The notes beneath the pieces were generated by a model. It was not told the origin of the DNA. It saw only the letters and a list, made by a program, of their open reading frames with translations, and did not search any database. Position numbers and translations under genes: made by a program. From assembly GCA_012837335.1 (NCBI GenBank), contig DURM01000032.1, positions 1 through 64,000 of the forward strand: a stretch of 64,000 nucleotides of DNA. The letters are read 5' to 3'. Origin of the DNA: Bacillota bacterium. Lineage in GTDB: Bacteria > Bacillota > Limnochordia > Darwinibacteriales > DTU012. Shown piece after piece: positions 1-64,000 of this stretch (positions are counted from its first letter, which is position 1; every line of letters starts with the position of its first letter).

Positions 1-33
1 TTCAGCAGCTTGTTTTGTCGTTAAGTAATCCAT
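1..33 (-). CDS. Helix-turn-helix DNA-binding protein, N-terminal fragment (partial)
   Basis: Only the first 11 codons are inside the window; they read MDYLTTKQAAE from an ATG at 33. A GCGAGG Shine-Dalgarno stretch lies 8 bases upstream. This opening is typical of small excisionase/MerR-like helix-turn-helix proteins, in which a Y-L-T-x-x-E/Q-A-A motif begins the first helix. A good sigma-A promoter lies just upstream, so this is a separate transcription unit after rlmD. The function beyond DNA binding cannot be judged from 11 residues. Confidence 0.5.
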   Translation of the reverse strand, partial: MDYLTTKQAAE

Positions 34-69
34 TATGAATACCTCGCAGAACACAAAATTCCAATTTTT

Positions 70-98
70 ATTATATGCGAAGAAACGAACAATTTCAA
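70..98 (-). promoter_or_regulatory. Sigma-A promoter of the helix-turn-helix gene
   Basis: On the minus strand TTGAAA (98-93) and a perfect TATAAT (75-70) are separated by 17 bases. The expected transcription start is near 63, leaving a leader of about 30 bases before the ATG at 33. Confidence 0.65.
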
Positions 99-354
99 CA
101 TATTACAACTTTATACATAATAAATAATGTATTTTCAGAAAATGAGTATACCTGCATTAAATGTACATCCATCCTGTCTCCTCAACCTCTATGAAAAAAG
201 GCCGTTATCTAATCTGTCAACTCAACCCTGCAAATTTTGGAGTTCAAATTGTACCTCAAAAATAATCGTCGATATGTTTCCGTGTACGCATTTTAGCCCT
301 TCAGGTCGAGTAGACAACTTTGATGCAAATTCGGAAATCCGCTTAAATAAAGGC
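99..354. other. Non-coding interval left of rlmD
   Basis: The gene-free stretch runs from 34 to 354, and its left part holds the promoter at 70-98. The remaining bases are AT-rich. I see no RNA fold, repeat or convincing intrinsic terminator for rlmD. The 108-codon plus-strand frame from 127 has no ribosome binding site and runs into the end of rlmD, so it is not called. Confidence 0.4.
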
Positions 355-1728
355 TTACAGCCGCGACATCAATGTGACGCACTCCACATGACTTGTATCC
401 GGAAACATATCAACCGGCTGCACCGATTCAACCCGGTAACCAGCCTCAACTAGGATGCCTAGATCTCTGGCCAATGTCGATGGATTGCAGGATACATAAA
501 CTACTTTTGGAACCTGTACTTTTTGGATCGTTTCAAGGAGGCTGGGATCACAGCCGCGGCGCGGCGGATCGACAATGACCACATCCGGTTTTAATCCTTG
601 ATCCAAGAGTTTTGGTGCTAAGTCTTCGGCTTTTCCTGTATAGAACTCAGCGTGCCTGATGCCGTTTAGATCGGCATTAAACCGGGCATCTTCGACCGCT
701 TCCGGCACGGTTTCTACACCGATTACTTTTTCCGCATCAGAAGCAAGATACAGTCCAATTGTACCGATGCCGCAGTACAAATCCCAAACCGTTTCCTTGC
801 CTGTTAATCCAGCCGTTTCTTTCGCCAAATCATAAAGCACCTTGGTTTGATGAGGATTGACCTGGAAAAAGGATCGCGGGGAAATGGCAAACTCTAAATC
901 TCCGATTTGATCGAGCAGATATGCTTCTCCCCATAACAGCCTGCTTTCATAGCCGAATATTACGTTCGTCACCTTGGGATTGACATTCTGATAAATACTC
1001 GTAAGTTCAGGCAGCTTTTTGGTCAGCTCTGCAACAAGCTCACCCTGATGGGGAAACTCATTGGTGCGCGTTACAAAAATCACCATCAGTGTCTTTCTGC
1101 TGAAGCTTGTCCGGATTACCGCGTGTCGGACAACACCAGTATGATTCTGTTCGTTATATGGCTCAATGTTTAAGTCAATCAGCGCCTGCTTTACCACTTT
1201 GGCGGCTTTATTGATCAGCGGATGCTGAATCCGACAGTAATCAGTATCGACAATATTGTGGGACCGCTTCTGGTAAAACCCCATTACCAAACGGTTGTCT
1301 TGTAAACCGACTGGAAACTGAGATTTATTGCGGTATCCTTCCGGATTGTCCATACCAATTATCGGCAGCACCTCAGCTTCGATTCTGCCGATTCTCCGAA
1401 TTGCATCTTGAACGCGTTTCTGCTTCCAAGCAAGCTGGTATTCATAACCCATATAGGCCAGCTGACACCCGCCGCAGGACTCGGCTTGCGGGCAAAACGG
1501 CTTAATCCGCTGCTCTGACTCCGTTAGGATTTTTTCAATCAAAGCGCGGGCATAGGTTTTCTTAGTCGAGATCACCCTGCCTAGTACTACATCCCCGGGC
1601 AGAGCCTCAGGCACAAAGACGGCAAAATCATCGACTCTGCCGATGCCTTCGCCGTCATGAGTTAAATCTGTTATTTCAATCTGGTACGCTTTTCCTATTC
1701 TTACCGGACACTTCTGTTTTGCCTTCAT
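355..1728 (-). CDS. rlmD: 23S rRNA (uracil-C5)-methyltransferase, RlmD/RumA family
   Basis: A 457-residue SAM-dependent enzyme that makes 5-methyluridine in 23S rRNA. It has an N-terminal TRAM RNA-binding domain (about residues 8-66) and an Fe-S cluster cysteine set at C79, C85, C88 and C165. The C-terminal Rossmann methyltransferase has the SAM motif WDLYCGIGTIGL, the VDPPRRG motif and the catalytic cysteine in YVSCNPSTLARDL. Length is normal for the family. The ATG overlaps the TGA of the upstream U32 gene (ATGA) and GAGGGA lies 8 bases before it, so the two are probably translationally coupled. Bacillota often have several RlmD/RlmCD paralogues, so the exact target uridine (1939 or 747) is not certain. 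Confidence 0.93.
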   Translation of the reverse strand: MKAKQKCPVRIGKAYQIEITDLTHDGEGIGRVDDFAVFVPEALPGDVVLGRVISTKKTYARALIEKILTESEQRIKPFCPQAESCGGCQLAYMGYEYQLAWKQKRVQDAIRRIGRIEAEVLPIIGMDNPEGYRNKSQFPVGLQDNRLVMGFYQKRSHNIVDTDYCRIQHPLINKAAKVVKQALIDLNIEPYNEQNHTGVVRHAVIRTSFSRKTLMVIFVTRTNEFPHQGELVAELTKKLPELTSIYQNVNPKVTNVIFGYESRLLWGEAYLLDQIGDLEFAISPRSFFQVNPHQTKVLYDLAKETAGLTGKETVWDLYCGIGTIGLYLASDAEKVIGVETVPEAVEDARFNADLNGIRHAEFYTGKAEDLAPKLLDQGLKPDVVIVDPPRRGCDPSLLETIQKVQVPKVVYVSCNPSTLARDLGILVEAGYRVESVQPVDMFPDTSHVECVTLMSRL

Positions 1729-3020
1729 TTAGTGTCTCCCTCGTTATCTGACTCTTGTTTGCGCGCCGGCCTTGATTCCCGGTGCAGCATTGCTTCTTCG
1801 CTGTCAGTCTTAGCTATCCTGAGCATCGACATCGGTTTCACAGGCGGCATTTTTATCCGAACCCGGTAGTTAGCATGGGCTGCATCCAGCAATTCTCCGT
1901 CTACTTCGTTGATAATCTCACTTACATCCAGCACCAGCATTTGATCCAGCGGCTGAATGATTTCCACCTGGGATCCTACCGGGAAATAGTTGCGCACTCC
2001 AATTATTGCTTCTCCCGCATTGTGGTCGTAGTCTTCCACCATACCGACAAAATCATAGCTCTGGAGATAAGCAGAGCTTTCTGGATAAGTTCCCGGCTGA
2101 CTGCCGAGGAAGAACCCTGTGTAATACGGACGGTGGCTGACTTTGTCAACTTCGTTTAAGAGCTCGGGATCCAGCTTGTATCCTTCCGGATCAGCAGCAT
2201 AGCTGTCGAGAGCCTGCCGATAAGCTCTGACCACAGTGCCGACATAATACGCGCTCTTCATTCTGCCTTCAATCTTAAGGCTGTCAACCCCGATCTCAAT
2301 CAGATCCGGCAGATATTCCAGCAGACATAGATCCTTAGAATTAAAAATATAAGTGCCGTCTTTCGTCTCTTCTACCGGGAAGTATTGGCCAGGTCTTTTC
2401 GACTCCATCACAGTATACTTCCAGCGGCAGCTTTGGGCACAGGCTCCCAGATTTGCTTCTCGCCCGGTCATAACTCCACTTAACAGACAGCGTCCCGAAT
2501 ACGCCATGCACATAGCTCCATGAACAAACATTTCCAGCTCTGCATCTGTTTTTTCCCGGATCAAGCGGATATCCTCACGGGTAGCTTCCCGAGCCAGCAC
2601 AATGCGCTCTATCCCCATACTGCTCCAAAAATTTGCCGCCTGCCAATTAATGGTATTAGCCTGCGTGCTTAAGTGCAGCGGCAGATCAGGTGCTACTGCT
2701 TTAGCGATGCTGATTACCCCCACATCGGCAACAATAATCGCATCGACCCCTAATCCGTTTAAAAACTCAATATATTCAGGCATCCCCTCAAGATGATGAT
2801 TGTGGGGAATAATATTCACAGTTACATATACTTTAACGCCGCGGTCATGGGCGTACTTAACCACAGCAGCTAACTCATCGTTATCAAAATTTCCTGCTCC
2901 AGCTCTCATACCGTAAAGCTGGCCTGACAGATAAATAGCATCTGCGCCGTAGGCAATTGCAACCTTCGCTTTCTCCATATTTCCTGCCGGAGCCAATAAT
3001 TCCGGTATTCTCAAGATCAA
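1725..3020 (-). CDS. Peptidase U32 family protein (TrhP-like tRNA hydroxylation factor)
   Basis: A 431-residue U32 protein. The family signature lies in the stretch MFVHGAMCMAYSGRCLLSG, with conserved G, C and C, and the N terminus IPELLAPAGN is typical of the YrrO/RlhA group. Characterised members, TrhP in Escherichia coli and Bacillus, act in prephenate-dependent 5-hydroxyuridine formation in tRNA; that role here is inferred. The start is a TTG at 3020 (AGGAG four bases upstream) or a second TTG two codons later with better spacing. It follows mltG by about 20 bases and overlaps rlmD by four, so it belongs to the alaS-to-rlmD operon. In Bacillus subtilis a U32 pair sits at the same place downstream of mltG. 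Confidence 0.88.
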   Translation of the reverse strand: MILRIPELLAPAGNMEKAKVAIAYGADAIYLSGQLYGMRAGAGNFDNDELAAVVKYAHDRGVKVYVTVNIIPHNHHLEGMPEYIEFLNGLGVDAIIVADVGVISIAKAVAPDLPLHLSTQANTINWQAANFWSSMGIERIVLAREATREDIRLIREKTDAELEMFVHGAMCMAYSGRCLLSGVMTGREANLGACAQSCRWKYTVMESKRPGQYFPVEETKDGTYIFNSKDLCLLEYLPDLIEIGVDSLKIEGRMKSAYYVGTVVRAYRQALDSYAADPEGYKLDPELLNEVDKVSHRPYYTGFFLGSQPGTYPESSAYLQSYDFVGMVEDYDHNAGEAIIGVRNYFPVGSQVEIIQPLDQMLVLDVSEIINEVDGELLDAAHANYRVRIKMPPVKPMSMLRIAKTDSEEAMLHRESRPARKQESDNEGDTK

Positions 3021-3040
3021 ACAACTCCTAAAGTAAAATT

Positions 3041-4093
3041 CTAATACCCCAGCGACCTTCTCGCTGCGACATGTTCTTGAAATGTTCTGCTGAACTGATG
3101 CGTGCCATCATTCTTGGCAACAAAAAATAAATAATCAACATCAGCCGGACTTAACACCGCAAGGATCGATTTCAAACCCGGGCTGGCAATCGGTCCCGGC
3201 GGCAGGCCATCATAGCGGTAGGTATTATACGGCGAATCAATCTCTAGATCCCGATACAGCACCCGACTGCGGTTCTCAGTCATAACATAGCGCACTGTCG
3301 GATCCGCCTGCAGCCGCATGTCAATATCCAAGCGGTTCAGATATACAGCAGCTACGATCGGCCGCTCAAAGTCATAAATTACTTCTTTTTCCACGATTGA
3401 TGCCAGCGTTACTACTTCATGCAGTGTGTATCTATGATCAAGCAGACTAAGGTCAGTATTTGGAATCACCTGCTCAACAAACCGTGCCACCATCTGCCGG
3501 ATAATCGCCTCTTCGCTCTGCTCTTTAGCAAAGTAGTAGGTATCCGGAAACAAATAGCCCTCTAAGGAAGCGATTGGAAGCTCGATTGGCAGTTCCTCGC
3601 CAAAGACCAGTTCGGCGTTGGATGCTAACAGCAAAAAGCGCTCCCGATCAACCAAACCCTCATCAGCCAGTACATCAGCAATTTGCTTCAAATCATAACC
3701 TTCGGGAATCACAACCCGGTGGATGATAATCTCTCCTGCGTTCAGCTTTTTGATCACTTCCATCGTGCTCATCGTTGGATTTAAAAGATACTCTCCGGCT
3801 TGTAATTGGCTGTCGCTTTTGGTAATGCGCAGCATAAGATTGAATAAATTGGCATTGCGAATTAAGCCCTGCTCAAATAGAAGCTCACCAATACTGCTGG
3901 CAGACAGCCCCGCTGGAATTGTGACGATCGCATCCAAACTGTTTGGGCAGGTGCTTGCCGGTCGATGAGCCATTAGAACTGCTGCTGCAAGACCAATCTG
4001 GGCAATGACTGCAGCGATTACTAGTCCAATTAAAAGAAAACGGACCGCTAACAAACTGGTCCGCTTAGCCTTTGACAGTAAATTGGGTTTCAA
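3041..4093 (-). CDS. mltG: Endolytic murein transglycosylase MltG (YceG family)
   Basis: A membrane-anchored lytic transglycosylase that cuts nascent glycan strands, ending peptidoglycan polymerisation. One transmembrane helix lies near the N terminus. The YceG domain follows, with the catalytic glutamate in LASIVEKE and the downstream AAVYLNRL and LQADPTVRY motifs. I chose the TTG at 4093, giving 350 residues, because a perfect AGGAGG (4106-4101) sits seven bases upstream. An in-frame ATG at 4123 would give 360 residues but has no Shine-Dalgarno site and would place that AGGAGG inside the gene. It lies downstream of the DUF1292 gene and ruvX, as in Bacillus. Confidence 0.92.
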   Translation of the reverse strand: MKPNLLSKAKRTSLLAVRFLLIGLVIAAVIAQIGLAAAVLMAHRPASTCPNSLDAIVTIPAGLSASSIGELLFEQGLIRNANLFNLMLRITKSDSQLQAGEYLLNPTMSTMEVIKKLNAGEIIIHRVVIPEGYDLKQIADVLADEGLVDRERFLLLASNAELVFGEELPIELPIASLEGYLFPDTYYFAKEQSEEAIIRQMVARFVEQVIPNTDLSLLDHRYTLHEVVTLASIVEKEVIYDFERPIVAAVYLNRLDIDMRLQADPTVRYVMTENRSRVLYRDLEIDSPYNTYRYDGLPPGPIASPGLKSILAVLSPADVDYLFFVAKNDGTHQFSRTFQEHVAARRSLGY

Positions 4094-4189
4094 AAACAAC
4101 CCTCCTAATCCGATCAGCATCATTCTGGTCTAAGCTAGTTCATTATAAACCAAGGCAAGAATTAATGCAAATCAGATAATGGAAGAAGC

Positions 4190-4435
4190 CTAATCCATCT
4201 CAGATTCTAAGATCTCCACTACCCGGTCAAATTCATCATCGTCTTCGATCTCAACCAAAATGTCTTCGCCGTCATCGTCCTGTTCAACCCGAAGAATAAT
4301 CGCTCCTTCTTCCGGATCTTCGTCGGGCAGCAGCACAACATACCGGTTATCGTCGATTTCTAAGTAATCCACAACAGTAAACTCAACCTCGTTGTTATTC
4401 TCATCAATCAAAGTAATCTTATCGTTATCGGTCAT
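4190..4435 (-). CDS. DUF1292 family acidic protein (YrzB-like)
   Basis: An 81-residue, strongly acidic protein of the DUF1292 family, with a beta-rich core (residues about 7-50) and an aspartate/glutamate tail. AAAGGAGG lies nine bases before the ATG. In many Bacillota this small gene sits between ruvX and mltG, exactly as here. No biochemical function is established for the family, and the neighbourhood only suggests a housekeeping role. Confidence 0.9.
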   Translation of the reverse strand: MTDNDKITLIDENNNEVEFTVVDYLEIDDNRYVVLLPDEDPEEGAIILRVEQDDDGEDILVEIEDDDEFDRVVEILESEMD

Positions 4436-4450
4436 TGCTGTTATCCTCCT

Positions 4451-4858
4451 TTAATTTCGGTCTAAATAACCCTGTAGAATCACACTCGCTGCTACTTTAT
4501 CCACTACACGGCGTCGTTTTGCCCGACTTACATCCCCTTCAAGCAAAATTCTTTCCGCTGCGGCTGTAGAAAAGCGTTCATCCCAAAACACAATTGGAAC
4601 CGTGACTGCTTCTTTAAGTTTCGCAGCAAATGCCTCCACCTTTTCTGCCTCCGGACCATAGCTGCCGTCAGTGCGGCGCGGCATTCCCACTACGATCCGC
4701 TCAACTTGGTACTGGTCAGCTATTTCCGCCAACCGCTTGAGGTCTTGCTCAATACTAGTTCGCCTAATTACTTCCAATCCCTGCGCCGTAAAACCTAAAG
4801 GATCGCTTACAGCCACACCAACCGTTTTTTCACCTACATCTAATCCCAATACCCGCAT
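4451..4858 (-). CDS. ruvX: Putative pre-16S rRNA nuclease / Holliday junction resolvase-like protein (YqgF)
   Basis: A 135-residue RNase H-fold protein. It opens with the metal-binding motif GLDVGEKTVGVAVSDP, has the VGMPRRTDGS motif, and ends with the FWDERFSTAAAERIL and KVAASVILQGYL motifs, all diagnostic of YqgF. In E. coli the protein matures the 5' end of 16S rRNA; a role in junction resolution was proposed earlier. The GGGAGA Shine-Dalgarno site is seven bases before the ATG. It is co-transcribed with the downstream DUF1292 gene and mltG. Confidence 0.94.
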   Translation of the reverse strand: MRVLGLDVGEKTVGVAVSDPLGFTAQGLEVIRRTSIEQDLKRLAEIADQYQVERIVVGMPRRTDGSYGPEAEKVEAFAAKLKEAVTVPIVFWDERFSTAAAERILLEGDVSRAKRRRVVDKVAASVILQGYLDRN

Positions 4859-4869
4859 TTCGTCTCTCC

Positions 4870-5808
4870 CTAAATCACTTTAATGGCAAACTCCGGACAA
4901 GCAGCGCCGCAGTAGCCGCAGAACACACATTTTTCCCGATCAACTGTGATCACATTATCGACATTGGTTAAGGCTTTTGAAGGGCAAGCCTGCACACACT
5001 TTTCACACAGTACACACCAATCATCGATATGTAATCTGCGCTCAACTTCATCAAGCACCAGTTTCTCCACCGGCTCGCCATTAAAGTAGGCTAAATTGCG
5101 GTGCAGCTCCTGCTCATTCTTCATGCCAACAGCAATCGAATCAATCTCCTGCTGATTCAGCAAAAACTCAAATGCCGCCTGCTGACTGGCAATCAGATGG
5201 CCACCTCCGAGCGGCTTCATGGCAAAGATACCTTTGCCCAGAGCAGCAGCTTGCTTTATCGCATCAAGCATTTGATCACGGCTGCCGCCTTGAATACCAA
5301 TGCCGGAAAGGTTGATGAGAGGCGAAATCACTTCGATTTCGGGGTATTTCAAAGCCCCCAGCACCCCTTGAACATAGTGAGTAGATATTCCTACTGCCTT
5401 TACTTTTCCCTTAACTTTGGCATTTAATAAATACTCCAGCGCTGGCCAATGACCCCGGATCGTGTGCTCCGACTCCTGTTCATGAAGCATAAAGATGGGA
5501 ATTTGGTCCAGATCCAACTCTTTCCGAGCTTCTTCCAGAGCATTCTCCATCATTTCTTCAGTATACGCATAGGACTTGGTAGCAATTACTACTTCATTGG
5601 ACCATCCCTTCAGCGCTTCTCTTATGTAGCCGTAGTTGCGATATAACTGCGCAGTGTCAATAAAATTCACACCTGCTTCTAAAGCTTTCCGAATCAATTT
5701 GCTTCCGTCCGCCAAGGGCAGATTCCGCTGAAGCGGTCCGATGGTCAGCGAACCAAAACACATTCTTGATACTTTAAGTTTAGTCTTACCCAAATTGCGA
5801 TATTCCAC
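4870..5808 (-). CDS. Aldo/keto reductase with C-terminal 2[4Fe-4S] ferredoxin domain
   Basis: An AKR-type (beta/alpha)8 barrel of about 250 residues (RNLGKTKLKVSRMCFGS, then FIDTAQLYRNYG with the catalytic D and Y, a lysine in VIATKSY and a histidine in FMLHE). A ferredoxin-like tail holds two clusters, CVLCEKCVQACP and CVFCGYCGAACP. Such fused proteins probably pass electrons between Fe-S clusters and a nicotinamide-linked site; the substrate is unknown. I chose the GTG at 5808, because AGGAG is eight bases upstream and family members begin M-E-Y-R-x-L-G. A TTG at 5814 is closer to the Shine-Dalgarno site than is usual. It lies between the baseplate-J-like gene and ruvX in the alaS operon and is not part of the usual conserved block. 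Confidence 0.9.
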   Translation of the reverse strand: MEYRNLGKTKLKVSRMCFGSLTIGPLQRNLPLADGSKLIRKALEAGVNFIDTAQLYRNYGYIREALKGWSNEVVIATKSYAYTEEMMENALEEARKELDLDQIPIFMLHEQESEHTIRGHWPALEYLLNAKVKGKVKAVGISTHYVQGVLGALKYPEIEVISPLINLSGIGIQGGSRDQMLDAIKQAAALGKGIFAMKPLGGGHLIASQQAAFEFLLNQQEIDSIAVGMKNEQELHRNLAYFNGEPVEKLVLDEVERRLHIDDWCVLCEKCVQACPSKALTNVDNVITVDREKCVFCGYCGAACPEFAIKVI

Positions 5809-5819
5809 TAGCAAAACTC

Positions 5820-7229
5820 CTAGTACACAGGTTCTTCAACTTTTATCTTTAACCAACGCGGCAGCTGCGGCAGCTTATCTTGAGGTCCACTCTCAACATA
5901 GATCCTGGCTACACCTGGATTAGCTATGAGCACAGTGTCTATCTCCTCGTCTTCTCTTCCGGCAAGCTGCTGTGCAAGCGTTGCTTCGTCAATTACACCT
6001 CTGATGACAGCTTGAGTGCGGAGATTCAACTGATAACCTGCCTCCGTCTCATTGATGCTAACTGAGTCAAAGGATACCGTCTCGGGGACAAGCACAAATC
6101 CATCCGGTACTGCTTCTGCCAACAATGCTGCCGTCGCTCTGCTGAGTTGATCAAGATCGACAAGATACGCTTTTCCAACGCAGATACCGGATGCAAAAAC
6201 TTCGCTGGTTTCTTCATCTACTTGAGACATGTTAGTCCACTCGATATCAATTTTAAAGGTTTCATCAATCATTAATCGTCCACCAAGCTGAACTATTAAA
6301 GCATCGCGCAGCTCCTGCTCTCCATCTCTTCTCACTAGGTTCTGCGCCCGTTCAATATCTTCCCGGACAGCCACCTCTAGAACAACATCTTCGCCACCGC
6401 TGGTAGGATCAGAATTGCGCACTTCTAAATCATAGCCACGAATAGCTACAATCCGCCCGGCGGCAACATTCCCCTGGCTGCCGGCTTCAACAGCCTCGAT
6501 TTCCACTTCAGCCTTGCCAGCGGTCAACCCGGTGGGAATATCCATGAAATACTGAGTAGTAACTGCCGGAACCACAACATCTTTGGTTGTTCTAAATAGG
6601 ATTCCGCTGCCTGTTTCTAAAATGGTCCCTTTAGCAACTGCGGCCTCGCTCTGAGATTGATTGATCAGTGTTACTGCTCCAACTGCCCGTGAAATACCCA
6701 CGATCTTTCTGCCGGTAGCAGGTGTTCTACGCGTCAGCAAAGTCTGCACAGACGCCAACTCGATGCCATCCAATCCATCTAGGGGTACCTGCAGTGTATA
6801 CTTAAAGGTCTCCTGTTTTGGACTGACCACAATCACCGCTTTTGGCAGGTGGTAATAGGCGAGACCGAGCACAGAAGCCGCGATCAGCAGCAGAACAATC
6901 AAACGCTCCACTCTGTCCCGACTTTGGCGGTTCCTATGCTTGACTTCAACTGCTTCTTCATCCCCATCCTCAACTGCTGCCGCGGATTCATCGCGGATAA
7001 CCCGAAGCTCCACCGCTTCTGCGTGCTTAATTATGAGGGGATCTCCGGTTTTGATCACCAGATTTTTTTGAGAATCTTTTGCATATTTTGCTAACAACTT
7101 TATATTTATCCGATCACGCAGCGCCCAATTCTCCGGAGGTACCACCAATACTATCTCTGAATCCTCTTCCAGGCGGATCCTGTGCACGATTGTATTCAGC
7201 TCATCAGCTGGATCAACATAGATGATCAT
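5820..7229 (-). CDS. Bitopic membrane protein with baseplate J-like extracellular domain
   Basis: A 469-residue protein in three parts. First is a cytoplasmic alpha/beta domain (1-80) with the segment EIVLVVPPENWALRDRINIK. A charged linker (80-108) follows, then a single transmembrane helix (about 109-127) just before LPKAVIVVSPKQE. The rest, about 340 residues, should lie outside the cell and resembles the baseplate J/gp47 family (PF04865-type) that is also found in non-phage membrane proteins. No phage genes are nearby. Its ATG overlaps the TGA of the FtsA/PilM-like gene (ATGA), and GGAGGTG lies within that gene's end, so the two are translationally coupled. The arrangement recalls PilM-PilN, a cytosolic actin-like ATPase paired with a single-pass membrane partner. 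The function is unknown. Confidence 0.75.
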   Translation of the reverse strand: MIIYVDPADELNTIVHRIRLEEDSEIVLVVPPENWALRDRINIKLLAKYAKDSQKNLVIKTGDPLIIKHAEAVELRVIRDESAAAVEDGDEEAVEVKHRNRQSRDRVERLIVLLLIAASVLGLAYYHLPKAVIVVSPKQETFKYTLQVPLDGLDGIELASVQTLLTRRTPATGRKIVGISRAVGAVTLINQSQSEAAVAKGTILETGSGILFRTTKDVVVPAVTTQYFMDIPTGLTAGKAEVEIEAVEAGSQGNVAAGRIVAIRGYDLEVRNSDPTSGGEDVVLEVAVREDIERAQNLVRRDGEQELRDALIVQLGGRLMIDETFKIDIEWTNMSQVDEETSEVFASGICVGKAYLVDLDQLSRATAALLAEAVPDGFVLVPETVSFDSVSINETEAGYQLNLRTQAVIRGVIDEATLAQQLAGREDEEIDTVLIANPGVARIYVESGPQDKLPQLPRWLKIKVEEPVY

Positions 7230-8479
7230 CCGTACCGCACACCTCCGAAGATGGTACTGGTTTTAGGTTCTGCTTGACTGGCCTGAAAAGCAATGCTCTT
7301 TGGAGTCACATCCTGCACAGCAGATAAGAAATCTTTAGGATCAGCAACTCCGAATACATCTTCAGGCTGCAGCAGCCGCACTTCGGGTATAACCGCGAAT
7401 AATTCCGATTCGACAAGTTTTGGATGGGCTATCGTTTCGAGAATACCCGGAAGTCCGCTACCTCCCCCGCACAAGACCACACGGGGCGGCAGAGGCTGGC
7501 CCTGATAGAGCTCCTTTAAAGCCAAGATCAGTGCATCCTGCCATATTTTCAAATCAGCCGTGATAATCTCTTTTACCTCGTCACCGACCTCAATCCCGGC
7601 AGCGTAATCCAGCTTAAGCTGCTCTGCTTCCCGCAGCGTTGTGCGGCAGTAGGCAGCAATGCCTTTGGTAAAAGCCCGCCCACCAATACCGAACATTTTT
7701 GTTTTCACAATGCCTCCCCGGTGAATCAGGGCAAGATCGGTGCTGCCTCCACCGATATCAATTACCAATGAACCAAACTCGTAGCTTTCGTCGGTAAATG
7801 TACTGGCTGCCACCGCATAAGGCTCAGCGACTAGACCTACTAAGTCAAGATCAAGACGCTCCACCACGGTTTTTACAGCGCTCACGTGCACTAATGGGGC
7901 AAAAACCATAAACACTGTCATCTCCACATTGCGCCCGCGAAAGTCAATCGGATTGCTCACCTGATAGCCATCGATGCTGATATCTACAACAGCAGAGTTT
8001 ACTAATTCCAAGTCCATCTTTTTAAAGCCCATTTTTTCCGCCATTTCTTCAGTGGCATATTGCTGGGCTTCCAGCTGCACTCCCGCAACCAATCTCGACA
8101 GCTCTCTCCTTGTCAGACCCTTATCTGGCCGCTTCCGCTGCCTGAATACTGTTCGGGTCACACCGGTTACAAACTGGCCAGCAATACCTACAACGACCTC
8201 AGTAGGCTTGACACCGGCAATAACTGACCCTTGCGTCAGCGCCTGGCGGCAGCAGCGAACAACACCAGCTATATTGGCAATAGCCCCGCTGTCCATATCA
8301 GCGTAATCCTGCTGAGATCGGCCAACGCCGATAATAGAGGCTACACCGCCGGCTTGCTCCAAAAACACAGCTTTAACATATTCGGTTCCAATATCTAAAG
8401 CTATCCGGTATGTCGGCTCTGAATCCTGGGCCTGCCGAGGATTGATCCGCGATAATAGGTCCTTTAGCATTACTACCAT
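7226..8479 (-). CDS. FtsA/PilM-like actin-fold ATPase
   Basis: About 417 residues of the ASKHA/FtsA superfamily. The phosphate-1 loop LDIGTEYVK is near residue 30, phosphate-2 VIDIGGGSTDLAL near 242, and the adenosine motif VVLCGGGSGLPG near 338. An FtsA-type insert domain (SHS2-like) lies between about 90 and 200. The last 20 residues (TSTIFGGVRYG end) lack the amphipathic membrane helix of true FtsA, so membrane contact probably comes through the coupled baseplate-J-like partner. The start is uncertain: AAAGGA is followed closely by TTG (8482), ATG (8479) and ATG (8470). It could equally be called PilM-like, but no pilus genes are present in the window. Confidence 0.8.
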   Translation of the reverse strand: MVVMLKDLLSRINPRQAQDSEPTYRIALDIGTEYVKAVFLEQAGGVASIIGVGRSQQDYADMDSGAIANIAGVVRCCRQALTQGSVIAGVKPTEVVVGIAGQFVTGVTRTVFRQRKRPDKGLTRRELSRLVAGVQLEAQQYATEEMAEKMGFKKMDLELVNSAVVDISIDGYQVSNPIDFRGRNVEMTVFMVFAPLVHVSAVKTVVERLDLDLVGLVAEPYAVAASTFTDESYEFGSLVIDIGGGSTDLALIHRGGIVKTKMFGIGGRAFTKGIAAYCRTTLREAEQLKLDYAAGIEVGDEVKEIITADLKIWQDALILALKELYQGQPLPPRVVLCGGGSGLPGILETIAHPKLVESELFAVIPEVRLLQPEDVFGVADPKDFLSAVQDVTPKSIAFQASQAEPKTSTIFGGVRYG

Positions 8480-8526
8480 CAATCCTTTATGTGGGATACA
8501 GCGCTCAATAAAAGTACAGCAAGAGA

Positions 8527-8796
8527 CTAGCTGCTGCCAGTCCCTTGCGATTTCTGTAAGTAACTTGCGACCAGTTCTTCAAGAATTTTATCTCTTTCTA
8601 ACTGCCGAATCAGGTTGCGCGCGTTCCCGTGACTTGTGATATACGTCGGGTCGCCTGACATCAAGTAACCAACTATTTGTCCAACGGGGTTGTAACCTTT
8701 AGCTTGCAGCGCCTGGTACACTTCCTGCAGTACCTGGGCGATCAAGCCATTCTCTGAATGCGGAAACCTACGGAAGATAGTAGTTTTATCATCCAT
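8527..8796 (-). CDS. ireB: IreB family regulatory phosphoprotein (UPF0297/YrzL)
   Basis: A small protein of 89 residues. The family hallmarks [34 protein letters not shown] and the threonine-rich start MDDKTTIF are intact. In Enterococcus, IreB is phosphorylated on N-terminal threonines by the PASTA kinase IreK and controls cephalosporin resistance. The ATG at 8796 was preferred over 8829 because homologues begin at this point; AAGGGGG is ten bases upstream. Adjacency to alaS is conserved across Bacillota. Confidence 0.93.
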
Positions 8797-8850
8797 GACC
8801 ACCAAGCCCCCTTTTGGTGCAATCCTCATTACCTAATTCGGCACTGCAAA

Positions 8851-11496
8851 TTACTTCTCCTTTAACTGTTCAACTAACAATTCCCGGACAGTCTTGAGAG
8901 CTTCCGGAAGTTTCTCCGGGAGCCGCCCACCTGCTTGAGCCATATCAGGTCTGCCGCCGCCTCCGCCGCCGCAGATTTGAGCTGCAGTTTTGATCAGATT
9001 GCCAGCGTGAACCACCTTACCAGCGATATCTTTAGTCGCCATGGCTACCAGCAGTACTTTTTCACCGGCACGAGCTCCTAAAAAGATCACCGATGGCTTA
9101 AGCTGATCCCGCAGCTTGTCACCTAAGGTGCGGAGCTGCTCTGTTTCTGCCAGCTCTACTTCAGCAATAACTAATTTAACTCCATTGATTTCCTCAGCTT
9201 GGCTGATTAGATCACCGGTTACATCGGACACTGCCTTGCGCTTAAATTTATTCAGTTCTGCCTGCAGCTCTTTCTGCTGCTCTAACAGCCGTTCCAACTG
9301 TTGAACCGCCTGTTCTACCGGCGCATCAAGAAGTTGGCTGAGTTCTTTAAGCATGGTCTCCCGCTGGTCGGTGTACTCGAGTGCTCGCTTGCCTGCCACT
9401 GCCTCAATTCTGCGGACACCTGCGGCAATACTGCTCTCAGATACAATCCTGAACAAACCAATGTCTCCTGTAGCGCTTACATGGGTGCCTCCGCACAGCT
9501 CCATCGATTCACCCATGGACACTACCCGCACAGAACTGCCATACTTCTCGCCGAAGAGAGCTATCGCGCCTTTGGATTTTGCTTCTTCAAGCGAAAGATT
9601 TTCAGTCTGAACAGGATAGTTGGCCATTACTGCTTCATTAACAAGCTGTTCAATTAACAGGAGCTGCTCAGGTGTAACCGCTTCAAAATGGGTAAAGTCG
9701 AAGCGGAGCCTTTCGGCATCAACATATGAACCGGATTGGTGCACATGCTCGCCTAATACTTCCCGCAGCGCTTTATGAAGCAGATGGGTAGCACTGTGGT
9801 GTCTCATCGTATCCCAGCGCTCTTTGTTGTAAACCGAGGCTAACACTGGATCTCCAACCCGCAATTCTCCTGAAACCAGCACACCTTCGTGAGCAATAAT
9901 GCCTTCAACCGGGTGGCTGACATCTTTGACGCTGAACTGTCCAGTTTTGGCAGTAATTGTTCCTGTATCGGATACCTGACCTCCGCTTTCGGCGTAGAAA
10001 GGAGTCTTATTTAAAACTACAACTCCCGCTTCACCGGCGCCGAGTCGATCAACGATCTGATTATCTTTAATGATGGCAGCAACTTCTGCTGAGCATTCGG
10101 TTGTTTCATAGCCAACAAAGAGCGACTCCAGCTCTTCGTGGAGTTTCTGATAAAGCTCAAGATGGTCACCTAGATAATTCGTCTGTGCCCGAGCTTTTCT
10201 GGCCCTTTCCCGCTGCTGTTCCATCGCTGCTTGGAATCCTTCTTCATCAGTAGCAAACCCCTGTTCAGCAGCAATTTCCTTAGTAAGCTCAGCGGGGAAG
10301 CCATAAGTGTCATAGAGTCTGAAAACATCTTCTCCGGAAATAATCTTTTCTGCACCTGCCTGATGCTTGCTGATGATATCCTGCAGAATGTTCAGACCTT
10401 GATCAAGTGTTTCATAGAAGCGCTGTTCTTCTAGATTAACGACTTTGTGGATATACTCTTTATTGTCCACAAGCTCCGGATAACCGGTCTGCATCTGCTG
10501 AATCACGATATCGACCATTTCATTTAAGAACTGACCCTTAATGCCTAAAAGGCGGCCGTGGCGTGCAGCTCTTCTGATCAGACGCCTTAACACATAACCC
10601 CGCCCCTCATTGCTGGGCAGAACTCCATCACTTACTAAGAAAGTCAGCGCCCGCGCGTGATCCGTGATCACTCTCAGTGACACATCAGCTTTTTCATCTT
10701 TACCGTAGCTGGTTTTGGCGAGACTGGCAGCTTTGTCGATAATCGGCTTGATCAGGTCGATTTCAAAAATGCTTTTTACACCCTGCATCAGAGCTACAAT
10801 CCGCTCCATGCCCATACCCGTGTCAATACTCCTAGATTCCAAAGGCTCGTATCTACCTGCTTCCCGCTGGATATACTGAACAAATACCAAATTCCAGAAC
10901 TCCATAAAGCGCTCGCATTCGCAGCCGGGCTTACAGTCGGGATTATCGCAGCCGAATTCCGGACCGCGGTCATAGTGAATCTCGGAGCAGGGTCCACAGG
11001 GATAGCCTACACCGATTTCCCAGAAGTTGTCTTCTTTACCGAGGCGAACAATCCGTTCCTGAGGAACACCGATCTTTTCATGCCAGATCTGAAAAGCCTC
11101 ATCATCATCCAGATAGATTGTTACCCAGAGCTTGTCTTTGGGAATTCCCATATGTTCGATAATAAACTCCCACGCCCAGGTAATAGCTTCTGCTTTAAAA
11201 TAATCACCAAATGAAAAATTGCCTAACATCTCAAAAAATGTACCATGACGATCGGTTTTTCCCACGTTTTCCAAATCCGGAGTGCGCAGACAGCGCTGGC
11301 AGGTAGTTACCCGCCGGAACTCCGGTTCTTCTTGACCCAGAAAATATGGTTTAAACGGAACCATGCCCGCACCGGTCAGCAGTAAGCTGGCATCACCATG
11401 CGGGACAAGGGAGGCACTAGGCAGAACCTGATGACCTTTTGATTTAAAAAACTCTAAAAACATAGATCGCATTTGATCAGCTGTAATGTACTTCAT
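8851..11496 (-). CDS. alaS: Alanyl-tRNA synthetase
   Basis: The full 881-residue class II enzyme that charges tRNA-Ala. The catalytic domain begins ITADQMRSMFLEFFKSKGH. The editing site has zinc ligands in HSATHLLH and in ELCGGTHV, and the C-terminal C-Ala domain ends with a glycine-rich CGGGGGGRPDMAQAGG. It is the first gene of a long minus-strand operon and has its own promoter 50 bases upstream. The Shine-Dalgarno site is weak: GGAAGAG lies directly before the ATG, next to a five-base-pair CCGCA/TGCGG hairpin that may limit translation. There is no room for a T-box leader. Confidence 0.97.
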   Translation of the reverse strand: MKYITADQMRSMFLEFFKSKGHQVLPSASLVPHGDASLLLTGAGMVPFKPYFLGQEEPEFRRVTTCQRCLRTPDLENVGKTDRHGTFFEMLGNFSFGDYFKAEAITWAWEFIIEHMGIPKDKLWVTIYLDDDEAFQIWHEKIGVPQERIVRLGKEDNFWEIGVGYPCGPCSEIHYDRGPEFGCDNPDCKPGCECERFMEFWNLVFVQYIQREAGRYEPLESRSIDTGMGMERIVALMQGVKSIFEIDLIKPIIDKAASLAKTSYGKDEKADVSLRVITDHARALTFLVSDGVLPSNEGRGYVLRRLIRRAARHGRLLGIKGQFLNEMVDIVIQQMQTGYPELVDNKEYIHKVVNLEEQRFYETLDQGLNILQDIISKHQAGAEKIISGEDVFRLYDTYGFPAELTKEIAAEQGFATDEEGFQAAMEQQRERARKARAQTNYLGDHLELYQKLHEELESLFVGYETTECSAEVAAIIKDNQIVDRLGAGEAGVVVLNKTPFYAESGGQVSDTGTITAKTGQFSVKDVSHPVEGIIAHEGVLVSGELRVGDPVLASVYNKERWDTMRHHSATHLLHKALREVLGEHVHQSGSYVDAERLRFDFTHFEAVTPEQLLLIEQLVNEAVMANYPVQTENLSLEEAKSKGAIALFGEKYGSSVRVVSMGESMELCGGTHVSATGDIGLFRIVSESSIAAGVRRIEAVAGKRALEYTDQRETMLKELSQLLDAPVEQAVQQLERLLEQQKELQAELNKFKRKAVSDVTGDLISQAEEINGVKLVIAEVELAETEQLRTLGDKLRDQLKPSVIFLGARAGEKVLLVAMATKDIAGKVVHAGNLIKTAAQICGGGGGGRPDMAQAGGRLPEKLPEALKTVRELLVEQLKEK

Positions 11497-11546
11497 CTCT
11501 TCCGCATCGAATGTGCGGTTCCCCCCTTCTTTTCTCCACTATTCCT

Positions 11547-11575
11547 ATCTTATCCAATGGCCGAAACCTTGTCAA
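11547..11575 (-). promoter_or_regulatory. Sigma-A promoter of alaS
   Basis: A perfect TTGACA (11575-11570) is 17 bases from TAAGAT (11552-11547). The -35 box starts three bases after the stop codon of the upstream AI-2E gene. The leader to the alaS ATG is about 45 bases. Confidence 0.75.
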
Positions 11576-11577
11576 CA

Positions 11578-12600
11578 CTACCTACCGTCCATGCTGTCAA
11601 GGCGTTTAAGTGTATGAGTAAGCAGTACCCGCACTACTGCGGCAGCCGGTACGGCAATCAGCATCCCGATGATGCCCATCAGCTCACCGCCGGCAAAAAT
11701 TGCAAAGATTACCGCCAGGGGATGCAGTCCTACTCTTTCCCCAATGATTTTCGGTGAAATAATGTTTGCTTCGATTTGGTTTACTAATACGAATATCACC
11801 AGTACCCATACAACCGATATGGGCGATTTGGCCAGCGCTAAAACTGAAGCAGGAATAAACCCGATTATGGGTCCGAAGTAAGGGATTATATCGAACAAGC
11901 CAGCCAAAAGTCCGATAAACAGAGAGTATTTAATGCCGAGCAGCGCAAGTCCACCTGAAATCAAAAGCCCTACCAGACCCGCGTTAACAAGCTGCCCGCG
12001 GATAAAACCGTAGATAATCAGATTTATTTCCTTAGCCAGCGAATAGATAGTGAGGCGGTAGCGTTTGGGTATCAGCATCAAGGTCCGCCGCTTAATGGCT
12101 TCTAGATCCCGAAGCAGGTAAAAAGCCAAAACCGGTGCAATTGCCAGACTGACGACCTGAGATACTAATCCCACCAAAATTTGGGCTATCCGCTCCGCCA
12201 AACCCTCCAGCAGCCTCTGGATGCGGTTTACCAATGTATCAAAGCCAGCCTGCAGCACATCCGGCACAGAAATATCCTGCAGTCCCCGCAGGCGCTGCAG
12301 TCCATCTTCCAGCATTTCTGTTTGTTTAGGCACTGTTTTCAGCAGCTCATCAACTTCCTCCGCCAGCTGTGGGATCATAAACGAGATTAAGAGGGCAAGG
12401 ATAACTGCGAATATCAAATAGACCAATACAATCGCAATTGGACGGGGAACTTGGCGCTTTTCGAAAACCATGACGAGCGGATAGGCAGTGTAAGCGATCA
12501 GGGAAGCAAACAAGAACGGACTTAGAACAGCCCGAACCCGGTACAAAAACAAAAGCGCAATAATCAGCAGTATCGTCAAAATCCACTTTCTTGTATCCAT
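11578..12600 (-). CDS. AI-2E family transporter (YrrI/PerM-like membrane protein)
   Basis: A 340-residue integral membrane protein with about seven or eight hydrophobic helices. The family motifs LSPFLFASLIAYTAYPLV near the N terminus and LFDIIPYFGPIIGFIPA in the C-terminal half are present. Members of this family (PF01594) include exporters and Na+/H+ antiporters; the substrate here is unknown. The in-frame TTG at 12663 is rejected because the codons between 12663 and 12636 encode an intrinsic terminator. The ATG at 12600 (MDTRKWILTILL) is used, although its Shine-Dalgarno site is weak. The gene precedes alaS, as yrrI does in Bacillus. Confidence 0.87.
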   Translation of the reverse strand: MDTRKWILTILLIIALLFLYRVRAVLSPFLFASLIAYTAYPLVMVFEKRQVPRPIAIVLVYLIFAVILALLISFMIPQLAEEVDELLKTVPKQTEMLEDGLQRLRGLQDISVPDVLQAGFDTLVNRIQRLLEGLAERIAQILVGLVSQVVSLAIAPVLAFYLLRDLEAIKRRTLMLIPKRYRLTIYSLAKEINLIIYGFIRGQLVNAGLVGLLISGGLALLGIKYSLFIGLLAGLFDIIPYFGPIIGFIPASVLALAKSPISVVWVLVIFVLVNQIEANIISPKIIGERVGLHPLAVIFAIFAGGELMGIIGMLIAVPAAAVVRVLLTHTLKRLDSMDGR

Positions 12601-12635
12601 GATAATCGCATCGCTCACCACTGTCTGTTTTTGTT

Positions 12636-12668
12636 TATTTAAAAAGAGGTCGGACCCTGCCAACCTCT
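12636..12668 (-). terminator. Intrinsic terminator after the small membrane protein gene
   Basis: A nine-base-pair stem (AGAGGTTGG with CCGACCTCT, one G-U pair), a six-base loop and a run of U. It begins one base after the TAG of the 12669-12872 gene. Confidence 0.85.
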
Positions 12669-12872
12669 CTAGCGAAGCATTGCCTCTAAGCGTCGACTTA
12701 TCATCTGCCGACCATTCTGATAGCCATTGCCTAAACTCCTCATCCAGCGCCGGCGGGCATACTTCATGCGCCGCTGCATCGGAGTTCCGTCAATTCTGTT
12801 CATAAAGTAGATGCCTAAAGCTGCTCCCAGGATTCCTGCAACAAGCCAGCTTCTACCTGATCGATTTTCCAT
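12669..12872 (-). CDS. Small single-pass membrane protein, function unknown
   Basis: 67 residues: a short polar start, one transmembrane helix with glycines (SWLVAGILGAALGIYF, about 8-24), then a basic, arginine-rich cytoplasmic tail. A good GAGGAG lies nine bases before the ATG. It sits between two strong intrinsic terminators, so it forms a monocistronic unit. It superficially resembles YtxH-type general-stress proteins, but the match is too short to assign. Confidence 0.75.
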   Translation of the reverse strand: MENRSGRSWLVAGILGAALGIYFMNRIDGTPMQRRMKYARRRWMRSLGNGYQNGRQMISRRLEAMLR

Positions 12873-12906
12873 ATCATCAACTCCTCACTGTTATTATGTT
12901 CATTTC

Positions 12907-12948
12907 AAAAAAAATTACCGCTTGCCCAGAAATCCAGCAAACGGTAAT
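12907..12948 (-). terminator. Intrinsic terminator of the isc operon
   Basis: A 12-base-pair stem (ATTACCGTTTGC with GCAAGCGGTAAT, one wobble pair) with an 11-base loop, followed by eight U. It begins five bases after the iscU stop. Confidence 0.92.
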
Positions 12949-12953
12949 ATGTG

Positions 12954-13319
12954 TCAGTGTTTAGCCTTGTAATCTTCAATAGCCTTTTTTAAAGCATCTG
13001 CAGCCAAATTGGAACAGTGCATTTTCACCGGCGGCAGTCCATCTAAAGCATCCGCTACCGCCTGATTAGTAATTTCTTCCGCTTCCTCGATAGTTTTACC
13101 CATAACCAATTCGGTAATAATGCTAGAGGTAGCTACCGCGGCAGCGCAGCCAAAGGTCTTAAACTTGACATCCACGATGCGGTTGTCCTCAACTTTGATC
13201 CAGATTTTCATAATATCTCCGCAGCGCGCGTTACCCTCAACACCAACACCGTCTGCGTCCTGGATCTCGCCCACATTGCGGGGGTTTTGGAAATGATCCA
13301 TCACTTTGTCTGAATACAT
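12954..13319 (-). CDS. iscU: Fe-S cluster assembly scaffold IscU/NifU
   Basis: A 121-residue scaffold on which IscS sulfur and iron are built into [2Fe-2S] and [4Fe-4S] clusters. The three ligand cysteines are present (C33 in ARCGD, C58 in FGCAAAVA, C102 in MHCSNL), as is D35. The short form has no NifU C-terminal domains. It lies 27 bases after iscS and is the last gene before a strong terminator. The scaffold start MYSDKVMDHFQNPRNVG is typical of Clostridia. Confidence 0.96.
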   Translation of the reverse strand: MYSDKVMDHFQNPRNVGEIQDADGVGVEGNARCGDIMKIWIKVEDNRIVDVKFKTFGCAAAVATSSIITELVMGKTIEEAEEITNQAVADALDGLPPVKMHCSNLAADALKKAIEDYKAKH

Positions 13320-13346
13320 TGATACCCTATCCCCTTCATCCTCGTA

Positions 13347-14504
13347 TTAACCACTGTATAATGGCGACATCTGCCGCAGCCGTTCGACAATCGGCGGCAG
13401 GCATTCTAAAACATAATCAATATCAGCGTCAGTATTAGCCCGACCTAAGGTCAATCTTAATGAACCATGGGCTATCTCATGCGGAAGGCCGATAGCCAAA
13501 AGCACATGCGATGGCTCCAGTGATCCTGAAGTGCAAGCCGAGCCGCTGGAACCGGCAATTCCCTTCAGATCAAGGTTCAAAAGCAGCGATTCCCCCTCAA
13601 TAAACTCAAAACAGACATTGATGTTATGGGGCAGCCGCTCTGTTCTACTACCGTTTAAGCGTGTGTGAGGAATCTGCAGGATGCCATCTAAAAGCCGATC
13701 TCTCAGTTTTTGAATTCTCGGCACTTCCACATCCAGCTCCGCTTTAGCTAGTTTCAGCGCTTCCGCCAAACCGATGATTCCGGCGGTGTTTTCTGTGCCG
13801 GCGCGTCTGCGCCGCTCCTGCACCCCACCATGCAGCTGCGGAATCAGCCTCACCCCACGGCGGACATAAAGAGCGCCTACTCCCTTTGGGCCATACAGCT
13901 TATGAGCTGATAGAGTCAAGAGGTCAACATTTAATGCCTGCACATCAACATCCATGCTGCCCACAGACTGAACCGCATCAGTGTGCATCAGAACACCCTT
14001 ATCGCGGGCAATCTTACCGATGGCTGCGATTGGTTGAATGGTTCCAATTTCATTGTTGGCATGCATGATCGAGACTAAAATTGTATCATCCCGCAGTGCG
14101 TTTTGGAAATCCTCAACGCTGACCAAGCCTTCTTCACTAACCGGAAGGTATGTGACTTCAAACCCATCTTTTTCCAATTCCTTCATAGGATTTAAGACCG
14201 CAGGATGCTCAATACAAGAAGTAATAATATGATTGCCGCGCTTCCGGTTTGCTTGGGCCGCTCCTTTAATAGCCAGGTTATTTGATTCAGTACCGCCGCT
14301 GGTAAAGATAATTTCGTTAAAGTCAGCATTCAAAACTTCCGCAACCGTCTCTCGAGCTTGATCTAAAGCTTTCTTTGCTTCCCGCCCGAATCTGTGAACA
14401 GAAGAAGCATTGCCGTACTGCTCCTTTAAGTAAGGCAGCATAGCCTCCAATACTTCGTCACGGATCGGAGTAGTGGCAGCGTGATCTAAATAGACTGTTT
14501 TCAC
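13347..14504 (-). CDS. iscS: Cysteine desulfurase, NifS/IscS type
   Basis: A 385-residue PLP enzyme that takes sulfur from cysteine for clusters and thio-modifications. The PLP lysine K202 is in LSAHKLYGPKG, a histidine in SCIEHPAV, and the mobile catalytic cysteine C324 in GSACTSGSLEPSHV. The start is a GTG overlapping the iscR stop by four bases, with AGAGGTG eight bases upstream. No trmU/mnmA gene follows, unlike in Bacillus; iscU follows instead, so its main client here is probably the IscU scaffold. Confidence 0.96.
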   Translation of the reverse strand: MKTVYLDHAATTPIRDEVLEAMLPYLKEQYGNASSVHRFGREAKKALDQARETVAEVLNADFNEIIFTSGGTESNNLAIKGAAQANRKRGNHIITSCIEHPAVLNPMKELEKDGFEVTYLPVSEEGLVSVEDFQNALRDDTILVSIMHANNEIGTIQPIAAIGKIARDKGVLMHTDAVQSVGSMDVDVQALNVDLLTLSAHKLYGPKGVGALYVRRGVRLIPQLHGGVQERRRRAGTENTAGIIGLAEALKLAKAELDVEVPRIQKLRDRLLDGILQIPHTRLNGSRTERLPHNINVCFEFIEGESLLLNLDLKGIAGSSGSACTSGSLEPSHVLLAIGLPHEIAHGSLRLTLGRANTDADIDYVLECLPPIVERLRQMSPLYSG

Positions 14505-14953
14505 CCTAAATCACCTCTGTTCTGCAACTGCTGCTGCATTAGTTTTGCTTTGCCGGTCAACCAAGCCAATGTTGTATTTTCTAGTACATCTTCGATGCTT
14601 GCCTGCAGTTTCTGCCATAAAACCCTGGTTGCACACTTTTCGCTCATGTAACAGCCGTCACTATCTTCTTCATCGACACAACTTCTAGGGGCAACCGGAC
14701 CTTCTAACGCGGTAAGAATCTCACCAATCGTTATTTCCTCTGAAGGTTTCGCAAGCTGATAGCCACCCTGCGCTCCGCGGAAACTGACCACCAGTCCAGC
14801 TCTGCGCAAAACTGAGATCAGCTGTTCTAGATATGCCTCAGGAATGTCCTGCCTTGCGGCAATTACCCCCAGCGGAACAGGTTCCTCGCTGCTGTAGAGA
14901 GCTAAGTCCAGCATCGCTCGGACGCCGTATTCTCCCCTCGTTGAAATCCGCAT
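14501..14953 (-). CDS. iscR: Rrf2-family Fe-S regulator (IscR-like)
   Basis: A 150-residue winged-helix repressor. The N-terminal domain RISTRGEYGVRAMLDLA and the wing FRGAQGGYQLAKP are typical of Rrf2. Three cysteines at 92, 101 and 107 (SCVDEEDSDGCYMSEKC) match the cluster-binding position of IscR, whereas CymR-type members lack them. It probably senses cluster status and represses its own operon. AGGAGG lies about 8 bases before the ATG. It heads iscR-iscS-iscU. Confidence 0.9.
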   Translation of the reverse strand: MRISTRGEYGVRAMLDLALYSSEEPVPLGVIAARQDIPEAYLEQLISVLRRAGLVVSFRGAQGGYQLAKPSEEITIGEILTALEGPVAPRSCVDEEDSDGCYMSEKCATRVLWQKLQASIEDVLENTTLAWLTGKAKLMQQQLQNRGDLG

Positions 14954-14971
14954 TGTTACCTGCCTCCTAGC

Positions 14972-14995
14972 AATCCCGAGTAAACTCCTTGGAAT
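14972..14995 (-). promoter_or_regulatory. Possible IscR/Rrf2 operator
   Basis: Between the -10 box and the iscR Shine-Dalgarno site lies an imperfect dyad. A core GAGT-TT-ACTC is flanked by ATTCC and GGGAT arms, and the right half reads TTTACTCGGGATT. The placement just downstream of the start site fits autorepression. The half-site resemblance to known IscR boxes is from memory. Confidence 0.45.
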
Positions 14996-15008
14996 TGGGT
15001 TCTAAATG

Positions 15009-15038
15009 ATCATAGCACACATGAATTTATTCTGTCAA
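15009..15038 (-). promoter_or_regulatory. Sigma-A promoter of the isc operon
   Basis: TTGACA (15038-15033) and an extended -10, TGC-TATGAT (15014-15009), are 18 bases apart. The TGA stop codon of rarA (15037-15035) is part of the -35 hexamer. Confidence 0.8.
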
Positions 15039-16348
15039 TTCAAACGTGCATAAAACTCGATCCGCTCTTTTACATTTTTTTCCTCACCTTGAGTAGTTGG
15101 CTGGTAAAACTTGATATCCGCAACATTGTCGGGCAGATACTGCTGTTTAACATAATGATATGGGTAAGCGTGGGGATACTTGTACTCCGCGCCATGACCC
15201 AGGTTTTTCGATCCCGGATAATGGGCATCCCTAAGATGCCGCGGTACCGGCTGGTTAACCGTAGTTTCCACAACGCTCATCGCCTGGTCAATTGCTTTGA
15301 TCACTGAATTACTCTTAGGCGCAGTGGCTATGTAAATAATTGCTTGAGCGATAGGAATTCGTGCTTCCGGCATACCCACCCATTCCAGGGCATTAGCAGC
15401 GGCGTGAGCCATCAGCATCGCCCGGGGATCAGCCATTCCAACATCCTCAGATGCGTGGACGATTAATCGCCGCACAATAAAGCGGGGATCTTCCTGGGCA
15501 TAAAGCATGCGGGCAAACCAATAAAGCGCTGCATCGGGATCGCTGCCCCGCATCGACTTAATGAAAGCCGACGTCACATCATAGTGGGAATCACCTGACT
15601 TGTCATAGGTTACACGCTGAGACTGAACCGCATCCTCAATTATTTCTAAATCGATCTGCCGCACACCATCCTGATCCGGCGGCGCAGCCATTACCGCAAA
15701 TTCTAAAGCGCTGAGAGCTGCTCTGGCATCTCCATTGGCTGTTTCTACCAAGTGCTCCAAGGCTTCATCAGTGATGTGATGGGGATAATCAGCCAAACCT
15801 TTCTCTGACGTGCTGGCCTGCTTAACAACCTTTTTTAGATCCTCATTTGTCAGGGGGTTAAGCTGGAAGATTCGGGAGCGGCTTAAAAGAGCTGCATTAA
15901 CTTCAAAATACGGGTTTTCTGTCGTAGCCGCGATTAAACATACATCACCATTTTCCATGGCCGGCAGCAATACATCCTGCTGACCTTTATTCAACCTCTG
16001 AATCTCATCAATGAAGAGGATTGTCTTCTGCCTATGAAATTTAAGACGATCCTGCGCTTCGGTAATAATCTTTTTAAGGTCGGCCACACCGGTATTGGTA
16101 GCGCTGACCTGAACAAAATACGCCTTGGTCACATGGGAAATAACATACGCTAAGGTAGTTTTACCTACCCCCGGCGGACCATACAGAATCAAGGAGCTGA
16201 TCTGGTCGTTTTCAATAGCTCGGCGCAGCAGCTTACCCGGTCCCAATATATGTTCCTGACCAACAAACTCATCGAGATTGGTCGGTCTCATCCTTACTGC
16301 TAACGGCTGTCCACCCCGATCCTTGTATGCCCTGCTGAACAAATCCAT
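15035..16348 (-). CDS. rarA: Replication-associated recombination protein A (RarA/MgsA)
   Basis: A 437-residue AAA+ ATPase of the clamp-loader group that acts at stalled forks. Walker A is LYGPPGVGKTTLAY, Walker B LFIDEIQRL, sensor 1 AATTENPYFEVN, and the arginine finger region SRSRIF. The C-terminal tetramerisation domain contains RGSDPDAALYW and EDVGMADPRA. The ATG at 16348 is preferred to a GTG at 16357, because the GAGGTG Shine-Dalgarno site overlaps the GTG itself. It is co-transcribed with tcdA, as in Bacillus. Confidence 0.95.
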   Translation of the reverse strand: MDLFSRAYKDRGGQPLAVRMRPTNLDEFVGQEHILGPGKLLRRAIENDQISSLILYGPPGVGKTTLAYVISHVTKAYFVQVSATNTGVADLKKIITEAQDRLKFHRQKTILFIDEIQRLNKGQQDVLLPAMENGDVCLIAATTENPYFEVNAALLSRSRIFQLNPLTNEDLKKVVKQASTSEKGLADYPHHITDEALEHLVETANGDARAALSALEFAVMAAPPDQDGVRQIDLEIIEDAVQSQRVTYDKSGDSHYDVTSAFIKSMRGSDPDAALYWFARMLYAQEDPRFIVRRLIVHASEDVGMADPRAMLMAHAAANALEWVGMPEARIPIAQAIIYIATAPKSNSVIKAIDQAMSVVETTVNQPVPRHLRDAHYPGSKNLGHGAEYKYPHAYPYHYVKQQYLPDNVADIKFYQPTTQGEEKNVKERIEFYARLN

Positions 16349-16371
16349 CCTGCTCACCTCAGCTGTAAAAA

Positions 16372-17073
16372 TTAACTGCCAATTAAATCCCGCACTACTA
16401 CACTCGCCATTAAGTATCCAGCTGCGGGAGGGACAAAAGCTGTGGACCCCGGCAGATGCCTGCCGTTTTCTTTCGGCTGGTCAAATCTGATCGGCCGCTC
16501 AGTGGAAAACACGGTCTTCACACCCGAAGTAATGCCCCGTTTGCGGAGCTCGATTCGCACTACCTTTGCCAGAGGACAGGTGTGGGTCTCGCTGATATCA
16601 GCTGCTTTAAGTTCACTGGGATCAAGCTTATTACCCGCGCCCATGGCAGAGACAATTGGAATCTGGCTGCGGTAGCACCGTTCAATCAGATCAAGCTTCG
16701 CTCCCACCGAATCAATGGCATCCACAACATAATCAATCTTGCGAGAAAACACCAGCTGATCTGTATCCTTTTCATAAAAGATAGGATAGCTGAAAACCCT
16801 ACATTCGGGATTAATATCTTTTATCCGCTCTTCCGCCGCCTCAGTCTTGAGCCTGCCCACTGTGGAAGTCAGTGCGATCAGCTGGCGGTTGAGATTAGAA
16901 AGACTTACCCGGTCATGATCCACAATGATCAGTGTCCCGACTCCACTGCGGGCTAAACCTTCGACAGCGGCCGCTCCCACTCCTCCCAGTCCAAAGACTG
17001 CGACAGTCGCTGCGTTTAATCGCGCTATACCCTCTTTACCGATTAACCATTCGGTACGGACAAACCGCTCCAT
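16372..17073 (-). CDS. tcdA: tRNA threonylcarbamoyladenosine dehydratase (TcdA/CsdL)
   Basis: A 233-residue E1-like (ThiF/MoeB) enzyme that cyclises t6A37 of tRNA to ct6A using ATP. The nucleotide loop VAVFGLGGVGAAAVEGLARSG is present, as are the DHDRVSLSNLNRQ segment and DAIDSVGAKLDL. No catalytic CxxC zinc pair of ThiF is seen, in keeping with TcdA. AGAGGAG lies seven bases before the ATG. It lies immediately downstream of the 6S RNA terminator and upstream of rarA, so it needs read-through or its own weak promoter. Confidence 0.93.
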   Translation of the reverse strand: MERFVRTEWLIGKEGIARLNAATVAVFGLGGVGAAAVEGLARSGVGTLIIVDHDRVSLSNLNRQLIALTSTVGRLKTEAAEERIKDINPECRVFSYPIFYEKDTDQLVFSRKIDYVVDAIDSVGAKLDLIERCYRSQIPIVSAMGAGNKLDPSELKAADISETHTCPLAKVVRIELRKRGITSGVKTVFSTERPIRFDQPKENGRHLPGSTAFVPPAAGYLMASVVVRDLIGS

Positions 17074-17099
17074 ACGCTTTTCTCCTCTATTCTTAAAAT

Positions 17100-17128
17100 C
17101 AGAAAAACCTCCTATTTCTAGGAGGTTT
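17100..17128 (-). terminator. Intrinsic terminator of 6S RNA
   Basis: A perfect ten-base-pair stem (AAACCTCCTA with TAGGAGGTTT) with a GAAA loop, followed by a U-rich tail. It sits between the 6S body and the tcdA Shine-Dalgarno site. Confidence 0.85.
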
Positions 17129-17322
17129 ACTGCGATTTTCTCCCCACTATGCCGTTGAACTGACTAGAATGAACCTGCTCTCGGCAGGTGGGTATCCTCC
17201 CAACAGCTTCAAGTGTCCTTCTTGCAAGGCGTACTATCCACTCTTGGAGTTGAATTCCCTTTGTAATGGTGTTGGCTCATTACAAAGCCAGTTTCATCCC
17301 GAGCACAGCAGGGCTTTGGTTC
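17103..17322 (-). ncRNA. ssrS: 6S RNA (ssrS), including its terminator hairpin
   Basis: A stable RNA that binds sigma-A RNA polymerase and mimics an open promoter. The predicted transcript starts at about 17322. An 11-base-pair closing stem with wobbles pairs CCCTGCTGTGC near the 5' end with GCATAGTGGGG near the 3' end. Inside are a perfect ten-base-pair hairpin (CTTTGTAATG with CATTACAAAG), a CCTT/AAGG apical hairpin and an ACCTGC/GCAGGT hairpin. The main body is about 190 bases, the usual size. The position between aspS and tcdA is the place of the 6S-1 gene in Bacillus. Identity rests on synteny and fold, not on a covariance search. Confidence 0.8.
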
Positions 17323-17328
17323 AACCTA

Positions 17329-17357
17329 ATCTTAACATAAACAGCTTTAGAATGCAA
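17329..17357 (-). promoter_or_regulatory. Sigma-A promoter of 6S RNA
   Basis: TTGCAT (17357-17352), a 17-base spacer and an extended -10, TGT-TAAGAT (17334-17329). The predicted +1 is a G near 17322, just before the 6S closing stem. Confidence 0.65.
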
Positions 17358-17473
17358 CTACTCTGCTTATCCAATTTAATCCCAAATTAGAAATACTGTG
17401 ATCCAAACTTGTACTAAATCAGCAGACAGCCTCATAAAATTAACCAGAATATAATTTAAAGGAGGCGATACCC

Positions 17474-17752
17474 ATCGATCTGCTGCTCCATAAGGTCCTG
17501 GCTTTAGCTGTGCTTTCCGAAGTCATTACCAACTTTGTCAAAACCCTTGTACCAAACTTGGACAAATCCTATATCACTACTATTGCCGGACTGATCGGTA
17601 TTATTTTAGCTTGGCTCACAGGAGTTGGACTCTTCAGCACCCTGGACATCCCGGTAAAATATGTTGCGGTTGATCACATTCTTACTGGCGTAATTGTATC
17701 TAGGGGAGCTAATATTGTCCACGACTTAGCTTCAAAACTTAACGAGTCTTAA
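17474..17752 (+). CDS. Small holin-like membrane protein with apparent ATC start
   Basis: About 92 residues: [20 protein letters not shown], a second hydrophobic helix ([19 protein letters not shown]) and a conserved-looking tail [19 protein letters not shown] recall similar short proteins, some labelled holin-like, in Clostridia, but lysis is not implied. AAAGGAGG (17458-17465) lies eight bases before an in-frame ATC at 17474. The first conventional start, a GTG at 17510, has no Shine-Dalgarno site and would cut into the first helix. An ATA at 17468 is also in frame but too close. The 3' end overlaps the convergent aspS by 14 bases. No phage genes are nearby. Confidence 0.7.
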
Positions 17753-19508
17753 TGCTCAGCTTCAACTCTTGGAGCTGCTGCTCAGAAATCACTGAAGGAG
17801 CATCGACCATTAGGTCTAAAGCACTGGTTGTCTTTGGAAATGCAATTACATCCCGAATTGAATCTCTTCCGGTCAGCAGCATTACAATCCGGTCAAGACC
17901 AAAAGCAATACCTCCATGGGGCGGTGCTCCGTATTCGAAGGCTTCCAGGAAGAAACCAAATTTTTCCTGAGCTTCTTCGGGTGTAAATCCGAGAGCCTTA
18001 AACATATTCATCTGCTGTTCTTGGCGAGATATGCGAATGCTGCCTCCGCCAAGCTCCACTCCATTTAGGACTAAGTCGTAAGCCTTGGCTCTCACATTTT
18101 TCTGATCAGTAGTTAGTATTTCAATGTCGTCATCATGAGGGGCGGTAAACGGATGGTGAGCAGCCACGTAGCGCCCCTCTTCCTCATCATATTCAAACAG
18201 CGGCCAGTCCACAACCCAGAGGAAATTAAAAGCTTCAGGATCCATCAAATCAAGTTTGGCTCCTAAGAACAGACGCAGCCTGCCCAGTACATCAGCTGCA
18301 GTCTCCGGCGCATCCGCTACCAGGAGCAGTAAGTCTCCCTCTTCAGCCTCTAAGCGGTCGCAAATTCCCTGGATTTCCCCTTCAGTCAGGAACTTAGCCA
18401 CCGGTGACTTGATTGTTTCACCGATATTAAACCAAACTAAACCTTTAGCACCATAATCCTCCGCTTTTGCAGTCAGCTCATCAATCTCGCGGCGGGAAAA
18501 CTTAGCCCCGCAGCCTTTGGCATTGATCCCTCTAATCACTCCGCCGCCTGCAACTGTGGCAGCAAATACCCGAAATTCACTCTCAGCCAGGGCATCGGTT
18601 ACATCCACAATCTCCAGGCCAAAGCGGGTATCCGGCCGGTCACTGCCGTAGCGCAGCATGGCCTCGGCATGGCTCATCCTGGGAATCGGTTTCTCGATCT
18701 TTTTTCCGGTAATATTCTCAGTGAGACCTACAATCATCTCTTCCATAATCGCCATCACATCATCGGCATCCACAAATGACATTTCCACGTCAATCTGGGT
18801 AAACTCAGGCTGGCGATCGGCCCGCAGGTCCTCATCCCGGAAGCATCTAGCTACCTGGTAATAGCGCTCAAATCCAGCAATCATCAAAAGCTGTTTGAAC
18901 AGCTGCGGTGATTGGGGCAGTGCATAGAACTTACCTTCGTGGATGCGGCTGGGTACCACATAGTCCCGGGCACCTTCAGGCGTAGATTTGGTCAGCATCG
19001 GCGTTTCAATCTCTAAAAAGCCGTTAGCAGCCAGGTAGTTGCGAACATAGTGCACGATTTTATGTCTAGTGATAATTGCATCCTGAAGATGCTTATGGCG
19101 CAAATTCAAATAACGGTATTTTAAAAGCAGACTGTCATCCACATCTTCCACCCGATCAATGTGAAATGGTGGAGTTTTCGATTCTGCCAGAATTTGAAGT
19201 GATTGAACATGCACTTCAATTTCACCACTGGCTAGATCCGGGTTTACCTGTCCCTCCGGGCGAGGCTGGACGGTACCGGTAACAGCTACAACAAACTCCT
19301 GGCGCAGCTTTTCTGCTGTTTCAAACTGTTCAGCGCTCAAAATCTCCGGGCTGCAGACTATCTGCACGAGTCCGGAACGATCCCGCAGATCAATGAAGAT
19401 CAAACCGCCCAAATCCCTCCGGCGGTTGACCCAGCCATTTAAAGTTACGGTCTGCCCGGCCAAATCTTTGTTGACAGCGCTGCAGTGATGTGTTCTCTTC
19501 CAGCTCAT
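17739..19508 (-). CDS. aspS: Aspartyl-tRNA synthetase (bacterial type)
   Basis: A 589-residue class II enzyme. The N-terminal OB domain ([26 protein letters not shown]) binds the anticodon. Motif 2 is [19 protein letters not shown], and the bacterial GAD insert runs from about 290 to 410. Motif 3 is [13 protein letters not shown]. It starts with ATG five bases after hisS stops, so the two are co-transcribed. Whether it is discriminating or also charges tRNA-Asn cannot be told, since no gatCAB genes are in view. Confidence 0.97.
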
Positions 19509-19513
19509 AATGC

Positions 19514-20779
19514 TTACCCCTCTCTCTCAGCAGCCAAATATTCAACTAATCGATCTAATTCAACGTCCTCTTCAGCACCGGTATCCATCCGGCGTACTCT
19601 CACCTTACCTGCCTCCAGCTCAGATTCTCCTACAATTACAACCCAAGCAGCGTTAAATCTGTCTGCCGATTTCATCTGAGCCTTTAAGCTCCGGTCCATG
19701 TAATCTATTTCGACCCATAATCCGGCTTCCCGCAGCTTCATAACCAGCTCAACTGCCGCCGTCTTGGTAGCTCCGCCAAAATGAGCCGCATAAACATCAG
19801 CATTTTGCTCCGGGAATACACTAATGTTCTGCTGTTCTAATGCCAGCAGCAGCCGATCAATACCAACGGCGTAGCCAACCGCAGGCATAGCTTTACCGCC
19901 AATCTCTTCAACCAATCCATCATAGCGGCCTCCACCGCCGATGGCATTTTGGGCGCCTAAACCGGGCACTGTAATCTCAAAGACTGTCTTGGTATAATAA
20001 TCAAACCCCCGCACCAGCTTAGGGTTCAGCTCATAATCGATACCTAACATATCCAGATACTGAATTACCTGCTGAAAATGATCACTGCATTCCTCGCACA
20101 GATATTCAGTAATCGGGGGAATCTCATCAACCAGCGATTGACACTTGGAGTTTTTGCAGTCCAGTACCCGCAGTGGATTGCGGCTGATCCTTCCCTGGCA
20201 GGCTTCGCAAAACTGATCAAGCTTAGTACCGAGCTGCTGCTGCAGAACATCCCGATAAGCTCCGCGACACTTGGGGCACCCCAGGCTGTTGATATGTACG
20301 TGGAACTCGGATAATCCGCAGGCTTTATACAGCTCGATCGGGAGAATAATCATCTCCACATCCAAAAAGGGATCGAGACTGCCAATCGCTTCTACACCAA
20401 ACTGGCTGAACTGCCGATATCTACCAGCCTGTGGCTTTTCATACCGAAACATTGGTCCTAAATAGTACAGCTTTGACGGGAGGGATTGGGCATAGAGCTT
20501 GTTCTCAATAAAGGCCCGCACCACGCAAGCAGTGCCCTCCGGCCTCAGCGTAATGCTGCGATCACCACGATCAATAAAAGTGTACATTTCTTTCTCAACA
20601 ATATCAGTTGTTTCGCCGATTCCCCGCTCAAACAGCTCAGTATGCTCAAAAATCGGCGTTCTAATCTCTTGATAACCAAAGCGGCGGCAGATGTCACGAA
20701 TCTTCTCTTCAACAAACTGCCATTTGCGCGATTCTTCCGGCAAAATATCATTGGTTCCGCGCGGTCGTCTTACATTCAC
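19514..20779 (-). CDS. hisS: Histidyl-tRNA synthetase
   Basis: A 421-residue class II synthetase that begins [17 protein letters not shown]. It has motif 2 [14 protein letters not shown], the histidine-binding motifs [15 protein letters not shown] and GGGGRYDGL, and a C-terminal anticodon-binding domain. It also has a four-cysteine stretch (CPKC...CEAC...C..C...CEEC) near 175-235, as in some Bacillota enzymes. The GTG at 20779 is chosen because AGGAGG is eight bases upstream; the longer frame to 20833 runs back through a hairpin. It forms an operon with aspS. Confidence 0.95.
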
Positions 20780-20799
20780 AATTTCTACCTCCTGCCTAT

Positions 20800-20830
20800 A
20801 TGAAACGAGTGGTGGACAGACCACCACTCG
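20800..20830 (-). terminator. Hairpin between the PpiC gene and hisS, weak terminator or attenuator
   Basis: A perfect ten-base-pair stem, CGAGTGGTGG with CCACCACTCG, with a five-base loop. Only TTT-C follows on the minus strand. It lies after the PpiC gene stop and 20 bases before the hisS Shine-Dalgarno site. Confidence 0.5.
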
Positions 20831-20853
20831 CACAGATTTTTCTGCTTTTAAGC

Positions 20854-22281
20854 TTACTCAGTCTCTTCGCCGTTTTGCTCCTGTTCGTTTGGTTCAATGT
20901 CCTCAGTAGTATCGGTTGATTCTTCTGCTTCAATCTGAGCATACATTTCTTGAAGTGCGGCTATGCGCTCATCAACCGCTGCCACAGCCTCTTCCGCTTC
21001 CAGTTCGGTAAGCATGGAACGGACAATAAGCTGAGTCATAATGTCGCCTGAACTTAACTCAGAAGCTTTAAGATAAGCTGCGATCGCTTTATCATTTTGC
21101 TCTGTGTCCTGATATAACGAACCGAGCATCAAATGCAGCTGTCCATCATTAGCAGAATGCTCCAGCGCTTTTTCATATGCCTCTATAGCTTTATCTGTTT
21201 GATCTAACTGCAGATATACCTGTCCAATCGAAGCGTAGAGGAATCCATTTGCAGGATTTTCTTCGATTGCCTCGTGGTAAGCCTTAATTGCTTCTTCATA
21301 TTCGTTGTTTAACAAAGCCTGATAAGCGGCCAGCTGCCGGTCAATAACAACGATTTTAGCATTGTTCTTCCGCTCTGTCAGCCACTCGGAAAAACGTCTA
21401 AACTTCTCTTCTTCAACCAGTTCTTCGCGGATCTCATCTTTTGCAGCTTCAAACTCATCGCCTTCAGCTGTTTTCTTATCAGTTACTTTAATTATATGAT
21501 AACCAAATTGAGATTTTACTAAGCCGCTGACTTCTCCAACATCCAATGCGAAAGCAGCCTCTTCAAACGGCTCAACCATCTGGCCCCGGCTGAAGAACCC
21601 GAGATCGCCACCATTTTCAGCACTGCCGTCATCGCTGTAATTCCTCGCTGCTTCAGCAAAATCCATAATCTGTATCATTTCGAGAATCTCCTCTGCCCTG
21701 GCTTCTGCTGCTTCCCAGAGTTCCGGATCATCTCCATCAACTCGAACCAAAATATGGCTGGCCCGTACCTGCTCATACTGCTGTTTGATTTCCTGTTCGC
21801 TGATTTCTATTTCTCCAGCAATATCATTGAGAAGCTGCTGAAATGCTAACTGCTGAGAAGCGATCTGTTTTAATGCTGCGTCATTATAGCCGTACATGTC
21901 CAGAACTTCCTGTCCATACATTTCTTTCATCGCAGCAACTTCCGCATCAACATCAGCCGCAGCCGGCTTGTATTTGCGGTTATCCAGCTCTTCTTCTACC
22001 AAGGAATTATTAACTAAGATCTCATAAGCATTGTAGCGAATTCCCTCAAGCATGGAATTGTTTAACTGACCATAAATCATTTGATAATACTGCACTTCCT
22101 GCAGATAGGCGTTCTGCAGATCGTACGCGCTGATCGGCCGTCCGTTAACAGTCGCTACTGCTGCCGATGCATCATTGCCTCCAAAAAAGGACATACCTCC
22201 GATATATAAAGCACCAGCAATAAAAGTAACACATATGATGATGACGAGCGGTTTTGCCAAGGATCTGAATTTCTTAATCAA
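20854..22281 (-). CDS. Membrane-anchored PpiC/SurA-type foldase with C-terminal TPR repeats
   Basis: 475 residues. An N-terminal signal anchor (about 12-31, PLVIIICVTFIAGALYIGG) has no lipobox cysteine. A SurA-N chaperone region follows, then a parvulin domain (about 172-275, ASHILV ... FAEAARNYSDDGSAENGGDLGFFSRG ... SQFGYHIIKV). Two or three TPR units (about 305-410, NEYEEAIKAYHEAIEENPANGFLYASIGQVYLQ) precede an acidic tail. It probably folds secreted proteins, with the TPR part binding partners. The start is a TTG ten bases after AAGGA; a nearby ATG is out of frame. It has its own promoter and is monocistronic unless the weak hairpin is read through into hisS. Confidence 0.88.
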   Translation of the reverse strand: MIKKFRSLAKPLVIIICVTFIAGALYIGGMSFFGGNDASAAVATVNGRPISAYDLQNAYLQEVQYYQMIYGQLNNSMLEGIRYNAYEILVNNSLVEEELDNRKYKPAAADVDAEVAAMKEMYGQEVLDMYGYNDAALKQIASQQLAFQQLLNDIAGEIEISEQEIKQQYEQVRASHILVRVDGDDPELWEAAEARAEEILEMIQIMDFAEAARNYSDDGSAENGGDLGFFSRGQMVEPFEEAAFALDVGEVSGLVKSQFGYHIIKVTDKKTAEGDEFEAAKDEIREELVEEEKFRRFSEWLTERKNNAKIVVIDRQLAAYQALLNNEYEEAIKAYHEAIEENPANGFLYASIGQVYLQLDQTDKAIEAYEKALEHSANDGQLHLMLGSLYQDTEQNDKAIAAYLKASELSSGDIMTQLIVRSMLTELEAEEAVAAVDERIAALQEMYAQIEAEESTDTTEDIEPNEQEQNGEETE

Positions 22282-22323
22282 CCATAACCATTCCTTTCCA
22301 ATATCTTATGAATGCACAAGATT

Positions 22324-22352
22324 ATTTTACTTCACGCCATAGGTTCTGTCAA
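22324..22352 (-). promoter_or_regulatory. Sigma-A promoter of the PpiC-TPR gene
   Basis: A perfect TTGACA (22352-22347), a 17-base spacer and TAAAAT (22329-22324). The -35 box contains the TGA stop of hemZ. Confidence 0.8.
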
Positions 22353-23833
22353 ACAGATAAGTGCTGTGTAATCTGGCACTTTTTTGCATCGATCAGCTGG
22401 CAAACCTGGCGAGCATAAGTTGCTGGGCATTTCGGATTGGCATGTCTAACAACTGCTAAATCTGGAGATACCAACTTAGTAATTGCTCCTCCACCTAAAC
22501 CAATAATGGTCTGCCGTTCTTCCATCATTTGAATGTTGTAAACTGATTCGGCTCCTGGTACTGCATAACCAATGTTTTCCAAATCACTTAAAATGTACCG
22601 CTGGCGGTACAGGTAATAAGGATGCATTCCTGCTGCTGCAAGTGTTTCCCACGCCATTTCGGCCATCTCCATGCCGAGTTCGTGTTCTAAATCACGCACG
22701 GATGCAGTTTGACCAAATTTGCTGGCCCGCTTTAAAGCTAAACTGTGAATCGTAATATTATCCGGTTTTAATGCGAGTACTTCCTGCAGACTAAAAGCAA
22801 AATCCTCAGCATCCTCTCCCGGCAGACCCAAAATCAGATCGGAATTAATATGCTTAAACCCGTATTGATGAGCCAGCTCGAAGGCAGCTCTCACCTGATC
22901 CGCCGTATGCGCTCTTCCAATCCGCCTAAGTGTGCGGTCATTCATAGTCTGGGGATTGATGCTGATCCGCTGTACCCCATGCCGCTGCATAACTGCAAGG
23001 GTGTTACTATCTAGAGTTTCCGGCCGTCCGGCTTCGACCGTATACTCCTGACATTGGTCTGCAACAAAGTATTCGTTCAGCAACTTCAAAAGATGACTGA
23101 GGTCAGCTCCTTGGACTGTAGTTGGCGTTCCTCCTCCGAGATAAACTGTCTGCACTTCGATACCTAGATCCCGGAGCAGCTCTCCTAAACTTCTAATTTC
23201 CAGCTCCAGAGCGGATAAAAAATCGTTAAAGAGATGTCCGTGGGTGTGGAGAGGATAAGCTGCGAAAGAGCAGTAACCGCACCGAGTAGGACAGAACGGG
23301 ATGCCCACATAGACACTGACCGGATTGTTAACGTTGGGCAAGAAAAAAGACCGCTGTTTATCAACGACATCAAACAGCAGTTTCTGCCGCTGCTTGGAAA
23401 CATGGTACACCTCTGTCAGCAGAGCGTAAACCTCTTCTCTGCTAAATCCGCGATCGATCAGACGATGCACTAATTTCGTTGGCCGCACTCCAGTCAAAAT
23501 TCCCCAGGGACCAAGAGGAATCCCGTATGCTTGGCCAACAACAGTTCGCACCCCCAACCTGATCCGTTCTTTGATGCGGTTTTCACGATCACGCTGATTG
23601 TAGCAGGAGCGGTTGATTTCAGAATCTAAATGCTGCCAAGGTTCGTGGTCCTGCAGCTTGACTGTAGTTATAATTCCTTCCTCTGTATCACAAGACTCAA
23701 CCTCAATCAAGCGTCCCGCAGAAAAGTCCACGGTTCTAAACATCGATGTCAGAGTACCCCTAACTACTGTGAACAGTTCAGGAGATGCCTTAATCTGAAA
23801 AGACATCGGCTGCGTTTGTTGTGGTATAGGCAT
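22349..23833 (-). CDS. hemZ: HemZ, oxygen-independent coproporphyrinogen III dehydrogenase-like radical SAM protein
   Basis: A 494-residue radical SAM protein with the CPTRCGYCSF cluster motif near residue 180, the YLGGGTPTT motif, and the HemN-like C-terminal region. The long N-terminal domain (about 1-165) marks it as HemZ rather than HemW. In Bacillus, HemZ belongs to anaerobic haem formation, but activity is not proven for all members. The ATG at 23833 has AAGGAG eight bases upstream; a TTG at 23839 is too close. It follows the metallo-hydrolase gene in the recJ-apt-relA operon. Confidence 0.9.
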   Translation of the reverse strand: MPIPQQTQPMSFQIKASPELFTVVRGTLTSMFRTVDFSAGRLIEVESCDTEEGIITTVKLQDHEPWQHLDSEINRSCYNQRDRENRIKERIRLGVRTVVGQAYGIPLGPWGILTGVRPTKLVHRLIDRGFSREEVYALLTEVYHVSKQRQKLLFDVVDKQRSFFLPNVNNPVSVYVGIPFCPTRCGYCSFAAYPLHTHGHLFNDFLSALELEIRSLGELLRDLGIEVQTVYLGGGTPTTVQGADLSHLLKLLNEYFVADQCQEYTVEAGRPETLDSNTLAVMQRHGVQRISINPQTMNDRTLRRIGRAHTADQVRAAFELAHQYGFKHINSDLILGLPGEDAEDFAFSLQEVLALKPDNITIHSLALKRASKFGQTASVRDLEHELGMEMAEMAWETLAAAGMHPYYLYRQRYILSDLENIGYAVPGAESVYNIQMMEERQTIIGLGGGAITKLVSPDLAVVRHANPKCPATYARQVCQLIDAKKCQITQHLSV

Positions 23834-23845
23834 CAGCAATGCTCC

Positions 23846-24460
23846 TTAACGCAAAAACGGATTGTGTTTTAGTTCCCGCTCTAAAGTGGTATGCGGTCCA
23901 TGACCAGGATAAATAATAGTGTCAGCGGGCAGTGTCCTCAAACTGCGCACGCTTTCCCGCAGAACTCTGCTGTCACCGCCGGGAAAATCACTGCGGCCGA
24001 TTGAAGACTGAAACAATGTATCACCCGTAAATAAAACACCGGGGCTGTACAGGCAAATACTTCCGGGCGAGTGTCCCGGAGTATGAATTACAGTCAGATG
24101 CGAGTTAGCCAGCTTGATTTGGTCGCCATCTTTTAATATCCTCATCGCCTTAGGGCTTATAACGGGCTGATCTGATATCCAAGGAGACAAGTTCAAATTA
24201 GGATCAGTCAAATACTCCTCGTCCCCTGCGTGGATCATTATTGGCGCCCTGGTCTGCTCATAAAGCCATTGGTTGCCGGCAATGTGATCCACATGACCAT
24301 GGGTATTGACAATGGCAGCAACCTCCGCCTTCTGGCTCTCGATGTAGGAGAGCAGCTCTTCGCCTTCAACAATCGGGTCAATGACAACAGCCGAGCTCTG
24401 CTCAATAACCACATAGCAGTTTGCTCCTAAAAATCCCGATGTGAATGTGCGAATTTCCAT
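23846..24460 (-). CDS. Metallo-beta-lactamase fold hydrolase (glyoxalase II-like)
   Basis: 204 residues with the binuclear metal motif THGHVDH (H54, H56, D58, H59), further ligands in IHTPGHSPGS and LFTGDTLF, and a terminal YPGHGPHTTLERELKHNPF. The family includes hydroxyacylglutathione and thioester hydrolases; Bacillota usually lack glutathione, so the substrate is open. AAAGG precedes the ATG. It lies between relA and hemZ. In several Bacillota a similar gene (YqgX type) is linked to housekeeping clusters. Confidence 0.9.
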   Translation of the reverse strand: MEIRTFTSGFLGANCYVVIEQSSAVVIDPIVEGEELLSYIESQKAEVAAIVNTHGHVDHIAGNQWLYEQTRAPIMIHAGDEEYLTDPNLNLSPWISDQPVISPKAMRILKDGDQIKLANSHLTVIHTPGHSPGSICLYSPGVLFTGDTLFQSSIGRSDFPGGDSRVLRESVRSLRTLPADTIIYPGHGPHTTLERELKHNPFLR

Positions 24461-24473
24461 ACTATCAACCTTT

Positions 24474-26627
24474 CTACGTTGGTGTCGCTCTTCTGACAGA
24501 GACTACTCCATCTACCTGCCTCAGGCGATTAATCAAAGACTGCATGTGGTTCAGATCGTGAATATCCACTGTCAAGAGAATTAAAGCCAGATCGTCTTTG
24601 AGCTTGCGGGTGTTTACCGCTTCAATATTGGTTTGCCCTTCGGAAATTGTATTCATAATGGCTGACAGCATATTAATTCTGTCAACAGCACGAAGTTCCA
24701 GCTCAACCGGAAACGATTCTTTCTCCTGGATATTCCAAGACACATCAATCTTCCTGCCTGGATCCTGCTCTAGCAGAGAATAGTAATTAGGGCAGTCCGC
24801 TCGGTGGATCGAAACGCCACGGCCGCGGGTAACATAACCGACAATTTCATCTCCCGGAACCGGAGTACAGCATTTAGAGAACCTGACCAATAAATTGTCG
24901 ACACCCTTAACGTCTACACCTTTAGCTTCGCGATGCCGCGGCTGTTTTATTTTTGTCAAAACACTGCTGCGGCGCCGCTTTTCCAGCTCTTTACCTGCCA
25001 GCTTCTGCATAACCTGGTTGGCATTTATTCGGCCGAAACCAATACTGGCAAACAAATCATCTGGATTGCTGTGACCGTACCTCTTGGCTGTTTCAACCAG
25101 CTTTCCACTGCTGAGATATTCTTTAACATCGAGATTATGCTTTTTCAGCTCTTTTTCGAGCAGCTCGCGTCCGCGCATTACGCTGACATCGCGCTGTTCT
25201 TCTTTCAGATAGCTTCTGATTTTGTTTCTGGCTTTTGAGGTTTTAACAAAACTCAGCCAATCCTGACTTGGATTGGGAGTTTTGCTGGTTAGAATTTCTA
25301 CAAACTCGCCATTTTTTAACTGATAATCGAGGGGTTGAATCTTGCCGTTTATTTTTGCACCAATGCAGCGCAGCCCGACATCAGTGTGAACATCAAAAGC
25401 GAAATCTACAGGAGTAGAACCTTTCGGCAGTGATTTGACATCGCCTTTGGGTGTGAAAACAAAAACTTCATCCTCAAAGAGGTCAATTTTAACACTTTCC
25501 ATAAACTCCTGCGGGTCTTTCATTTCCTGCAGCCACTCCACCGCTTCCCGCAGCCACTGCACTTTGGTATTGACTGTATCTTCCTTCTTACTGCCTAAAC
25601 CTTCTTTGTACATCCAGTGCGCTGCCACACCTTTTTCGGCAATGCGGTGCATTTCCCAGGTGCGGATTTGAATCTCATACAGGTCTCCATGCGGACCGAT
25701 AATCGTAGTATGCAGCGACTGATACATATTTGATTTAGGCATTGCAATATAATCCTTAAACCTGCCGGGAACCGGTTTCCACAATGTGTGAATCGCACCA
25801 AGCACAGCATAACAATCGCGAACAGAGTCAACAACTACTCGCACTGCCAGCAGATCGTAAATCTCGTTCAAAGACTTATCCTGGCGCTGCATTTTTTGAT
25901 AAATACTGTATAAATGCTTAGGACGGCCTTGGATCTCGGCGGTGACACCCAGCTCCTCCAGCTTGTCCGTAAGAATCTGCATTACTAGCTGCAGATCATT
26001 TTCCCGCTCCTGGCGTTTTTTATTGAGCTGATGAACCAAATCATAGTACTGCTCCGGCCACAAGTAGCGAAACGCTAGATCCTCTATCTCCCACTTGATA
26101 GACCAGATCCCCAAGCGGTTAGCCAAGGGAGCATAAATATCGAGAGTTTCACGGGCAATTTTTGCCTGGCGCTCCTGATCTAGATAGCGCAGAGTGCGCA
26201 TATTGTGCAGTCTGTCGGCAAGTTTGATCAATATCACCCGGATATCTTTGGCCATGGCAAAAATCATTTTGCGCAGGTTTTCGGCTTCCCGCTCAAAACG
26301 ATTTTTAAACGGCAGTTTTTCTAACTTAGTAACACCATCAACCAAAGCAAAAATTTGGCTGCCAAATTCTCGCTCCATCTCTTCTGGCGTTACGTTAGTA
26401 TCTTCGATCACATCGTGGAGCAGCCCTGCAGCGACAGTGTCCAGATCCAGCTCTAAGTCAGCCAGAATTAAAGCCACTTCAAAAGGATGATTGAAAAAAG
26501 GCTCGCCTGAATCACGCAACTGTCCTTCGTGAGCTGCTTTGGCGAAATGATATGCTTTTTTGACAACACCCAGATCCGCATCTGGATAATAGCTAGTTAT
26601 CCGCTCTAATAAGGACTCTAGATTCAA
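24474..26627 (-). CDS. relA: Bifunctional (p)ppGpp synthetase/hydrolase (Rel)
   Basis: 717 residues. The HD hydrolase domain (HPFEVALILADL ... GLLHDVIEDT) is intact. The synthetase domain has RFKDYIAMPKSNMYQSLHT. A TGS domain (VFTPKGDVKSLPKGSTPVDFAFDVHTDVG), the conserved SKCCTPVPGDEIVGY zinc/helical region and a C-terminal ACT domain complete the long Rel form. Both active sites look functional. The TTG at 26627 is chosen because GAGGTG is five bases upstream; the TTG at 26645 has none. It is transcribed after recJ and apt, as in Bacillus. Confidence 0.96.
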   Translation of the reverse strand: MNLESLLERITSYYPDADLGVVKKAYHFAKAAHEGQLRDSGEPFFNHPFEVALILADLELDLDTVAAGLLHDVIEDTNVTPEEMEREFGSQIFALVDGVTKLEKLPFKNRFEREAENLRKMIFAMAKDIRVILIKLADRLHNMRTLRYLDQERQAKIARETLDIYAPLANRLGIWSIKWEIEDLAFRYLWPEQYYDLVHQLNKKRQERENDLQLVMQILTDKLEELGVTAEIQGRPKHLYSIYQKMQRQDKSLNEIYDLLAVRVVVDSVRDCYAVLGAIHTLWKPVPGRFKDYIAMPKSNMYQSLHTTIIGPHGDLYEIQIRTWEMHRIAEKGVAAHWMYKEGLGSKKEDTVNTKVQWLREAVEWLQEMKDPQEFMESVKIDLFEDEVFVFTPKGDVKSLPKGSTPVDFAFDVHTDVGLRCIGAKINGKIQPLDYQLKNGEFVEILTSKTPNPSQDWLSFVKTSKARNKIRSYLKEEQRDVSVMRGRELLEKELKKHNLDVKEYLSSGKLVETAKRYGHSNPDDLFASIGFGRINANQVMQKLAGKELEKRRRSSVLTKIKQPRHREAKGVDVKGVDNLLVRFSKCCTPVPGDEIVGYVTRGRGVSIHRADCPNYYSLLEQDPGRKIDVSWNIQEKESFPVELELRAVDRINMLSAIMNTISEGQTNIEAVNTRKLKDDLALILLTVDIHDLNHMQSLINRLRQVDGVVSVRRATPT

Positions 26628-26649
26628 GGCCTCACCTCTTTTCAACCCA

Positions 26650-27168
26650 CTACTTCTCGTAATTAACCAGAGTCAGAATATCGTAACCTTCCAGCTTACT
26701 GCGTCCGTTGAGCGCTTCCAGCTCAATTAAAAACGCAAAACCGCTGATTTTGGCGCCAACCTGCTCAACCAGCTTGGCCGCGGCACTGATTGTACCACCG
26801 GTGGCCAGCAGATCATCAACTAACACCACGTTCATGCCCGGTTTTATAGCATCTTTATGGATCTCTAATGTATCTGTGCCATATTCCAGCTCGTATTCCA
26901 TGCTTAATACATCTCCGGGCAGTTTTCCGGGTTTGCGAATTAAAGCAAAACCAAGACCTAACTCATAGGCTAATGGGGCTCCGAGAATAAAGCCGCGGGA
27001 TTCGACCCCGACTACCAAGTCGACTTTACGCTCTCTGCAGAACTCAGCCATTTGCTTAATCGCATAGTGAAATGCTTCAGCGTCTTCCAGCAGCGTAGTA
27101 ATGTCTTTAAAGCTGATTCCCGGTTTTGGAAAACCCTCAATTACACGTATTTTATCCTTTAAGTTCAT
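26650..27168 (-). CDS. apt: Adenine phosphoribosyltransferase
   Basis: A 172-residue purine salvage enzyme that makes AMP from adenine and PRPP. The start [24 protein letters not shown] and the PRPP motif [13 protein letters not shown] are diagnostic. The ATG at 27168 has AAAGGGG eight bases upstream; a TTG at 27171 is less likely. The first 17 bases overlap the end of recJ, suggesting coupling. Confidence 0.97.
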
Positions 27169-29704
27169 CAAGAAAGCCCCTTTCCAAACAATGCTGTAAG
27201 TATGCTGATATCTGTTCCCGTCTAGTTTTACCTCTATTATACAAAACGGAAGTACATAAGTCTAGTTTCTGTGCGGGTTTTGGCATGATTTTCACGCCTT
27301 GGTCATTTTTCCTGATCAGGTCCAATTCAGCAAATACATCAACAATAAACTCCATGCCTTCGTCTAAATTTAAAACTGCTGCAATTCTGCTTAGATCAGC
27401 GTGAGTCAACTGCTCTTTACCGACTCTCATCATCTGCACATAAAACCCGGCCAGTAAGTCCCGGTCGGGAAAGAGCTGTTTAATCTTACCCTGCATCCAG
27501 CTGCACTCTTTCCGTCCGTATATGACAAGCAGATCTCCTCCTGGAATAAGCTTGCCAACTAAGCTTACCAAAAACTCCGGCACGGCCGGTGGATCGTATA
27601 AAACAATCTGATCCCACTGCCAGTCTGGATTCCAGATTCCGGTCGATACCACCCAGGTAATATTATTAGTCTCGATCAAGACATGCAGTTCTTCTCGTTC
27701 ACTTGCGGAGAGATACTCATGCTCAAACCCGATAAAATTGGCTCCATTGGGAACCGCAATCCTCAGTTCACGGCACAAGTTCATAACCTGCAATGGGCTT
27801 GCGGCGTAAATCAATGCTCGCTTATGGGGATCGAGATAGGTTTTTAGTTCATTGACTTTATCCCAGACATTGCGGCTGTCAATAATATTATAAGCTGCGT
27901 TCCCGCTGCTGTGCTGCGGAAAAGATTCCTCCAGTTGAGATATGCGCTCGTAGGTGTTTGGCAGTTCCCAGGGATAGCGGTTGAGCATCCAATCCTCAAT
28001 ATAAGTATCAATCCCTTTATCAACCTGGAAATCCCTGAGCAGCAGCTCAATTTTCGATGGATCCCGATATGCCGGCTGCGGAACCACAGCAAAATCAATG
28101 TTTTCCCGATAGCTGTCGACGCTTTGAATCGCGTGATACATGCCAAATCCCACCGCTTCCATTACCGCACCTTCATGATCCTGGATGATGCAGCGCAGAT
28201 GTTCCTGATCCATTCCCATGGGTTTGGTGCTCAGCACAGAACCGGAAATCTGGAGCACAGGCGTGGGATTTCCCATTCCAAAAGGTTCCATCAGTTCAAA
28301 CTCGTGAAGAAGCTGCTGATTGATATCTTTAATATTCAGCTTATAATCGATCCGGACTTTGGGAATAAAATCTTCTGGTTTAAGCGAGCTGCGGACAATG
28401 TCGTTTAATCGTTCCCTCAGCTCCGGAATACGCTGCGCTTGAACCGTTAAGCCAGCTGCCATTTCATGGCCTCCAAACTGCTCCAGCAGATCATCGGTCT
28501 GACGCAAGCCTTCGTAGAGATTGAATCCGGAAATGCTGCGGGCAGAGCCTTTTCCAACTCCATCCGACAAGGAAATAATCACTGTCGGTCGATAGTACCG
28601 GTCAACAACTCGGGAAGCAACGATACCGATTACACCCGGATGCCAGTCCTCACAGGCTGCAACAATTGCAGCATCTTCACCCCAATTATTCGCTTCAATC
28701 ATCGCAACAGCTTGTTCAAAGATCTCAGCTTCCGTCTGCTGTCTGATGCGATTTTCCTGATCCAATGTTTCCGCTAATCTTTGGGCTTTAAAGCGCTCTC
28801 TGCTCAGCAGCAGTTCTACTCCCCGAGCTGACTCTCCCATTCTGCCTACCGCGTTTAACCGCGGTCCAAGCTTAAAACCTAAATCAGAGGCCTTATAGGG
28901 AGGTTTCAGACCGCAGATGCGGATCAAGGTTTCTAACCCTAGGCTGACAGTATTTTCCATCTGTTTCAGACCGAATTTGACAAACACACGGTTCTCATCA
29001 ACAAGCGGCACCAGGTCTGAGACTGTCCCCAATGCCACCAAATCAAGCCACTGACTGAAATCACGACCATAGTGTATGCCTAAAGCCTGTACCAGCTTAT
29101 AAGCCACTCCCACACCTGCCAGTTCTGAAAAAGGATACTGGCTGTCTCTGCGCTTCGGATTGATTACTGCAGCTGCGTCAGGCAGCTCATCCTTTGGCTC
29201 ATGGTGATCAGTTATAATTAGATCTAAACCTAAACCTTTAGCAAACTCCGCTTCTTTACAGGCGGTAATACCGCAGTCAACAGTGATTACCAGCGAACTT
29301 GTTTCACTGATTTCCTCAAGAGCCTCCTGGTGCAGTCCATACCCTTCGTCCATCCGGTGCGGTATATAGTACTGGATTAAGTCGGGATCTGATGCTATAC
29401 TGCGGAGCACTTCCATCAGCAGTACGACGGATGTCTGCCCATCCACATCATAATCACCGTAGATGGTAATTATCTCCTGATCAGCAAGCGCTCTGCCAAT
29501 CCTTGCAACAGCCTTGTCCATGTCCGGCAGCAGCAGCGGTTCATGCAGCTGGCTGAAGTCCGGGTATAAAAAATGTCTGGCTTGTTCCGCAGAGTTAATC
29601 CCGCGATCAGCAAGAATTTTTGCAGTTACTTCCGAAATATTTAGTTCTCGGCTGAGGTGTGCATAGCGTTTTTCAGCCGGTTGGATTAACCATCGTTTTT
29701 CCAA
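27152..29704 (-). CDS. recJ: Single-strand-specific 5'-3' exonuclease RecJ
   Basis: An 850-residue DHH-family nuclease in recombination and mismatch repair. Catalytic motifs are [11 protein letters not shown] (near residue 80), TVDCGIT, ITDHHEP and the DHHA1 loop [10 protein letters not shown]. An OB-fold follows. The C-terminal region of about 280 residues, longer than in E. coli, has a helicase-remnant look, as in other Bacillota. The start is a TTG with GGGGGA seven bases upstream. It is divergent from hpt and heads the recJ-apt-relA-hydrolase-hemZ unit. Confidence 0.95.
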
Positions 29705-29769
29705 GACAATGTCCCCCTAACCCGAACATTTTCGATTTTTTCCTAGGAATTCCTGCAAGGCAAACTTGC

Positions 29770-29798
29770 TTGATTTTATCGATTCATAATAGTATTAT
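29770..29798 (+). promoter_or_regulatory. Sigma-A promoter of hpt
   Basis: TTGATT (29770-29775), a 17-base spacer and TATTAT (29793-29798). The expected start near 29805 leaves a leader of about 25 bases. Confidence 0.55.
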
Positions 29799-29829
29799 TA
29801 AGGAAAGCGTATTGAAAGGGGTTTTTTCG

Positions 29830-30366
29830 ATGGACATTGTCGAACGTGTCCTTATCACCGAAGAAGAGATTCAAAACCGCATCAAAGAACTTGCGGCACA
29901 AATCAACAAAGACTACGAGGGAAAAGAGGTGCTCCTGCTCTGCATCCTTAAAGGTGGGATGATGTTTCTCGCAGATTTATCAAAGCATTTGACCATTCCT
30001 GTGGCCATGGATTTTATCGGTATCTCCAGCTACGGCAATGCCACCCAATCTTCCGGTGTGGTTCGCATCACCAAAGATCTCGAAGAAAGTATTGAAGGCA
30101 AACATGTGCTGATTATCGAGGATATTATCGACTCAGGTTTGACTCTCAGCTACTTGATCAACAATTTGGCGATCAGAAAACCAGCCAGCATTAAAATCTG
30201 CACTCTTTTGGACAAGCAGATCAACAGAGAAGTAGATATCCCGGTTGATTACGTCGGCTTTACCGTACCGAACGAATTTTTGGTCGGATACGGATTGGAT
30301 TACCAGGAGTTTTACCGCAACATACCTTATGTCTTCGTGCTTAAGCCCAAGTACTACACCGAGTAG
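29830..30366 (+). CDS. hpt: Hypoxanthine phosphoribosyltransferase
   Basis: A 178-residue purine salvage enzyme with the PRPP-binding motif VLIIEDIIDSGLTLSYL, the LLCILKGGMMFLADL segment and a C-terminal KPKYY end. The true start is the ATG at 29830, seven bases after AAAGGGG. The frame is open back to 29659, but that part has no ribosome binding site and lies opposite recJ. In Bacillus hpt usually lies beside tilS and ftsH; here it stands alone between divergent recJ and convergent ubiB. Confidence 0.95.
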   Translation: MDIVERVLITEEEIQNRIKELAAQINKDYEGKEVLLLCILKGGMMFLADLSKHLTIPVAMDFIGISSYGNATQSSGVVRITKDLEESIEGKHVLIIEDIIDSGLTLSYLINNLAIRKPASIKICTLLDKQINREVDIPVDYVGFTVPNEFLVGYGLDYQEFYRNIPYVFVLKPKYYTE

Positions 30367-30370
30367 TGTC

Positions 30371-32044
30371 TTAATAGCGACCTGAGCGTAGTATGGAGAT
30401 CAGCAGCCAGATTCCGATCATCCCTGCCAGCAGGAAACCCAACAAGCCGATAAGGGGTAGATTGAGAATTCTCGGTCCCCGGTCTGTTGTTAACACAAAT
30501 GATGAGCCCACGATCAGGGCGCCAATAATCATACCCGCGGTCAGCCGATTGGAGACTATGTCCAAGCGGTTAATCAGACGCTCTAATCCTCTATGTTGGA
30601 AATTTATCTCTAAGTCACCGCGATTGATTGTGTTGAGCGCAGATTCAAGCTCAATCGGCAGTTTGGCTGCTGTTTTCACCCACTCCTTCGCCGCATCGGT
30701 TCCTACTTTTGCGAGTCTACCGACAGTATAATGCTCTTTTGCCCACGCCCTCGCAAAAGGCTCCATCGCTTCAATTACATTAAAATCAGGAACCAATCTG
30801 GTGCCTATCCCTTCTACAGTTACCAGCGCTTTAAGGAGCAGAGTTAAATCGATCGGCATTTTCAGTGGATGCGACCTGATAAACCAGAGCAGATCTTCGG
30901 CGATACGGCTGAAATTCAGCTCCTTCAAGGTTTTATCATAATAATCGTCGATCAATTCACTCAAATCGAGATACATATCTCGTGATGGCTGTTCGGTGAG
31001 AGCGCCTAAAGCCTCGAACACCTTCAAAATCTCTTCGATGTCGCGCTTGGTAATGGCAACAACCAATTTAGCCAGCTGTTCCATTGTCTGGGGATCAATC
31101 CGCCCGATGATCCCAAAATCAAGAAATACCAGCGAGCCTCCCTCGGTTACGAGTAAATTACCCGGGTGAGGATCACCATGAAAAATTCCAAATTCAAAGA
31201 TCTGCTGAACCAGAGCCTGTACCGCAATATCGGCTATTCGAGCAGTATCTATGCTGCTGTTATCACGAGATGGCAGTTCTCGCAGGGTAATCCCCTCAAT
31301 ATAATTCATGGTCAGCACACGATCCGTGGTATAATCCCAAAAAACGGTCGGAATGACTACATTCGGATTTCCGCTGAATTTAAGATTAAACCGATCAATA
31401 TTCCTTCCTTCTCTGGTATAATCCAGTTCCCGCCGAATCATTTTAGCAAAATAATCCACCAGCTCAAATACATCAATAAACTGATCATCAACCCGATCTG
31501 CAAAAGTGTGAGCCAATCGATAAATGATCTCTAAATCGGTGGCAATAATTGACTCAACCCCGGGACGCCTCACTTTAACGACAACTTCGGTACCATCTAA
31601 AAGGCGTGCCCGATGTACTTGTCCAATCGAAGCTGCGGCCAGCGGCTGGGTTGAAAAGCTGCTGAACAGTTCCTCGATAGGCTGCCCCAGTGCCTGTTCA
31701 ACCTGCTCTTTAATCTGCTCAAAGCGCACCGGTGCCACATTATCCTGCAGTTTTTCAAGTTCTTTGAGGATATCCGGAGGCACGATGTCAGGACGGGTGC
31801 TCATTAACTGTCCAAATTTAATGAATGTAGGACCTAACTGTTCCAACACCAACCGCAGCCGCGCACCAATCGACACATCTTCTTTGCTTTTATCCTTGGC
31901 TGCCTTTAGTCGTCTAAATCGAGGTCTCAGCGCAGCTATCCCACTCTGCTGGATCAGATAACCAAAGCCATGGCGCAGAAGCACCTCCCCGATCTGGCGG
32001 TATCTTTTTAAATGTCGATAGCGCCGGTTTAATGCTAAAGGCAT
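30371..32044 (-). CDS. ABC1/UbiB/AarF family atypical kinase
   Basis: A 557-residue membrane-bound protein kinase-like protein. It has the KxGQ motif in FIKFGQLMSTRPD, the alanine-rich nucleotide loop LAAASIGQVHRA, a lysine in VVKVRRPG, the catalytic HGDPHPGN and the metal motif FLDFGIIG. Two transmembrane helices close the C terminus (about 505-553). UbiB proteins support isoprenoid quinone synthesis or lipid handling. GAGGTGA precedes the ATG. It is preceded by a phasin-like gene, 20 bases away, in the same unit. Confidence 0.93.
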   Translation of the reverse strand: MPLALNRRYRHLKRYRQIGEVLLRHGFGYLIQQSGIAALRPRFRRLKAAKDKSKEDVSIGARLRLVLEQLGPTFIKFGQLMSTRPDIVPPDILKELEKLQDNVAPVRFEQIKEQVEQALGQPIEELFSSFSTQPLAAASIGQVHRARLLDGTEVVVKVRRPGVESIIATDLEIIYRLAHTFADRVDDQFIDVFELVDYFAKMIRRELDYTREGRNIDRFNLKFSGNPNVVIPTVFWDYTTDRVLTMNYIEGITLRELPSRDNSSIDTARIADIAVQALVQQIFEFGIFHGDPHPGNLLVTEGGSLVFLDFGIIGRIDPQTMEQLAKLVVAITKRDIEEILKVFEALGALTEQPSRDMYLDLSELIDDYYDKTLKELNFSRIAEDLLWFIRSHPLKMPIDLTLLLKALVTVEGIGTRLVPDFNVIEAMEPFARAWAKEHYTVGRLAKVGTDAAKEWVKTAAKLPIELESALNTINRGDLEINFQHRGLERLINRLDIVSNRLTAGMIIGALIVGSSFVLTTDRGPRILNLPLIGLLGFLLAGMIGIWLLISILRSGRY

Positions 32045-32064
32045 ATTGTCACCTCTTCCTCTCC

Positions 32065-32385
32065 CTATTCTTCTTGCTGCTGCTCAAGGTTCAGGATCCG
32101 CTGTTCCAGCTCATCTACTCTCTGCTGCAGTTCCTGATACTGCTTTTTAGAAACTAACACCGATGTGTCAAGAATTTTCTTCACTTCCTCCTCTATCCGC
32201 TGCTTAAGTGCTGTCCGATCTGTATCCAACCTTTCCAGCCAAGTTGCCAACAGCTGCTCTCCCTCTTCTTTGCTCAAATGCCCATTATTGACCCAGTCTG
32301 CGATAAATTCTTTCGCTTTGTCCTTAGTGAAAATAGCTGCCCCTATGCCGGATGCAATCAGACTTTTAGTTAAGTCATACAGCAT
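32065..32385 (-). CDS. Phasin-like small coiled-coil protein
   Basis: 106 residues: a short amphipathic N-terminal half (LTKSLIASGIGAAIFTKDKAKEFIADWVNNG) and a long C-terminal coiled coil (about 48-106, ending VDELEQRILNLEQQQEE). It resembles PHA-granule regulator/phasin-like proteins (PhaF/PhaI type). AAAGGAGG lies six to seven bases before the ATG. It precedes ubiB with a 20-base gap. No PHA synthase is near, so a role as a coiled-coil partner or membrane-surface protein is as likely as granule binding. Confidence 0.8.
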   Translation of the reverse strand: MLYDLTKSLIASGIGAAIFTKDKAKEFIADWVNNGHLSKEEGEQLLATWLERLDTDRTALKQRIEEEVKKILDTSVLVSKKQYQELQQRVDELEQRILNLEQQQEE

Positions 32386-32413
32386 GCCTCATTCCTCCTT
32401 TGCCTGTATTATA

Positions 32414-32452
32414 GACAAAACTCCGAAGGATTTGCATAATCCTTCAGAGTTT
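32414..32452 (-). terminator. Intrinsic terminator after the secreted orphan gene, with an adjoining -10 box
   Basis: A 15-base-pair stem (AAACTCTGAAGGATT with AATCCTTCGGAGTTT, one G-U pair) with a five-base loop, followed by TTTT-G. Directly after it, at 32413-32408, lies a perfect TATAAT that could serve the phasin-ubiB unit. Its -35 would fall in the stem (TGCAAA), so the promoter is weak evidence only. Confidence 0.85.
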
Positions 32453-32459
32453 CTCCATC

Positions 32460-33002
32460 CTAGTCCCACTCAAAATCATTAACTGCTCTGATCCAGTGGT
32501 GCTCAACTTTACCTTGATATTTATTATTCGGAAGATACATAGCTAAATAGACAACATTGCCATCTTTACTGAAGTAAACAGAGCGCAGCATTGATTTATT
32601 TCCATCCGGTCCGCTGCCTTCAACAGCATAAAAGTAAGTCGGCAGACCATTCGAAGTGGTGATCTCGCGATTAGCAAAAACACGCTCGTCTTGAAGGAAC
32701 GGACTCCAGCGTTTAGCAACAAAATTGATCACATCATCTCTGCTGCTGTTCGGAATCACACCAACTTCCATTACAACCGAGCCATTATCCCAGGAAATTT
32801 CCAAAAAATCATATCCGAAGACTTTTTTGCTCACATAAACATCTGCCGCGCTGGGAACAACTGCATAAAACCCGGGGTTGTCCACATGATACCACCAATA
32901 CTCCTTATTGTCATGCAGATAAAACTCGCCAGCGGCAGCACTTTGACAGGTTAAGATAAGAATAATAAAAGATAGGATGAAGACCGTTTTCCTACTCCGC
33001 AT
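32460..33002 (-). CDS. Secreted protein of unknown function
   Basis: 180 residues. A clear signal peptide (MRSRKTVFILSFIILILTCQSAAAG, cleavage likely after AAA) is followed by about 155 residues rich in aromatic residues and predicted strand (EYWWYHVDNPGFYAVVPSAADVYV ... VVYLAMYLPNN ... HHWIRAVNDFEWD). I do not recognise a family. The ATG at 33002 is preferred, since GGAGGG lies eight bases upstream; the longer frame to 33041 runs back through the yajC terminator. Bounded by terminators on both sides, it is a single-gene unit. The only cysteine is in the signal peptide (TCQSAAAG), which is not a good lipobox. Confidence 0.75.
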   Translation of the reverse strand: MRSRKTVFILSFIILILTCQSAAAGEFYLHDNKEYWWYHVDNPGFYAVVPSAADVYVSKKVFGYDFLEISWDNGSVVMEVGVIPNSSRDDVINFVAKRWSPFLQDERVFANREITTSNGLPTYFYAVEGSGPDGNKSMLRSVYFSKDGNVVYLAMYLPNNKYQGKVEHHWIRAVNDFEWD

Positions 33003-33024
33003 TTCCAATACCCTCCTAATATAA

Positions 33025-33049
33025 TGAAAAAACCACCCCAAGGTGGTTT
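33025..33049 (-). terminator. Intrinsic terminator of the sigI-rsgI-queA-tgt-yajC unit
   Basis: An eight-base-pair stem, AAACCACC with GGTGGTTT, with a TTGG loop and a U run, seven bases after the yajC stop. Confidence 0.85.
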
Positions 33050-33056
33050 ATTCTGT

Positions 33057-33344
33057 CTAGTTCTTCACCGAACCTACACCCGACTTGCTGATAACAATTT
33101 CTGTTTTGTCAGCAACTCGAATTGTTACGGTATCCTCCGACAGCTTGGTTATTTCACCGTGAATGCCGCCAATTGTTATGATTCGATCACCCTTCTTCAA
33201 TGCATCCAGCATTGCCTGGCGTTCTTTTTGTTGGGCCTGCTGTGGACGAATCATAAAGAAGTAGACAACAACCAGCATGATGACAAACGGCATCAATAAC
33301 CCTAATAAACCACCTGCTCCAGGTGTCTGAGCTTCAAGGAACAT
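33057..33344 (-). CDS. yajC: Preprotein translocase accessory subunit YajC
   Basis: A 95-residue protein with one transmembrane helix (about 13-32, LLGLLMPFVIMLVVVYFFMI) followed by the conserved RPQQ..Q..R motif and a small cytoplasmic domain (KKGDRIITIGGIHGEITKL). In E. coli it associates with SecDF. No secDF follows here, but the queA-tgt-yajC order is the usual one. GGAGGTG lies seven bases before the ATG. Confidence 0.95.
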   Translation of the reverse strand: MFLEAQTPGAGGLLGLLMPFVIMLVVVYFFMIRPQQAQQKERQAMLDALKKGDRIITIGGIHGEITKLSEDTVTIRVADKTEIVISKSGVGSVKN

Positions 33345-33384
33345 GGACTCACCTCCGTACTATATTTTTCTCCCTCGCATAGGT

Positions 33385-35531
<2,147 letters not shown>

Positions 35532-35534
35532 TAT

Positions 35535-36362
35535 CTACTCCTTGCTGGTACGTATAAATTGGCTTGACGGGAAAACTGGTCTGGTAATCTCAAACTCAAA
35601 GTAATGATGGTCACCATTGCGCTCAATTGTTGCTGTGACCTGCGCAGTACTTGCTCCAGATGTTTCTGATTCAGGAAGACTGGCGCTGTCTAAATCAACA
35701 TATACGGCAATGTACTTTGCTGGAGTCAATCCGGTTTCCCGAACTTTTTCCCTTGCCTCGGCAGGAACCCTCCACATCTGAACGCGGTAAGCGCCCGCCA
35801 GGGTTTCCTTGATCACACTCTCAATCTCCTGCTCATCTTCTGCTGCGCTGTTGGATTCGACGAGACTAACCTGCTCATAGTTCTCTACTCCATTTTGAGC
35901 AATTGTAATTACAATCTCATTTTCTCCCGGCTTAAGGTAACCTTCTGATTCTGCCTGTGTTTCGATTGCTTCTACTGCTTGTTTGAATGTGGTTCCAACC
36001 AGGTTTATTTTGCCAACCAAGTCTCTGCCTTCCTCATTCAAACCTTCAGCATGCACAACCCGCTGCCCTCTGTTGATGGCTAGCTCAATACTGGGATTAA
36101 TATCCAGCGTCACAAAAAACTCGGGAGTAGTTCCCCCGGGAATGCTGGTAATCTGTCCCGCTGAACCTACTAATGCCAGCAACAAAACTGCAGCAATAGT
36201 CCATTTAAGATAAAAAGGAGGTCTTTTGATAGTATACTGGATTTCTTGTCCCACGCACACTGGCTTGCTGAAAGGTACGCGCAGAAATTCCCCCCGGGAA
36301 GTCATGACGATGACATGGTCGCTGCCTGCCACCTCAACGACAATCCCTTTCCCCTGTTTCAT
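35535..36362 (-). CDS. rsgI: RsgI-like anti-sigma factor
   Basis: 275 residues. A cytoplasmic RsgI-N domain (about 1-50) binds SigI, followed by a transmembrane helix (about 53-71, LKWTIAAVLLLALVGSAG). The extracellular part begins EFFVTLDINPSIELAINRGQRVV, the hallmark of the RsgI middle domain. Unlike clostridial RsgI proteins with carbohydrate-binding modules, this one stops after about 200 outer residues. The ATG at 36362 is chosen, since GGGGAGG precedes it. It overlaps neither sigI nor queA and lies 14 bases from sigI. Confidence 0.88.
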   Translation of the reverse strand: MKQGKGIVVEVAGSDHVIVMTSRGEFLRVPFSKPVCVGQEIQYTIKRPPFYLKWTIAAVLLLALVGSAGQITSIPGGTTPEFFVTLDINPSIELAINRGQRVVHAEGLNEEGRDLVGKINLVGTTFKQAVEAIETQAESEGYLKPGENEIVITIAQNGVENYEQVSLVESNSAAEDEQEIESVIKETLAGAYRVQMWRVPAEAREKVRETGLTPAKYIAVYVDLDSASLPESETSGASTAQVTATIERNGDHHYFEFEITRPVFPSSQFIRTSKE

Positions 36363-36376
36363 GCTTACCTCCCCTT

Positions 36377-37120
36377 TCAAACAGAACGCTTAAGGTATTC
36401 CTGCAGATAGTGGAATTCTCCGACTAAGATCAATGTAAGCGTTATTATGTATTTTCGCTGCCGCTCTAGTGTTTTACGACTGACTTTAACTACTTTTTCC
36501 AGTTCTTTCAGCGGCAGGGCTTTTCTCTGGGTAAGAAATTTTAATAATTCCGGATCATTTGCTAAAATGCGGGCAACCTCCAGAGCTCGATCCCGAGCAT
36601 CCTGATGTTTGGGAGAAATTTTCACTAACTCAGAAAATCTCACCCCATACTCGCTGAGCAGCTGATTCAGTCGGAAAATTTCCTCTCGCCTTTCCTCTGT
36701 TTCCTGCTGGACCTGGATTACCCCATAAGCTTCCTTCAGTTCGATCTTCCGGATAATATTATCATCGGTATCCTCGGTTTCCAGCGCTGACAGGGGAATC
36801 TCCTCTCTGCTTCTGGCTTTGCGGCGGAAAAAATCGACCATTCGTCTTTTAATAACTATCTCCGCAAAACTGAGAAATGAAGCTCCCGCTTTAGGATTGT
36901 AGGCGTTAATCGCCTCATCAAAAGCGGACATTGCGATGCTTGCTTCGTCATCCCGACCCAGCACTAGATATTTTTTGGCAACCTGAGAAGCTGCTCTTAA
37001 ATAAAAGGGACGGTATTCTTTTATCAGCTGTTCTCTAATAAGTTTATCTCCATTTTGAGCTTTGATTACTAAGCAACTTAATTCTTCATGTTGATGATCA
37101 TGAGCCGACTTCGCTGCCAT
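36377..37120 (-). CDS. sigI: RNA polymerase sigma factor SigI
   Basis: A 247-residue sigma-70-like factor. A region-2 segment (EYRPFYLRAASQVAKKYLVLGRDDEASIAMSAFDEAINAYNP ... FLSFAEIVIKRRMVDFFRRK) is followed by the SigI-specific C-terminal domain with a helix-turn-helix (LKELEKVVKVSRKTLERQRKYI). It controls heat or envelope/polysaccharide responses in relatives. GGGGAGGAG lies seven bases before the ATG. It pairs with the downstream membrane anti-sigma factor RsgI. Confidence 0.92.
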   Translation of the reverse strand: MAAKSAHDHQHEELSCLVIKAQNGDKLIREQLIKEYRPFYLRAASQVAKKYLVLGRDDEASIAMSAFDEAINAYNPKAGASFLSFAEIVIKRRMVDFFRRKARSREEIPLSALETEDTDDNIIRKIELKEAYGVIQVQQETEERREEIFRLNQLLSEYGVRFSELVKISPKHQDARDRALEVARILANDPELLKFLTQRKALPLKELEKVVKVSRKTLERQRKYIITLTLILVGEFHYLQEYLKRSV

Positions 37121-37147
37121 TGACTCTCCTCCCCTTCATACAGAATG

Positions 37148-37174
37148 TTCGCAGCGATGATAAATTTGTTGGGT
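37148..37174 (-). promoter_or_regulatory. Possible SigI-type autoregulatory promoter of sigI-rsgI
   Basis: ACCCAA (37174-37169) and CGAA (37151-37148) are 17 bases apart, 28 bases before the sigI ATG. SigI promoters are reported with an ACCCC-like -35 and a CGAA-like -10. The same -35 lies in a TTGGGTAT/ATACCCAA hairpin around the era stop. No good sigma-A promoter is seen here. Confidence 0.35.
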
Positions 37175-37176
37175 AT

Positions 37177-38064
37177 TTATTGATACCCAAACTCAGATAA
37201 AGAACCGGATTTATTTCTCCAATCCTTCTTTACCTTAACCCAAAGGTCCAAATAAACTTGGGATCCTAACAGGGTTTCAATGTGCTCCCTAGCTCCAATA
37301 CCGATTTTCTTCAGCATCGAGCCGCGCTTGCCAATAATAATCCCTTTTTGAGAGTCCCGCTCCACATAGATTGTGGCACGAACTAGCACAAGATCTTTTT
37401 CTGGGTCGGCTTTCACCTCATCAATATCAACCGCAACTGAATGGGGAATCTCTTCTTCTGTATTGTGAAGAATCTGCTCCCTAATAAACTCAGCCATTAC
37501 AAATCGCTCCGGATGATCGGTTACCCAGTCATCGGGATAATATTTAGGACCTTCTGGAAGATAAGAAACGAGTGTTTCAACAAATTGGTTCAGTCCCGTT
37601 CTTTCCAGAGCAGATAGGACAAAAATCTCAGCAAAATCATACTTATTCTCCACCATCCGAAGGAAGTTTGCCTGTTCCTCATCACTGACTAAATCCACTT
37701 TATTGATCACCAGAAAAACTGGAGTATCAATTTTTCCCAGCTCAGCGATGATTTCTTCATCAGCCTTTCGCCAGCCGGTAACTTCAACCATGAAGCAAAT
37801 AACATCAACCTCTTCCAACGCGGCCTTGGCTGACTTTACCATGTACTCCCCTAGTTTATGTAAAGGCCGATGGATCCCCGGTGTATCTAAAAATACGATC
37901 TGCGCGTCTGAACGCGTAAGAATGGCCTGGATTGTATTGCGGGTAGTCTGCGGCTTGTCTGATACGATCGAAATCTTTTGATCCAGCAGACTGTTTAAAA
38001 GAGTGGATTTTCCCACGTTAGGACGACCGATTACCGCGGCAAATCCCGACTTAAATACTGTCAT
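37177..38064 (-). CDS. era: GTPase Era
   Basis: A 295-residue ribosome-assembly GTPase acting on the 3' end of 16S rRNA. G1 is IGRPNVGKSTLLN, G3 LDTPGIH, G4 INKVDL, G5 SALE. The C-terminal KH domain has IIIGKRGSMLKKIG. AGGAGGAGG lies six bases before the ATG. Its start overlaps the end of the acetyltransferase gene by 14 bases. Downstream of ybeY, dgkA and cdd, as in most Bacillota. Confidence 0.97.
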   Translation of the reverse strand: MTVFKSGFAAVIGRPNVGKSTLLNSLLDQKISIVSDKPQTTRNTIQAILTRSDAQIVFLDTPGIHRPLHKLGEYMVKSAKAALEEVDVICFMVEVTGWRKADEEIIAELGKIDTPVFLVINKVDLVSDEEQANFLRMVENKYDFAEIFVLSALERTGLNQFVETLVSYLPEGPKYYPDDWVTDHPERFVMAEFIREQILHNTEEEIPHSVAVDIDEVKADPEKDLVLVRATIYVERDSQKGIIIGKRGSMLKKIGIGAREHIETLLGSQVYLDLWVKVKKDWRNKSGSLSEFGYQ

Positions 38065-38536
38065 TATTAACCTCCTCCTGATCTGCTAACTGGAGTGTTA
38101 GCACCAAACGATCCTCACCTTTTCCGTACTCATTCGGCAAAAACTCAGCTTGTGTAAACCCTAGATTCCTGTAGAGATTAAGTGCAGCGATATTGTTCGG
38201 ATCGACAGTGAGGCTGACGGATTTAAAACCTTCCTGTGCCAAACAATCAAGTGACTTGGTCATTAGTTTTTTCCCAAAACCCTGGCGGCGATAAGCCCTA
38301 TTTACAACAAAGCCAAACAAATATGCGTGGCAGGGGTCGTCATAATCACGCATGTATTCGGCCACAGCCACAACTTCTTCCTGATTAAGTATCACATACA
38401 CTCGGCCGTGGCGGATAAAAGGCGGCAAAAACCAAGCATTCATCCCACCAATACCGAAGGCATCCTGCTCAATTGCTGTAATCTGAGCAATTATGACAGG
38501 ATCTGCAGCTTTTAGCTGCATAAATCTATATTCCAT
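38051..38536 (-). CDS. GNAT-family N-acetyltransferase (RimI-like)
   Basis: 161 residues with the acetyl-CoA loop RRQGFGKKLM and the RimI-like tail VDPNNIAALNLYRNLGFTQAEFLPNEYG. RimI acetylates the N terminus of ribosomal protein S18, but the assignment is by resemblance only. The ATG at 38536 has AGGTG six bases upstream and overlaps the end of cdd by 11 bases. The longer frame to 38599 would lie fully inside cdd. It is inserted between cdd and era, a pair usually adjacent. Confidence 0.85.
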   Translation of the reverse strand: MEYRFMQLKAADPVIIAQITAIEQDAFGIGGMNAWFLPPFIRHGRVYVILNQEEVVAVAEYMRDYDDPCHAYLFGFVVNRAYRRQGFGKKLMTKSLDCLAQEGFKSVSLTVDPNNIAALNLYRNLGFTQAEFLPNEYGKGEDRLVLTLQLADQEEVNNDSI

Positions 38537-38924
38537 ATTTTTCACCTGTGAAAGCTCCTGGGAGCAGTTCCGATAGTTTAGTCTGTACAACTTGTCCATT
38601 TAAATTAGCCAATAAGATCACTACTTCGTCATCAAAAAACTCAGCCAACACCTGACGGCATACACCGCACGGTGTAATCACTTCATCTGTATCCGCCGCT
38701 ACAGCAAGAGCTTTAAACTTGCGTTCTCCTTCAGAAACAGCTTTAAAAATAGCTGTTCGCTCCGCGCAGTTTGTAGGACTGTAAGCTGCATTCTCAATAT
38801 TGCAGCCAAGATAAACTCTACCGCTGGCCGCGAGCAGGGCAGCCCCCACCTTAAATTTGGAGTACGGCGCATATGCGTTGGTGAGAGCTTGTATTGCTTG
38901 ATCAACTAACTCGCGATACTTGAT
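38526..38924 (-). CDS. cdd: Cytidine deaminase, with apparent ATC start codon
   Basis: A 132-residue zinc enzyme that turns cytidine and deoxycytidine into uridine forms. The zinc and catalytic residues are in TNCAERTA and PCGVCRQVL, with AYAPYSKFKVGAALL at the front. The only upstream conventional codon, a GTG at 38933, overlaps the AGGGAG Shine-Dalgarno site (38938-38933) and so cannot use it. An ATC at 38924 lies eight bases after that site. It gives 16 residues before AYAPYS, which by memory equals Bacillus subtilis Cdd. The gene lies 15 bases after dgkA. Confidence 0.92.
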   Translation of the reverse strand: MKYRELVDQAIQALTNAYAPYSKFKVGAALLAASGRVYLGCNIENAAYSPTNCAERTAIFKAVSEGERKFKALAVAADTDEVITPCGVCRQVLAEFFDDEVVILLANLNGQVVQTKLSELLPGAFTGEKYGI

Positions 38925-38939
38925 AGTAACCACTCCCTG

Positions 38940-39632
38940 CTATATCCGGAGATGAAAGATAATCACTGTAACTAAAATTCCAATCAGTCCACCCACAGCC
39001 ACCTCAAATAAAGAGTGGATTTTACTCTGCACCCTGGTGTGGGCAACCAATAATGCAAGGACAAAGGCTAAAACAGCCACAAAAGTGCTGCTGCAGAACA
39101 TGATGGCAGTAGCAAGGCTGAATGCAATGGCGGTATGTCCGCTCGGCATTCCACCTTTTAGATAATCTAAACTGCCGGTAGCACTCTTAACAATTATGCT
39201 CAATCCTATTACCACTAAAATTGCAACTAAAGTTAAATCAATCGGTCTGAAACTGCTCCGCAGCGAGCGGAGATCAAACTGGAGTAATTTTTCGAATAAG
39301 ACGATATAACCTACACCAGCGGCGATTATAGAGGATATCAACACTCCACCGGCAGCCACATTCTTGGCATTGCGAGCAATTGGATGATAGTCATTGACGA
39401 ACAAGTTGACAACTTCTTCGACCGCTGTATTCATCATTTCAGCGCAGATTACCAGGCCGATTGTCAGCAGCAGAATCAAAAGCTCTATCCGGCTGACATT
39501 TAAAGCCATGGCCAGAATCAGCACAAGGATTCCAATAAAGAAGTGAATCTTCATGTTGCGCTGGCTCTTTACAGCATACAACACGCCTTCAATCGCATAA
39601 TTAAAGCTGGCAGCGATCTTTCTTGGTTTCAA
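38940..39632 (-). CDS. dgkA: Diacylglycerol/undecaprenol kinase fused to a PAP2 phosphatase domain
   Basis: 230 residues, all membrane. The N-terminal DgkA domain (1-110) carries the catalytic CAEMMNTAVEEVVNL motif, with glutamates at 65 and 72. The C-terminal PAP2 domain (about 125-230) has PSGH (163-166) and a later R200-x5-H206 pair; the first PAP2 motif is degenerate. A kinase and a phosphatase for lipid carriers in one chain suggests control of the undecaprenyl phosphate pool. A TTG start follows a purine-rich GGGTGAGGGG stretch. The place between ybeY and cdd is conserved for plain dgkA. Confidence 0.9.
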   Translation of the reverse strand: MKPRKIAASFNYAIEGVLYAVKSQRNMKIHFFIGILVLILAMALNVSRIELLILLLTIGLVICAEMMNTAVEEVVNLFVNDYHPIARNAKNVAAGGVLISSIIAAGVGYIVLFEKLLQFDLRSLRSSFRPIDLTLVAILVVIGLSIIVKSATGSLDYLKGGMPSGHTAIAFSLATAIMFCSSTFVAVLAFVLALLVAHTRVQSKIHSLFEVAVGGLIGILVTVIIFHLRI

Positions 39633-39643
39633 ATCCCCTCACC

Positions 39644-40105
39644 CTAATCACGCGTTAAATTTAGTTCCGCCATGATCCTCTCCTCAAGAACGCGCATTTC
39701 CTGTTTTTCTTGGTCGGTTTCGTGATCATAGCCAAGCAGGTGCAGCAGTCCATGGGCAGTAAGATAACCCACTTCCCGCTCGAAACTGTGATTATACTCA
39801 GCACTCTGCTCATAGGCTCGCTCTAAAGAGATTACAATATCCCCTAAAACTCTGGGCGCTCCCTCAGGCTGAAAAAACTCCTCGCCTTCTTCCAGAGCAA
39901 ACGAGAGCACATCAGTTGCCTCATCTATCCCGCGGTAATCGCGGTTTAAATCTCTGATTGTGTCATTATCGACAAAGGTCACACTGACTTCCACCGGACC
40001 GCTGATCTGTAATACACCTAAACCAGTTTCAACTACTTGGTTTACAAGCGCTTCCAAACCGGCAGCATCAAATTTAGTCTGCTCATTGTTAATGTATAGT
40101 TCCAC
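39644..40105 (-). CDS. ybeY: Endoribonuclease YbeY
   Basis: A 153-residue zinc RNase of rRNA maturation and ribosome quality control. The metal motif HGLLHLLGYDHE is intact and the N-terminal half has the NRDYRGIDEATDVLSFAL segment. The start is a GTG with AAGGGA nine bases upstream, inside the end of pgpH. Followed 11 bases later by dgkA. Confidence 0.96.
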   Translation of the reverse strand: MELYINNEQTKFDAAGLEALVNQVVETGLGVLQISGPVEVSVTFVDNDTIRDLNRDYRGIDEATDVLSFALEEGEEFFQPEGAPRVLGDIVISLERAYEQSAEYNHSFEREVGYLTAHGLLHLLGYDHETDQEKQEMRVLEERIMAELNLTRD

Positions 40106-40108
40106 TGA

Positions 40109-42268
40109 TTATTTTCCCTTCCCCTCAATTTCTTCGCGGGTAATCTTTTCTGGATACTCGATGCGCCCGTGGAAGATTCCAATCAGCACTTTCGAAAAAG
40201 CATCCGCAATTTTATTCAGGTCTTTAAAGGTCAAATCGCTTTCATCCAGCTGTCCATCATCAAGGCGATCGCGAATGATTTTGCGGACCAAACCTTCAAT
40301 TTTGCCCGGTGTCGGCTTCGGTAATGACCGCACTGCCGCTTCCACAGCATCCGCCAGCGATACAATGGCAGTTTCCTTGGTCTGTGGTTTTGGCCCAGGA
40401 TACCGGAAATCACTTTCTTCCACTCCACCTTCATTTGCTTCTAAAGCTCGATGGTAAAAGTATTTCACCAGATCAGTGCCGTGATGCTCAGAAATAAAAG
40501 ATGTAACCACTGGCGGCAGTTTGTGCTCTTTAGCCAGCTCAACGCCATCCTTCACATGGGCAGTAATAATCAATGTGGACAGAGAAGGTGCAATCTTATC
40601 ATGGGGATTGTCGGCTCCAAGCTGATTCTCTACAAAAAAGATCGGCCGTTTAATCTTACCGATATCATGAAATGTTGAGCCGACTCTCGCAAGCAGGCCA
40701 TCGGCTCCCACTGCATCCGCAGCTGCTTCCGCCAGATTGCCCACCATAATGCTGTGATGATAGGTGCCGGGCGTTTCCATCAGCAGACGCCGCAGGAGTG
40801 GATGATTGGGATTGGTCAGTTCCAGCAGGCGAATCGCTGATGTTATGCCAAAAACACTTTCGAAGTACGGCAGCAGACCAATCGTACTGATCGAGCAGAT
40901 CAAGCCATTAAGCATTCCCAGATAGCTGTGAACCACCATATTGGAGTCACCCTGCAGTAAACCAAAGGCCATCATCACCAGGAAATTACTGCCGCCCACA
41001 ATAAAGCCTGCCCGCATCAGCTCACTGCGCTGACTGACCTTAGACACGCTAAGTATGGCGATTAATCCTCCAATTAATCCCTGAACTACCAAAGGAAGGG
41101 ACTGGAAAATAATACCGCTGATCACTGATAATACCGTTACAGTCAGATAGCCAGTACGGGAATCCAAAAGCATGGTCACCAGCATTCCTGCCAAGGCAAT
41201 CGGGGTTAAATACATGATCAGCAGCCAGTTGATCAGGGACAAGATTTTAGTGATTAAGGTAACTAAAATTAAAACTGAACCAACAAAAGCCAATCTGCTC
41301 TCACTTTTAATAATATCCGGCTGGTACTTGTATAATGACACTGCAAACAACAACAGAAGCAGAACGACAATAATCAGCAGACCCAGCAGCGACCAATAAT
41401 CAATACCCTCTTGATATAAGCCGAGATCTTTGAGCATCTGAATGTGCTCTTCTCCTACTACTGTCCCATCACTGATAATTATCTCTCCGGCTTTTACAAT
41501 TACCGGTTTTACTGCGCGGACCGCTTCTTGGCGCCGCTGCTCCACCGCCTGCTGATCCAATGCCAAGTTAGGTTTAATAACCTGGCCCGCGATCAGCACC
41601 GCCGCTTCCTGCAGCTCAAATCTGATATCACTTTGGGCAAACAGCACCCGAATGCGGTCATTGATATAAGAAACATCTGATTCAGAAATCCGCTGTTTCA
41701 TCTGCTCCATAATTATTCGTTTGCTTTCTTCAGCAAATGTATTGTACTCCAGTTCATCCGCTGCGAGCAGCCGCTCAACATAATTGATGGGCAGTACAAT
41801 CTCCGCCACCTGCGCCAGGCGTTTTTGCACAGTGACCGGCTCTCGCTGCCCATTTGCCGCAGTCTCCTCAGCATCGGACTCTGAATCTGATTCAGGCTCA
41901 ATTCTTGCATCAGCAATAACAGCAAAAACTGTGTCGAGCCGCTCCTCAGCCTCGACAACTACAGCGTGATTTACAATGTAAAAATTTGGATCGATTTTAG
42001 CTTCCGCTTCAGCTTTAGCAGCAGCTTCCTGCTGTGCTCGCTGAGTCTGAGCCCGGTTTTCCATATCCCGAGGCACCCGAATATCCTGGCGGGCAACCTC
42101 GCCTACTTCCAGCTGATATCCGATTGGTGAGATGTTGATCGAAAGGATACCATACAATCCAATAAAAACCAAAACAGCCAAAACCCACTGACGTACATTG
42201 TTTTGTTCAAATTTGGTTTTAAAGCTCTGCATAAACTTTGTCCAAGGTTTTGACTTTGACTTACTCAT
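40109..42268 (-). CDS. pgpH: Seven-transmembrane HD-domain cyclic-di-AMP phosphodiesterase, PgpH family
   Basis: 719 residues. One N-terminal helix (about 28-46), an outer 7TMR-HDED domain rich in glutamate (to about 275), six or seven closely spaced helices (about 285-480), and a cytosolic HD domain with HHSIMVGNLAEAAADA and TFHDIGKIKRP. PgpH proteins cleave c-di-AMP to pApA and so tune osmolyte uptake and wall stress. GAGGAG lies eight bases before the ATG. It is placed between phoH and ybeY, as yqfF in Bacillus. Confidence 0.93.
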   Translation of the reverse strand: MSKSKSKPWTKFMQSFKTKFEQNNVRQWVLAVLVFIGLYGILSINISPIGYQLEVGEVARQDIRVPRDMENRAQTQRAQQEAAAKAEAEAKIDPNFYIVNHAVVVEAEERLDTVFAVIADARIEPESDSESDAEETAANGQREPVTVQKRLAQVAEIVLPINYVERLLAADELEYNTFAEESKRIIMEQMKQRISESDVSYINDRIRVLFAQSDIRFELQEAAVLIAGQVIKPNLALDQQAVEQRRQEAVRAVKPVIVKAGEIIISDGTVVGEEHIQMLKDLGLYQEGIDYWSLLGLLIIVVLLLLLFAVSLYKYQPDIIKSESRLAFVGSVLILVTLITKILSLINWLLIMYLTPIALAGMLVTMLLDSRTGYLTVTVLSVISGIIFQSLPLVVQGLIGGLIAILSVSKVSQRSELMRAGFIVGGSNFLVMMAFGLLQGDSNMVVHSYLGMLNGLICSISTIGLLPYFESVFGITSAIRLLELTNPNHPLLRRLLMETPGTYHHSIMVGNLAEAAADAVGADGLLARVGSTFHDIGKIKRPIFFVENQLGADNPHDKIAPSLSTLIITAHVKDGVELAKEHKLPPVVTSFISEHHGTDLVKYFYHRALEANEGGVEESDFRYPGPKPQTKETAIVSLADAVEAAVRSLPKPTPGKIEGLVRKIIRDRLDDGQLDESDLTFKDLNKIADAFSKVLIGIFHGRIEYPEKITREEIEGKGK

Positions 42269-42296
42269 TACGGCAGCTCCTCTCCAGAGTTAGCGC

Positions 42297-43265
42297 TTAT
42301 GTTTCCTTTTCTTCAGCATCAAATTTATCATAGGCTTTAATGATTCTCTGTACAAGGGGATGACGGACAACATCACTGTCTGTTAGATAGCTGAATCCAA
42401 TTCCTTTTACATTTTTAAGGATTTTAGTCACACCGACCAAACCGGACTTGCGTCCCCGCGGCAGGTCAATCTGAGTCACATCACCCGTTACAATTGCCTT
42501 TGAACCATAACCCAAGCGTGTTAAAAACATTTTCATCTGTTCATTGGTAGTGTTCTGCGCTTCATCAAGGATGATAAACGAATCATCTAATGTTCGTCCA
42601 CGCATATATGCTAAGGGAGCTACCTCTATTACTTCCTTTTCCCGCAGCTTGAGGTATTGTTCTTGTCCTAAAATATCATATAAAGCATCATACAGGGGGC
42701 GGAGATACGGATCCACTTTGTCCTGAAGATCGCCAGGTAAAAAACCTAAATGCTCTCCCGCCTCTACAGCCGGGCGGGTCAAAATGAGACGGCTCACTTC
42801 CTTGCGTTTAAGCGCAGCTACAGCAGCGGCCATTGCCAAGTAAGTTTTGCCCGTGCCCGCTGGACCAATTCCAAAGATAATCACATTACTATTTATTGTC
42901 TGAATATATTTTTTCTGACCTTCAGTTCGCGGATAGATCTGGCGGCCCCGCGCAGTAGTGACAATTACTTCAGAATTTATCTCTTTAAGGCTAGTTGCAC
43001 TGCCGGTATCAATCAACGTACTGGCATAATGAAAATCGTGAGAAGTTATTTCGCGTTTTAACCCTGCTACATTTTCTAGGATTCTGCGGACTTTCTCAAC
43101 ATCTTCAACATCGCCACTGAGGATCAAATCTATCCCCCGCGGTATAACGCGAATTCCATACTGAGCTTCCAGCCACCTCAGGTTCTCATCGCCTTTTCCG
43201 CTGATTGTCTGGGCTTGGGCAATGTCCGACAAGGTAAAGACTATTTCAGTTGCATGATGAGCCAC
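42297..43265 (-). CDS. phoH: PhoH family ATPase
   Basis: About 322 residues with a PhoH P-loop (GPAGTGKTYLAMA) and Walker B (FIILDEAQNTT). An N-terminal KH-like part precedes it. The role is probably RNA-related, next to ybeY and era. The GTG at 43265 fits the GGGGG Shine-Dalgarno site seven bases upstream; the TTG at 43271 is only two bases away. First gene of phoH-pgpH-ybeY-dgkA-cdd-GNAT-era with its own promoter. Confidence 0.93.
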   Translation of the reverse strand: MAHHATEIVFTLSDIAQAQTISGKGDENLRWLEAQYGIRVIPRGIDLILSGDVEDVEKVRRILENVAGLKREITSHDFHYASTLIDTGSATSLKEINSEVIVTTARGRQIYPRTEGQKKYIQTINSNVIIFGIGPAGTGKTYLAMAAAVAALKRKEVSRLILTRPAVEAGEHLGFLPGDLQDKVDPYLRPLYDALYDILGQEQYLKLREKEVIEVAPLAYMRGRTLDDSFIILDEAQNTTNEQMKMFLTRLGYGSKAIVTGDVTQIDLPRGRKSGLVGVTKILKNVKGIGFSYLTDSDVVRHPLVQRIIKAYDKFDAEEKET

Positions 43266-43312
43266 TAACAAACCCCCTAATATATCTTAAGAAAACTATC
43301 CCTATCATAAGT

Positions 43313-43341
43313 ATTATAAGCAAAAAGAAGGTGAGATGCAA
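43313..43341 (-). promoter_or_regulatory. Sigma-A promoter of the phoH-era operon
   Basis: TTGCAT (43341-43336), a 17-base spacer and a perfect TATAAT (43318-43313). The -35 box begins one base after the yqfD stop codon. The leader to the start codon is about 40 bases. Confidence 0.7.
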
Positions 43342-43342
43342 A

Positions 43343-44515
43343 CTAAAGCTTTGGCCTAAATTCAGCTATATCCCGCTCCAATTCCACGATCAATCCTACC
43401 CTTATCCCATGCTGATCTGCAAGCAAATACTCTTCAATCTGGGTATCTGCGACTTGCTCGCGATCGATCCCTTGCGCTTCCAGCTGCTGCCAGGCTCGCT
43501 CCAGAGCTAAGGTTTTGGCATCTTCAGTGGAAATCGGTACTGTTTCATAGTAGACCTCATCATAGATCTGTTTAGTCAGGCTGAATGGCAGCTTGAAACC
43601 GCGAATCTGCAGCTGCCACACCTCTAAAGTTGTGGCATACTCATTAAATGGCACCTTTCCGCCAAGAACAAATGATAACCCGACTGCCTCAATCCGGTAG
43701 TTCACATGGCGATTTCCGGTTTTTAATTCCACAGTTTTGCTCAACGCGGCTTCTCCAATAGCATCGAACCACACCCGAGCGCGCACGATCCCTTCGGCAG
43801 CTCCCGGCATTCTTCGGCCGTATTGATCATAATATTCACCAAAAATGAGAACATCTCCTTTCTTGACAGTGCTGCCTGCAGAAACAACCGGAGTACCCCT
43901 AAATGGCAATATTTGGGTAATCAGCCCATTCTCCGCAGCGACAATGTCGCCGTACTGGACTTCTGCTAATTCCGGACTGGTTCGTTCTACCACCTCAATA
44001 TTCATTAATACCCCTTTGATGTTTATCCCTACCCACGAAAAATCAGGAAACTGGGTCAAAAGCGTATTTTCTAAAGACCGCTGATTGAGATCTACTTTAC
44101 GCACCCCGGGTACTACTCCCCGCTCGGCCAACACCGCGGCGATGTCCTCAACACTGATCTCATCACTGCCTGATATCTCAACAAACCAGATAAATCCTGT
44201 TAAGTAATATAAGCAGAACAGAACAGCTATCAGTCCCAGCATCAGCATTTTACGCTTTTGAAGTTTAGCCGCCAAAAATGGCAGTCCTCTCCTGCCGACA
44301 ATTCCGACGCGGATATTCAAGCCTCTTAAAAGCGGACGAATATTCTTAAAATGCTTAATCCGGATTTTGCCAATCATAATATTAGCTGTAACGCGCTCTA
44401 GATCCCAGATGCCGTAACCCTGGCGGGCGATTCTGTTCAGCAGCTGTTCTAAATCTGCGCCTTTAAGCTTAATAATCACATAACCGGTAATCCAAGCCCA
44501 AAGCCGTTCAATCAT
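43343..44515 (-). CDS. yqfD: Sporulation protein YqfD
   Basis: 390 residues of the YqfD/SpoIV-related family. An N-terminal domain (about 1-90) is followed by a transmembrane helix (about 93-112, MLMLGLIAVLFCLYYLTGFIW), then an outer part with EISGSDEISVEDIAAVLAERGVVPGV, a POTRA-like fold. In Bacillus, yqfD with yqfC is a sigma-E gene pair needed for an intermediate stage of sporulation. GGGGTGA precedes the ATG. It follows yqfC by 12 bases. Confidence 0.93.
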   Translation of the reverse strand: MIERLWAWITGYVIIKLKGADLEQLLNRIARQGYGIWDLERVTANIMIGKIRIKHFKNIRPLLRGLNIRVGIVGRRGLPFLAAKLQKRKMLMLGLIAVLFCLYYLTGFIWFVEISGSDEISVEDIAAVLAERGVVPGVRKVDLNQRSLENTLLTQFPDFSWVGINIKGVLMNIEVVERTSPELAEVQYGDIVAAENGLITQILPFRGTPVVSAGSTVKKGDVLIFGEYYDQYGRRMPGAAEGIVRARVWFDAIGEAALSKTVELKTGNRHVNYRIEAVGLSFVLGGKVPFNEYATTLEVWQLQIRGFKLPFSLTKQIYDEVYYETVPISTEDAKTLALERAWQQLEAQGIDREQVADTQIEEYLLADQHGIRVGLIVELERDIAEFRPKL

Positions 44516-44527
44516 GACGTCACCCCG

Positions 44528-44809
44528 CTACTGGTTGACCATTTCAATGGTGAAGATACTGCCCTCGATCTTGATGTCATCCTTTTCAATAAACCGAACT
44601 GCCAGCTTTCTGCCATAAACGCGGATAATCCCATCCTTCACCCGCAGCTGAATCTCTTCAGGCGTATATCTTTCAATGCCCTTATGCTTTTCAATCAGCA
44701 TTTCGCTGTTCCCGATAACTGTGATTCGCGGCAGATCTAATACCACATCTGCCGGCAGGTCCAAAGCAGCAGTCAGTTTTCGCACAGTCCGATTAAAACC
44801 GGCACCCAT
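44528..44809 (-). CDS. yqfC: Sporulation protein YqfC (YabP/YqfC family)
   Basis: 93 residues with the family core LDLPRITVIGNSEMLIEKHKGIERYTPEEIQLRVKDGIIRVYG. The ATG at 44809 is preferred, as GGAGGTG lies five bases upstream; the 12 codons before it have no Shine-Dalgarno site and would include that site. First gene of yqfC-yqfD, just after a strong terminator, so a promoter must lie between 44810 and 44870. I could not find a convincing sigma-E match. Confidence 0.93.
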   Translation of the reverse strand: MGAGFNRTVRKLTAALDLPADVVLDLPRITVIGNSEMLIEKHKGIERYTPEEIQLRVKDGIIRVYGRKLAVRFIEKDDIKIEGSIFTIEMVNQ

Positions 44810-44869
44810 TGCCCCACCTCCAACTATCACCGCTACTTTAAACACTATGCTTATCTACCCGAAAGAATA

Positions 44870-44913
44870 ACTAAAAAGAAAATTCCCGAGACAGAGCTTA
44901 CCTATCTCGGGAA
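44870..44913 (-). terminator. Intrinsic terminator of the nfeD-floA unit
   Basis: A nine-base-pair stem, TTCCCGAGA with TCTCGGGAA, with a 13-base loop and two U tracts (TTTTCTTTTT). It is six bases after the stop of the 44920-45396 gene. Confidence 0.9.
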
Positions 44914-44919
44914 CTTATC

Positions 44920-45396
44920 TTACCGTAAAGGCCAGGGCCGCAGTGCGCGGGGCTCGCGAAGAATCTCACTTAGGATTACCGCTTCCCGCATCCGCTGCGC
45001 TGGAATTCTTTGATCAAAACCTACTTCAGGCTGCTTAGAAACTACCGCTGCAGCCGGTTTTGTTCTGCTGATTCCTTCAGGACCGTCATTTAAATCAAAC
45101 TCACCCTCAAAATCATCATCAACCCAGTCAGAGTCAAAGCCATCGTCTACATCATCCCATCCATCATCATCAGGCATTGACTGAGTCACTGATTGCGGCT
45201 TCGGCTGGGTCTGCAGTACCGGTTGCGCAGCTGCAGGATCAGCCTTAGGTTGAGGTCTCTCCTCTTTAGCAGCAGGCTCCACCCTCGGTATTCGCGGTGA
45301 GGCCGTTCGCTTCGGATTCTTCATCGACTGCACCACGGCACTGATTACCGATGCAACCAAGTACAAAACTACGATTACCGAAAAAATTGATTCCAT
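44920..45396 (-). CDS. Acidic membrane-anchored protein of unknown function downstream of floA
   Basis: 158 residues. One N-terminal transmembrane helix (about 3-22, SIFSVIVVLYLVASVISAVV) is followed by a proline/alanine linker (30-72), a very acidic stretch (75-105, DDDGWDDVDDGFDSDW) and a short basic C-terminal motif (REAVILSEILREPRALRPW). The last motif looks conserved in Bacillota neighbours of floA, by memory. It occupies the place of yqfB in Bacillus but is not similar. GAGGAGG lies six to seven bases before the ATG. A partner or clamp of the flotillin system is possible. Confidence 0.75.
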   Translation of the reverse strand: MESIFSVIVVLYLVASVISAVVQSMKNPKRTASPRIPRVEPAAKEERPQPKADPAAAQPVLQTQPKPQSVTQSMPDDDGWDDVDDGFDSDWVDDDFEGEFDLNDGPEGISRTKPAAAVVSKQPEVGFDQRIPAQRMREAVILSEILREPRALRPWPLR

Positions 45397-45420
45397 GGCA
45401 TTCCTCCTCGGAACCAGGAA

Positions 45421-46419
45421 CTACTGCTTTTTGTCACTGCGGCCAGCTTCTGGTTCATCTGTTTTACCAGCTCTGCCAATTGACTGCCTCATGTCTGTAT
45501 CAGCCATGAGGTTGCGCATCTGGTAATAATCCATAACACCCATTTTGCCTTCACGCAGAGCTTGAGCTAAAGCCTTCGGTACCTCTGCTTCAGCTTCGAC
45601 TACCCGCGCCCGCATTTCTTCTACGCGAGCCTTCATCTCGTGCTCATAGGCAATCGCTGCGTACCTTCGCTCTGCCGCTTTCGCCATCGCGATGTTTCTA
45701 TCGGCCTCTGCTTGATCAATTTGGAGCTGAGCACCGATATTGCGTCCTACATCAATATCAGCGATGTCAATAGAAAGAATTTCAAAGGCTGTACCCGAAT
45801 CCAGGCCTTTTTCCAGCACGGTCTTGGAAATTTGGTCTGGGTTTTCCAAGACAGCTTCATGACTGTCACTTGAACCAACCGTGGTAACAATACCTTCGCC
45901 AACGCGGGCAATGATCGTGGACTCTCCGGCACCTCCGACTAACCTGTCAATGTTAGCGCGCACAGTTACCCGAGCCATGGCTTTCAGTTCAATACCATTC
46001 TTGGCTACAGCTGAAATGATCGGGGTTTCGATCACCCGCGGATTTACACTCATCTGTACTGCTTCTAATACATTACGTCCCGCCAAATCGATGGCTGCAG
46101 CCCGCTCAAACTCCAAGGGAATATCAGCGCGGTGGGCAGCAATAAGCGCATCTACTACGCGGTCAACGTTACCACCGGCAAGATAATGCGCTTCCAGTTT
46201 ATCAATGGTAACATCCAGTCCCGCCTTTTGAGCTTTGATTAAAGGCAGAATAATCCTGATTGGCGGTACACGCCGGAGCCGCATTCCGATTAAAGTTAGA
46301 ATTCCTACTTCTACACCTGCGGCCAAAGCAGAAATCCACAGTCCAATCGGAATGAAGGTGAAAAGTGCCGAGACCAGCAGAATAATAACAGCCAGAATAA
46401 TAATCATCATAGGTTCCAT
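45421..46419 (-). CDS. floA: Flotillin-like protein FloA
   Basis: 332 residues: a membrane hairpin (about 4-38), a short SPFH-type domain with [24 protein letters not shown] and the [39 protein letters not shown] coiled coil rich in A/E. FloA organises membrane microdomains in Bacillota. AGGAGG lies seven bases before the ATG. It follows nfeD, the usual partner. Confidence 0.96.
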
Positions 46420-46444
46420 CTAACAGCCTCCTGCAGTTTTTAAT

Positions 46445-47752
46445 CTAATCAGTTTTTTCTGTTACCACTATCCGATTTCCTTCTACAAACACCACCTTTA
46501 CTTCAGTATTTACAGAAATAAAGGAGCCATCGGAAACTACATCATAGCGATGATCACCGATCTTGACGATGCCTGCGGGTCTTAACGCTGAGACAGTAAC
46601 CCCTGTTTTTCCAAGTAAATTACTGTAATCTCTGACTCCCTGATATCCTAAGGTTTTCTCCTCGCGAGTAAAGAGAACAAAGCGCTTGAAAGCTGTCGAC
46701 TTTTTAAAGCGGCGCCACAGCAGAATCATCACCAAAATTACAACTAACAGAGTAATTGTTATGCTGGTTAACGCGGCTGTAAAGCTGTCAAATGAAAGAA
46801 TAATGCTGCCAAAAATGCTCAACAGCCCCAGAATCCCCACGATTCCAAATCCTGGTACGACAAAAATTTCCAGAATCAGCAGAACAAGCCCTAAGATAAA
46901 AAGTGCGATAACTTCTAACCCGGCCAATCCCGCTAGGATTCTGCCGCCAAAAAACAAACCCATTGCTAAAATCCCTACCACTCCTGGCAGCCCAAAGCCC
47001 GGCGAGAACAGTTCAATGATAATGCCCAGAAATCCTACGATCAGCAAAATCTGACTCACAGTCGGATCAGTTACGAATCCAGCCAGCCGCTCTGCCCAAT
47101 TGCGCTCTATTTCCACCACAGGCAGATGGTCGAGATTATAATGAGCTAAAACCTCAGAGCGGTAATTACTGAGAACATCCGCATAGCCAAACTCCAGGGC
47201 ATCGTGGGCCGTTAACGTTAGCAGCTTACCCGACTCAACCAATCCCTCAATTACCACATCAGCATCCACCATGGCTGCCGCAATATCCGGATCGCGATTG
47301 TTACGGAGCGCTGTTGAAGCAAATTCCGCCCGCAAAAACGACACTGTCTTCTCATCGAGAGGACGTGGTTCCGCCGCCCCAATGGTACTGCCACGAGCCA
47401 TGGCTATATGCGGAGCAGATATGGCAATCAGAGCTCCGGCCGATATCGCCCGCTCTCGCACAAAAGCAATCACCGGGGTATCCATTCTCAGGATATAATC
47501 GCGAATTTCAACAGCCGCATCTGCCCGGCCTCCAAAAGTGTTGATCTCAATCAGCACCGCCGCCCGATCCTGAGCCGCCTGTTTTAATCCCCGCAGCACA
47601 TATTGGGACAACCCCAGTTCGATTGTGCCGTCCACGGAAATAACATAGACTCTAGTCGGATTTAACTGCGCCATGGCCGGGTCTGCACCAGCGAAAACAC
47701 CGAAAGATAATACCGTCAATAGCAAACAAACAAGAATAGTTTTGCTTTTCAT
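46445..47752 (-). CDS. Membrane-bound serine protease-like NfeD protein (NfeD1b, ClpP class)
   Basis: 435 residues. A signal peptide (KTILVCLLLTVLSFGVFAGADPAMA) is followed by a ClpP-like domain (about 28-215, serine in RERAISAGALIAISAP and a lysine-type dyad), four transmembrane helices (about 235-345) and a C-terminal OB-fold. The ATG at 47752 is used, as GGAGGTG lies nine bases upstream; the frame to 47803 runs through the rpsU terminator. It is functionally linked to FloA next door. In Bacillus the matching gene is yqeZ. Confidence 0.92.
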   Translation of the reverse strand: MKSKTILVCLLLTVLSFGVFAGADPAMAQLNPTRVYVISVDGTIELGLSQYVLRGLKQAAQDRAAVLIEINTFGGRADAAVEIRDYILRMDTPVIAFVRERAISAGALIAISAPHIAMARGSTIGAAEPRPLDEKTVSFLRAEFASTALRNNRDPDIAAAMVDADVVIEGLVESGKLLTLTAHDALEFGYADVLSNYRSEVLAHYNLDHLPVVEIERNWAERLAGFVTDPTVSQILLIVGFLGIIIELFSPGFGLPGVVGILAMGLFFGGRILAGLAGLEVIALFILGLVLLILEIFVVPGFGIVGILGLLSIFGSIILSFDSFTAALTSITITLLVVILVMILLWRRFKKSTAFKRFVLFTREEKTLGYQGVRDYSNLLGKTGVTVSALRPAGIVKIGDHRYDVVSDGSFISVNTEVKVVFVEGNRIVVTEKTD

Positions 47753-47783
47753 AGCAGTTCTCACCTCCAGCAGGATAGGATTG

Positions 47784-47822
47784 TAAAAAAAGCCCGACAT
47801 CAATTAATACTGATATCGAGCT
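47784..47822 (-). terminator. Intrinsic terminator of rpsU
   Basis: A 12-base-pair stem with two G-U pairs (AGCTCGATATCA with TGATGTCGGGCT), an eight-base loop and a run of seven U. It lies ten bases after the rpsU stop. Confidence 0.9.
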
Positions 47823-47831
47823 GATACTTGT

Positions 47832-48014
47832 CTATCGGAATCTGGCGCTTCTCTTGCGCGCAGCTTCAGATTTCTTTTTTCTTCTTACGCTTGGTTTTTC
47901 ATACTGTTCTCTTTTTCTTACCTCAGACAATACACCAGTCATTCTAACCTGCTTCTTGAAACGGCGTAAAGCACTGTCGAGGGACTCATTTTTACCTACT
48001 CTTACTTCTGCCAC
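47832..48014 (-). CDS. rpsU: Ribosomal protein bS21
   Basis: A basic 60-residue protein ([21 protein letters not shown] ... [23 protein letters not shown]) of the 30S platform near the anti-Shine-Dalgarno sequence. The GTG at 48014 is used because GGAGGGA precedes it; the frame to 48065 lacks a start signal and does not match the family. Own promoter and terminator make it a single-gene unit. Confidence 0.95.
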
Positions 48015-48067
48015 CCTATATCCCTCCCTCCACAACATCGCGAGCATCATTAAAGACTTTCCCATTC

Positions 48068-48096
48068 ATTATAAACGATAAGCTGAGGTTGGTCAA
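48068..48096 (-). promoter_or_regulatory. Sigma-A promoter of rpsU
   Basis: TTGACC (48096-48091), a 17-base spacer and a perfect TATAAT (48073-48068). The -35 box begins six bases after the HIT gene stop. Confidence 0.8.
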
Positions 48097-48101
48097 TTAT
48101 T

Positions 48102-48446
48102 TTATCCCGGCGGCCACGATAATTTGCGACCCCCTAATAAGTGAAAATGGAGATGATTAACGGTCTGTCCTCCGTCAGCCCCGCAGTTGGTAACCAACCG
48201 ATACCCATCCTCAAGCTGATATTGGTGAGCTAATTTCTTGACCGCTTCACCAACCTCATAAAGCAGGTCGCGATCATCGGCTCCTATCGCAGAGAGATTG
48301 GCAACATGCTTTTTGGGGATGATCAGCACATGGACCGGTGCCTGCGGATTAATATCGGGAAAGGCAACAACATAATCGCTTTCATATACAATATCCGAAT
48401 CAATCTCTTTTGCAGCTATTTTACAGAATATGCAATCTGCTGCCAT
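48102..48446 (-). CDS. HIT family nucleotide hydrolase (HinT-like)
   Basis: A 114-residue protein of the Hint branch. A zinc-type pair in CIFCKIAAKEI and the histidine triad HLHFHLLGG are present. It hydrolyses AMP-lysine or similar phosphoramidates in relatives. The ATG at 48446 follows GGAGGGAGGTG; the frame to 48548 lies in mtaB. In Clostridia this gene often stands between mtaB and rpsU, as here. Confidence 0.94.
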   Translation of the reverse strand: MAADCIFCKIAAKEIDSDIVYESDYVVAFPDINPQAPVHVLIIPKKHVANLSAIGADDRDLLYEVGEAVKKLAHQYQLEDGYRLVTNCGADGGQTVNHLHFHLLGGRKLSWPPG

Positions 48447-48492
48447 AAATCCACACCTCCCTCCACTTAACCCTAGTTTCAAAGTTCTCAAC

Positions 48493-49800
48493 TTAAACCA
48501 AAATTCCTGCTGCCTGCCCCTTAGTGATTGCAATAATTTGTACATCAACCATACGGCCGATTAAATCACTGCTGTGCTGATCTGCAGAAAAGGAAACATG
48601 AAGATAGTTATCGGTATGACCGCTCAGTTTACCATCAATCTCGCGTTCCACCAGGACCTGGACAGTTTGACCAATAAACTGGCGCTGATACTGATCTGAC
48701 ATCTGCTCTGACAGTGCAATCAGTACATGGCTGCGGCGGTCTTTTTCTGGTCCCTCCACTTGATCTGGAAAATCAGCAGCCAGCGTCCCCTCCCGAGGTG
48801 AGTATTTAAATACATGGAGTTTTGCCAGCTGCATCTCAGCAAGAAACTGATGGGTTTCTTCAAACAGCTCCGGAGTTTCTCCGGGAAAACCGACGATTAC
48901 ATCTGTCGTTATGGCTGCTTCAGGCACACGCTCACGCACCAGATTCACAATCCGGCGAAAATCTGCGGTCAGATAGCGGCGCCGCATGCGCTTGAGTACC
49001 TGATCACTGCCGCTTTGAAGAGGAATGTGCAGATGCCGGCACACCCTCGGATTATTGGCGATCAGCTCGATCATCTCTTGATCAATTTCATTTGGATCAA
49101 CAGAGCTGATCCGCACCCGCTCCAACCCGGGCACTGCTGTTATTTGGCGGACAATCGCACTCAACGAACTCTTAGGCTCTAGATCCATCCCATATCCCCC
49201 TAGATGGACACCGGTTAAAACGATCTCGCGATAACCCTGAGCGACAATTGCCTCAACTTGTTTAAGCACACTTTCCGGTGTGCGACTCCGGGACGGTCCC
49301 CGGGCATAGGGAACTTTGCAGTAAGAGCAGTACTGATTGCATCCATCCTGGATTTTTAGATAGGCACGAGTTCTGCCCTCAAAGGATACCGCATTGAGTT
49401 CTTCAAACTCCCGCACCTGAGCAATATTGGCTACCAGCGACTCCTGCTCATTGGGAGCAATGCTTTCTACCAACTCCACAATGCGGTTGCGGTCATCCGT
49501 TCCAACGATCAGATTTACCCCAGAAATCGCTTCAATCTGATCTGGATCAGTCTGGGCAAGACAGCCGACCACAACTATCTTAGCGTTTGGATTATTGCGA
49601 TGGGCTTTGCGGATCATCTGCCGCGATTTTTGATCGCTGATATTGGTTACAGTACAGGTATTGATGATATATACATCTGCACCCTTTTCGTTAAAATCTA
49701 TAATCTCATACCCTTTGGCTTTAAACTGCGCTGCAATCCCTTCAGAATCATATTGATTCACTTTGCAGCCAAGGGTGTGAATAGCAACTTGCTTGCTCAA
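48493..49800 (-). CDS. mtaB: tRNA t6A37 methylthiotransferase MtaB
   Basis: A 435-residue radical SAM enzyme that converts t6A37 to ms2t6A. The N-terminal cluster region begins TLGCKVNQYDSEG, with further cysteines in NTCTVTNISD and VVGCLAQT. The radical SAM motif is CNQYCSYCKVPYARG, and a TRAM domain ends the protein. The TTG start overlaps the rsmE stop (TTGA) with GGGGTG seven bases upstream. Together with tcdA in this window, two enzymes act on t6A37. Confidence 0.95.
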   Translation of the reverse strand: MSKQVAIHTLGCKVNQYDSEGIAAQFKAKGYEIIDFNEKGADVYIINTCTVTNISDQKSRQMIRKAHRNNPNAKIVVVGCLAQTDPDQIEAISGVNLIVGTDDRNRIVELVESIAPNEQESLVANIAQVREFEELNAVSFEGRTRAYLKIQDGCNQYCSYCKVPYARGPSRSRTPESVLKQVEAIVAQGYREIVLTGVHLGGYGMDLEPKSSLSAIVRQITAVPGLERVRISSVDPNEIDQEMIELIANNPRVCRHLHIPLQSGSDQVLKRMRRRYLTADFRRIVNLVRERVPEAAITTDVIVGFPGETPELFEETHQFLAEMQLAKLHVFKYSPREGTLAADFPDQVEGPEKDRRSHVLIALSEQMSDQYQRQFIGQTVQVLVEREIDGKLSGHTDNYLHVSFSADQHSSDLIGRMVDVQIIAITKGQAAGILV

Positions 49801-50537
49801 CCTAAATCACCCCATAGAAATTGTACCAGTGCCAGCACCGTAATTGCAGCCGTCTCCGTCCGCAGAATCCGATTGCCAAGCTTAATGATCTCGCCGCCAA
49901 GGCTCTGGACTGCTTCAGCTTCATCCTGGCTAAATCCGCCTTCTGGTCCGATGATCATGCTCACATGCTGAGGATCTAAAGCAGTCAGATCCTTTAGGGT
50001 CTGCTCCTCGGCCAGTTCATAAGCCATCAGCAGCAAATGATCCCCTGTTCGAACAGCTAGTTTTGACTTCACTTCCTCAAAACTGTGCGGCACATGAATA
50101 GTAGGGATCAAATCTCGTTTACACTGCTTTGCAGCTGATTCAGCAATTTTTTGCCAGCGCTGCTGCCTTTGGTGCTGTTTGTCCTTGGTCAATTTTACAA
50201 CAGTATGGCGAGAAAAGAAAGGTACAATCTCTGAGACACCTAATTCGACTGCCTTTTGGATAATCAGATCCATTTTATCGCCTTTGGCTACCGCTTGGTA
50301 CAGTGTAGTTTTTAAAGGTGACTCGGCAGAAATGGTAACTGGTTCCATCAGCTCACATACAACCTTATCTTCGCTGATTTCAGTAATCTCGGCGCGAAAC
50401 GTTTTGGAATCAACTCCAATTAAAAGTGAATCACCGATATTCTTCCGCAGCACATTGCGCAGATGGTGAGCGTCATCACCTAGAACTACCGCTTGGTTAT
50501 CATTAACCTGCTCCAAAGTCACAAATACTTTAGTCAT
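49797..50537 (-). CDS. rsmE: 16S rRNA (uracil1498-N3)-methyltransferase
   Basis: A 246-residue SPOUT methyltransferase with a PUA-like N-terminal domain (DDAHHLRNVLRKNIGD), the segment SRHTVVK, and the trefoil knot motifs MIIGPEGGFS and LGNRILRTETA. The ATG at 50537 has GAGG three bases upstream and overlaps prmA by eight bases. Order prmA-rsmE-mtaB follows the dnaJ gene as in Bacillus. Confidence 0.96.
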   Translation of the reverse strand: MTKVFVTLEQVNDNQAVVLGDDAHHLRNVLRKNIGDSLLIGVDSKTFRAEITEISEDKVVCELMEPVTISAESPLKTTLYQAVAKGDKMDLIIQKAVELGVSEIVPFFSRHTVVKLTKDKQHQRQQRWQKIAESAAKQCKRDLIPTIHVPHSFEEVKSKLAVRTGDHLLLMAYELAEEQTLKDLTALDPQHVSMIIGPEGGFSQDEAEAVQSLGGEIIKLGNRILRTETAAITVLALVQFLWGDLG

Positions 50538-51465
50538 TTTCCTCGCTCCGTTTAAATCCAAATAGAACCCATTCACCCTGCTGGCGTTTCAGCAGCAGCT
50601 CGAAACCACACTCAGCCGCTTCTGCTCGGACTTCGTCAGCCCGCCTGTCGATTATCCCTGACGCGATCATAATGCCGCCCGGATTAAGCTTTTGATAAGC
50701 AGCTGGAAGCAGATCAATAATCACATCGGCGATAATATTAGCTACAATCACATCAGCACTGCCCTGAAGGATGTCGAGGGATCCCTGCTGGCAGTGAATC
50801 GCAGCATTATTAATCTCTGCATTTTCTCGACAGACCTCCACTGCCACTGGATCGATATCAACAGCCTCGACAGTGCGGGCGCCCAGCTTAGTAGCAGTAA
50901 TAGCCAGAAGCCCAGAGCCGGTTCCAATATCCCAAACAGCGCGGTCTTGGACCGGAACCTCCTGAAGAGCCTCAATGCACATTGCAGTTGAAGGGTGAGT
51001 GCCTGTGCCAAAAGCCATGCCCGGATCGAGGGTGATGACGATATCATCTGGCTCTGGATTGGTGATAGGATCCCAGCTCGGCTCCACAATTATCCTGCCG
51101 ATCCGAAGGGGATGGTAATACTGCTTCCAGGCATTAGCCCAGTCATCCTCACAGATAACTTTGGCAGTCAGCTTAACGTTACCAATCTCCAAACCAAACT
51201 GACTCAAACCTTTAACAGCTTGCTCTATTTCAGTCAACTCTGCCTCAGATTTTTGGTCGTAGAAATATGCTTTTACAAGGATGTGATCTCCACTGCCGGC
51301 AAACTCCGGATAAAAATCGCCCCAATTATTAGCCTGCGCTTCTTCAATTAAAGCATCACCTTCAAACGCCACTCCCTGCGCGCCGTATCTGGTAAGCAGC
51401 TCACTTACTGCTTCGGAGGCCTCCTGATGCACCAAAATCGCAACTTCCTGCCAATACTTACTCAC
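50530..51465 (-). CDS. prmA: Ribosomal protein L11 methyltransferase
   Basis: A 311-residue class I methyltransferase that trimethylates L11. The N-terminal domain begins KYWQEVAILVHQEASEAVSELL. The SAM site is WDIGTGSGLLAI with DIDPVAVEVC, and the NIIADVI motif is present. A GTG start has AAGGATG seven bases upstream. It lies after the dnaJ terminator, so it depends on read-through or a weak promoter. Confidence 0.95.
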   Translation of the reverse strand: MSKYWQEVAILVHQEASEAVSELLTRYGAQGVAFEGDALIEEAQANNWGDFYPEFAGSGDHILVKAYFYDQKSEAELTEIEQAVKGLSQFGLEIGNVKLTAKVICEDDWANAWKQYYHPLRIGRIIVEPSWDPITNPEPDDIVITLDPGMAFGTGTHPSTAMCIEALQEVPVQDRAVWDIGTGSGLLAITATKLGARTVEAVDIDPVAVEVCRENAEINNAAIHCQQGSLDILQGSADVIVANIIADVIIDLLPAAYQKLNPGGIMIASGIIDRRADEVRAEAAECGFELLLKRQQGEWVLFGFKRSEEND

Positions 51466-51491
51466 TCTGTCACATCCTTATCATTAGATTA

Positions 51492-51519
51492 GTAAAAAAG
51501 TGGCGGAAATACCCGCCAC
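51492..51519 (-). terminator. Intrinsic terminator of the hrcA-grpE-dnaK-dnaJ operon
   Basis: A seven-base-pair GC stem, GTGGCGG with CCGCCAC, with a six-base loop and six U. It begins nine bases after the dnaJ stop. Confidence 0.88.
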
Positions 51520-51528
51520 AATCCATGA

Positions 51529-52668
51529 TCAGCGCAGCGCATCTTTGACCTTATCAAAAAAGCTTTTCGTCTCATCAGGCACTGAATTGCCGCTGGCTGC
51601 TGCAAATTCTCTTAAAATCTGCTTCTGTTTGCTGTTTAATTTCGTCGGTGTAACGACCCTAATTCTTACCAGCTGATCTCCACGGCCGTAGCCACGGACG
51701 TCAGTAATACCTTTACCCCGGAGACGCATCACTTTTCCGCTCTGAGTTCCTTCGGCAATCCGCATTTTCACAGCTCCCTCTAAGGTGGGAACTTCAATTT
51801 CATCGCCTAAAGCCGCCTGCACAAAGGTTATGGGAACTTCACAGATAACATCATTGCCCTCACGGGTAAAAATCTTATGGGGTTTTACATTAACAGCCAC
51901 AAGCAGGTCGCCGTAAGGACCGCCGTAACTGCCTGCTTCGCCCTGTCCGCCTACCCGCACCACCTGGCCATCATTGATTCCAGCAGGAATTTTAACGGTA
52001 ATCTTGCGGGTCTGGCGCACCCTGCCGCTGCCGTGGCAGACTGTACAGGCTTTCTCATAAGTTTTGCCTTCGCCGCCGCAGCGCGTACAGGTGCGGCTGG
52101 TTTGAACCGCACCGAATGGCGTGCGCTGCACGCTCCGCACCTGCCCGGTGCCATTGCAGTCAGGACAGGTTTTTATCGGTGTGCCCGGTTCAGCCTGATT
52201 CCCGTGACAGTGGGAGCAGATTTCGGTTCGAGGAATTTCGATTGTTTTTTCGACTCCAAAGGCAGCCTCCTCAAATTCGATAGTCATGTTATAGCGGAGA
52301 TCCGCGCCTTTGCGCGGACGTCTTTGCTGACTGGAGCTGCTGCCGCCAAAAAACATATCTGCAAAAATATCGCCTAAATCTTCAAACCCAAATCCGAAAT
52401 CGCCAAAGCCGCCGAATCCTCCAAAACCGCCGCCTGCTCCGCCATTTTCAAAGGCCGCATGACCAAACTGATCATATTGGCTCCGGCTTTCGGGATCGCT
52501 TAAAACCCGATAAGCTTCATTAATCTGCTTGAACCGCTCTTCTGCATCAGGTTCTTTGTTCACATCAGGATGATATTCCCGAGCCAAACGCCGATATGCT
52601 TTTTTGATTTCATCCTGGGAGGCATCTCTGGAGACGCCCAGTGTTTCATAATAATCCTGTTTGGCCAT
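51529..52668 (-). CDS. dnaJ: Chaperone protein DnaJ
   Basis: 379 residues. The J domain has the HPD motif (YHPDVNK). A glycine/phenylalanine region follows, then four zinc repeats ([32 protein letters not shown]) and the C-terminal substrate domains. All eight cysteines are kept, but the first repeat reads CxxCxGNQ instead of CxxCxGxG. It stimulates DnaK ATPase. The ATG follows dnaK by 17 bases with a GGTGGTCCC Shine-Dalgarno-like stretch upstream. Confidence 0.96.
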
Positions 52669-52685
52669 GGGACCACCACCTTAGC

Positions 52686-54530
52686 TTACTTCTGATCATT
52701 TTCTTCTGTAAACTCCGCGTCTACGATATCGTCTGCAGTATCTGCTCCTTCGGCTGCTCCCTGCTGTCCGGCATGCTGTTGACTGGCTTGAGCCTGCTCA
52801 TAGATCTTCTGGGACAATTTGTGGAGTATTTCATCCATGGCTTTCATCTTAGCCTTAATTTCGTCCATATCCTCGCCTTCAGCAGCTTTTCTCAGCGCTT
52901 CTTTCGCGGCTTCAATTTCCTCCTTTTCAGCGTCAGAAACCTTATCGCCGAGCTCATTAACAGTTTTTTCTGCTGCGTAAATGCTGGTATCAGCTTGATT
53001 CTTCAGGTCAATTAATTCGCGGCGCTTTTTGTCTTCTTCAGCATGAGCTTCCGCTTCCTTAACCATTTTTTCGATATCAGCCTCGGTTAAGCCGCCTGAG
53101 GATGTAACAGTAATTTTCTGCTCTTTTCCGGTACCCAGATCTTTCGCCGAAACATTAACAATACCGTTGCGGTCAATGTCAAACGTAACTTCGATTTGAG
53201 GTATACCGCGCGGTGCCGGAGGAATCCCTGTCAGTTGGAATTGGCCTAAAGTCACATTATCTTTTGCCAGCGGACGTTCACCCTGCAGCACATGAATGTC
53301 TACTGCCGGTTGGTTATCAGCAGCTGTAGTGAAAATCTTAGTTTCCCGGCAGGGAATCGGAGTATTGCGCTTAATTAGAGTGGTCATTACGCCCCCGAGA
53401 GTCTCAATTCCCAATGACAGGGGAGTTACGTCAACCAGGACTAATCCCTGTCCCTTTTCAAATTCGCCAGCCAGCATACCCGCTTGAATCGCTGCCCCCA
53501 TGGCTACACACTCATCAGGGTTAATGCCTTTGTACGGTTCTTTGCCCATCTCCCGCTCAATCGCTTCCTGAACAGCTGGAATCCGTGTTGAACCGCCCAC
53601 TAAAATCACGCGATGAATCTCCTGCGGTGTCAACCCTGCATCAGACATTGCCTGCCGCAGCGGAACCATAGTGGCTTCAACTAAATCAGCAGTGAGCTCA
53701 TTAAATTTCGCCCGGGTAATCGTGATATCCATATGAAGCGGCCCGGCAGAGCTCGCGCTGATAAAAGGCAGATTGACATTGGTCTGCGGCAGCCCGGATA
53801 GTTCGATTTTAGCTTTCTCAGCTGCTTCCTTTAGGCGCTGCATCGCCATTTTATCCTGATTGAGATCCACTCCGTACTCTTTCTTAAACTCATCAATTAA
53901 GTAGCGGATGATTCTTTCATCAAAATCATCGCCGCCGAGGCGGTTGTTGCCGCTGGTGGCTTTGACACCTATATAACCCTTGTCAAGTTCGAGAATAGAC
54001 ACGTCAAATGTGCCACCGCCCAAATCGTAGACCAAAACAATCTGCTCTTCATCCTTATCCAAACCATAAGCTACCGAAGCTGCAGTGGGTTCGTTTATAA
54101 TTCTCAATACTTCCAAACCAGCGATGGCTCCAGCATCCTTCGTAGCCTGTCTCTGCGCATCAGTAAAATAAGCTGGAACAGTGATTACTGCTTGATCTAC
54201 ACTTTCACCTAAGTAGTTCTCTGCTTCTTCTTTTAATTTGCGCAGAATCATTGCCGAAATCTCTTGGGGAGTATAATCCTTGCCATCTATGTTAACTTTG
54301 TAGTCTGTGCCCATGTGACGCTTAATGGACATGATCGTCCGATCCGGATTAGTGACTGCCTGTCTCTTGGCCACCTGTCCCACCAAGCGCTCCCCGTCTT
54401 GAGTGAATGCAACTACTGACGCAGTGGTGCGGCTGCCTTCCGCATTAGGAATAACAACAGCATCTCCACCTTCTAACACAGCTACAACTGAATTTGTAGT
54501 GCCTAAGTCGATGCCTATAACTTTTCCCAT
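52686..54530 (-). CDS. dnaK: Chaperone protein DnaK (Hsp70)
   Basis: A 614-residue Hsp70. The ATPase domain carries [25 protein letters not shown] and [10 protein letters not shown]. The substrate domain starts at about 385, and the C-terminal tail ends in a DIVDAEF-type acidic sequence. It lacks the 24-residue insert of Gram-negative DnaK, as expected for a Bacillota protein. GAGGAG lies five bases before the ATG, at the very end of grpE. Confidence 0.98.
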
Positions 54531-54532
54531 CT

Positions 54533-55102
54533 TTACTCCTCCTCATTTTGCTTGTTCGGGGCAACTTGCACCATACTTGCCCGCAGCAATTTATCTTTAA
54601 ATAAGTATCCTTTCTGCAGCTCTGCAGTAACAATCAGGTCTGACCCTTGTCCCTGCATACTGACAGCCTCATGAATGTTGGGATCAAAAGGCTGGCCTAC
54701 AGCATTAATCGGCTGCAGACCCTGCCTGCAGAGACAATCAAGCAGCTGATTAAAAATCATTTTTACACCAGAAACATAGGGCGAATCATCAGCGGCATTG
54801 AGTGCCCGCTCAAAATTATCAATCACAGGCAGCAGTTCAGCCATCAAGTTTTGATTAGCAGTAGCTCGGATCGCTTCAATCGACGCTTCACTGCGCCGCT
54901 TGTAGTTATCAAAATCAGCCTTCAATCTCAGCAGCTGATTTACTAACCCGTCCCTTTCCTGCTCCCACTGCTTTGTCAGAAGCTCAATTTGATCCTCTGA
55001 TTTCTGTTCATCCTGATCAACTGCTTGCTCCAGGTCCTCCTGTTCAATCTCTTCAACTGTTTCTTCACTGCACAGTTCATGTTCCTTATTCTCCTTCAAC
55101 AC
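54533..55102 (-). CDS. grpE: Nucleotide exchange factor GrpE
   Basis: 189 residues: an acidic, disordered start, a long coiled coil ([14 protein letters not shown]) and the beta domain with [18 protein letters not shown] and [23 protein letters not shown] precedes either the GTG at 55102 (four bases) or a TTG at 55099 (seven bases); the second fits spacing better. It releases ADP from DnaK. Confidence 0.96.
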
Positions 55103-55123
55103 TCTACCTCCTTAACTTCACCA

Positions 55124-56149
55124 CTATTTAACCAGCTCAGTTAAAACTTCGCTGAGAGAATTAGCAATTAACTCCACAACCGAATACACGTTAGCATAAT
55201 CCATTCGAGTTGGACCCATTACACCGATCGCACCGATCACTTCCCCACTAATTGAATATGTGGAGGTGACCACACTGCATTCATGGATTTCGACAATCGG
55301 TATTTCATGGCCGATGGCAACCTGCACTCCGGTTACTTTGCTGAGACTGCTGATTAAATCAGAGATAACTCCCTTCTGCTCCAGCAGACTCAAAAATCCT
55401 TTAGTCCGGTCCAAATCCTTAAACTCCGGCTGTTCAAATATGCGGATCGCTCCATTTAAATAGATCTTCTCATCATTCGAATCAACCAGCTCACTGACGA
55501 GAATTTCTAATACAGCTGCTCCAAGCGTTCCATACTCACTGCTGATCTCCCGAATTAAACTCGAGCGCAGATCGCGATAAGTAACTCCTTTAAGCCGATT
55601 CGTCAACTGCTGGGATATCTGATGCAGTGTCTGCGGATCATACTTTTCATCAGTTCGTACAATGCGATTCTGCACAATCCCGGGATGCAGAACTAAAACC
55701 ACCAGCACACGTGACTCATCCAATGCCAGCAGCTGGATCTGCTCAATCATGCAGCTTTCCAGCTGAGGGGCAACAACAATTGCTACCAGATTTGTCAGAA
55801 GTGCCAGCAGCTTCGAAGCTTCCTGGATCAAAAGCTCTACCTGCTGACTATATGCGGCTATACGCCGATATATTTCCATGCGCTTATGCTCAGGAACCGG
55901 TTCAGGTTCCATCAATACATCTACATAAAAACGATAGCCTTTATCCGAAGGTATTCTACCCGCTGAAATGTGCGGTTGAATAATATATCCAGTTTCTTCC
56001 AAGTCAGCCATCTCGTTGCGAATAGTGGCAGGCGATACACCAAGATTATAGCGGCGAGCAATCGTGCGAGATCCTACCGGCTCAGCAGAACGAATGTAAT
56101 CATCGATAATCGCCTGCAGCACCATGATTTTCCGTTCATTCAACAACAA
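55124..56149 (-). CDS. hrcA: Heat-inducible transcription repressor HrcA
   Basis: A 341-residue repressor. The N-terminal winged helix (DYIRSAEPVGSRTIARRYNLGVSPATIRNEMADLEETGYI) binds CIRCE, followed by the GAF-like and inserted dimer domains. The start is a TTG six bases after AGGAGG. It is first in hrcA-grpE-dnaK-dnaJ and lies directly downstream of a perfect CIRCE site, so it is autoregulated. Confidence 0.96.
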   Translation of the reverse strand: MLLNERKIMVLQAIIDDYIRSAEPVGSRTIARRYNLGVSPATIRNEMADLEETGYIIQPHISAGRIPSDKGYRFYVDVLMEPEPVPEHKRMEIYRRIAAYSQQVELLIQEASKLLALLTNLVAIVVAPQLESCMIEQIQLLALDESRVLVVLVLHPGIVQNRIVRTDEKYDPQTLHQISQQLTNRLKGVTYRDLRSSLIREISSEYGTLGAAVLEILVSELVDSNDEKIYLNGAIRIFEQPEFKDLDRTKGFLSLLEQKGVISDLISSLSKVTGVQVAIGHEIPIVEIHECSVVTSTYSISGEVIGAIGVMGPTRMDYANVYSVVELIANSLSEVLTELVK

Positions 56150-56170
56150 TACTCGCCTCCTTTCGGCACT

Positions 56171-56197
56171 TTAGCACTCGCTACCTTAGAGTGCTAA
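56171..56197 (-). promoter_or_regulatory. CIRCE operator (HrcA binding site)
   Basis: A perfect inverted repeat, TTAGCACTC-N9-GAGTGCTAA, with no mismatch to the consensus. It lies between the promoter and the hrcA ribosome binding site. Confidence 0.97.
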
Positions 56198-56211
56198 CAT
56201 CCATCATTCAT

Positions 56212-56240
56212 AAGGTACCACTCTGCCATCTATTTGTCAA
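56212..56240 (-). promoter_or_regulatory. Promoter of the hrcA-grpE-dnaK-dnaJ operon
   Basis: A perfect TTGACA (56240-56235) is clear. The best -10 at 17 bases is TACCTT (56217-56212), a weak match. CIRCE begins 15 bases downstream, so a bound HrcA would cover the start region. Confidence 0.5.
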
Positions 56241-56260
56241 GGCTGGAGAGCTTACGGTTT

Positions 56261-57391
56261 TCAGCGAAGAAATGCGGAAAATACCAGATTACCTAAGAAT
56301 ATTCCCTGTTTGGTTAGACGCAAAAATCCATCCCGGCTCTCAAGCAGTCCCCGATCAATCAGGTCGGTTACTGCATTGGCGTATACATCTTTAATGGAAA
56401 CATTAAAGCGGTTAAAGAAAGCCGCTTCGTCAACCCCTTCAATTAACCGCAGACCCAGCATCATCGTTTCATCCATCTCGGTCTCGCGGTCAACATACTC
56501 ACCGGAGACAGCAGCCGGAATACCGGACAGCCAGTTTTTGGTATACAAAAAAACATCCGCAGGATTGTGCGCGCGCAGGCGGTTAAAGTAACCATGGGCC
56601 CCGCTGCCTAGTCCAAGATAGAACTGATTGTGCCAGTAAATCAGATTATGCCGGGACTCCATGCCCGGCAGCGCGTAATTTGAGATTTCATAGTGGTGGT
56701 AGCCTAACTGCGGCAGGTAGGCTTGAGTAAACTCAAACATCCCCACAGCCTCATCCTCATCCGGCAGGATCAGTGTACCGCGGTAGTACTCTTCAAAAAA
56801 CGGAGTCCCTTTCTCAAGAATCAGTGAGTAGCAGGAAAAATGAGTCGGCTGCAGAGCAGCCGCTGCTTCCAATCCCGCCTGCCAGTCTGTGAGTTTTTGA
56901 TCCGGCAGTCCTTCAATTAAATCCAAATTAATGTTGCTTATCCCATATTTCCTGATTAACTCAACACCGCGGTAGATATCATCAACGCTGTGAGTTCTGC
57001 CGATGCGCCTCAGCAGATCATTTTGAAATGCCTGCGCTCCCAAGCTGATGCGGTTAACTCCAGCTTCGGCCATTGCTTCAAGTTTGGCTGGGGTAAGGGT
57101 GCCGGGGTTTGCTTCCACCGTCAGCTCAAAGCCGGATGCAAAGTTGAACTCTGCTGTCAACTGCCTGATCAGGCGGCTTAACTGCTCAGCTGTGAGCAGA
57201 GTCGGAGATCCCCCACCAATATAAAGAGTGCTGCAGGTCCTGCCTCCAAGCTGATCTGCCCAATACCTGATTTCACGGCTTAGGGCAACCAGATAATCTT
57301 CAATTACGGAACTTCCAGCTACTATTGAGTGAAAGTCGCAGTAACCGCACTTATTTGCGCAGAATGGGATATGCACATAGACACCAAGCAT
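56261..57391 (-). CDS. hemW: Radical SAM haem chaperone HemW
   Basis: 376 residues. The radical SAM motif CANKCGYCDFHS is near residue 10, with YIGGGSPTLL and the HemN-type C-terminal domain. HemW binds and transfers haem; it lacks the extra N-terminal cysteine features of true HemN. The ATG at 57391 follows GGAG by seven bases, at the end of lepA; the frame to 57445 lies inside lepA. The lepA-hemW-hrcA order is the standard one. Confidence 0.94.
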   Translation of the reverse strand: MLGVYVHIPFCANKCGYCDFHSIVAGSSVIEDYLVALSREIRYWADQLGGRTCSTLYIGGGSPTLLTAEQLSRLIRQLTAEFNFASGFELTVEANPGTLTPAKLEAMAEAGVNRISLGAQAFQNDLLRRIGRTHSVDDIYRGVELIRKYGISNINLDLIEGLPDQKLTDWQAGLEAAAALQPTHFSCYSLILEKGTPFFEEYYRGTLILPDEDEAVGMFEFTQAYLPQLGYHHYEISNYALPGMESRHNLIYWHNQFYLGLGSGAHGYFNRLRAHNPADVFLYTKNWLSGIPAAVSGEYVDRETEMDETMMLGLRLIEGVDEAAFFNRFNVSIKDVYANAVTDLIDRGLLESRDGFLRLTKQGIFLGNLVFSAFLR

Positions 57392-57395
57392 TTTT

Positions 57396-59192
57396 CTACT
57401 CCACTTCCAGGATAGCCATAAAGGCTTCCTGCGGCACCTCAACACTGCCGAGGCTCTTCATCCGTTTTTTACCTTCCTTCTGCTTCTCCAGAAGCTTGCG
57501 CTTGCGGGACACGTCGCCCCCGTAGCATTTTGCCAGTACGTCTTTGCGGAGTGCCCGAACTGTTTCCCTGGCAATTACTTTGTTTCCGATAGCAGCCTGG
57601 ATCGGCACCTCAAACTGCTGCCTTGGAATTAAATCCTTTAGTTTTCTCGCTAAACTCCGTCCCCGTACAGCCGCTCGATCGCGGTGAATAATGCAGGACA
57701 AGGCATCAACGGGCTTTCCATTTAAAAGAATGTCCAGTTTAACCAGATCCGACTCCCGATAATCGGTGAACTCATAATCAAAGGAAGCATATCCTTTCGT
57801 CCGCGATTTCAGGCGGTCAAAAAAGTCCATGAGAATTTCACTTAAAGGCATCTCATATTCAACCCGCACCCGCTCCGGGGTGATATATTCCATGTTCTTA
57901 AACTCGCCCCGGCGCTCTTGACCGAGTTCCATCACTACACCTACAAACTCATCAGGCACCACCATTGTCGCCAGCACATATGGTTCAGAAATGTATTCAA
58001 TCTTCTGCACCGGCGGGAAGTGGGCAGGATTATCTATATCAAGTACGGTTCCATCAGTCTGAGTAATGCGGTAGACAACGCTCGGCGCGGTAGCAATGAT
58101 ATTTAAGTCGAATTCTCTTTCCAACCGCTCCTGAATAATCTCCATATGGAGCAGTCCCAAGAAGCCGCACCGATAGCCAAAACCAAGAGCTGCAGATGTC
58201 TCAGCTTCAAAAGTGAGAGCTGCGTCGTTAAGCTGCAGCTTTTCTAGAGCATCCCGCAGTTCAACATACTGCTCATTCTCAACGGGATAAAGTCCACAGT
58301 AGACCATGGGCTTAGCAGGCTGATACCCCGGCAGCGGCTCATCAGCTGGGCGATCAGCATGGGTAATCGTATCTCCGACCCGTGTGTCTTTGACATCTTT
58401 CATGCTGGCAATTACACAGCCAACTTCTCCCGGCATCAGCTTCGCAACTGGCGTCATATGGGGCTGCAGCACACCTAGTTCCGTCACCTCAAAGGTGCGT
58501 CCACTGCTCATCATCTGGATTTCGTCCCCAACCTTTAAAGCCCCGTCAAAAATCCTCACATAAGCAACAGCACCCCGATATGTATCGTAGTGAGAATCAA
58601 AGATCAGCGCCTGCAGCTTTTCCTCAGGATCACCTTTGGGAGCAGGGATTCGGGTAACAACCGCCTCCAAAATATCGGTGATCCCCTCACCGGTCTTGGC
58701 GCTCGTTAGGATCGCCTCGCTGCTGTCTATGCCGATTGTTTCTTCAAGTTCCTTTTTCACCCGTTCCGGATCGGCGTTGGGAAGATCAATTTTATTGATT
58801 ACAGGAATAATCTCTAGATCATGCTCGAGTGCCAGATAAAGATTGGCTAAAGTTTGAGCCTCAATACCCTGAGAAGCGTCTATGACCAGCAGTGCTCCCT
58901 CGCAGGCAGCAAGACTGCGGGACACCTCATACGAGAAGTCCACATGGCCTGGCGTATCGATGAGATTGAGGGTGTATTCCTGCCCATCCCTAGCCTGGTA
59001 AGTTAAGCGCACAGCAGTCAGCTTGATCGTAATTCCCCGTTCCCGCTCAAGATCCATGGAATCGAGCATCTGCTCGGAAACCTCCCTCTGGGTTACAGTC
59101 CCAGTTGCCTCCAGCAGCCGGTCTGCCAAGGTTGATTTCCCATGATCGATATGAGCAATGATACAAAAATTTCTGATCTGCTTTTGATTCAT
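57396..59192 (-). CDS. lepA: Elongation factor 4 (LepA)
   Basis: A 598-residue translational GTPase. G1 is [14 protein letters not shown] (near residue 14), the effector switch [11 protein letters not shown]3 DTPGHVDF, and G4 NKIDLP. The LepA-specific C-terminal domain has [25 protein letters not shown]. It acts on stalled or early 30S ribosomes. AAGGA is 11 bases before the ATG. It follows murJ by 39 bases. Confidence 0.97.
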
Positions 59193-59231
59193 AATCTATC
59201 TAGTCCTTTATACCAATATTTCATAACTGCG

Positions 59232-60818
59232 TCAGCGGCGTTTCCGTACCAGCCGCTCTTTAATAATATCCAACACAAAGATCGGTTCGTTCATTCGCAA
59301 AAGAAAACTCATGATTACATAAACTAACACTCCAACAGCAATTGCGCTGAATGTCTGCAGCAGACGTCCCGTTGTGCTCACCAGATTGACATACTGCGCA
59401 GCAAACATGGCAGTATAATGAGTGCAGGGAGCCATAACCGCTGCAGCAGCTAAAGCTCGGACAGCTGTGTCAAGTATCCGCCGGCCATCAACAGCTCCGA
59501 GTTTTTTGCGGAGTGACCAAACCAAAATCAGCATCTGGATTAAGCTTGTTATGGAGAATGCCAGCGCCAATCCGCCGGTATCGAGGTTTGTCCACTTTAA
59601 CAGTGAAATGCTGATAACAAAGTTAAGTATAACAGTTACAAAACCGACTTTAACGGGTGTAACTGTATCCTGCAGTGAATAAAATACTCTAGTCAGAATC
59701 TGCAGTCCTGCCTGAGCGATCAGCCCCGCAGAATAAAATAGTAAAGTGTAAGCGGTAATCGCTGTATCCTGACTGGTAAACTCGCCGGTTTCAAACAAAA
59801 GTCTGACAATGGGCACTCGTAAAACTGCCATCCCCACCGCTGAAGGTACCGTAATATAAAATACCAGACGCAGTCCGAATGAGAAGGTTTCTTTCAGCTC
59901 GGCCATTTCATTTTTGGCAGCCTGCCTGGCCAGCGTTGGGAAAATTGCGGTAGAAAGTCCCATTGCAAAAATACCTAAGGGAAAATTGATTAAGCGGTTA
60001 GCGAGCCTAAGGGCCACAATCGAACCTGTTTCTAATAAAGAAGCAAGGTTTTGCCCTACAATCATATTAATCTGCGCAATAGACAAGCCCAGAATTGCCG
60101 GCAGCATCAGCTTAAACATTCTCTGCATACCCGGGTGCTTAAAGTCAACTAGTCGGCGATAATAACTGCGGCCCAGCTGGACTACGGTTGGAAATTGAAT
60201 GAAAAAACTGCCAAAGGAACCCACAACCGTACCGTAAGCCATGCCCACAATACCAAAAATCGGTCCTAAGACATAAGCGCTTAGGATTTGCGCAGAGTTA
60301 TAAATTAATGGCCCGATGGCTGGTAGAGTAAACTTTTGATAAGAATTCAGCACACCCATGCTGATACCGGATAAGGCAGTAAAGAACACCGCCGGAAAAG
60401 TTATCCGCATCAATTTTACCAGCAGACTCCTCTGTTCTCCTTCAAAACCAATTCCAACCAATGGAGCCAGAATCGGTGTGAAGATTATTCCTAAAATGGT
60501 CATCATAACCAGCAGTGTGCCGGTCAGATTAATGAAGGAGCTGGCCACATGCCACGCCTGTTTTTCATCATCCTTGGCCAGATACTGGGTAAACACCGGG
60601 ATAAATGCGGAGCTGATTACGCCTCCGACTAAAAGCTGATACATTAAGTCCGGGATTGCAAACGCGGCAAAGAAGACATCTGTCTCCCACGTTCTGCCGA
60701 AAACAGTAGCGATAGCCCGTTCCCGCACAAATCCAAGCACACGGCTGAGAAAGATTGCGAACATCACGATCCCGGCAGCCCGGGCAACCCTTTGTTTCGA
60801 ACTGGAAATATCGGCCAT
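59232..60818 (-). CDS. murJ: Lipid II flippase MurJ
   Basis: A 528-residue MATE-like membrane protein with about 14 helices. The N-terminal motif SRVLGFVRERAIATVFG and the region DVFFAAFAIPDLMYQLLVGGVISSAFIPVFT are typical of MurJ/MviN. It brings lipid II to the outer face for wall synthesis. AAGGAG lies eight bases before the ATG. A promoter of its own sits on the spoIIP stop codon. Confidence 0.95.
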   Translation of the reverse strand: MADISSSKQRVARAAGIVMFAIFLSRVLGFVRERAIATVFGRTWETDVFFAAFAIPDLMYQLLVGGVISSAFIPVFTQYLAKDDEKQAWHVASSFINLTGTLLVMMTILGIIFTPILAPLVGIGFEGEQRSLLVKLMRITFPAVFFTALSGISMGVLNSYQKFTLPAIGPLIYNSAQILSAYVLGPIFGIVGMAYGTVVGSFGSFFIQFPTVVQLGRSYYRRLVDFKHPGMQRMFKLMLPAILGLSIAQINMIVGQNLASLLETGSIVALRLANRLINFPLGIFAMGLSTAIFPTLARQAAKNEMAELKETFSFGLRLVFYITVPSAVGMAVLRVPIVRLLFETGEFTSQDTAITAYTLLFYSAGLIAQAGLQILTRVFYSLQDTVTPVKVGFVTVILNFVISISLLKWTNLDTGGLALAFSITSLIQMLILVWSLRKKLGAVDGRRILDTAVRALAAAAVMAPCTHYTAMFAAQYVNLVSTTGRLLQTFSAIAVGVLVYVIMSFLLRMNEPIFVLDIIKERLVRKRR

Positions 60819-60850
60819 ATCTTCTGCTCCTTCAACTAAACCTAAGTTTC

Positions 60851-60880
60851 ATTATAGCATTTTTGCTATGATGGTGGCAA
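60851..60880 (-). promoter_or_regulatory. Sigma-A promoter of murJ
   Basis: TTGCCA (60880-60875), an 18-base spacer and an extended -10, TGC-TATAAT (60856-60851). The TATAAT contains the TAA stop of spoIIP. The leader is about 25 bases. This allows murJ, lepA and hemW to be expressed in vegetative cells. Confidence 0.75.
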
Positions 60881-61904
60881 CCAGTTCGGCCGCCAGCAGT
60901 GCTTCTTCGATAGTATTTTCAACTGATCCTATCTCTATCACAATACTGTTTTCGTGAAGATGCTGATTATAGCGGGCGTCACGCCGAATCTGCACGGGGC
61001 GCATAAATCCAGGATACATCTGCTCGGCTAAGCGGTAGAATTCCATGGCAAACTCATAGTTTTTGCGCCAATTCGGATGGTTTTGGGGAATATCTTGAGC
61101 CGTAGCTACTACCAACAACACCCGCGCCACCCTTTTGCCGTCAATCATTACAACCCGGTCCGGAACACCAGCATCGCGATGAACGTCAAAAACAAAACGC
61201 ACACCCGGATTCTGCTCAAGCAGCCGTCGGGCTGTCCGCTCTGAGTTGATATACGAACCGCTCAGGCTCGGCCAATCATGAATAGTAGTGTCATGGATAA
61301 CACCGATACCCTGACTCCGCAGGGCTTGCGCCAAGTGCTTGCCCACCTCCATTATACCAGTTATTTTGGTATCGTGGTTGGAACTGAATACATAATGGGA
61401 GTTTTGGTAATTCCCTTCAGCAGCTGTCTGCCCCAAATACATTTCTGATGAGTGCGTGTGATAGATCAGCACCTGCGGTTCAAGAGACAAAGAAACTACA
61501 CCTGGTGACTGAGATGTTTCTTGACTTTGGGGTTGAAAAGGATCAGGAGCGAATGTCAGCTCAGGAATAAAAACAAGCGGTCTTTCCTCAGAAATCAGCA
61601 TCTGCTCGGCTTGTCTCATTAGCGGTATGGTATTTTTCAGCAGCGTATCGGGATTGCCGAGATCGTAATCTGTGAGCAGATAGATCAGCGAACGCAGTGT
61701 GTACTCCCATCCAGGGCTGTACTCTTCCTGATCACCGACAACCGGGATCCCCAAAGTTATCACACTGCGCGCTAACGAGTGATCAAAGCCAATATCACTG
61801 AAAAAAAGCTGATAGCTGAAATATCCGATTAACAAACACAGAATGATGATGAAAATCATGGACAAGATGGATGCGCTTGGATAGCGGCTGCGGTGTCGTG
61901 CCAC
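60852..61904 (-). CDS. spoIIP: Stage II sporulation protein P (SpoIIP)
   Basis: 350 residues: a single membrane anchor (about 13-33) and an outer cell-wall hydrolase domain with YHTHSSEMY (H149, H151, E154), FDVHRDAGVP and IEIGSVENT. SpoIIP is an amidase and endopeptidase of the engulfment complex DMP. The start is a GTG with AGAGGTG upstream. The adjoining sigma-E-like promoter supports sporulation control. gpr and spoIIP are adjacent in Bacillus; here the GerMN gene lies between them on the other strand. Confidence 0.94.
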   Translation of the reverse strand: MARHRSRYPSASILSMIFIIILCLLIGYFSYQLFFSDIGFDHSLARSVITLGIPVVGDQEEYSPGWEYTLRSLIYLLTDYDLGNPDTLLKNTIPLMRQAEQMLISEERPLVFIPELTFAPDPFQPQSQETSQSPGVVSLSLEPQVLIYHTHSSEMYLGQTAAEGNYQNSHYVFSSNHDTKITGIMEVGKHLAQALRSQGIGVIHDTTIHDWPSLSGSYINSERTARRLLEQNPGVRFVFDVHRDAGVPDRVVMIDGKRVARVLLVVATAQDIPQNHPNWRKNYEFAMEFYRLAEQMYPGFMRPVQIRRDARYNQHLHENSIVIEIGSVENTIEEALLAAELVATIIAKML

Positions 61905-61933
61905 GCTTACACCTCTTTCGCTGGATCTAGCAC

Positions 61934-61961
61934 ATTATATTTGTCCACTGCCAAAAATATG
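61934..61961 (-). promoter_or_regulatory. Probable sigma-E promoter of spoIIP
   Basis: CATATT (61961-61956), a 14-base spacer and AATATAAT (61941-61934), close to the sigma-E consensus (ATATT ... CATACAnT) with correct spacing. spoIIP is a sigma-E gene in Bacillus. Confidence 0.55.
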
Positions 61962-62001
61962 TTAAGCTATAACTAAGACTAATGGAAAGAAGTGATGTCT
62001 C

Positions 62002-62481
62002 ATGCGCTATTTCTTAATTCTGCTTTTAATCGCCAGCCTGGCTTTATCCGGTTACTTAGCCTATCAACTCTATCAGTTACAACAAAACGACCATGTTGTT
62101 GTGCATTTCATCCGCGCTACACCCACCAACTTTCTCCTAGTACCCGTGGTAAGGTCTGTTTCTGCGCCAGCCTCACCTGAAAAAGCATTAAAACAGCTGC
62201 TGGCAGGCCCTACCGCAGCTGAAACTGAACTAACTCCTTCTGTTCCCTCCGGGACAAAACTTCTAGGCTTGACGATTGAGAACAAAACTGCCATCGCTGA
62301 CTTTTCCAAAGAAATACAGACAAATTTTGTCGGCGGCAGCCAACTGGAAAGCCACTTGGTGCAGGCAATCGCAGCCGCGCTCACTCAGTTTCCAGAAATC
62401 GACCGGGTGAGGATCCTCATCGAAGGAAAGCCGGTAGAAAGCATTGCCGGTCATGTTTATATTGACTATGATCTCCCCTAA
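62002..62481 (+). CDS. GerMN-domain envelope protein
   Basis: 159 residues. A signal peptide or membrane anchor (RYFLILLLIASLALSGYLAYQLYQ) has no lipobox cysteine. A single GerMN domain (about 50-155) has SPEKALKQLLAGPTAAE, GLTIENKTAIADFSKE and a final SIAGHVYIDYDLP. Bacillus GerM is needed for forespore engulfment and has two such domains, so this is a short form. The AGAAGTGAT Shine-Dalgarno stretch is weak. It is divergent from spoIIP and convergent with gpr, both sporulation genes. Confidence 0.87.
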   Translation: MRYFLILLLIASLALSGYLAYQLYQLQQNDHVVVHFIRATPTNFLLVPVVRSVSAPASPEKALKQLLAGPTAAETELTPSVPSGTKLLGLTIENKTAIADFSKEIQTNFVGGSQLESHLVQAIAAALTQFPEIDRVRILIEGKPVESIAGHVYIDYDLP

Positions 62482-62490
62482 ACAGGAGAA

Positions 62491-62523
62491 CACCCCTGGC
62501 TTATTCAGCAGGGGTGATTTTTT
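62491..62523 (+). terminator. Intrinsic terminator of the GerMN gene
   Basis: An eight-base-pair stem, CACCCCTG with CAGGGGTG, with a ten-base loop and six T. It abuts the convergent gpr stop codon. In the minus direction no U run follows. Confidence 0.85.
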
Positions 62524-63622
62524 AGCTGAGGTATTGGAAGATCTCGCTGTAATCAACTGCCTCGTGGAAGGCAGTGTTCAAGCCTCCGGCAATCACATTG
62601 GTCACATCATCAATCAAATCATCAATCTCTTTAGGTGTGACAATCATGCTGCCCATATATGGTTCCAGCACCTGAGCGAGCATCTGGCGCTTTTGATCCG
62701 GATTCATCTGGGGCTGCGGCTGATGCGGCGAAGTTTGAGCTTGGGTTGGTGAACCCATGATACTCTGCGGATCGAGATTAAAGGTTGTTTTTTTCGGGAG
62801 TTCTTGAGCGCGCTGTTTTTGATCCGGATCTTCACCGCTGATGATATCCATTGCATCAGAAACAATCGTTGAGGCATGTACAACTGTCGGTACTCCGATC
62901 GCAAAAACCGGAATACCCAAGGTCTCTTCGTTGATTGCCATGCGTTTGTTGCCAACTCCGGAGCCGGGATGGATACCAGTATCCGATATTTGGATAGTAC
63001 TGCACAGTCTGCTCACACTGCGGCTTGCTAAAGCGTCGATGCAGATAACTGCTTTAGCCTCGATCTGGCCCACAATTCCGCGGATTATTTCTCCTGTTTC
63101 AATCCCAGTTAAACCAAGTACTCCAGGAGCAATCGCAGCAATTGGGCGCAGTCCCTTCCTCAGCTCAGGAGGGGAAAACTCAAGCAGGTGCCGGGTAACC
63201 ATCAGTTCTCCAACAACCTTTGGTCCAAGGGCATCAGGTGTCGCATTCCAATTACCAAGTCCTACAACCAGCACCGAATCTTCTGGTCCTAACTGATGCT
63301 GGTCAATGAACCACTGAATCTCCTTTGCAACCAAAACACCTAAATCTTGATGGATTTCCCGATTATGACTCCGCAGCCCGGGCGCTTCAATGGTAGAGTA
63401 ATTTCCCGGGGCTTTGCCGATCAAGCGGGCTCCCACTTCATTTTCAACAGTGACCCGGCTGATAGAGGCGTACTCGGTTTCTTCATTTTTTACAATCACT
63501 CCAGGCAGTTCGGGCGGACCTTCCCGCTCGACAATCACCTCGTGAGCTTCAATCGCCAAGTCTGTTCGAACTCCATATTTATCTAGAAACTCCTGCTGAT
63601 AAGGATCTAGAAATTTTTCCAT
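62522..63622 (-). CDS. gpr: Spore protease GPR
   Basis: 366 residues. The protease degrades small acid-soluble spore proteins at germination. The segment VRTDLAIEAHEVIVERE, the LVVGLGNWNATPDALGP motif, GIETGEIIRGIV and DALASRSVSRLCSTIQISDTGIHPGSGVGNKR are diagnostic. The ATG at 63622 fits GGAGTG upstream; the longer frame to 63760 runs across the divergent rpsT promoter. The middle insert rich in Q/P (about 295-320) is variable in the family. Confidence 0.94.
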   Translation of the reverse strand: MEKFLDPYQQEFLDKYGVRTDLAIEAHEVIVEREGPPELPGVIVKNEETEYASISRVTVENEVGARLIGKAPGNYSTIEAPGLRSHNREIHQDLGVLVAKEIQWFIDQHQLGPEDSVLVVGLGNWNATPDALGPKVVGELMVTRHLLEFSPPELRKGLRPIAAIAPGVLGLTGIETGEIIRGIVGQIEAKAVICIDALASRSVSRLCSTIQISDTGIHPGSGVGNKRMAINEETLGIPVFAIGVPTVVHASTIVSDAMDIISGEDPDQKQRAQELPKKTTFNLDPQSIMGSPTQAQTSPHQPQPQMNPDQKRQMLAQVLEPYMGSMIVTPKEIDDLIDDVTNVIAGGLNTAFHEAVDYSEIFQYLS

Positions 63623-63657
63623 CCTGGCTGCCACTCCTTTATCAAACATTCTGTTGA

Positions 63658-63687
63658 TATAATGTCCGAGATAGGGTAGAATCATGT
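63658..63687 (-). promoter_or_regulatory. Possible forespore (sigma-F/G) promoter of gpr
   Basis: ACATG (63687-63683), 15 bases, then GGACATTATA (63667-63658). The spacing and the GG--A---T pattern fit sigma-F; CATTATA also resembles a sigma-G -10. The -35 is poor. gpr is a forespore gene in Bacillus. Confidence 0.35.
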
Positions 63688-63688
63688 A

Positions 63689-63717
63689 TTGAAATCCCGA
63701 ACAGATGATGATATAAT
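63689..63717 (+). promoter_or_regulatory. Sigma-A promoter of rpsT
   Basis: TTGAAA (63689-63694), a 17-base spacer and a perfect TATAAT (63712-63717). The start should be near 63724, 30 bases before the GTG. Confidence 0.82.
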
Positions 63718-63753
63718 AACTTGCGGTGATTAATCTAACGGAGGTGACAATCA

Positions 63754-64000
63754 GTGCCAAACATTAAGTCTGCTGAAAAGAGAGTTCGCACCAGCGCAGT
63801 GAGAAGAGTTCGCAACGCATCAGCTAAATCTGCCTTAAGAACATCGATCAAGAGATTTGAAACTGCTCTCAGTGAGAACGATCCGAACGTTGAAGTTTAC
63901 TTACGCAGCGCCGTTAGAGCTTTGGATAAAGCTGCTTCCAAAGGCTTGATTCATAAAAACACAGCTGCCCGTAAAAAGTCACGCCTGACCAGAAAACTGG
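63754..64000 (+). CDS. rpsT: Ribosomal protein bS20, partial at the window end
   Basis: 82 codons are present and the gene runs out of the window. The sequence begins with GTG and reads PNIKSAEKRVRTSAVRRVRN, then ends KNTAARKKSRLTRKL, the typical S20 pattern. GGAGGTG lies seven bases before the GTG. rpsT divergent from gpr is the conserved arrangement in Bacillus. Confidence 0.96.
   Translation, partial: MPNIKSAEKRVRTSAVRRVRNASAKSALRTSIKRFETALSENDPNVEVYLRSAVRALDKAASKGLIHKNTAARKKSRLTRKL

Follow-up and report, generated by a model that had tools for sequence, protein, structure and literature searches.

What do an actin-like ATPase and a membrane protein with a phage-baseplate-like outer region, encoded by two overlapping genes, do in a housekeeping operon of Limnochordia? 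In the window (the whole 64,000-nucleotide stretch analyzed), a preliminary description had read them as a two-gene envelope system, with a suggested link to the cell wall through IreB and MltG. No account of such a pair was found in our literature searches, whose coverage took in few subscription journals. We refer to the membrane protein as BPJ.

The genes on the minus strand are ordered rlmD (assigned by reading the sequence), U32 peptidase, mltG, DUF1292, ruvX, AKR-ferredoxin, BPJ, ATPase, ireB and alaS, and transcription runs from alaS downwards (Table 1). All members of the alaS-ireB-ruvX-mltG operon named earlier are present, with the AKR-ferredoxin gene as a further member between BPJ and ruvX. 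The ATGA overlap of the ATPase and BPJ reading frames was confirmed, and the same 4-nt overlap recurs in all 11 further genomes of this order that have both genes. Housekeeping genes occupy the scanned part of the window between 16 and 64 kb (aspartyl- and histidyl-tRNA synthetases, RelA/SpoT, RecJ, TGT, an Era-like GTPase, PhoH, DnaK, DnaJ, LepA, MurJ and Gpr). As described before, no phage or pilus genes were found in this part or in the nearby operon, and neither protein of the pair belongs to such a module; tail genes were likewise absent among 20 scanned window proteins and near the operon. A 6S RNA lies at window positions 17137-17317 on the minus strand (RF00013, 83.3 bits).

Table 1 Coordinates of the ATPase and BPJ genes, their domains and motifs, and neighboring genes. 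Positions are those of the window unless a locus is named.
Feature	Position	Strand	Remarks
alaS	8851..11496	-	assigned by reading the sequence
ireB	8527..8829	-	
FtsA-family actin-like ATPase	7226..8470	-	414 aa from ATG 8470
ATPase N-terminal segment MLKDLLSRINP	8438..8470	-	possible amphipathic membrane-targeting helix (MreB-like)
ATPase phosphate-1 motif ALDIGTEYVKA	8369..8401	-	D30, G32, T33 and K37 invariant in 15 homologues
ATPase phosphate-2 motif VIDIGGGSTD	7736..7765	-	D242, G244-G246 and D249 invariant
ATPase adenosine motif LCGGGSGLPG	7445..7474	-	kept in every intact homologue
ATGA stop/start overlap, ATPase/BPJ	7226..7229	-	plus strand reads tcat
BPJ	5820..7229	-	bitopic, 469 aa; outer region J-like
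BPJ inner (cytosolic) domain	6984..7229	-	aa 1-82; beta-alpha-beta-alpha-beta-alpha-beta, Rossmann-like; AlphaFold
BPJ transmembrane (TM) helix	6849..6923	-	aa 103-127; basic linker before; AlphaFold
BPJ J-like beta-barrel region	6366..6737	-	aa 165-288; conserved GG-D motif at end
BPJ C-terminal alpha/beta part	5823..6365	-	aa 289-469; alpha-beta-beta-alpha-beta-beta-alpha-beta; AlphaFold
Aldo/keto reductase (AKR) with C-terminal [4Fe-4S] ferredoxin domain	4870..5814	-	between BPJ and ruvX
ruvX	4451..4858	-	
DUF1292	4190..4435	-	
mltG	3041..4123	-	
~680-750-aa upstream protein	L081:11189-13222, L084:7298-9394, L086:1689-3839, L089:10974-13118, L090:4334-6511, L093:6018-8189, L099:9017-11272, L102:9909-11993		

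The mechanical open reading frame of the ATPase starts at TTG 8482 (418 aa), and ATG 8470 (MLKDLL...) is preferred because the alignment of every homologue in the order begins at MLKD or MIRD. Its three nucleotide motifs are intact and conserved, and an AlphaFold model (pLDDT 84.5, 15-sequence alignment) searched with Foldseek has an FtsA/PilM-type fold, in line with the actin-fold protein first proposed. FtsA was the best match in the PDB (TM 0.71/0.77 over 411 columns, with the IC subdomain present; TM 0.71 for the FtsA-FtsN complex 7q6i), PilM came second (TM 0.51-0.63) and MreB was lower still. The ATPase passes Pfam FtsA and MreB_Mbl. Its best NCBIfam family is ftsA TIGR01174 (E 4e-39), where it scores 134.7 bits and the cut-off is 175.85, followed by EutJ, MreB and PilM, all under their cut-offs (for PilM, 32.2 of 133 bits with TIGR01175 and 21.2 of 27 bits with PF11104). 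The dN/dS of the ATPase is 0.03-0.08, similar to that of alaS, with dS partly saturated. Both ATPase and BPJ are under strong purifying selection, which speaks against chance ORFs.

The ATPase ends 17 residues past its terminal QDVTPKSIAFQA helix, and this tail (maximal hydrophobic moment 0.27) contains no FtsA-type C-terminal amphipathic helix, as the preliminary description had it. At the other end, the N-terminal segment has a hydrophobic moment of 0.59 (shuffle p 0.066; single-sequence shuffle p 0.03-0.44). Helix 2-13 is of low confidence in the model and the segment is missing from one homologue (L043); the N-terminus could, as a weak and purely suggestive reading, be a MreB-like membrane-targeting helix.

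These properties bear on whether the ATPase is the cell-division FtsA and BPJ its ZipA- or FtsN-like partner, which we consider very unlikely. The ATPase has the FtsA fold and is the best match of the ftsA model in a genome-wide search (128.1 bits; next protein, 96.5 bits), but the score is under the cut-off, the C-terminal membrane helix is missing, the gene does not lie beside ftsZ, and it has been lost outright or has decayed in close relatives. Moreover, a separate FtsA-like protein, mostly of 650-990 aa, occurs in at least 32 of 41 relatives. Its counterpart in the window genome, on contig C8 of G000 (L111:6818-8761), is a second FtsA-like protein of 647 aa with a long C-terminal extension, encoded beside a 5'-3' exonuclease-like gene, and is a candidate that may hold the divisome role. 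The window genome carries two other MreB-like proteins.

The AlphaFold model of BPJ (pLDDT 92, 54 sequences) consists, in order, of the inner domain (~1-80), a disordered linker, the TM helix, a beta-rich region and the alpha/beta C-terminal part. Because a basic stretch precedes its one TM, BPJ is assigned an N-in/C-out topology. It scores 28.2 bits with Pfam PF04865 (Baseplate J-like; gathering score 21.1), a family matched at E ≤ 0.1 by 54/54 BPJ family members, and Foldseek retrieved baseplate J proteins of phages, with E values as low as 2.4e-7, the GlxA barrel in the PDB and, from a viral structure library, phage J proteins. AlphaFold, Pfam and Foldseek thus agree on the single-pass protein with a small inner and a baseplate-J-like outer part that had been predicted. 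Sequence comparison with the PDB gave no match by phmmer and weak J matches only with the BPJ profile.

Among the Bacillota, a diderm envelope is reported for Limnochordia, Halanaerobiia and Negativicutes (PMC11448272). Of 73 class genomes, 71 carry Omp85 and 68 the spore protease Gpr, the window genome having both, and the class apparently consists of diderm spore formers. Given the prevalence of Omp85, the outer part of BPJ is probably periplasmic. Both markers are nearly universal and hence, within the class, uninformative on any relation of the pair to sporulation or the outer membrane.

The likeness of the barrel to phage baseplate proteins might indicate that BPJ is a domesticated or decaying baseplate protein, the remnant of a prophage or contractile-injection system. 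This is extremely unlikely, as the TM and inner domain are fused in front of the barrel, the gene lies, in many families, at one and the same housekeeping site of the chromosome and is under strong purifying selection, and the window has no other tail genes; an ancient shared barrel suffices. BPJ had no tblastn match in a phage collection of 50,697 records, and none in a plasmid collection.

It is also hardly probable that the pair is of the PilM-PilN type and all that is left of a stripped type IV pilus or type II secretion platform. The PilM-like second-best fold, the bitopic partner and its alpha/beta C-terminal part would fit such an origin; an alpha-beta-beta-alpha-beta-beta topology of that part is seen by eye only. 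On the other hand, pilus genes are present at none of the examined loci, the ATPase falls under the PilM cut-offs and a J-like barrel is foreign to PilN. BPJ has no Pfam match to PilN and an hhalign probability of 0.2% with E. coli HofN, a weak test with HofN as a single sequence; the HofM comparison, equally weak for the same reason, gave no match. The only T2SSF genes of the genome are those of a Tad system encoded on a different contig, and PilM is absent from the stretch read. This Tad locus (L110, G000 contig C19:62000-78000) was read from the sequence as TadZ, TadA, TadB/C, CpaB and a secretin-like protein, and flagellar FlgK/FlgL genes were assigned in the same way on that stretch.

To profile the distribution of the pair we searched samples of 73 genomes of the class and 398 from the phylum (thresholds: BPJ, E<1e-20; ATPase subfamily, E<=1e-40); a single-protein search of genome contigs had found one near relative only. 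BPJ had strong matches in 27/73 class and 46/398 phylum genomes, and the ATPase subfamily in 13 and 7, respectively, a total of 16 distinct genomes. In 16/16 of these BPJ is immediately downstream of the ATPase, although the G218 ATPase copy is frameshifted and the G011 copy is cut by the contig end. The adjacency holds across several families with different upstream genes. Among the 37 genomes of the window's order, 12 have both genes, 2 BPJ only, none the ATPase only and 23 neither (Fisher p 5e-8, phylogeny not corrected for). The proposal that ATPase and BPJ form a unit is therefore borne out from the side of the ATPase, which always occurs with BPJ. The reverse does not hold, and a strictly two-gene system is not supported: BPJ occurs without the ATPase in 39/46 BPJ-bearing phylum-sample genomes. 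As a lone gene it lies at the same alaS-ruvX-DUF1292-mltG site.

The two genes might then be merely co-transcribed, with BPJ a stand-alone envelope protein and the ATPase acting elsewhere, in the elongation or division machinery. That BPJ is alone in most BPJ genomes speaks for this, as does a constraint on its inner domain that is independent of the ATPase (see below). Yet the ATPase adjoins BPJ in every case, whichever family and upstream genes are considered, and the 4-nt overlap is kept wherever the pair occurs in the window's order, and we regard co-transcription alone as unlikely.

A ~680-750-aa protein is encoded directly upstream of the ATPase or BPJ in several families (Table 1). In one member the N-terminal part has weak similarity (E 0.015) to the alkaline phosphatase/sulfatase superfamily of metalloenzymes. 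A multi-helix membrane part follows, with R-YG-GNE and NDSG motifs invariant in the alignment; no Pfam family was matched. The protein is possibly another part of the ATPase-BPJ system.

Of 28 distant BPJ loci, 27 have ruvX and 24 mltG in the cluster, and in 18 ireB is adjacent, so BPJ is an old member of this housekeeping cluster. We inspected 11 operons without the pair, 7 from the order and 4 from the class; in these the site is closed up and ireB and ruvX are still together. The operon position had suggested a cell-wall regulator tied to IreB/PASTA-kinase signaling and MltG, and the frequent proximity of mltG would fit it. We now find this very improbable: ireB, ruvX and mltG stay together in pair-less operons, which means that the link is not pair-specific, ireB is not adjacent in 10 of the 28 loci, and the cluster, with alaS and rlmD also in it, is a general housekeeping one. 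Nothing replaces the pair at the pair-less sites except, in several, a DegV-like gene, which is also present in some pair-bearing relatives. This gene (assigned by sequence reading; L026:5788-6669, L027:10696-11601, L028:6264-7100, L029:6231-7088) is a feature of a single family in the order, where it directly precedes the ATPase or, in genomes without the pair, adjoins the AKR gene.

Natural losses, read from assemblies, bear on the parts of the system. Four loci (L024, L078, L079 and L098) have neither the ATPase nor the BPJ inner domain and keep the TM and outer part, and their genomes fall at three separate places of the tree, inside ATPase-bearing clades. In G008 (L024) the ATPase and BPJ residues 1-96 are gone while the closest relatives have the full pair; G338 (L098), with the same loss, is nested among ATPase-bearing genomes on an alaS-ruvX-mltG tree, and G041 and G042, again with this loss, lie beside the ATPase-bearing G043. 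Elsewhere the ATPase has decayed next to BPJ. An in-frame deletion in G007 leaves a 133-aa ATPase remnant (L023:2150-2551) and an intact BPJ with its inner domain, G268 has a 52-aa remnant (L084:6953-7111) next to an intact BPJ with the inner domain, and the frameshifted ATPase of G218 (L081:9846-11083) stands beside an intact BPJ. On the simplest reading, the ATPase and inner domain may be one cytosolic module, and the TM and outer part another that is able to work alone. As the ATPase gene runs straight into the inner-domain codons, however, one deletion could explain each co-loss without any functional signal. Since BPJ is mostly found alone and its outer part is kept after the losses, BPJ appears to form the core, with the ATPase as an accessory.

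Most lineages without the ATPase have kept the inner domain, whose identity at equal barrel divergence hardly differs between lineages with and without the ATPase. The ATPase was accordingly rejected as the cause of inner-domain conservation, and over all fetched loci the two were not significantly associated (p 0.14). An inner domain equally constrained without the ATPase has a role or partner beyond it, and does not serve only as an ATPase adaptor.

We give a probability of roughly 55% to the reading that BPJ is a periplasmic J-like scaffold core, to which some lineages add a coupled FtsA-family ATPase that binds or switches it in the manner of FtsA-FtsN or PilM-PilN. BPJ would be anchored in the inner membrane as the selected core, with the J-like barrel and the alpha/beta C-terminal part outside, in the periplasm. 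In some lineages the actin-like ATPase, presumably translationally coupled to BPJ, would bind the Rossmann-like inner domain, organize or switch the outer part by its nucleotide state, and form filaments or oligomers under the membrane, as FtsA does on FtsN or PilM on PilN. In FtsA-FtsN as in PilM-PilN, the cytosolic tail of the bitopic protein docks in the IA-IC cleft of the actin-like one, and the formation of double filaments by FtsA is promoted when FtsN binds (PMC7613929). As FtsA and PilM hold the partner tail in this cleft and the same parts are present here, we infer a nucleotide-dependent oligomerization of the ATPase on BPJ. Physical binding, ATP-dependent control, oligomerization and the process served are all proposed by analogy; for the last, envelope organization or trans-envelope assembly would be a guess, and no evidence ties it to IreB or MltG. 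More tentatively, the pair may be a trans-envelope device of diderm Bacillota that has neither pilus nor divisome parts: polymerized under the inner membrane on the folded cytosolic domain of BPJ, the ATPase would drive or pattern a J-like ring or scaffold in the periplasm.

If true, BPJ would be a third kind of partner, besides those of FtsA-FtsN and PilM-PilN, for actin-like ATPases acting through the membrane on a bitopic protein, and would place a phage-baseplate-type barrel in a bacterial envelope protein. It would also provide a testable candidate system for diderm Bacillota, about whose envelope machinery little is known. The two variants found in nature, one with only the outer part and one with the inner domain but no ATPase, are ready separation-of-function cases. 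In these deep-branching, probably double-membraned Bacillota, the pair looks like an undescribed inside-to-outside envelope device.

Compared with known systems, the pair shares with FtsA-FtsN an actin-like ATPase with an IC subdomain (best fold 7q6i) and a bitopic partner whose N-terminal part is cytosolic. Unlike FtsA, however, the ATPase is under the equivalog cut-off, has no C-terminal amphipathic helix, is dispensable and is encoded outside dcw, and in BPJ a folded inner domain of ~80 aa and a J-like barrel stand in place of the short tail and SPOR domain of FtsN. In PilM-PilN and GspL-type platforms the ATPase fold is the same and the gene of a bitopic partner likewise follows directly, whereas here there are no pilus genes, the ATPase is under the PilM cut-offs, and a folded domain and J-like barrel stand against the short tail of PilN (INFLPWR in E. 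coli HofN). With phage baseplate J, gp47 and T4 gp6 (PF04865), BPJ shares the barrel with the GG-D motif, and the Foldseek alignment spans most of the phage J protein, yet only the barrel superposes (TM about 0.2); unlike them, BPJ is membrane-anchored and encoded in a chromosomal operon with no tail genes. MreB, whose N-terminus begins MLKK..., resembles the ATPase in its actin fold and possibly in an N-terminal amphipathic helix (MLKD...), but the ATPase has an FtsA-type IC subdomain and is paired with BPJ. By the tests run, the pair is thus distinct from canonical FtsA, from PilM-PilN and from a phage module.
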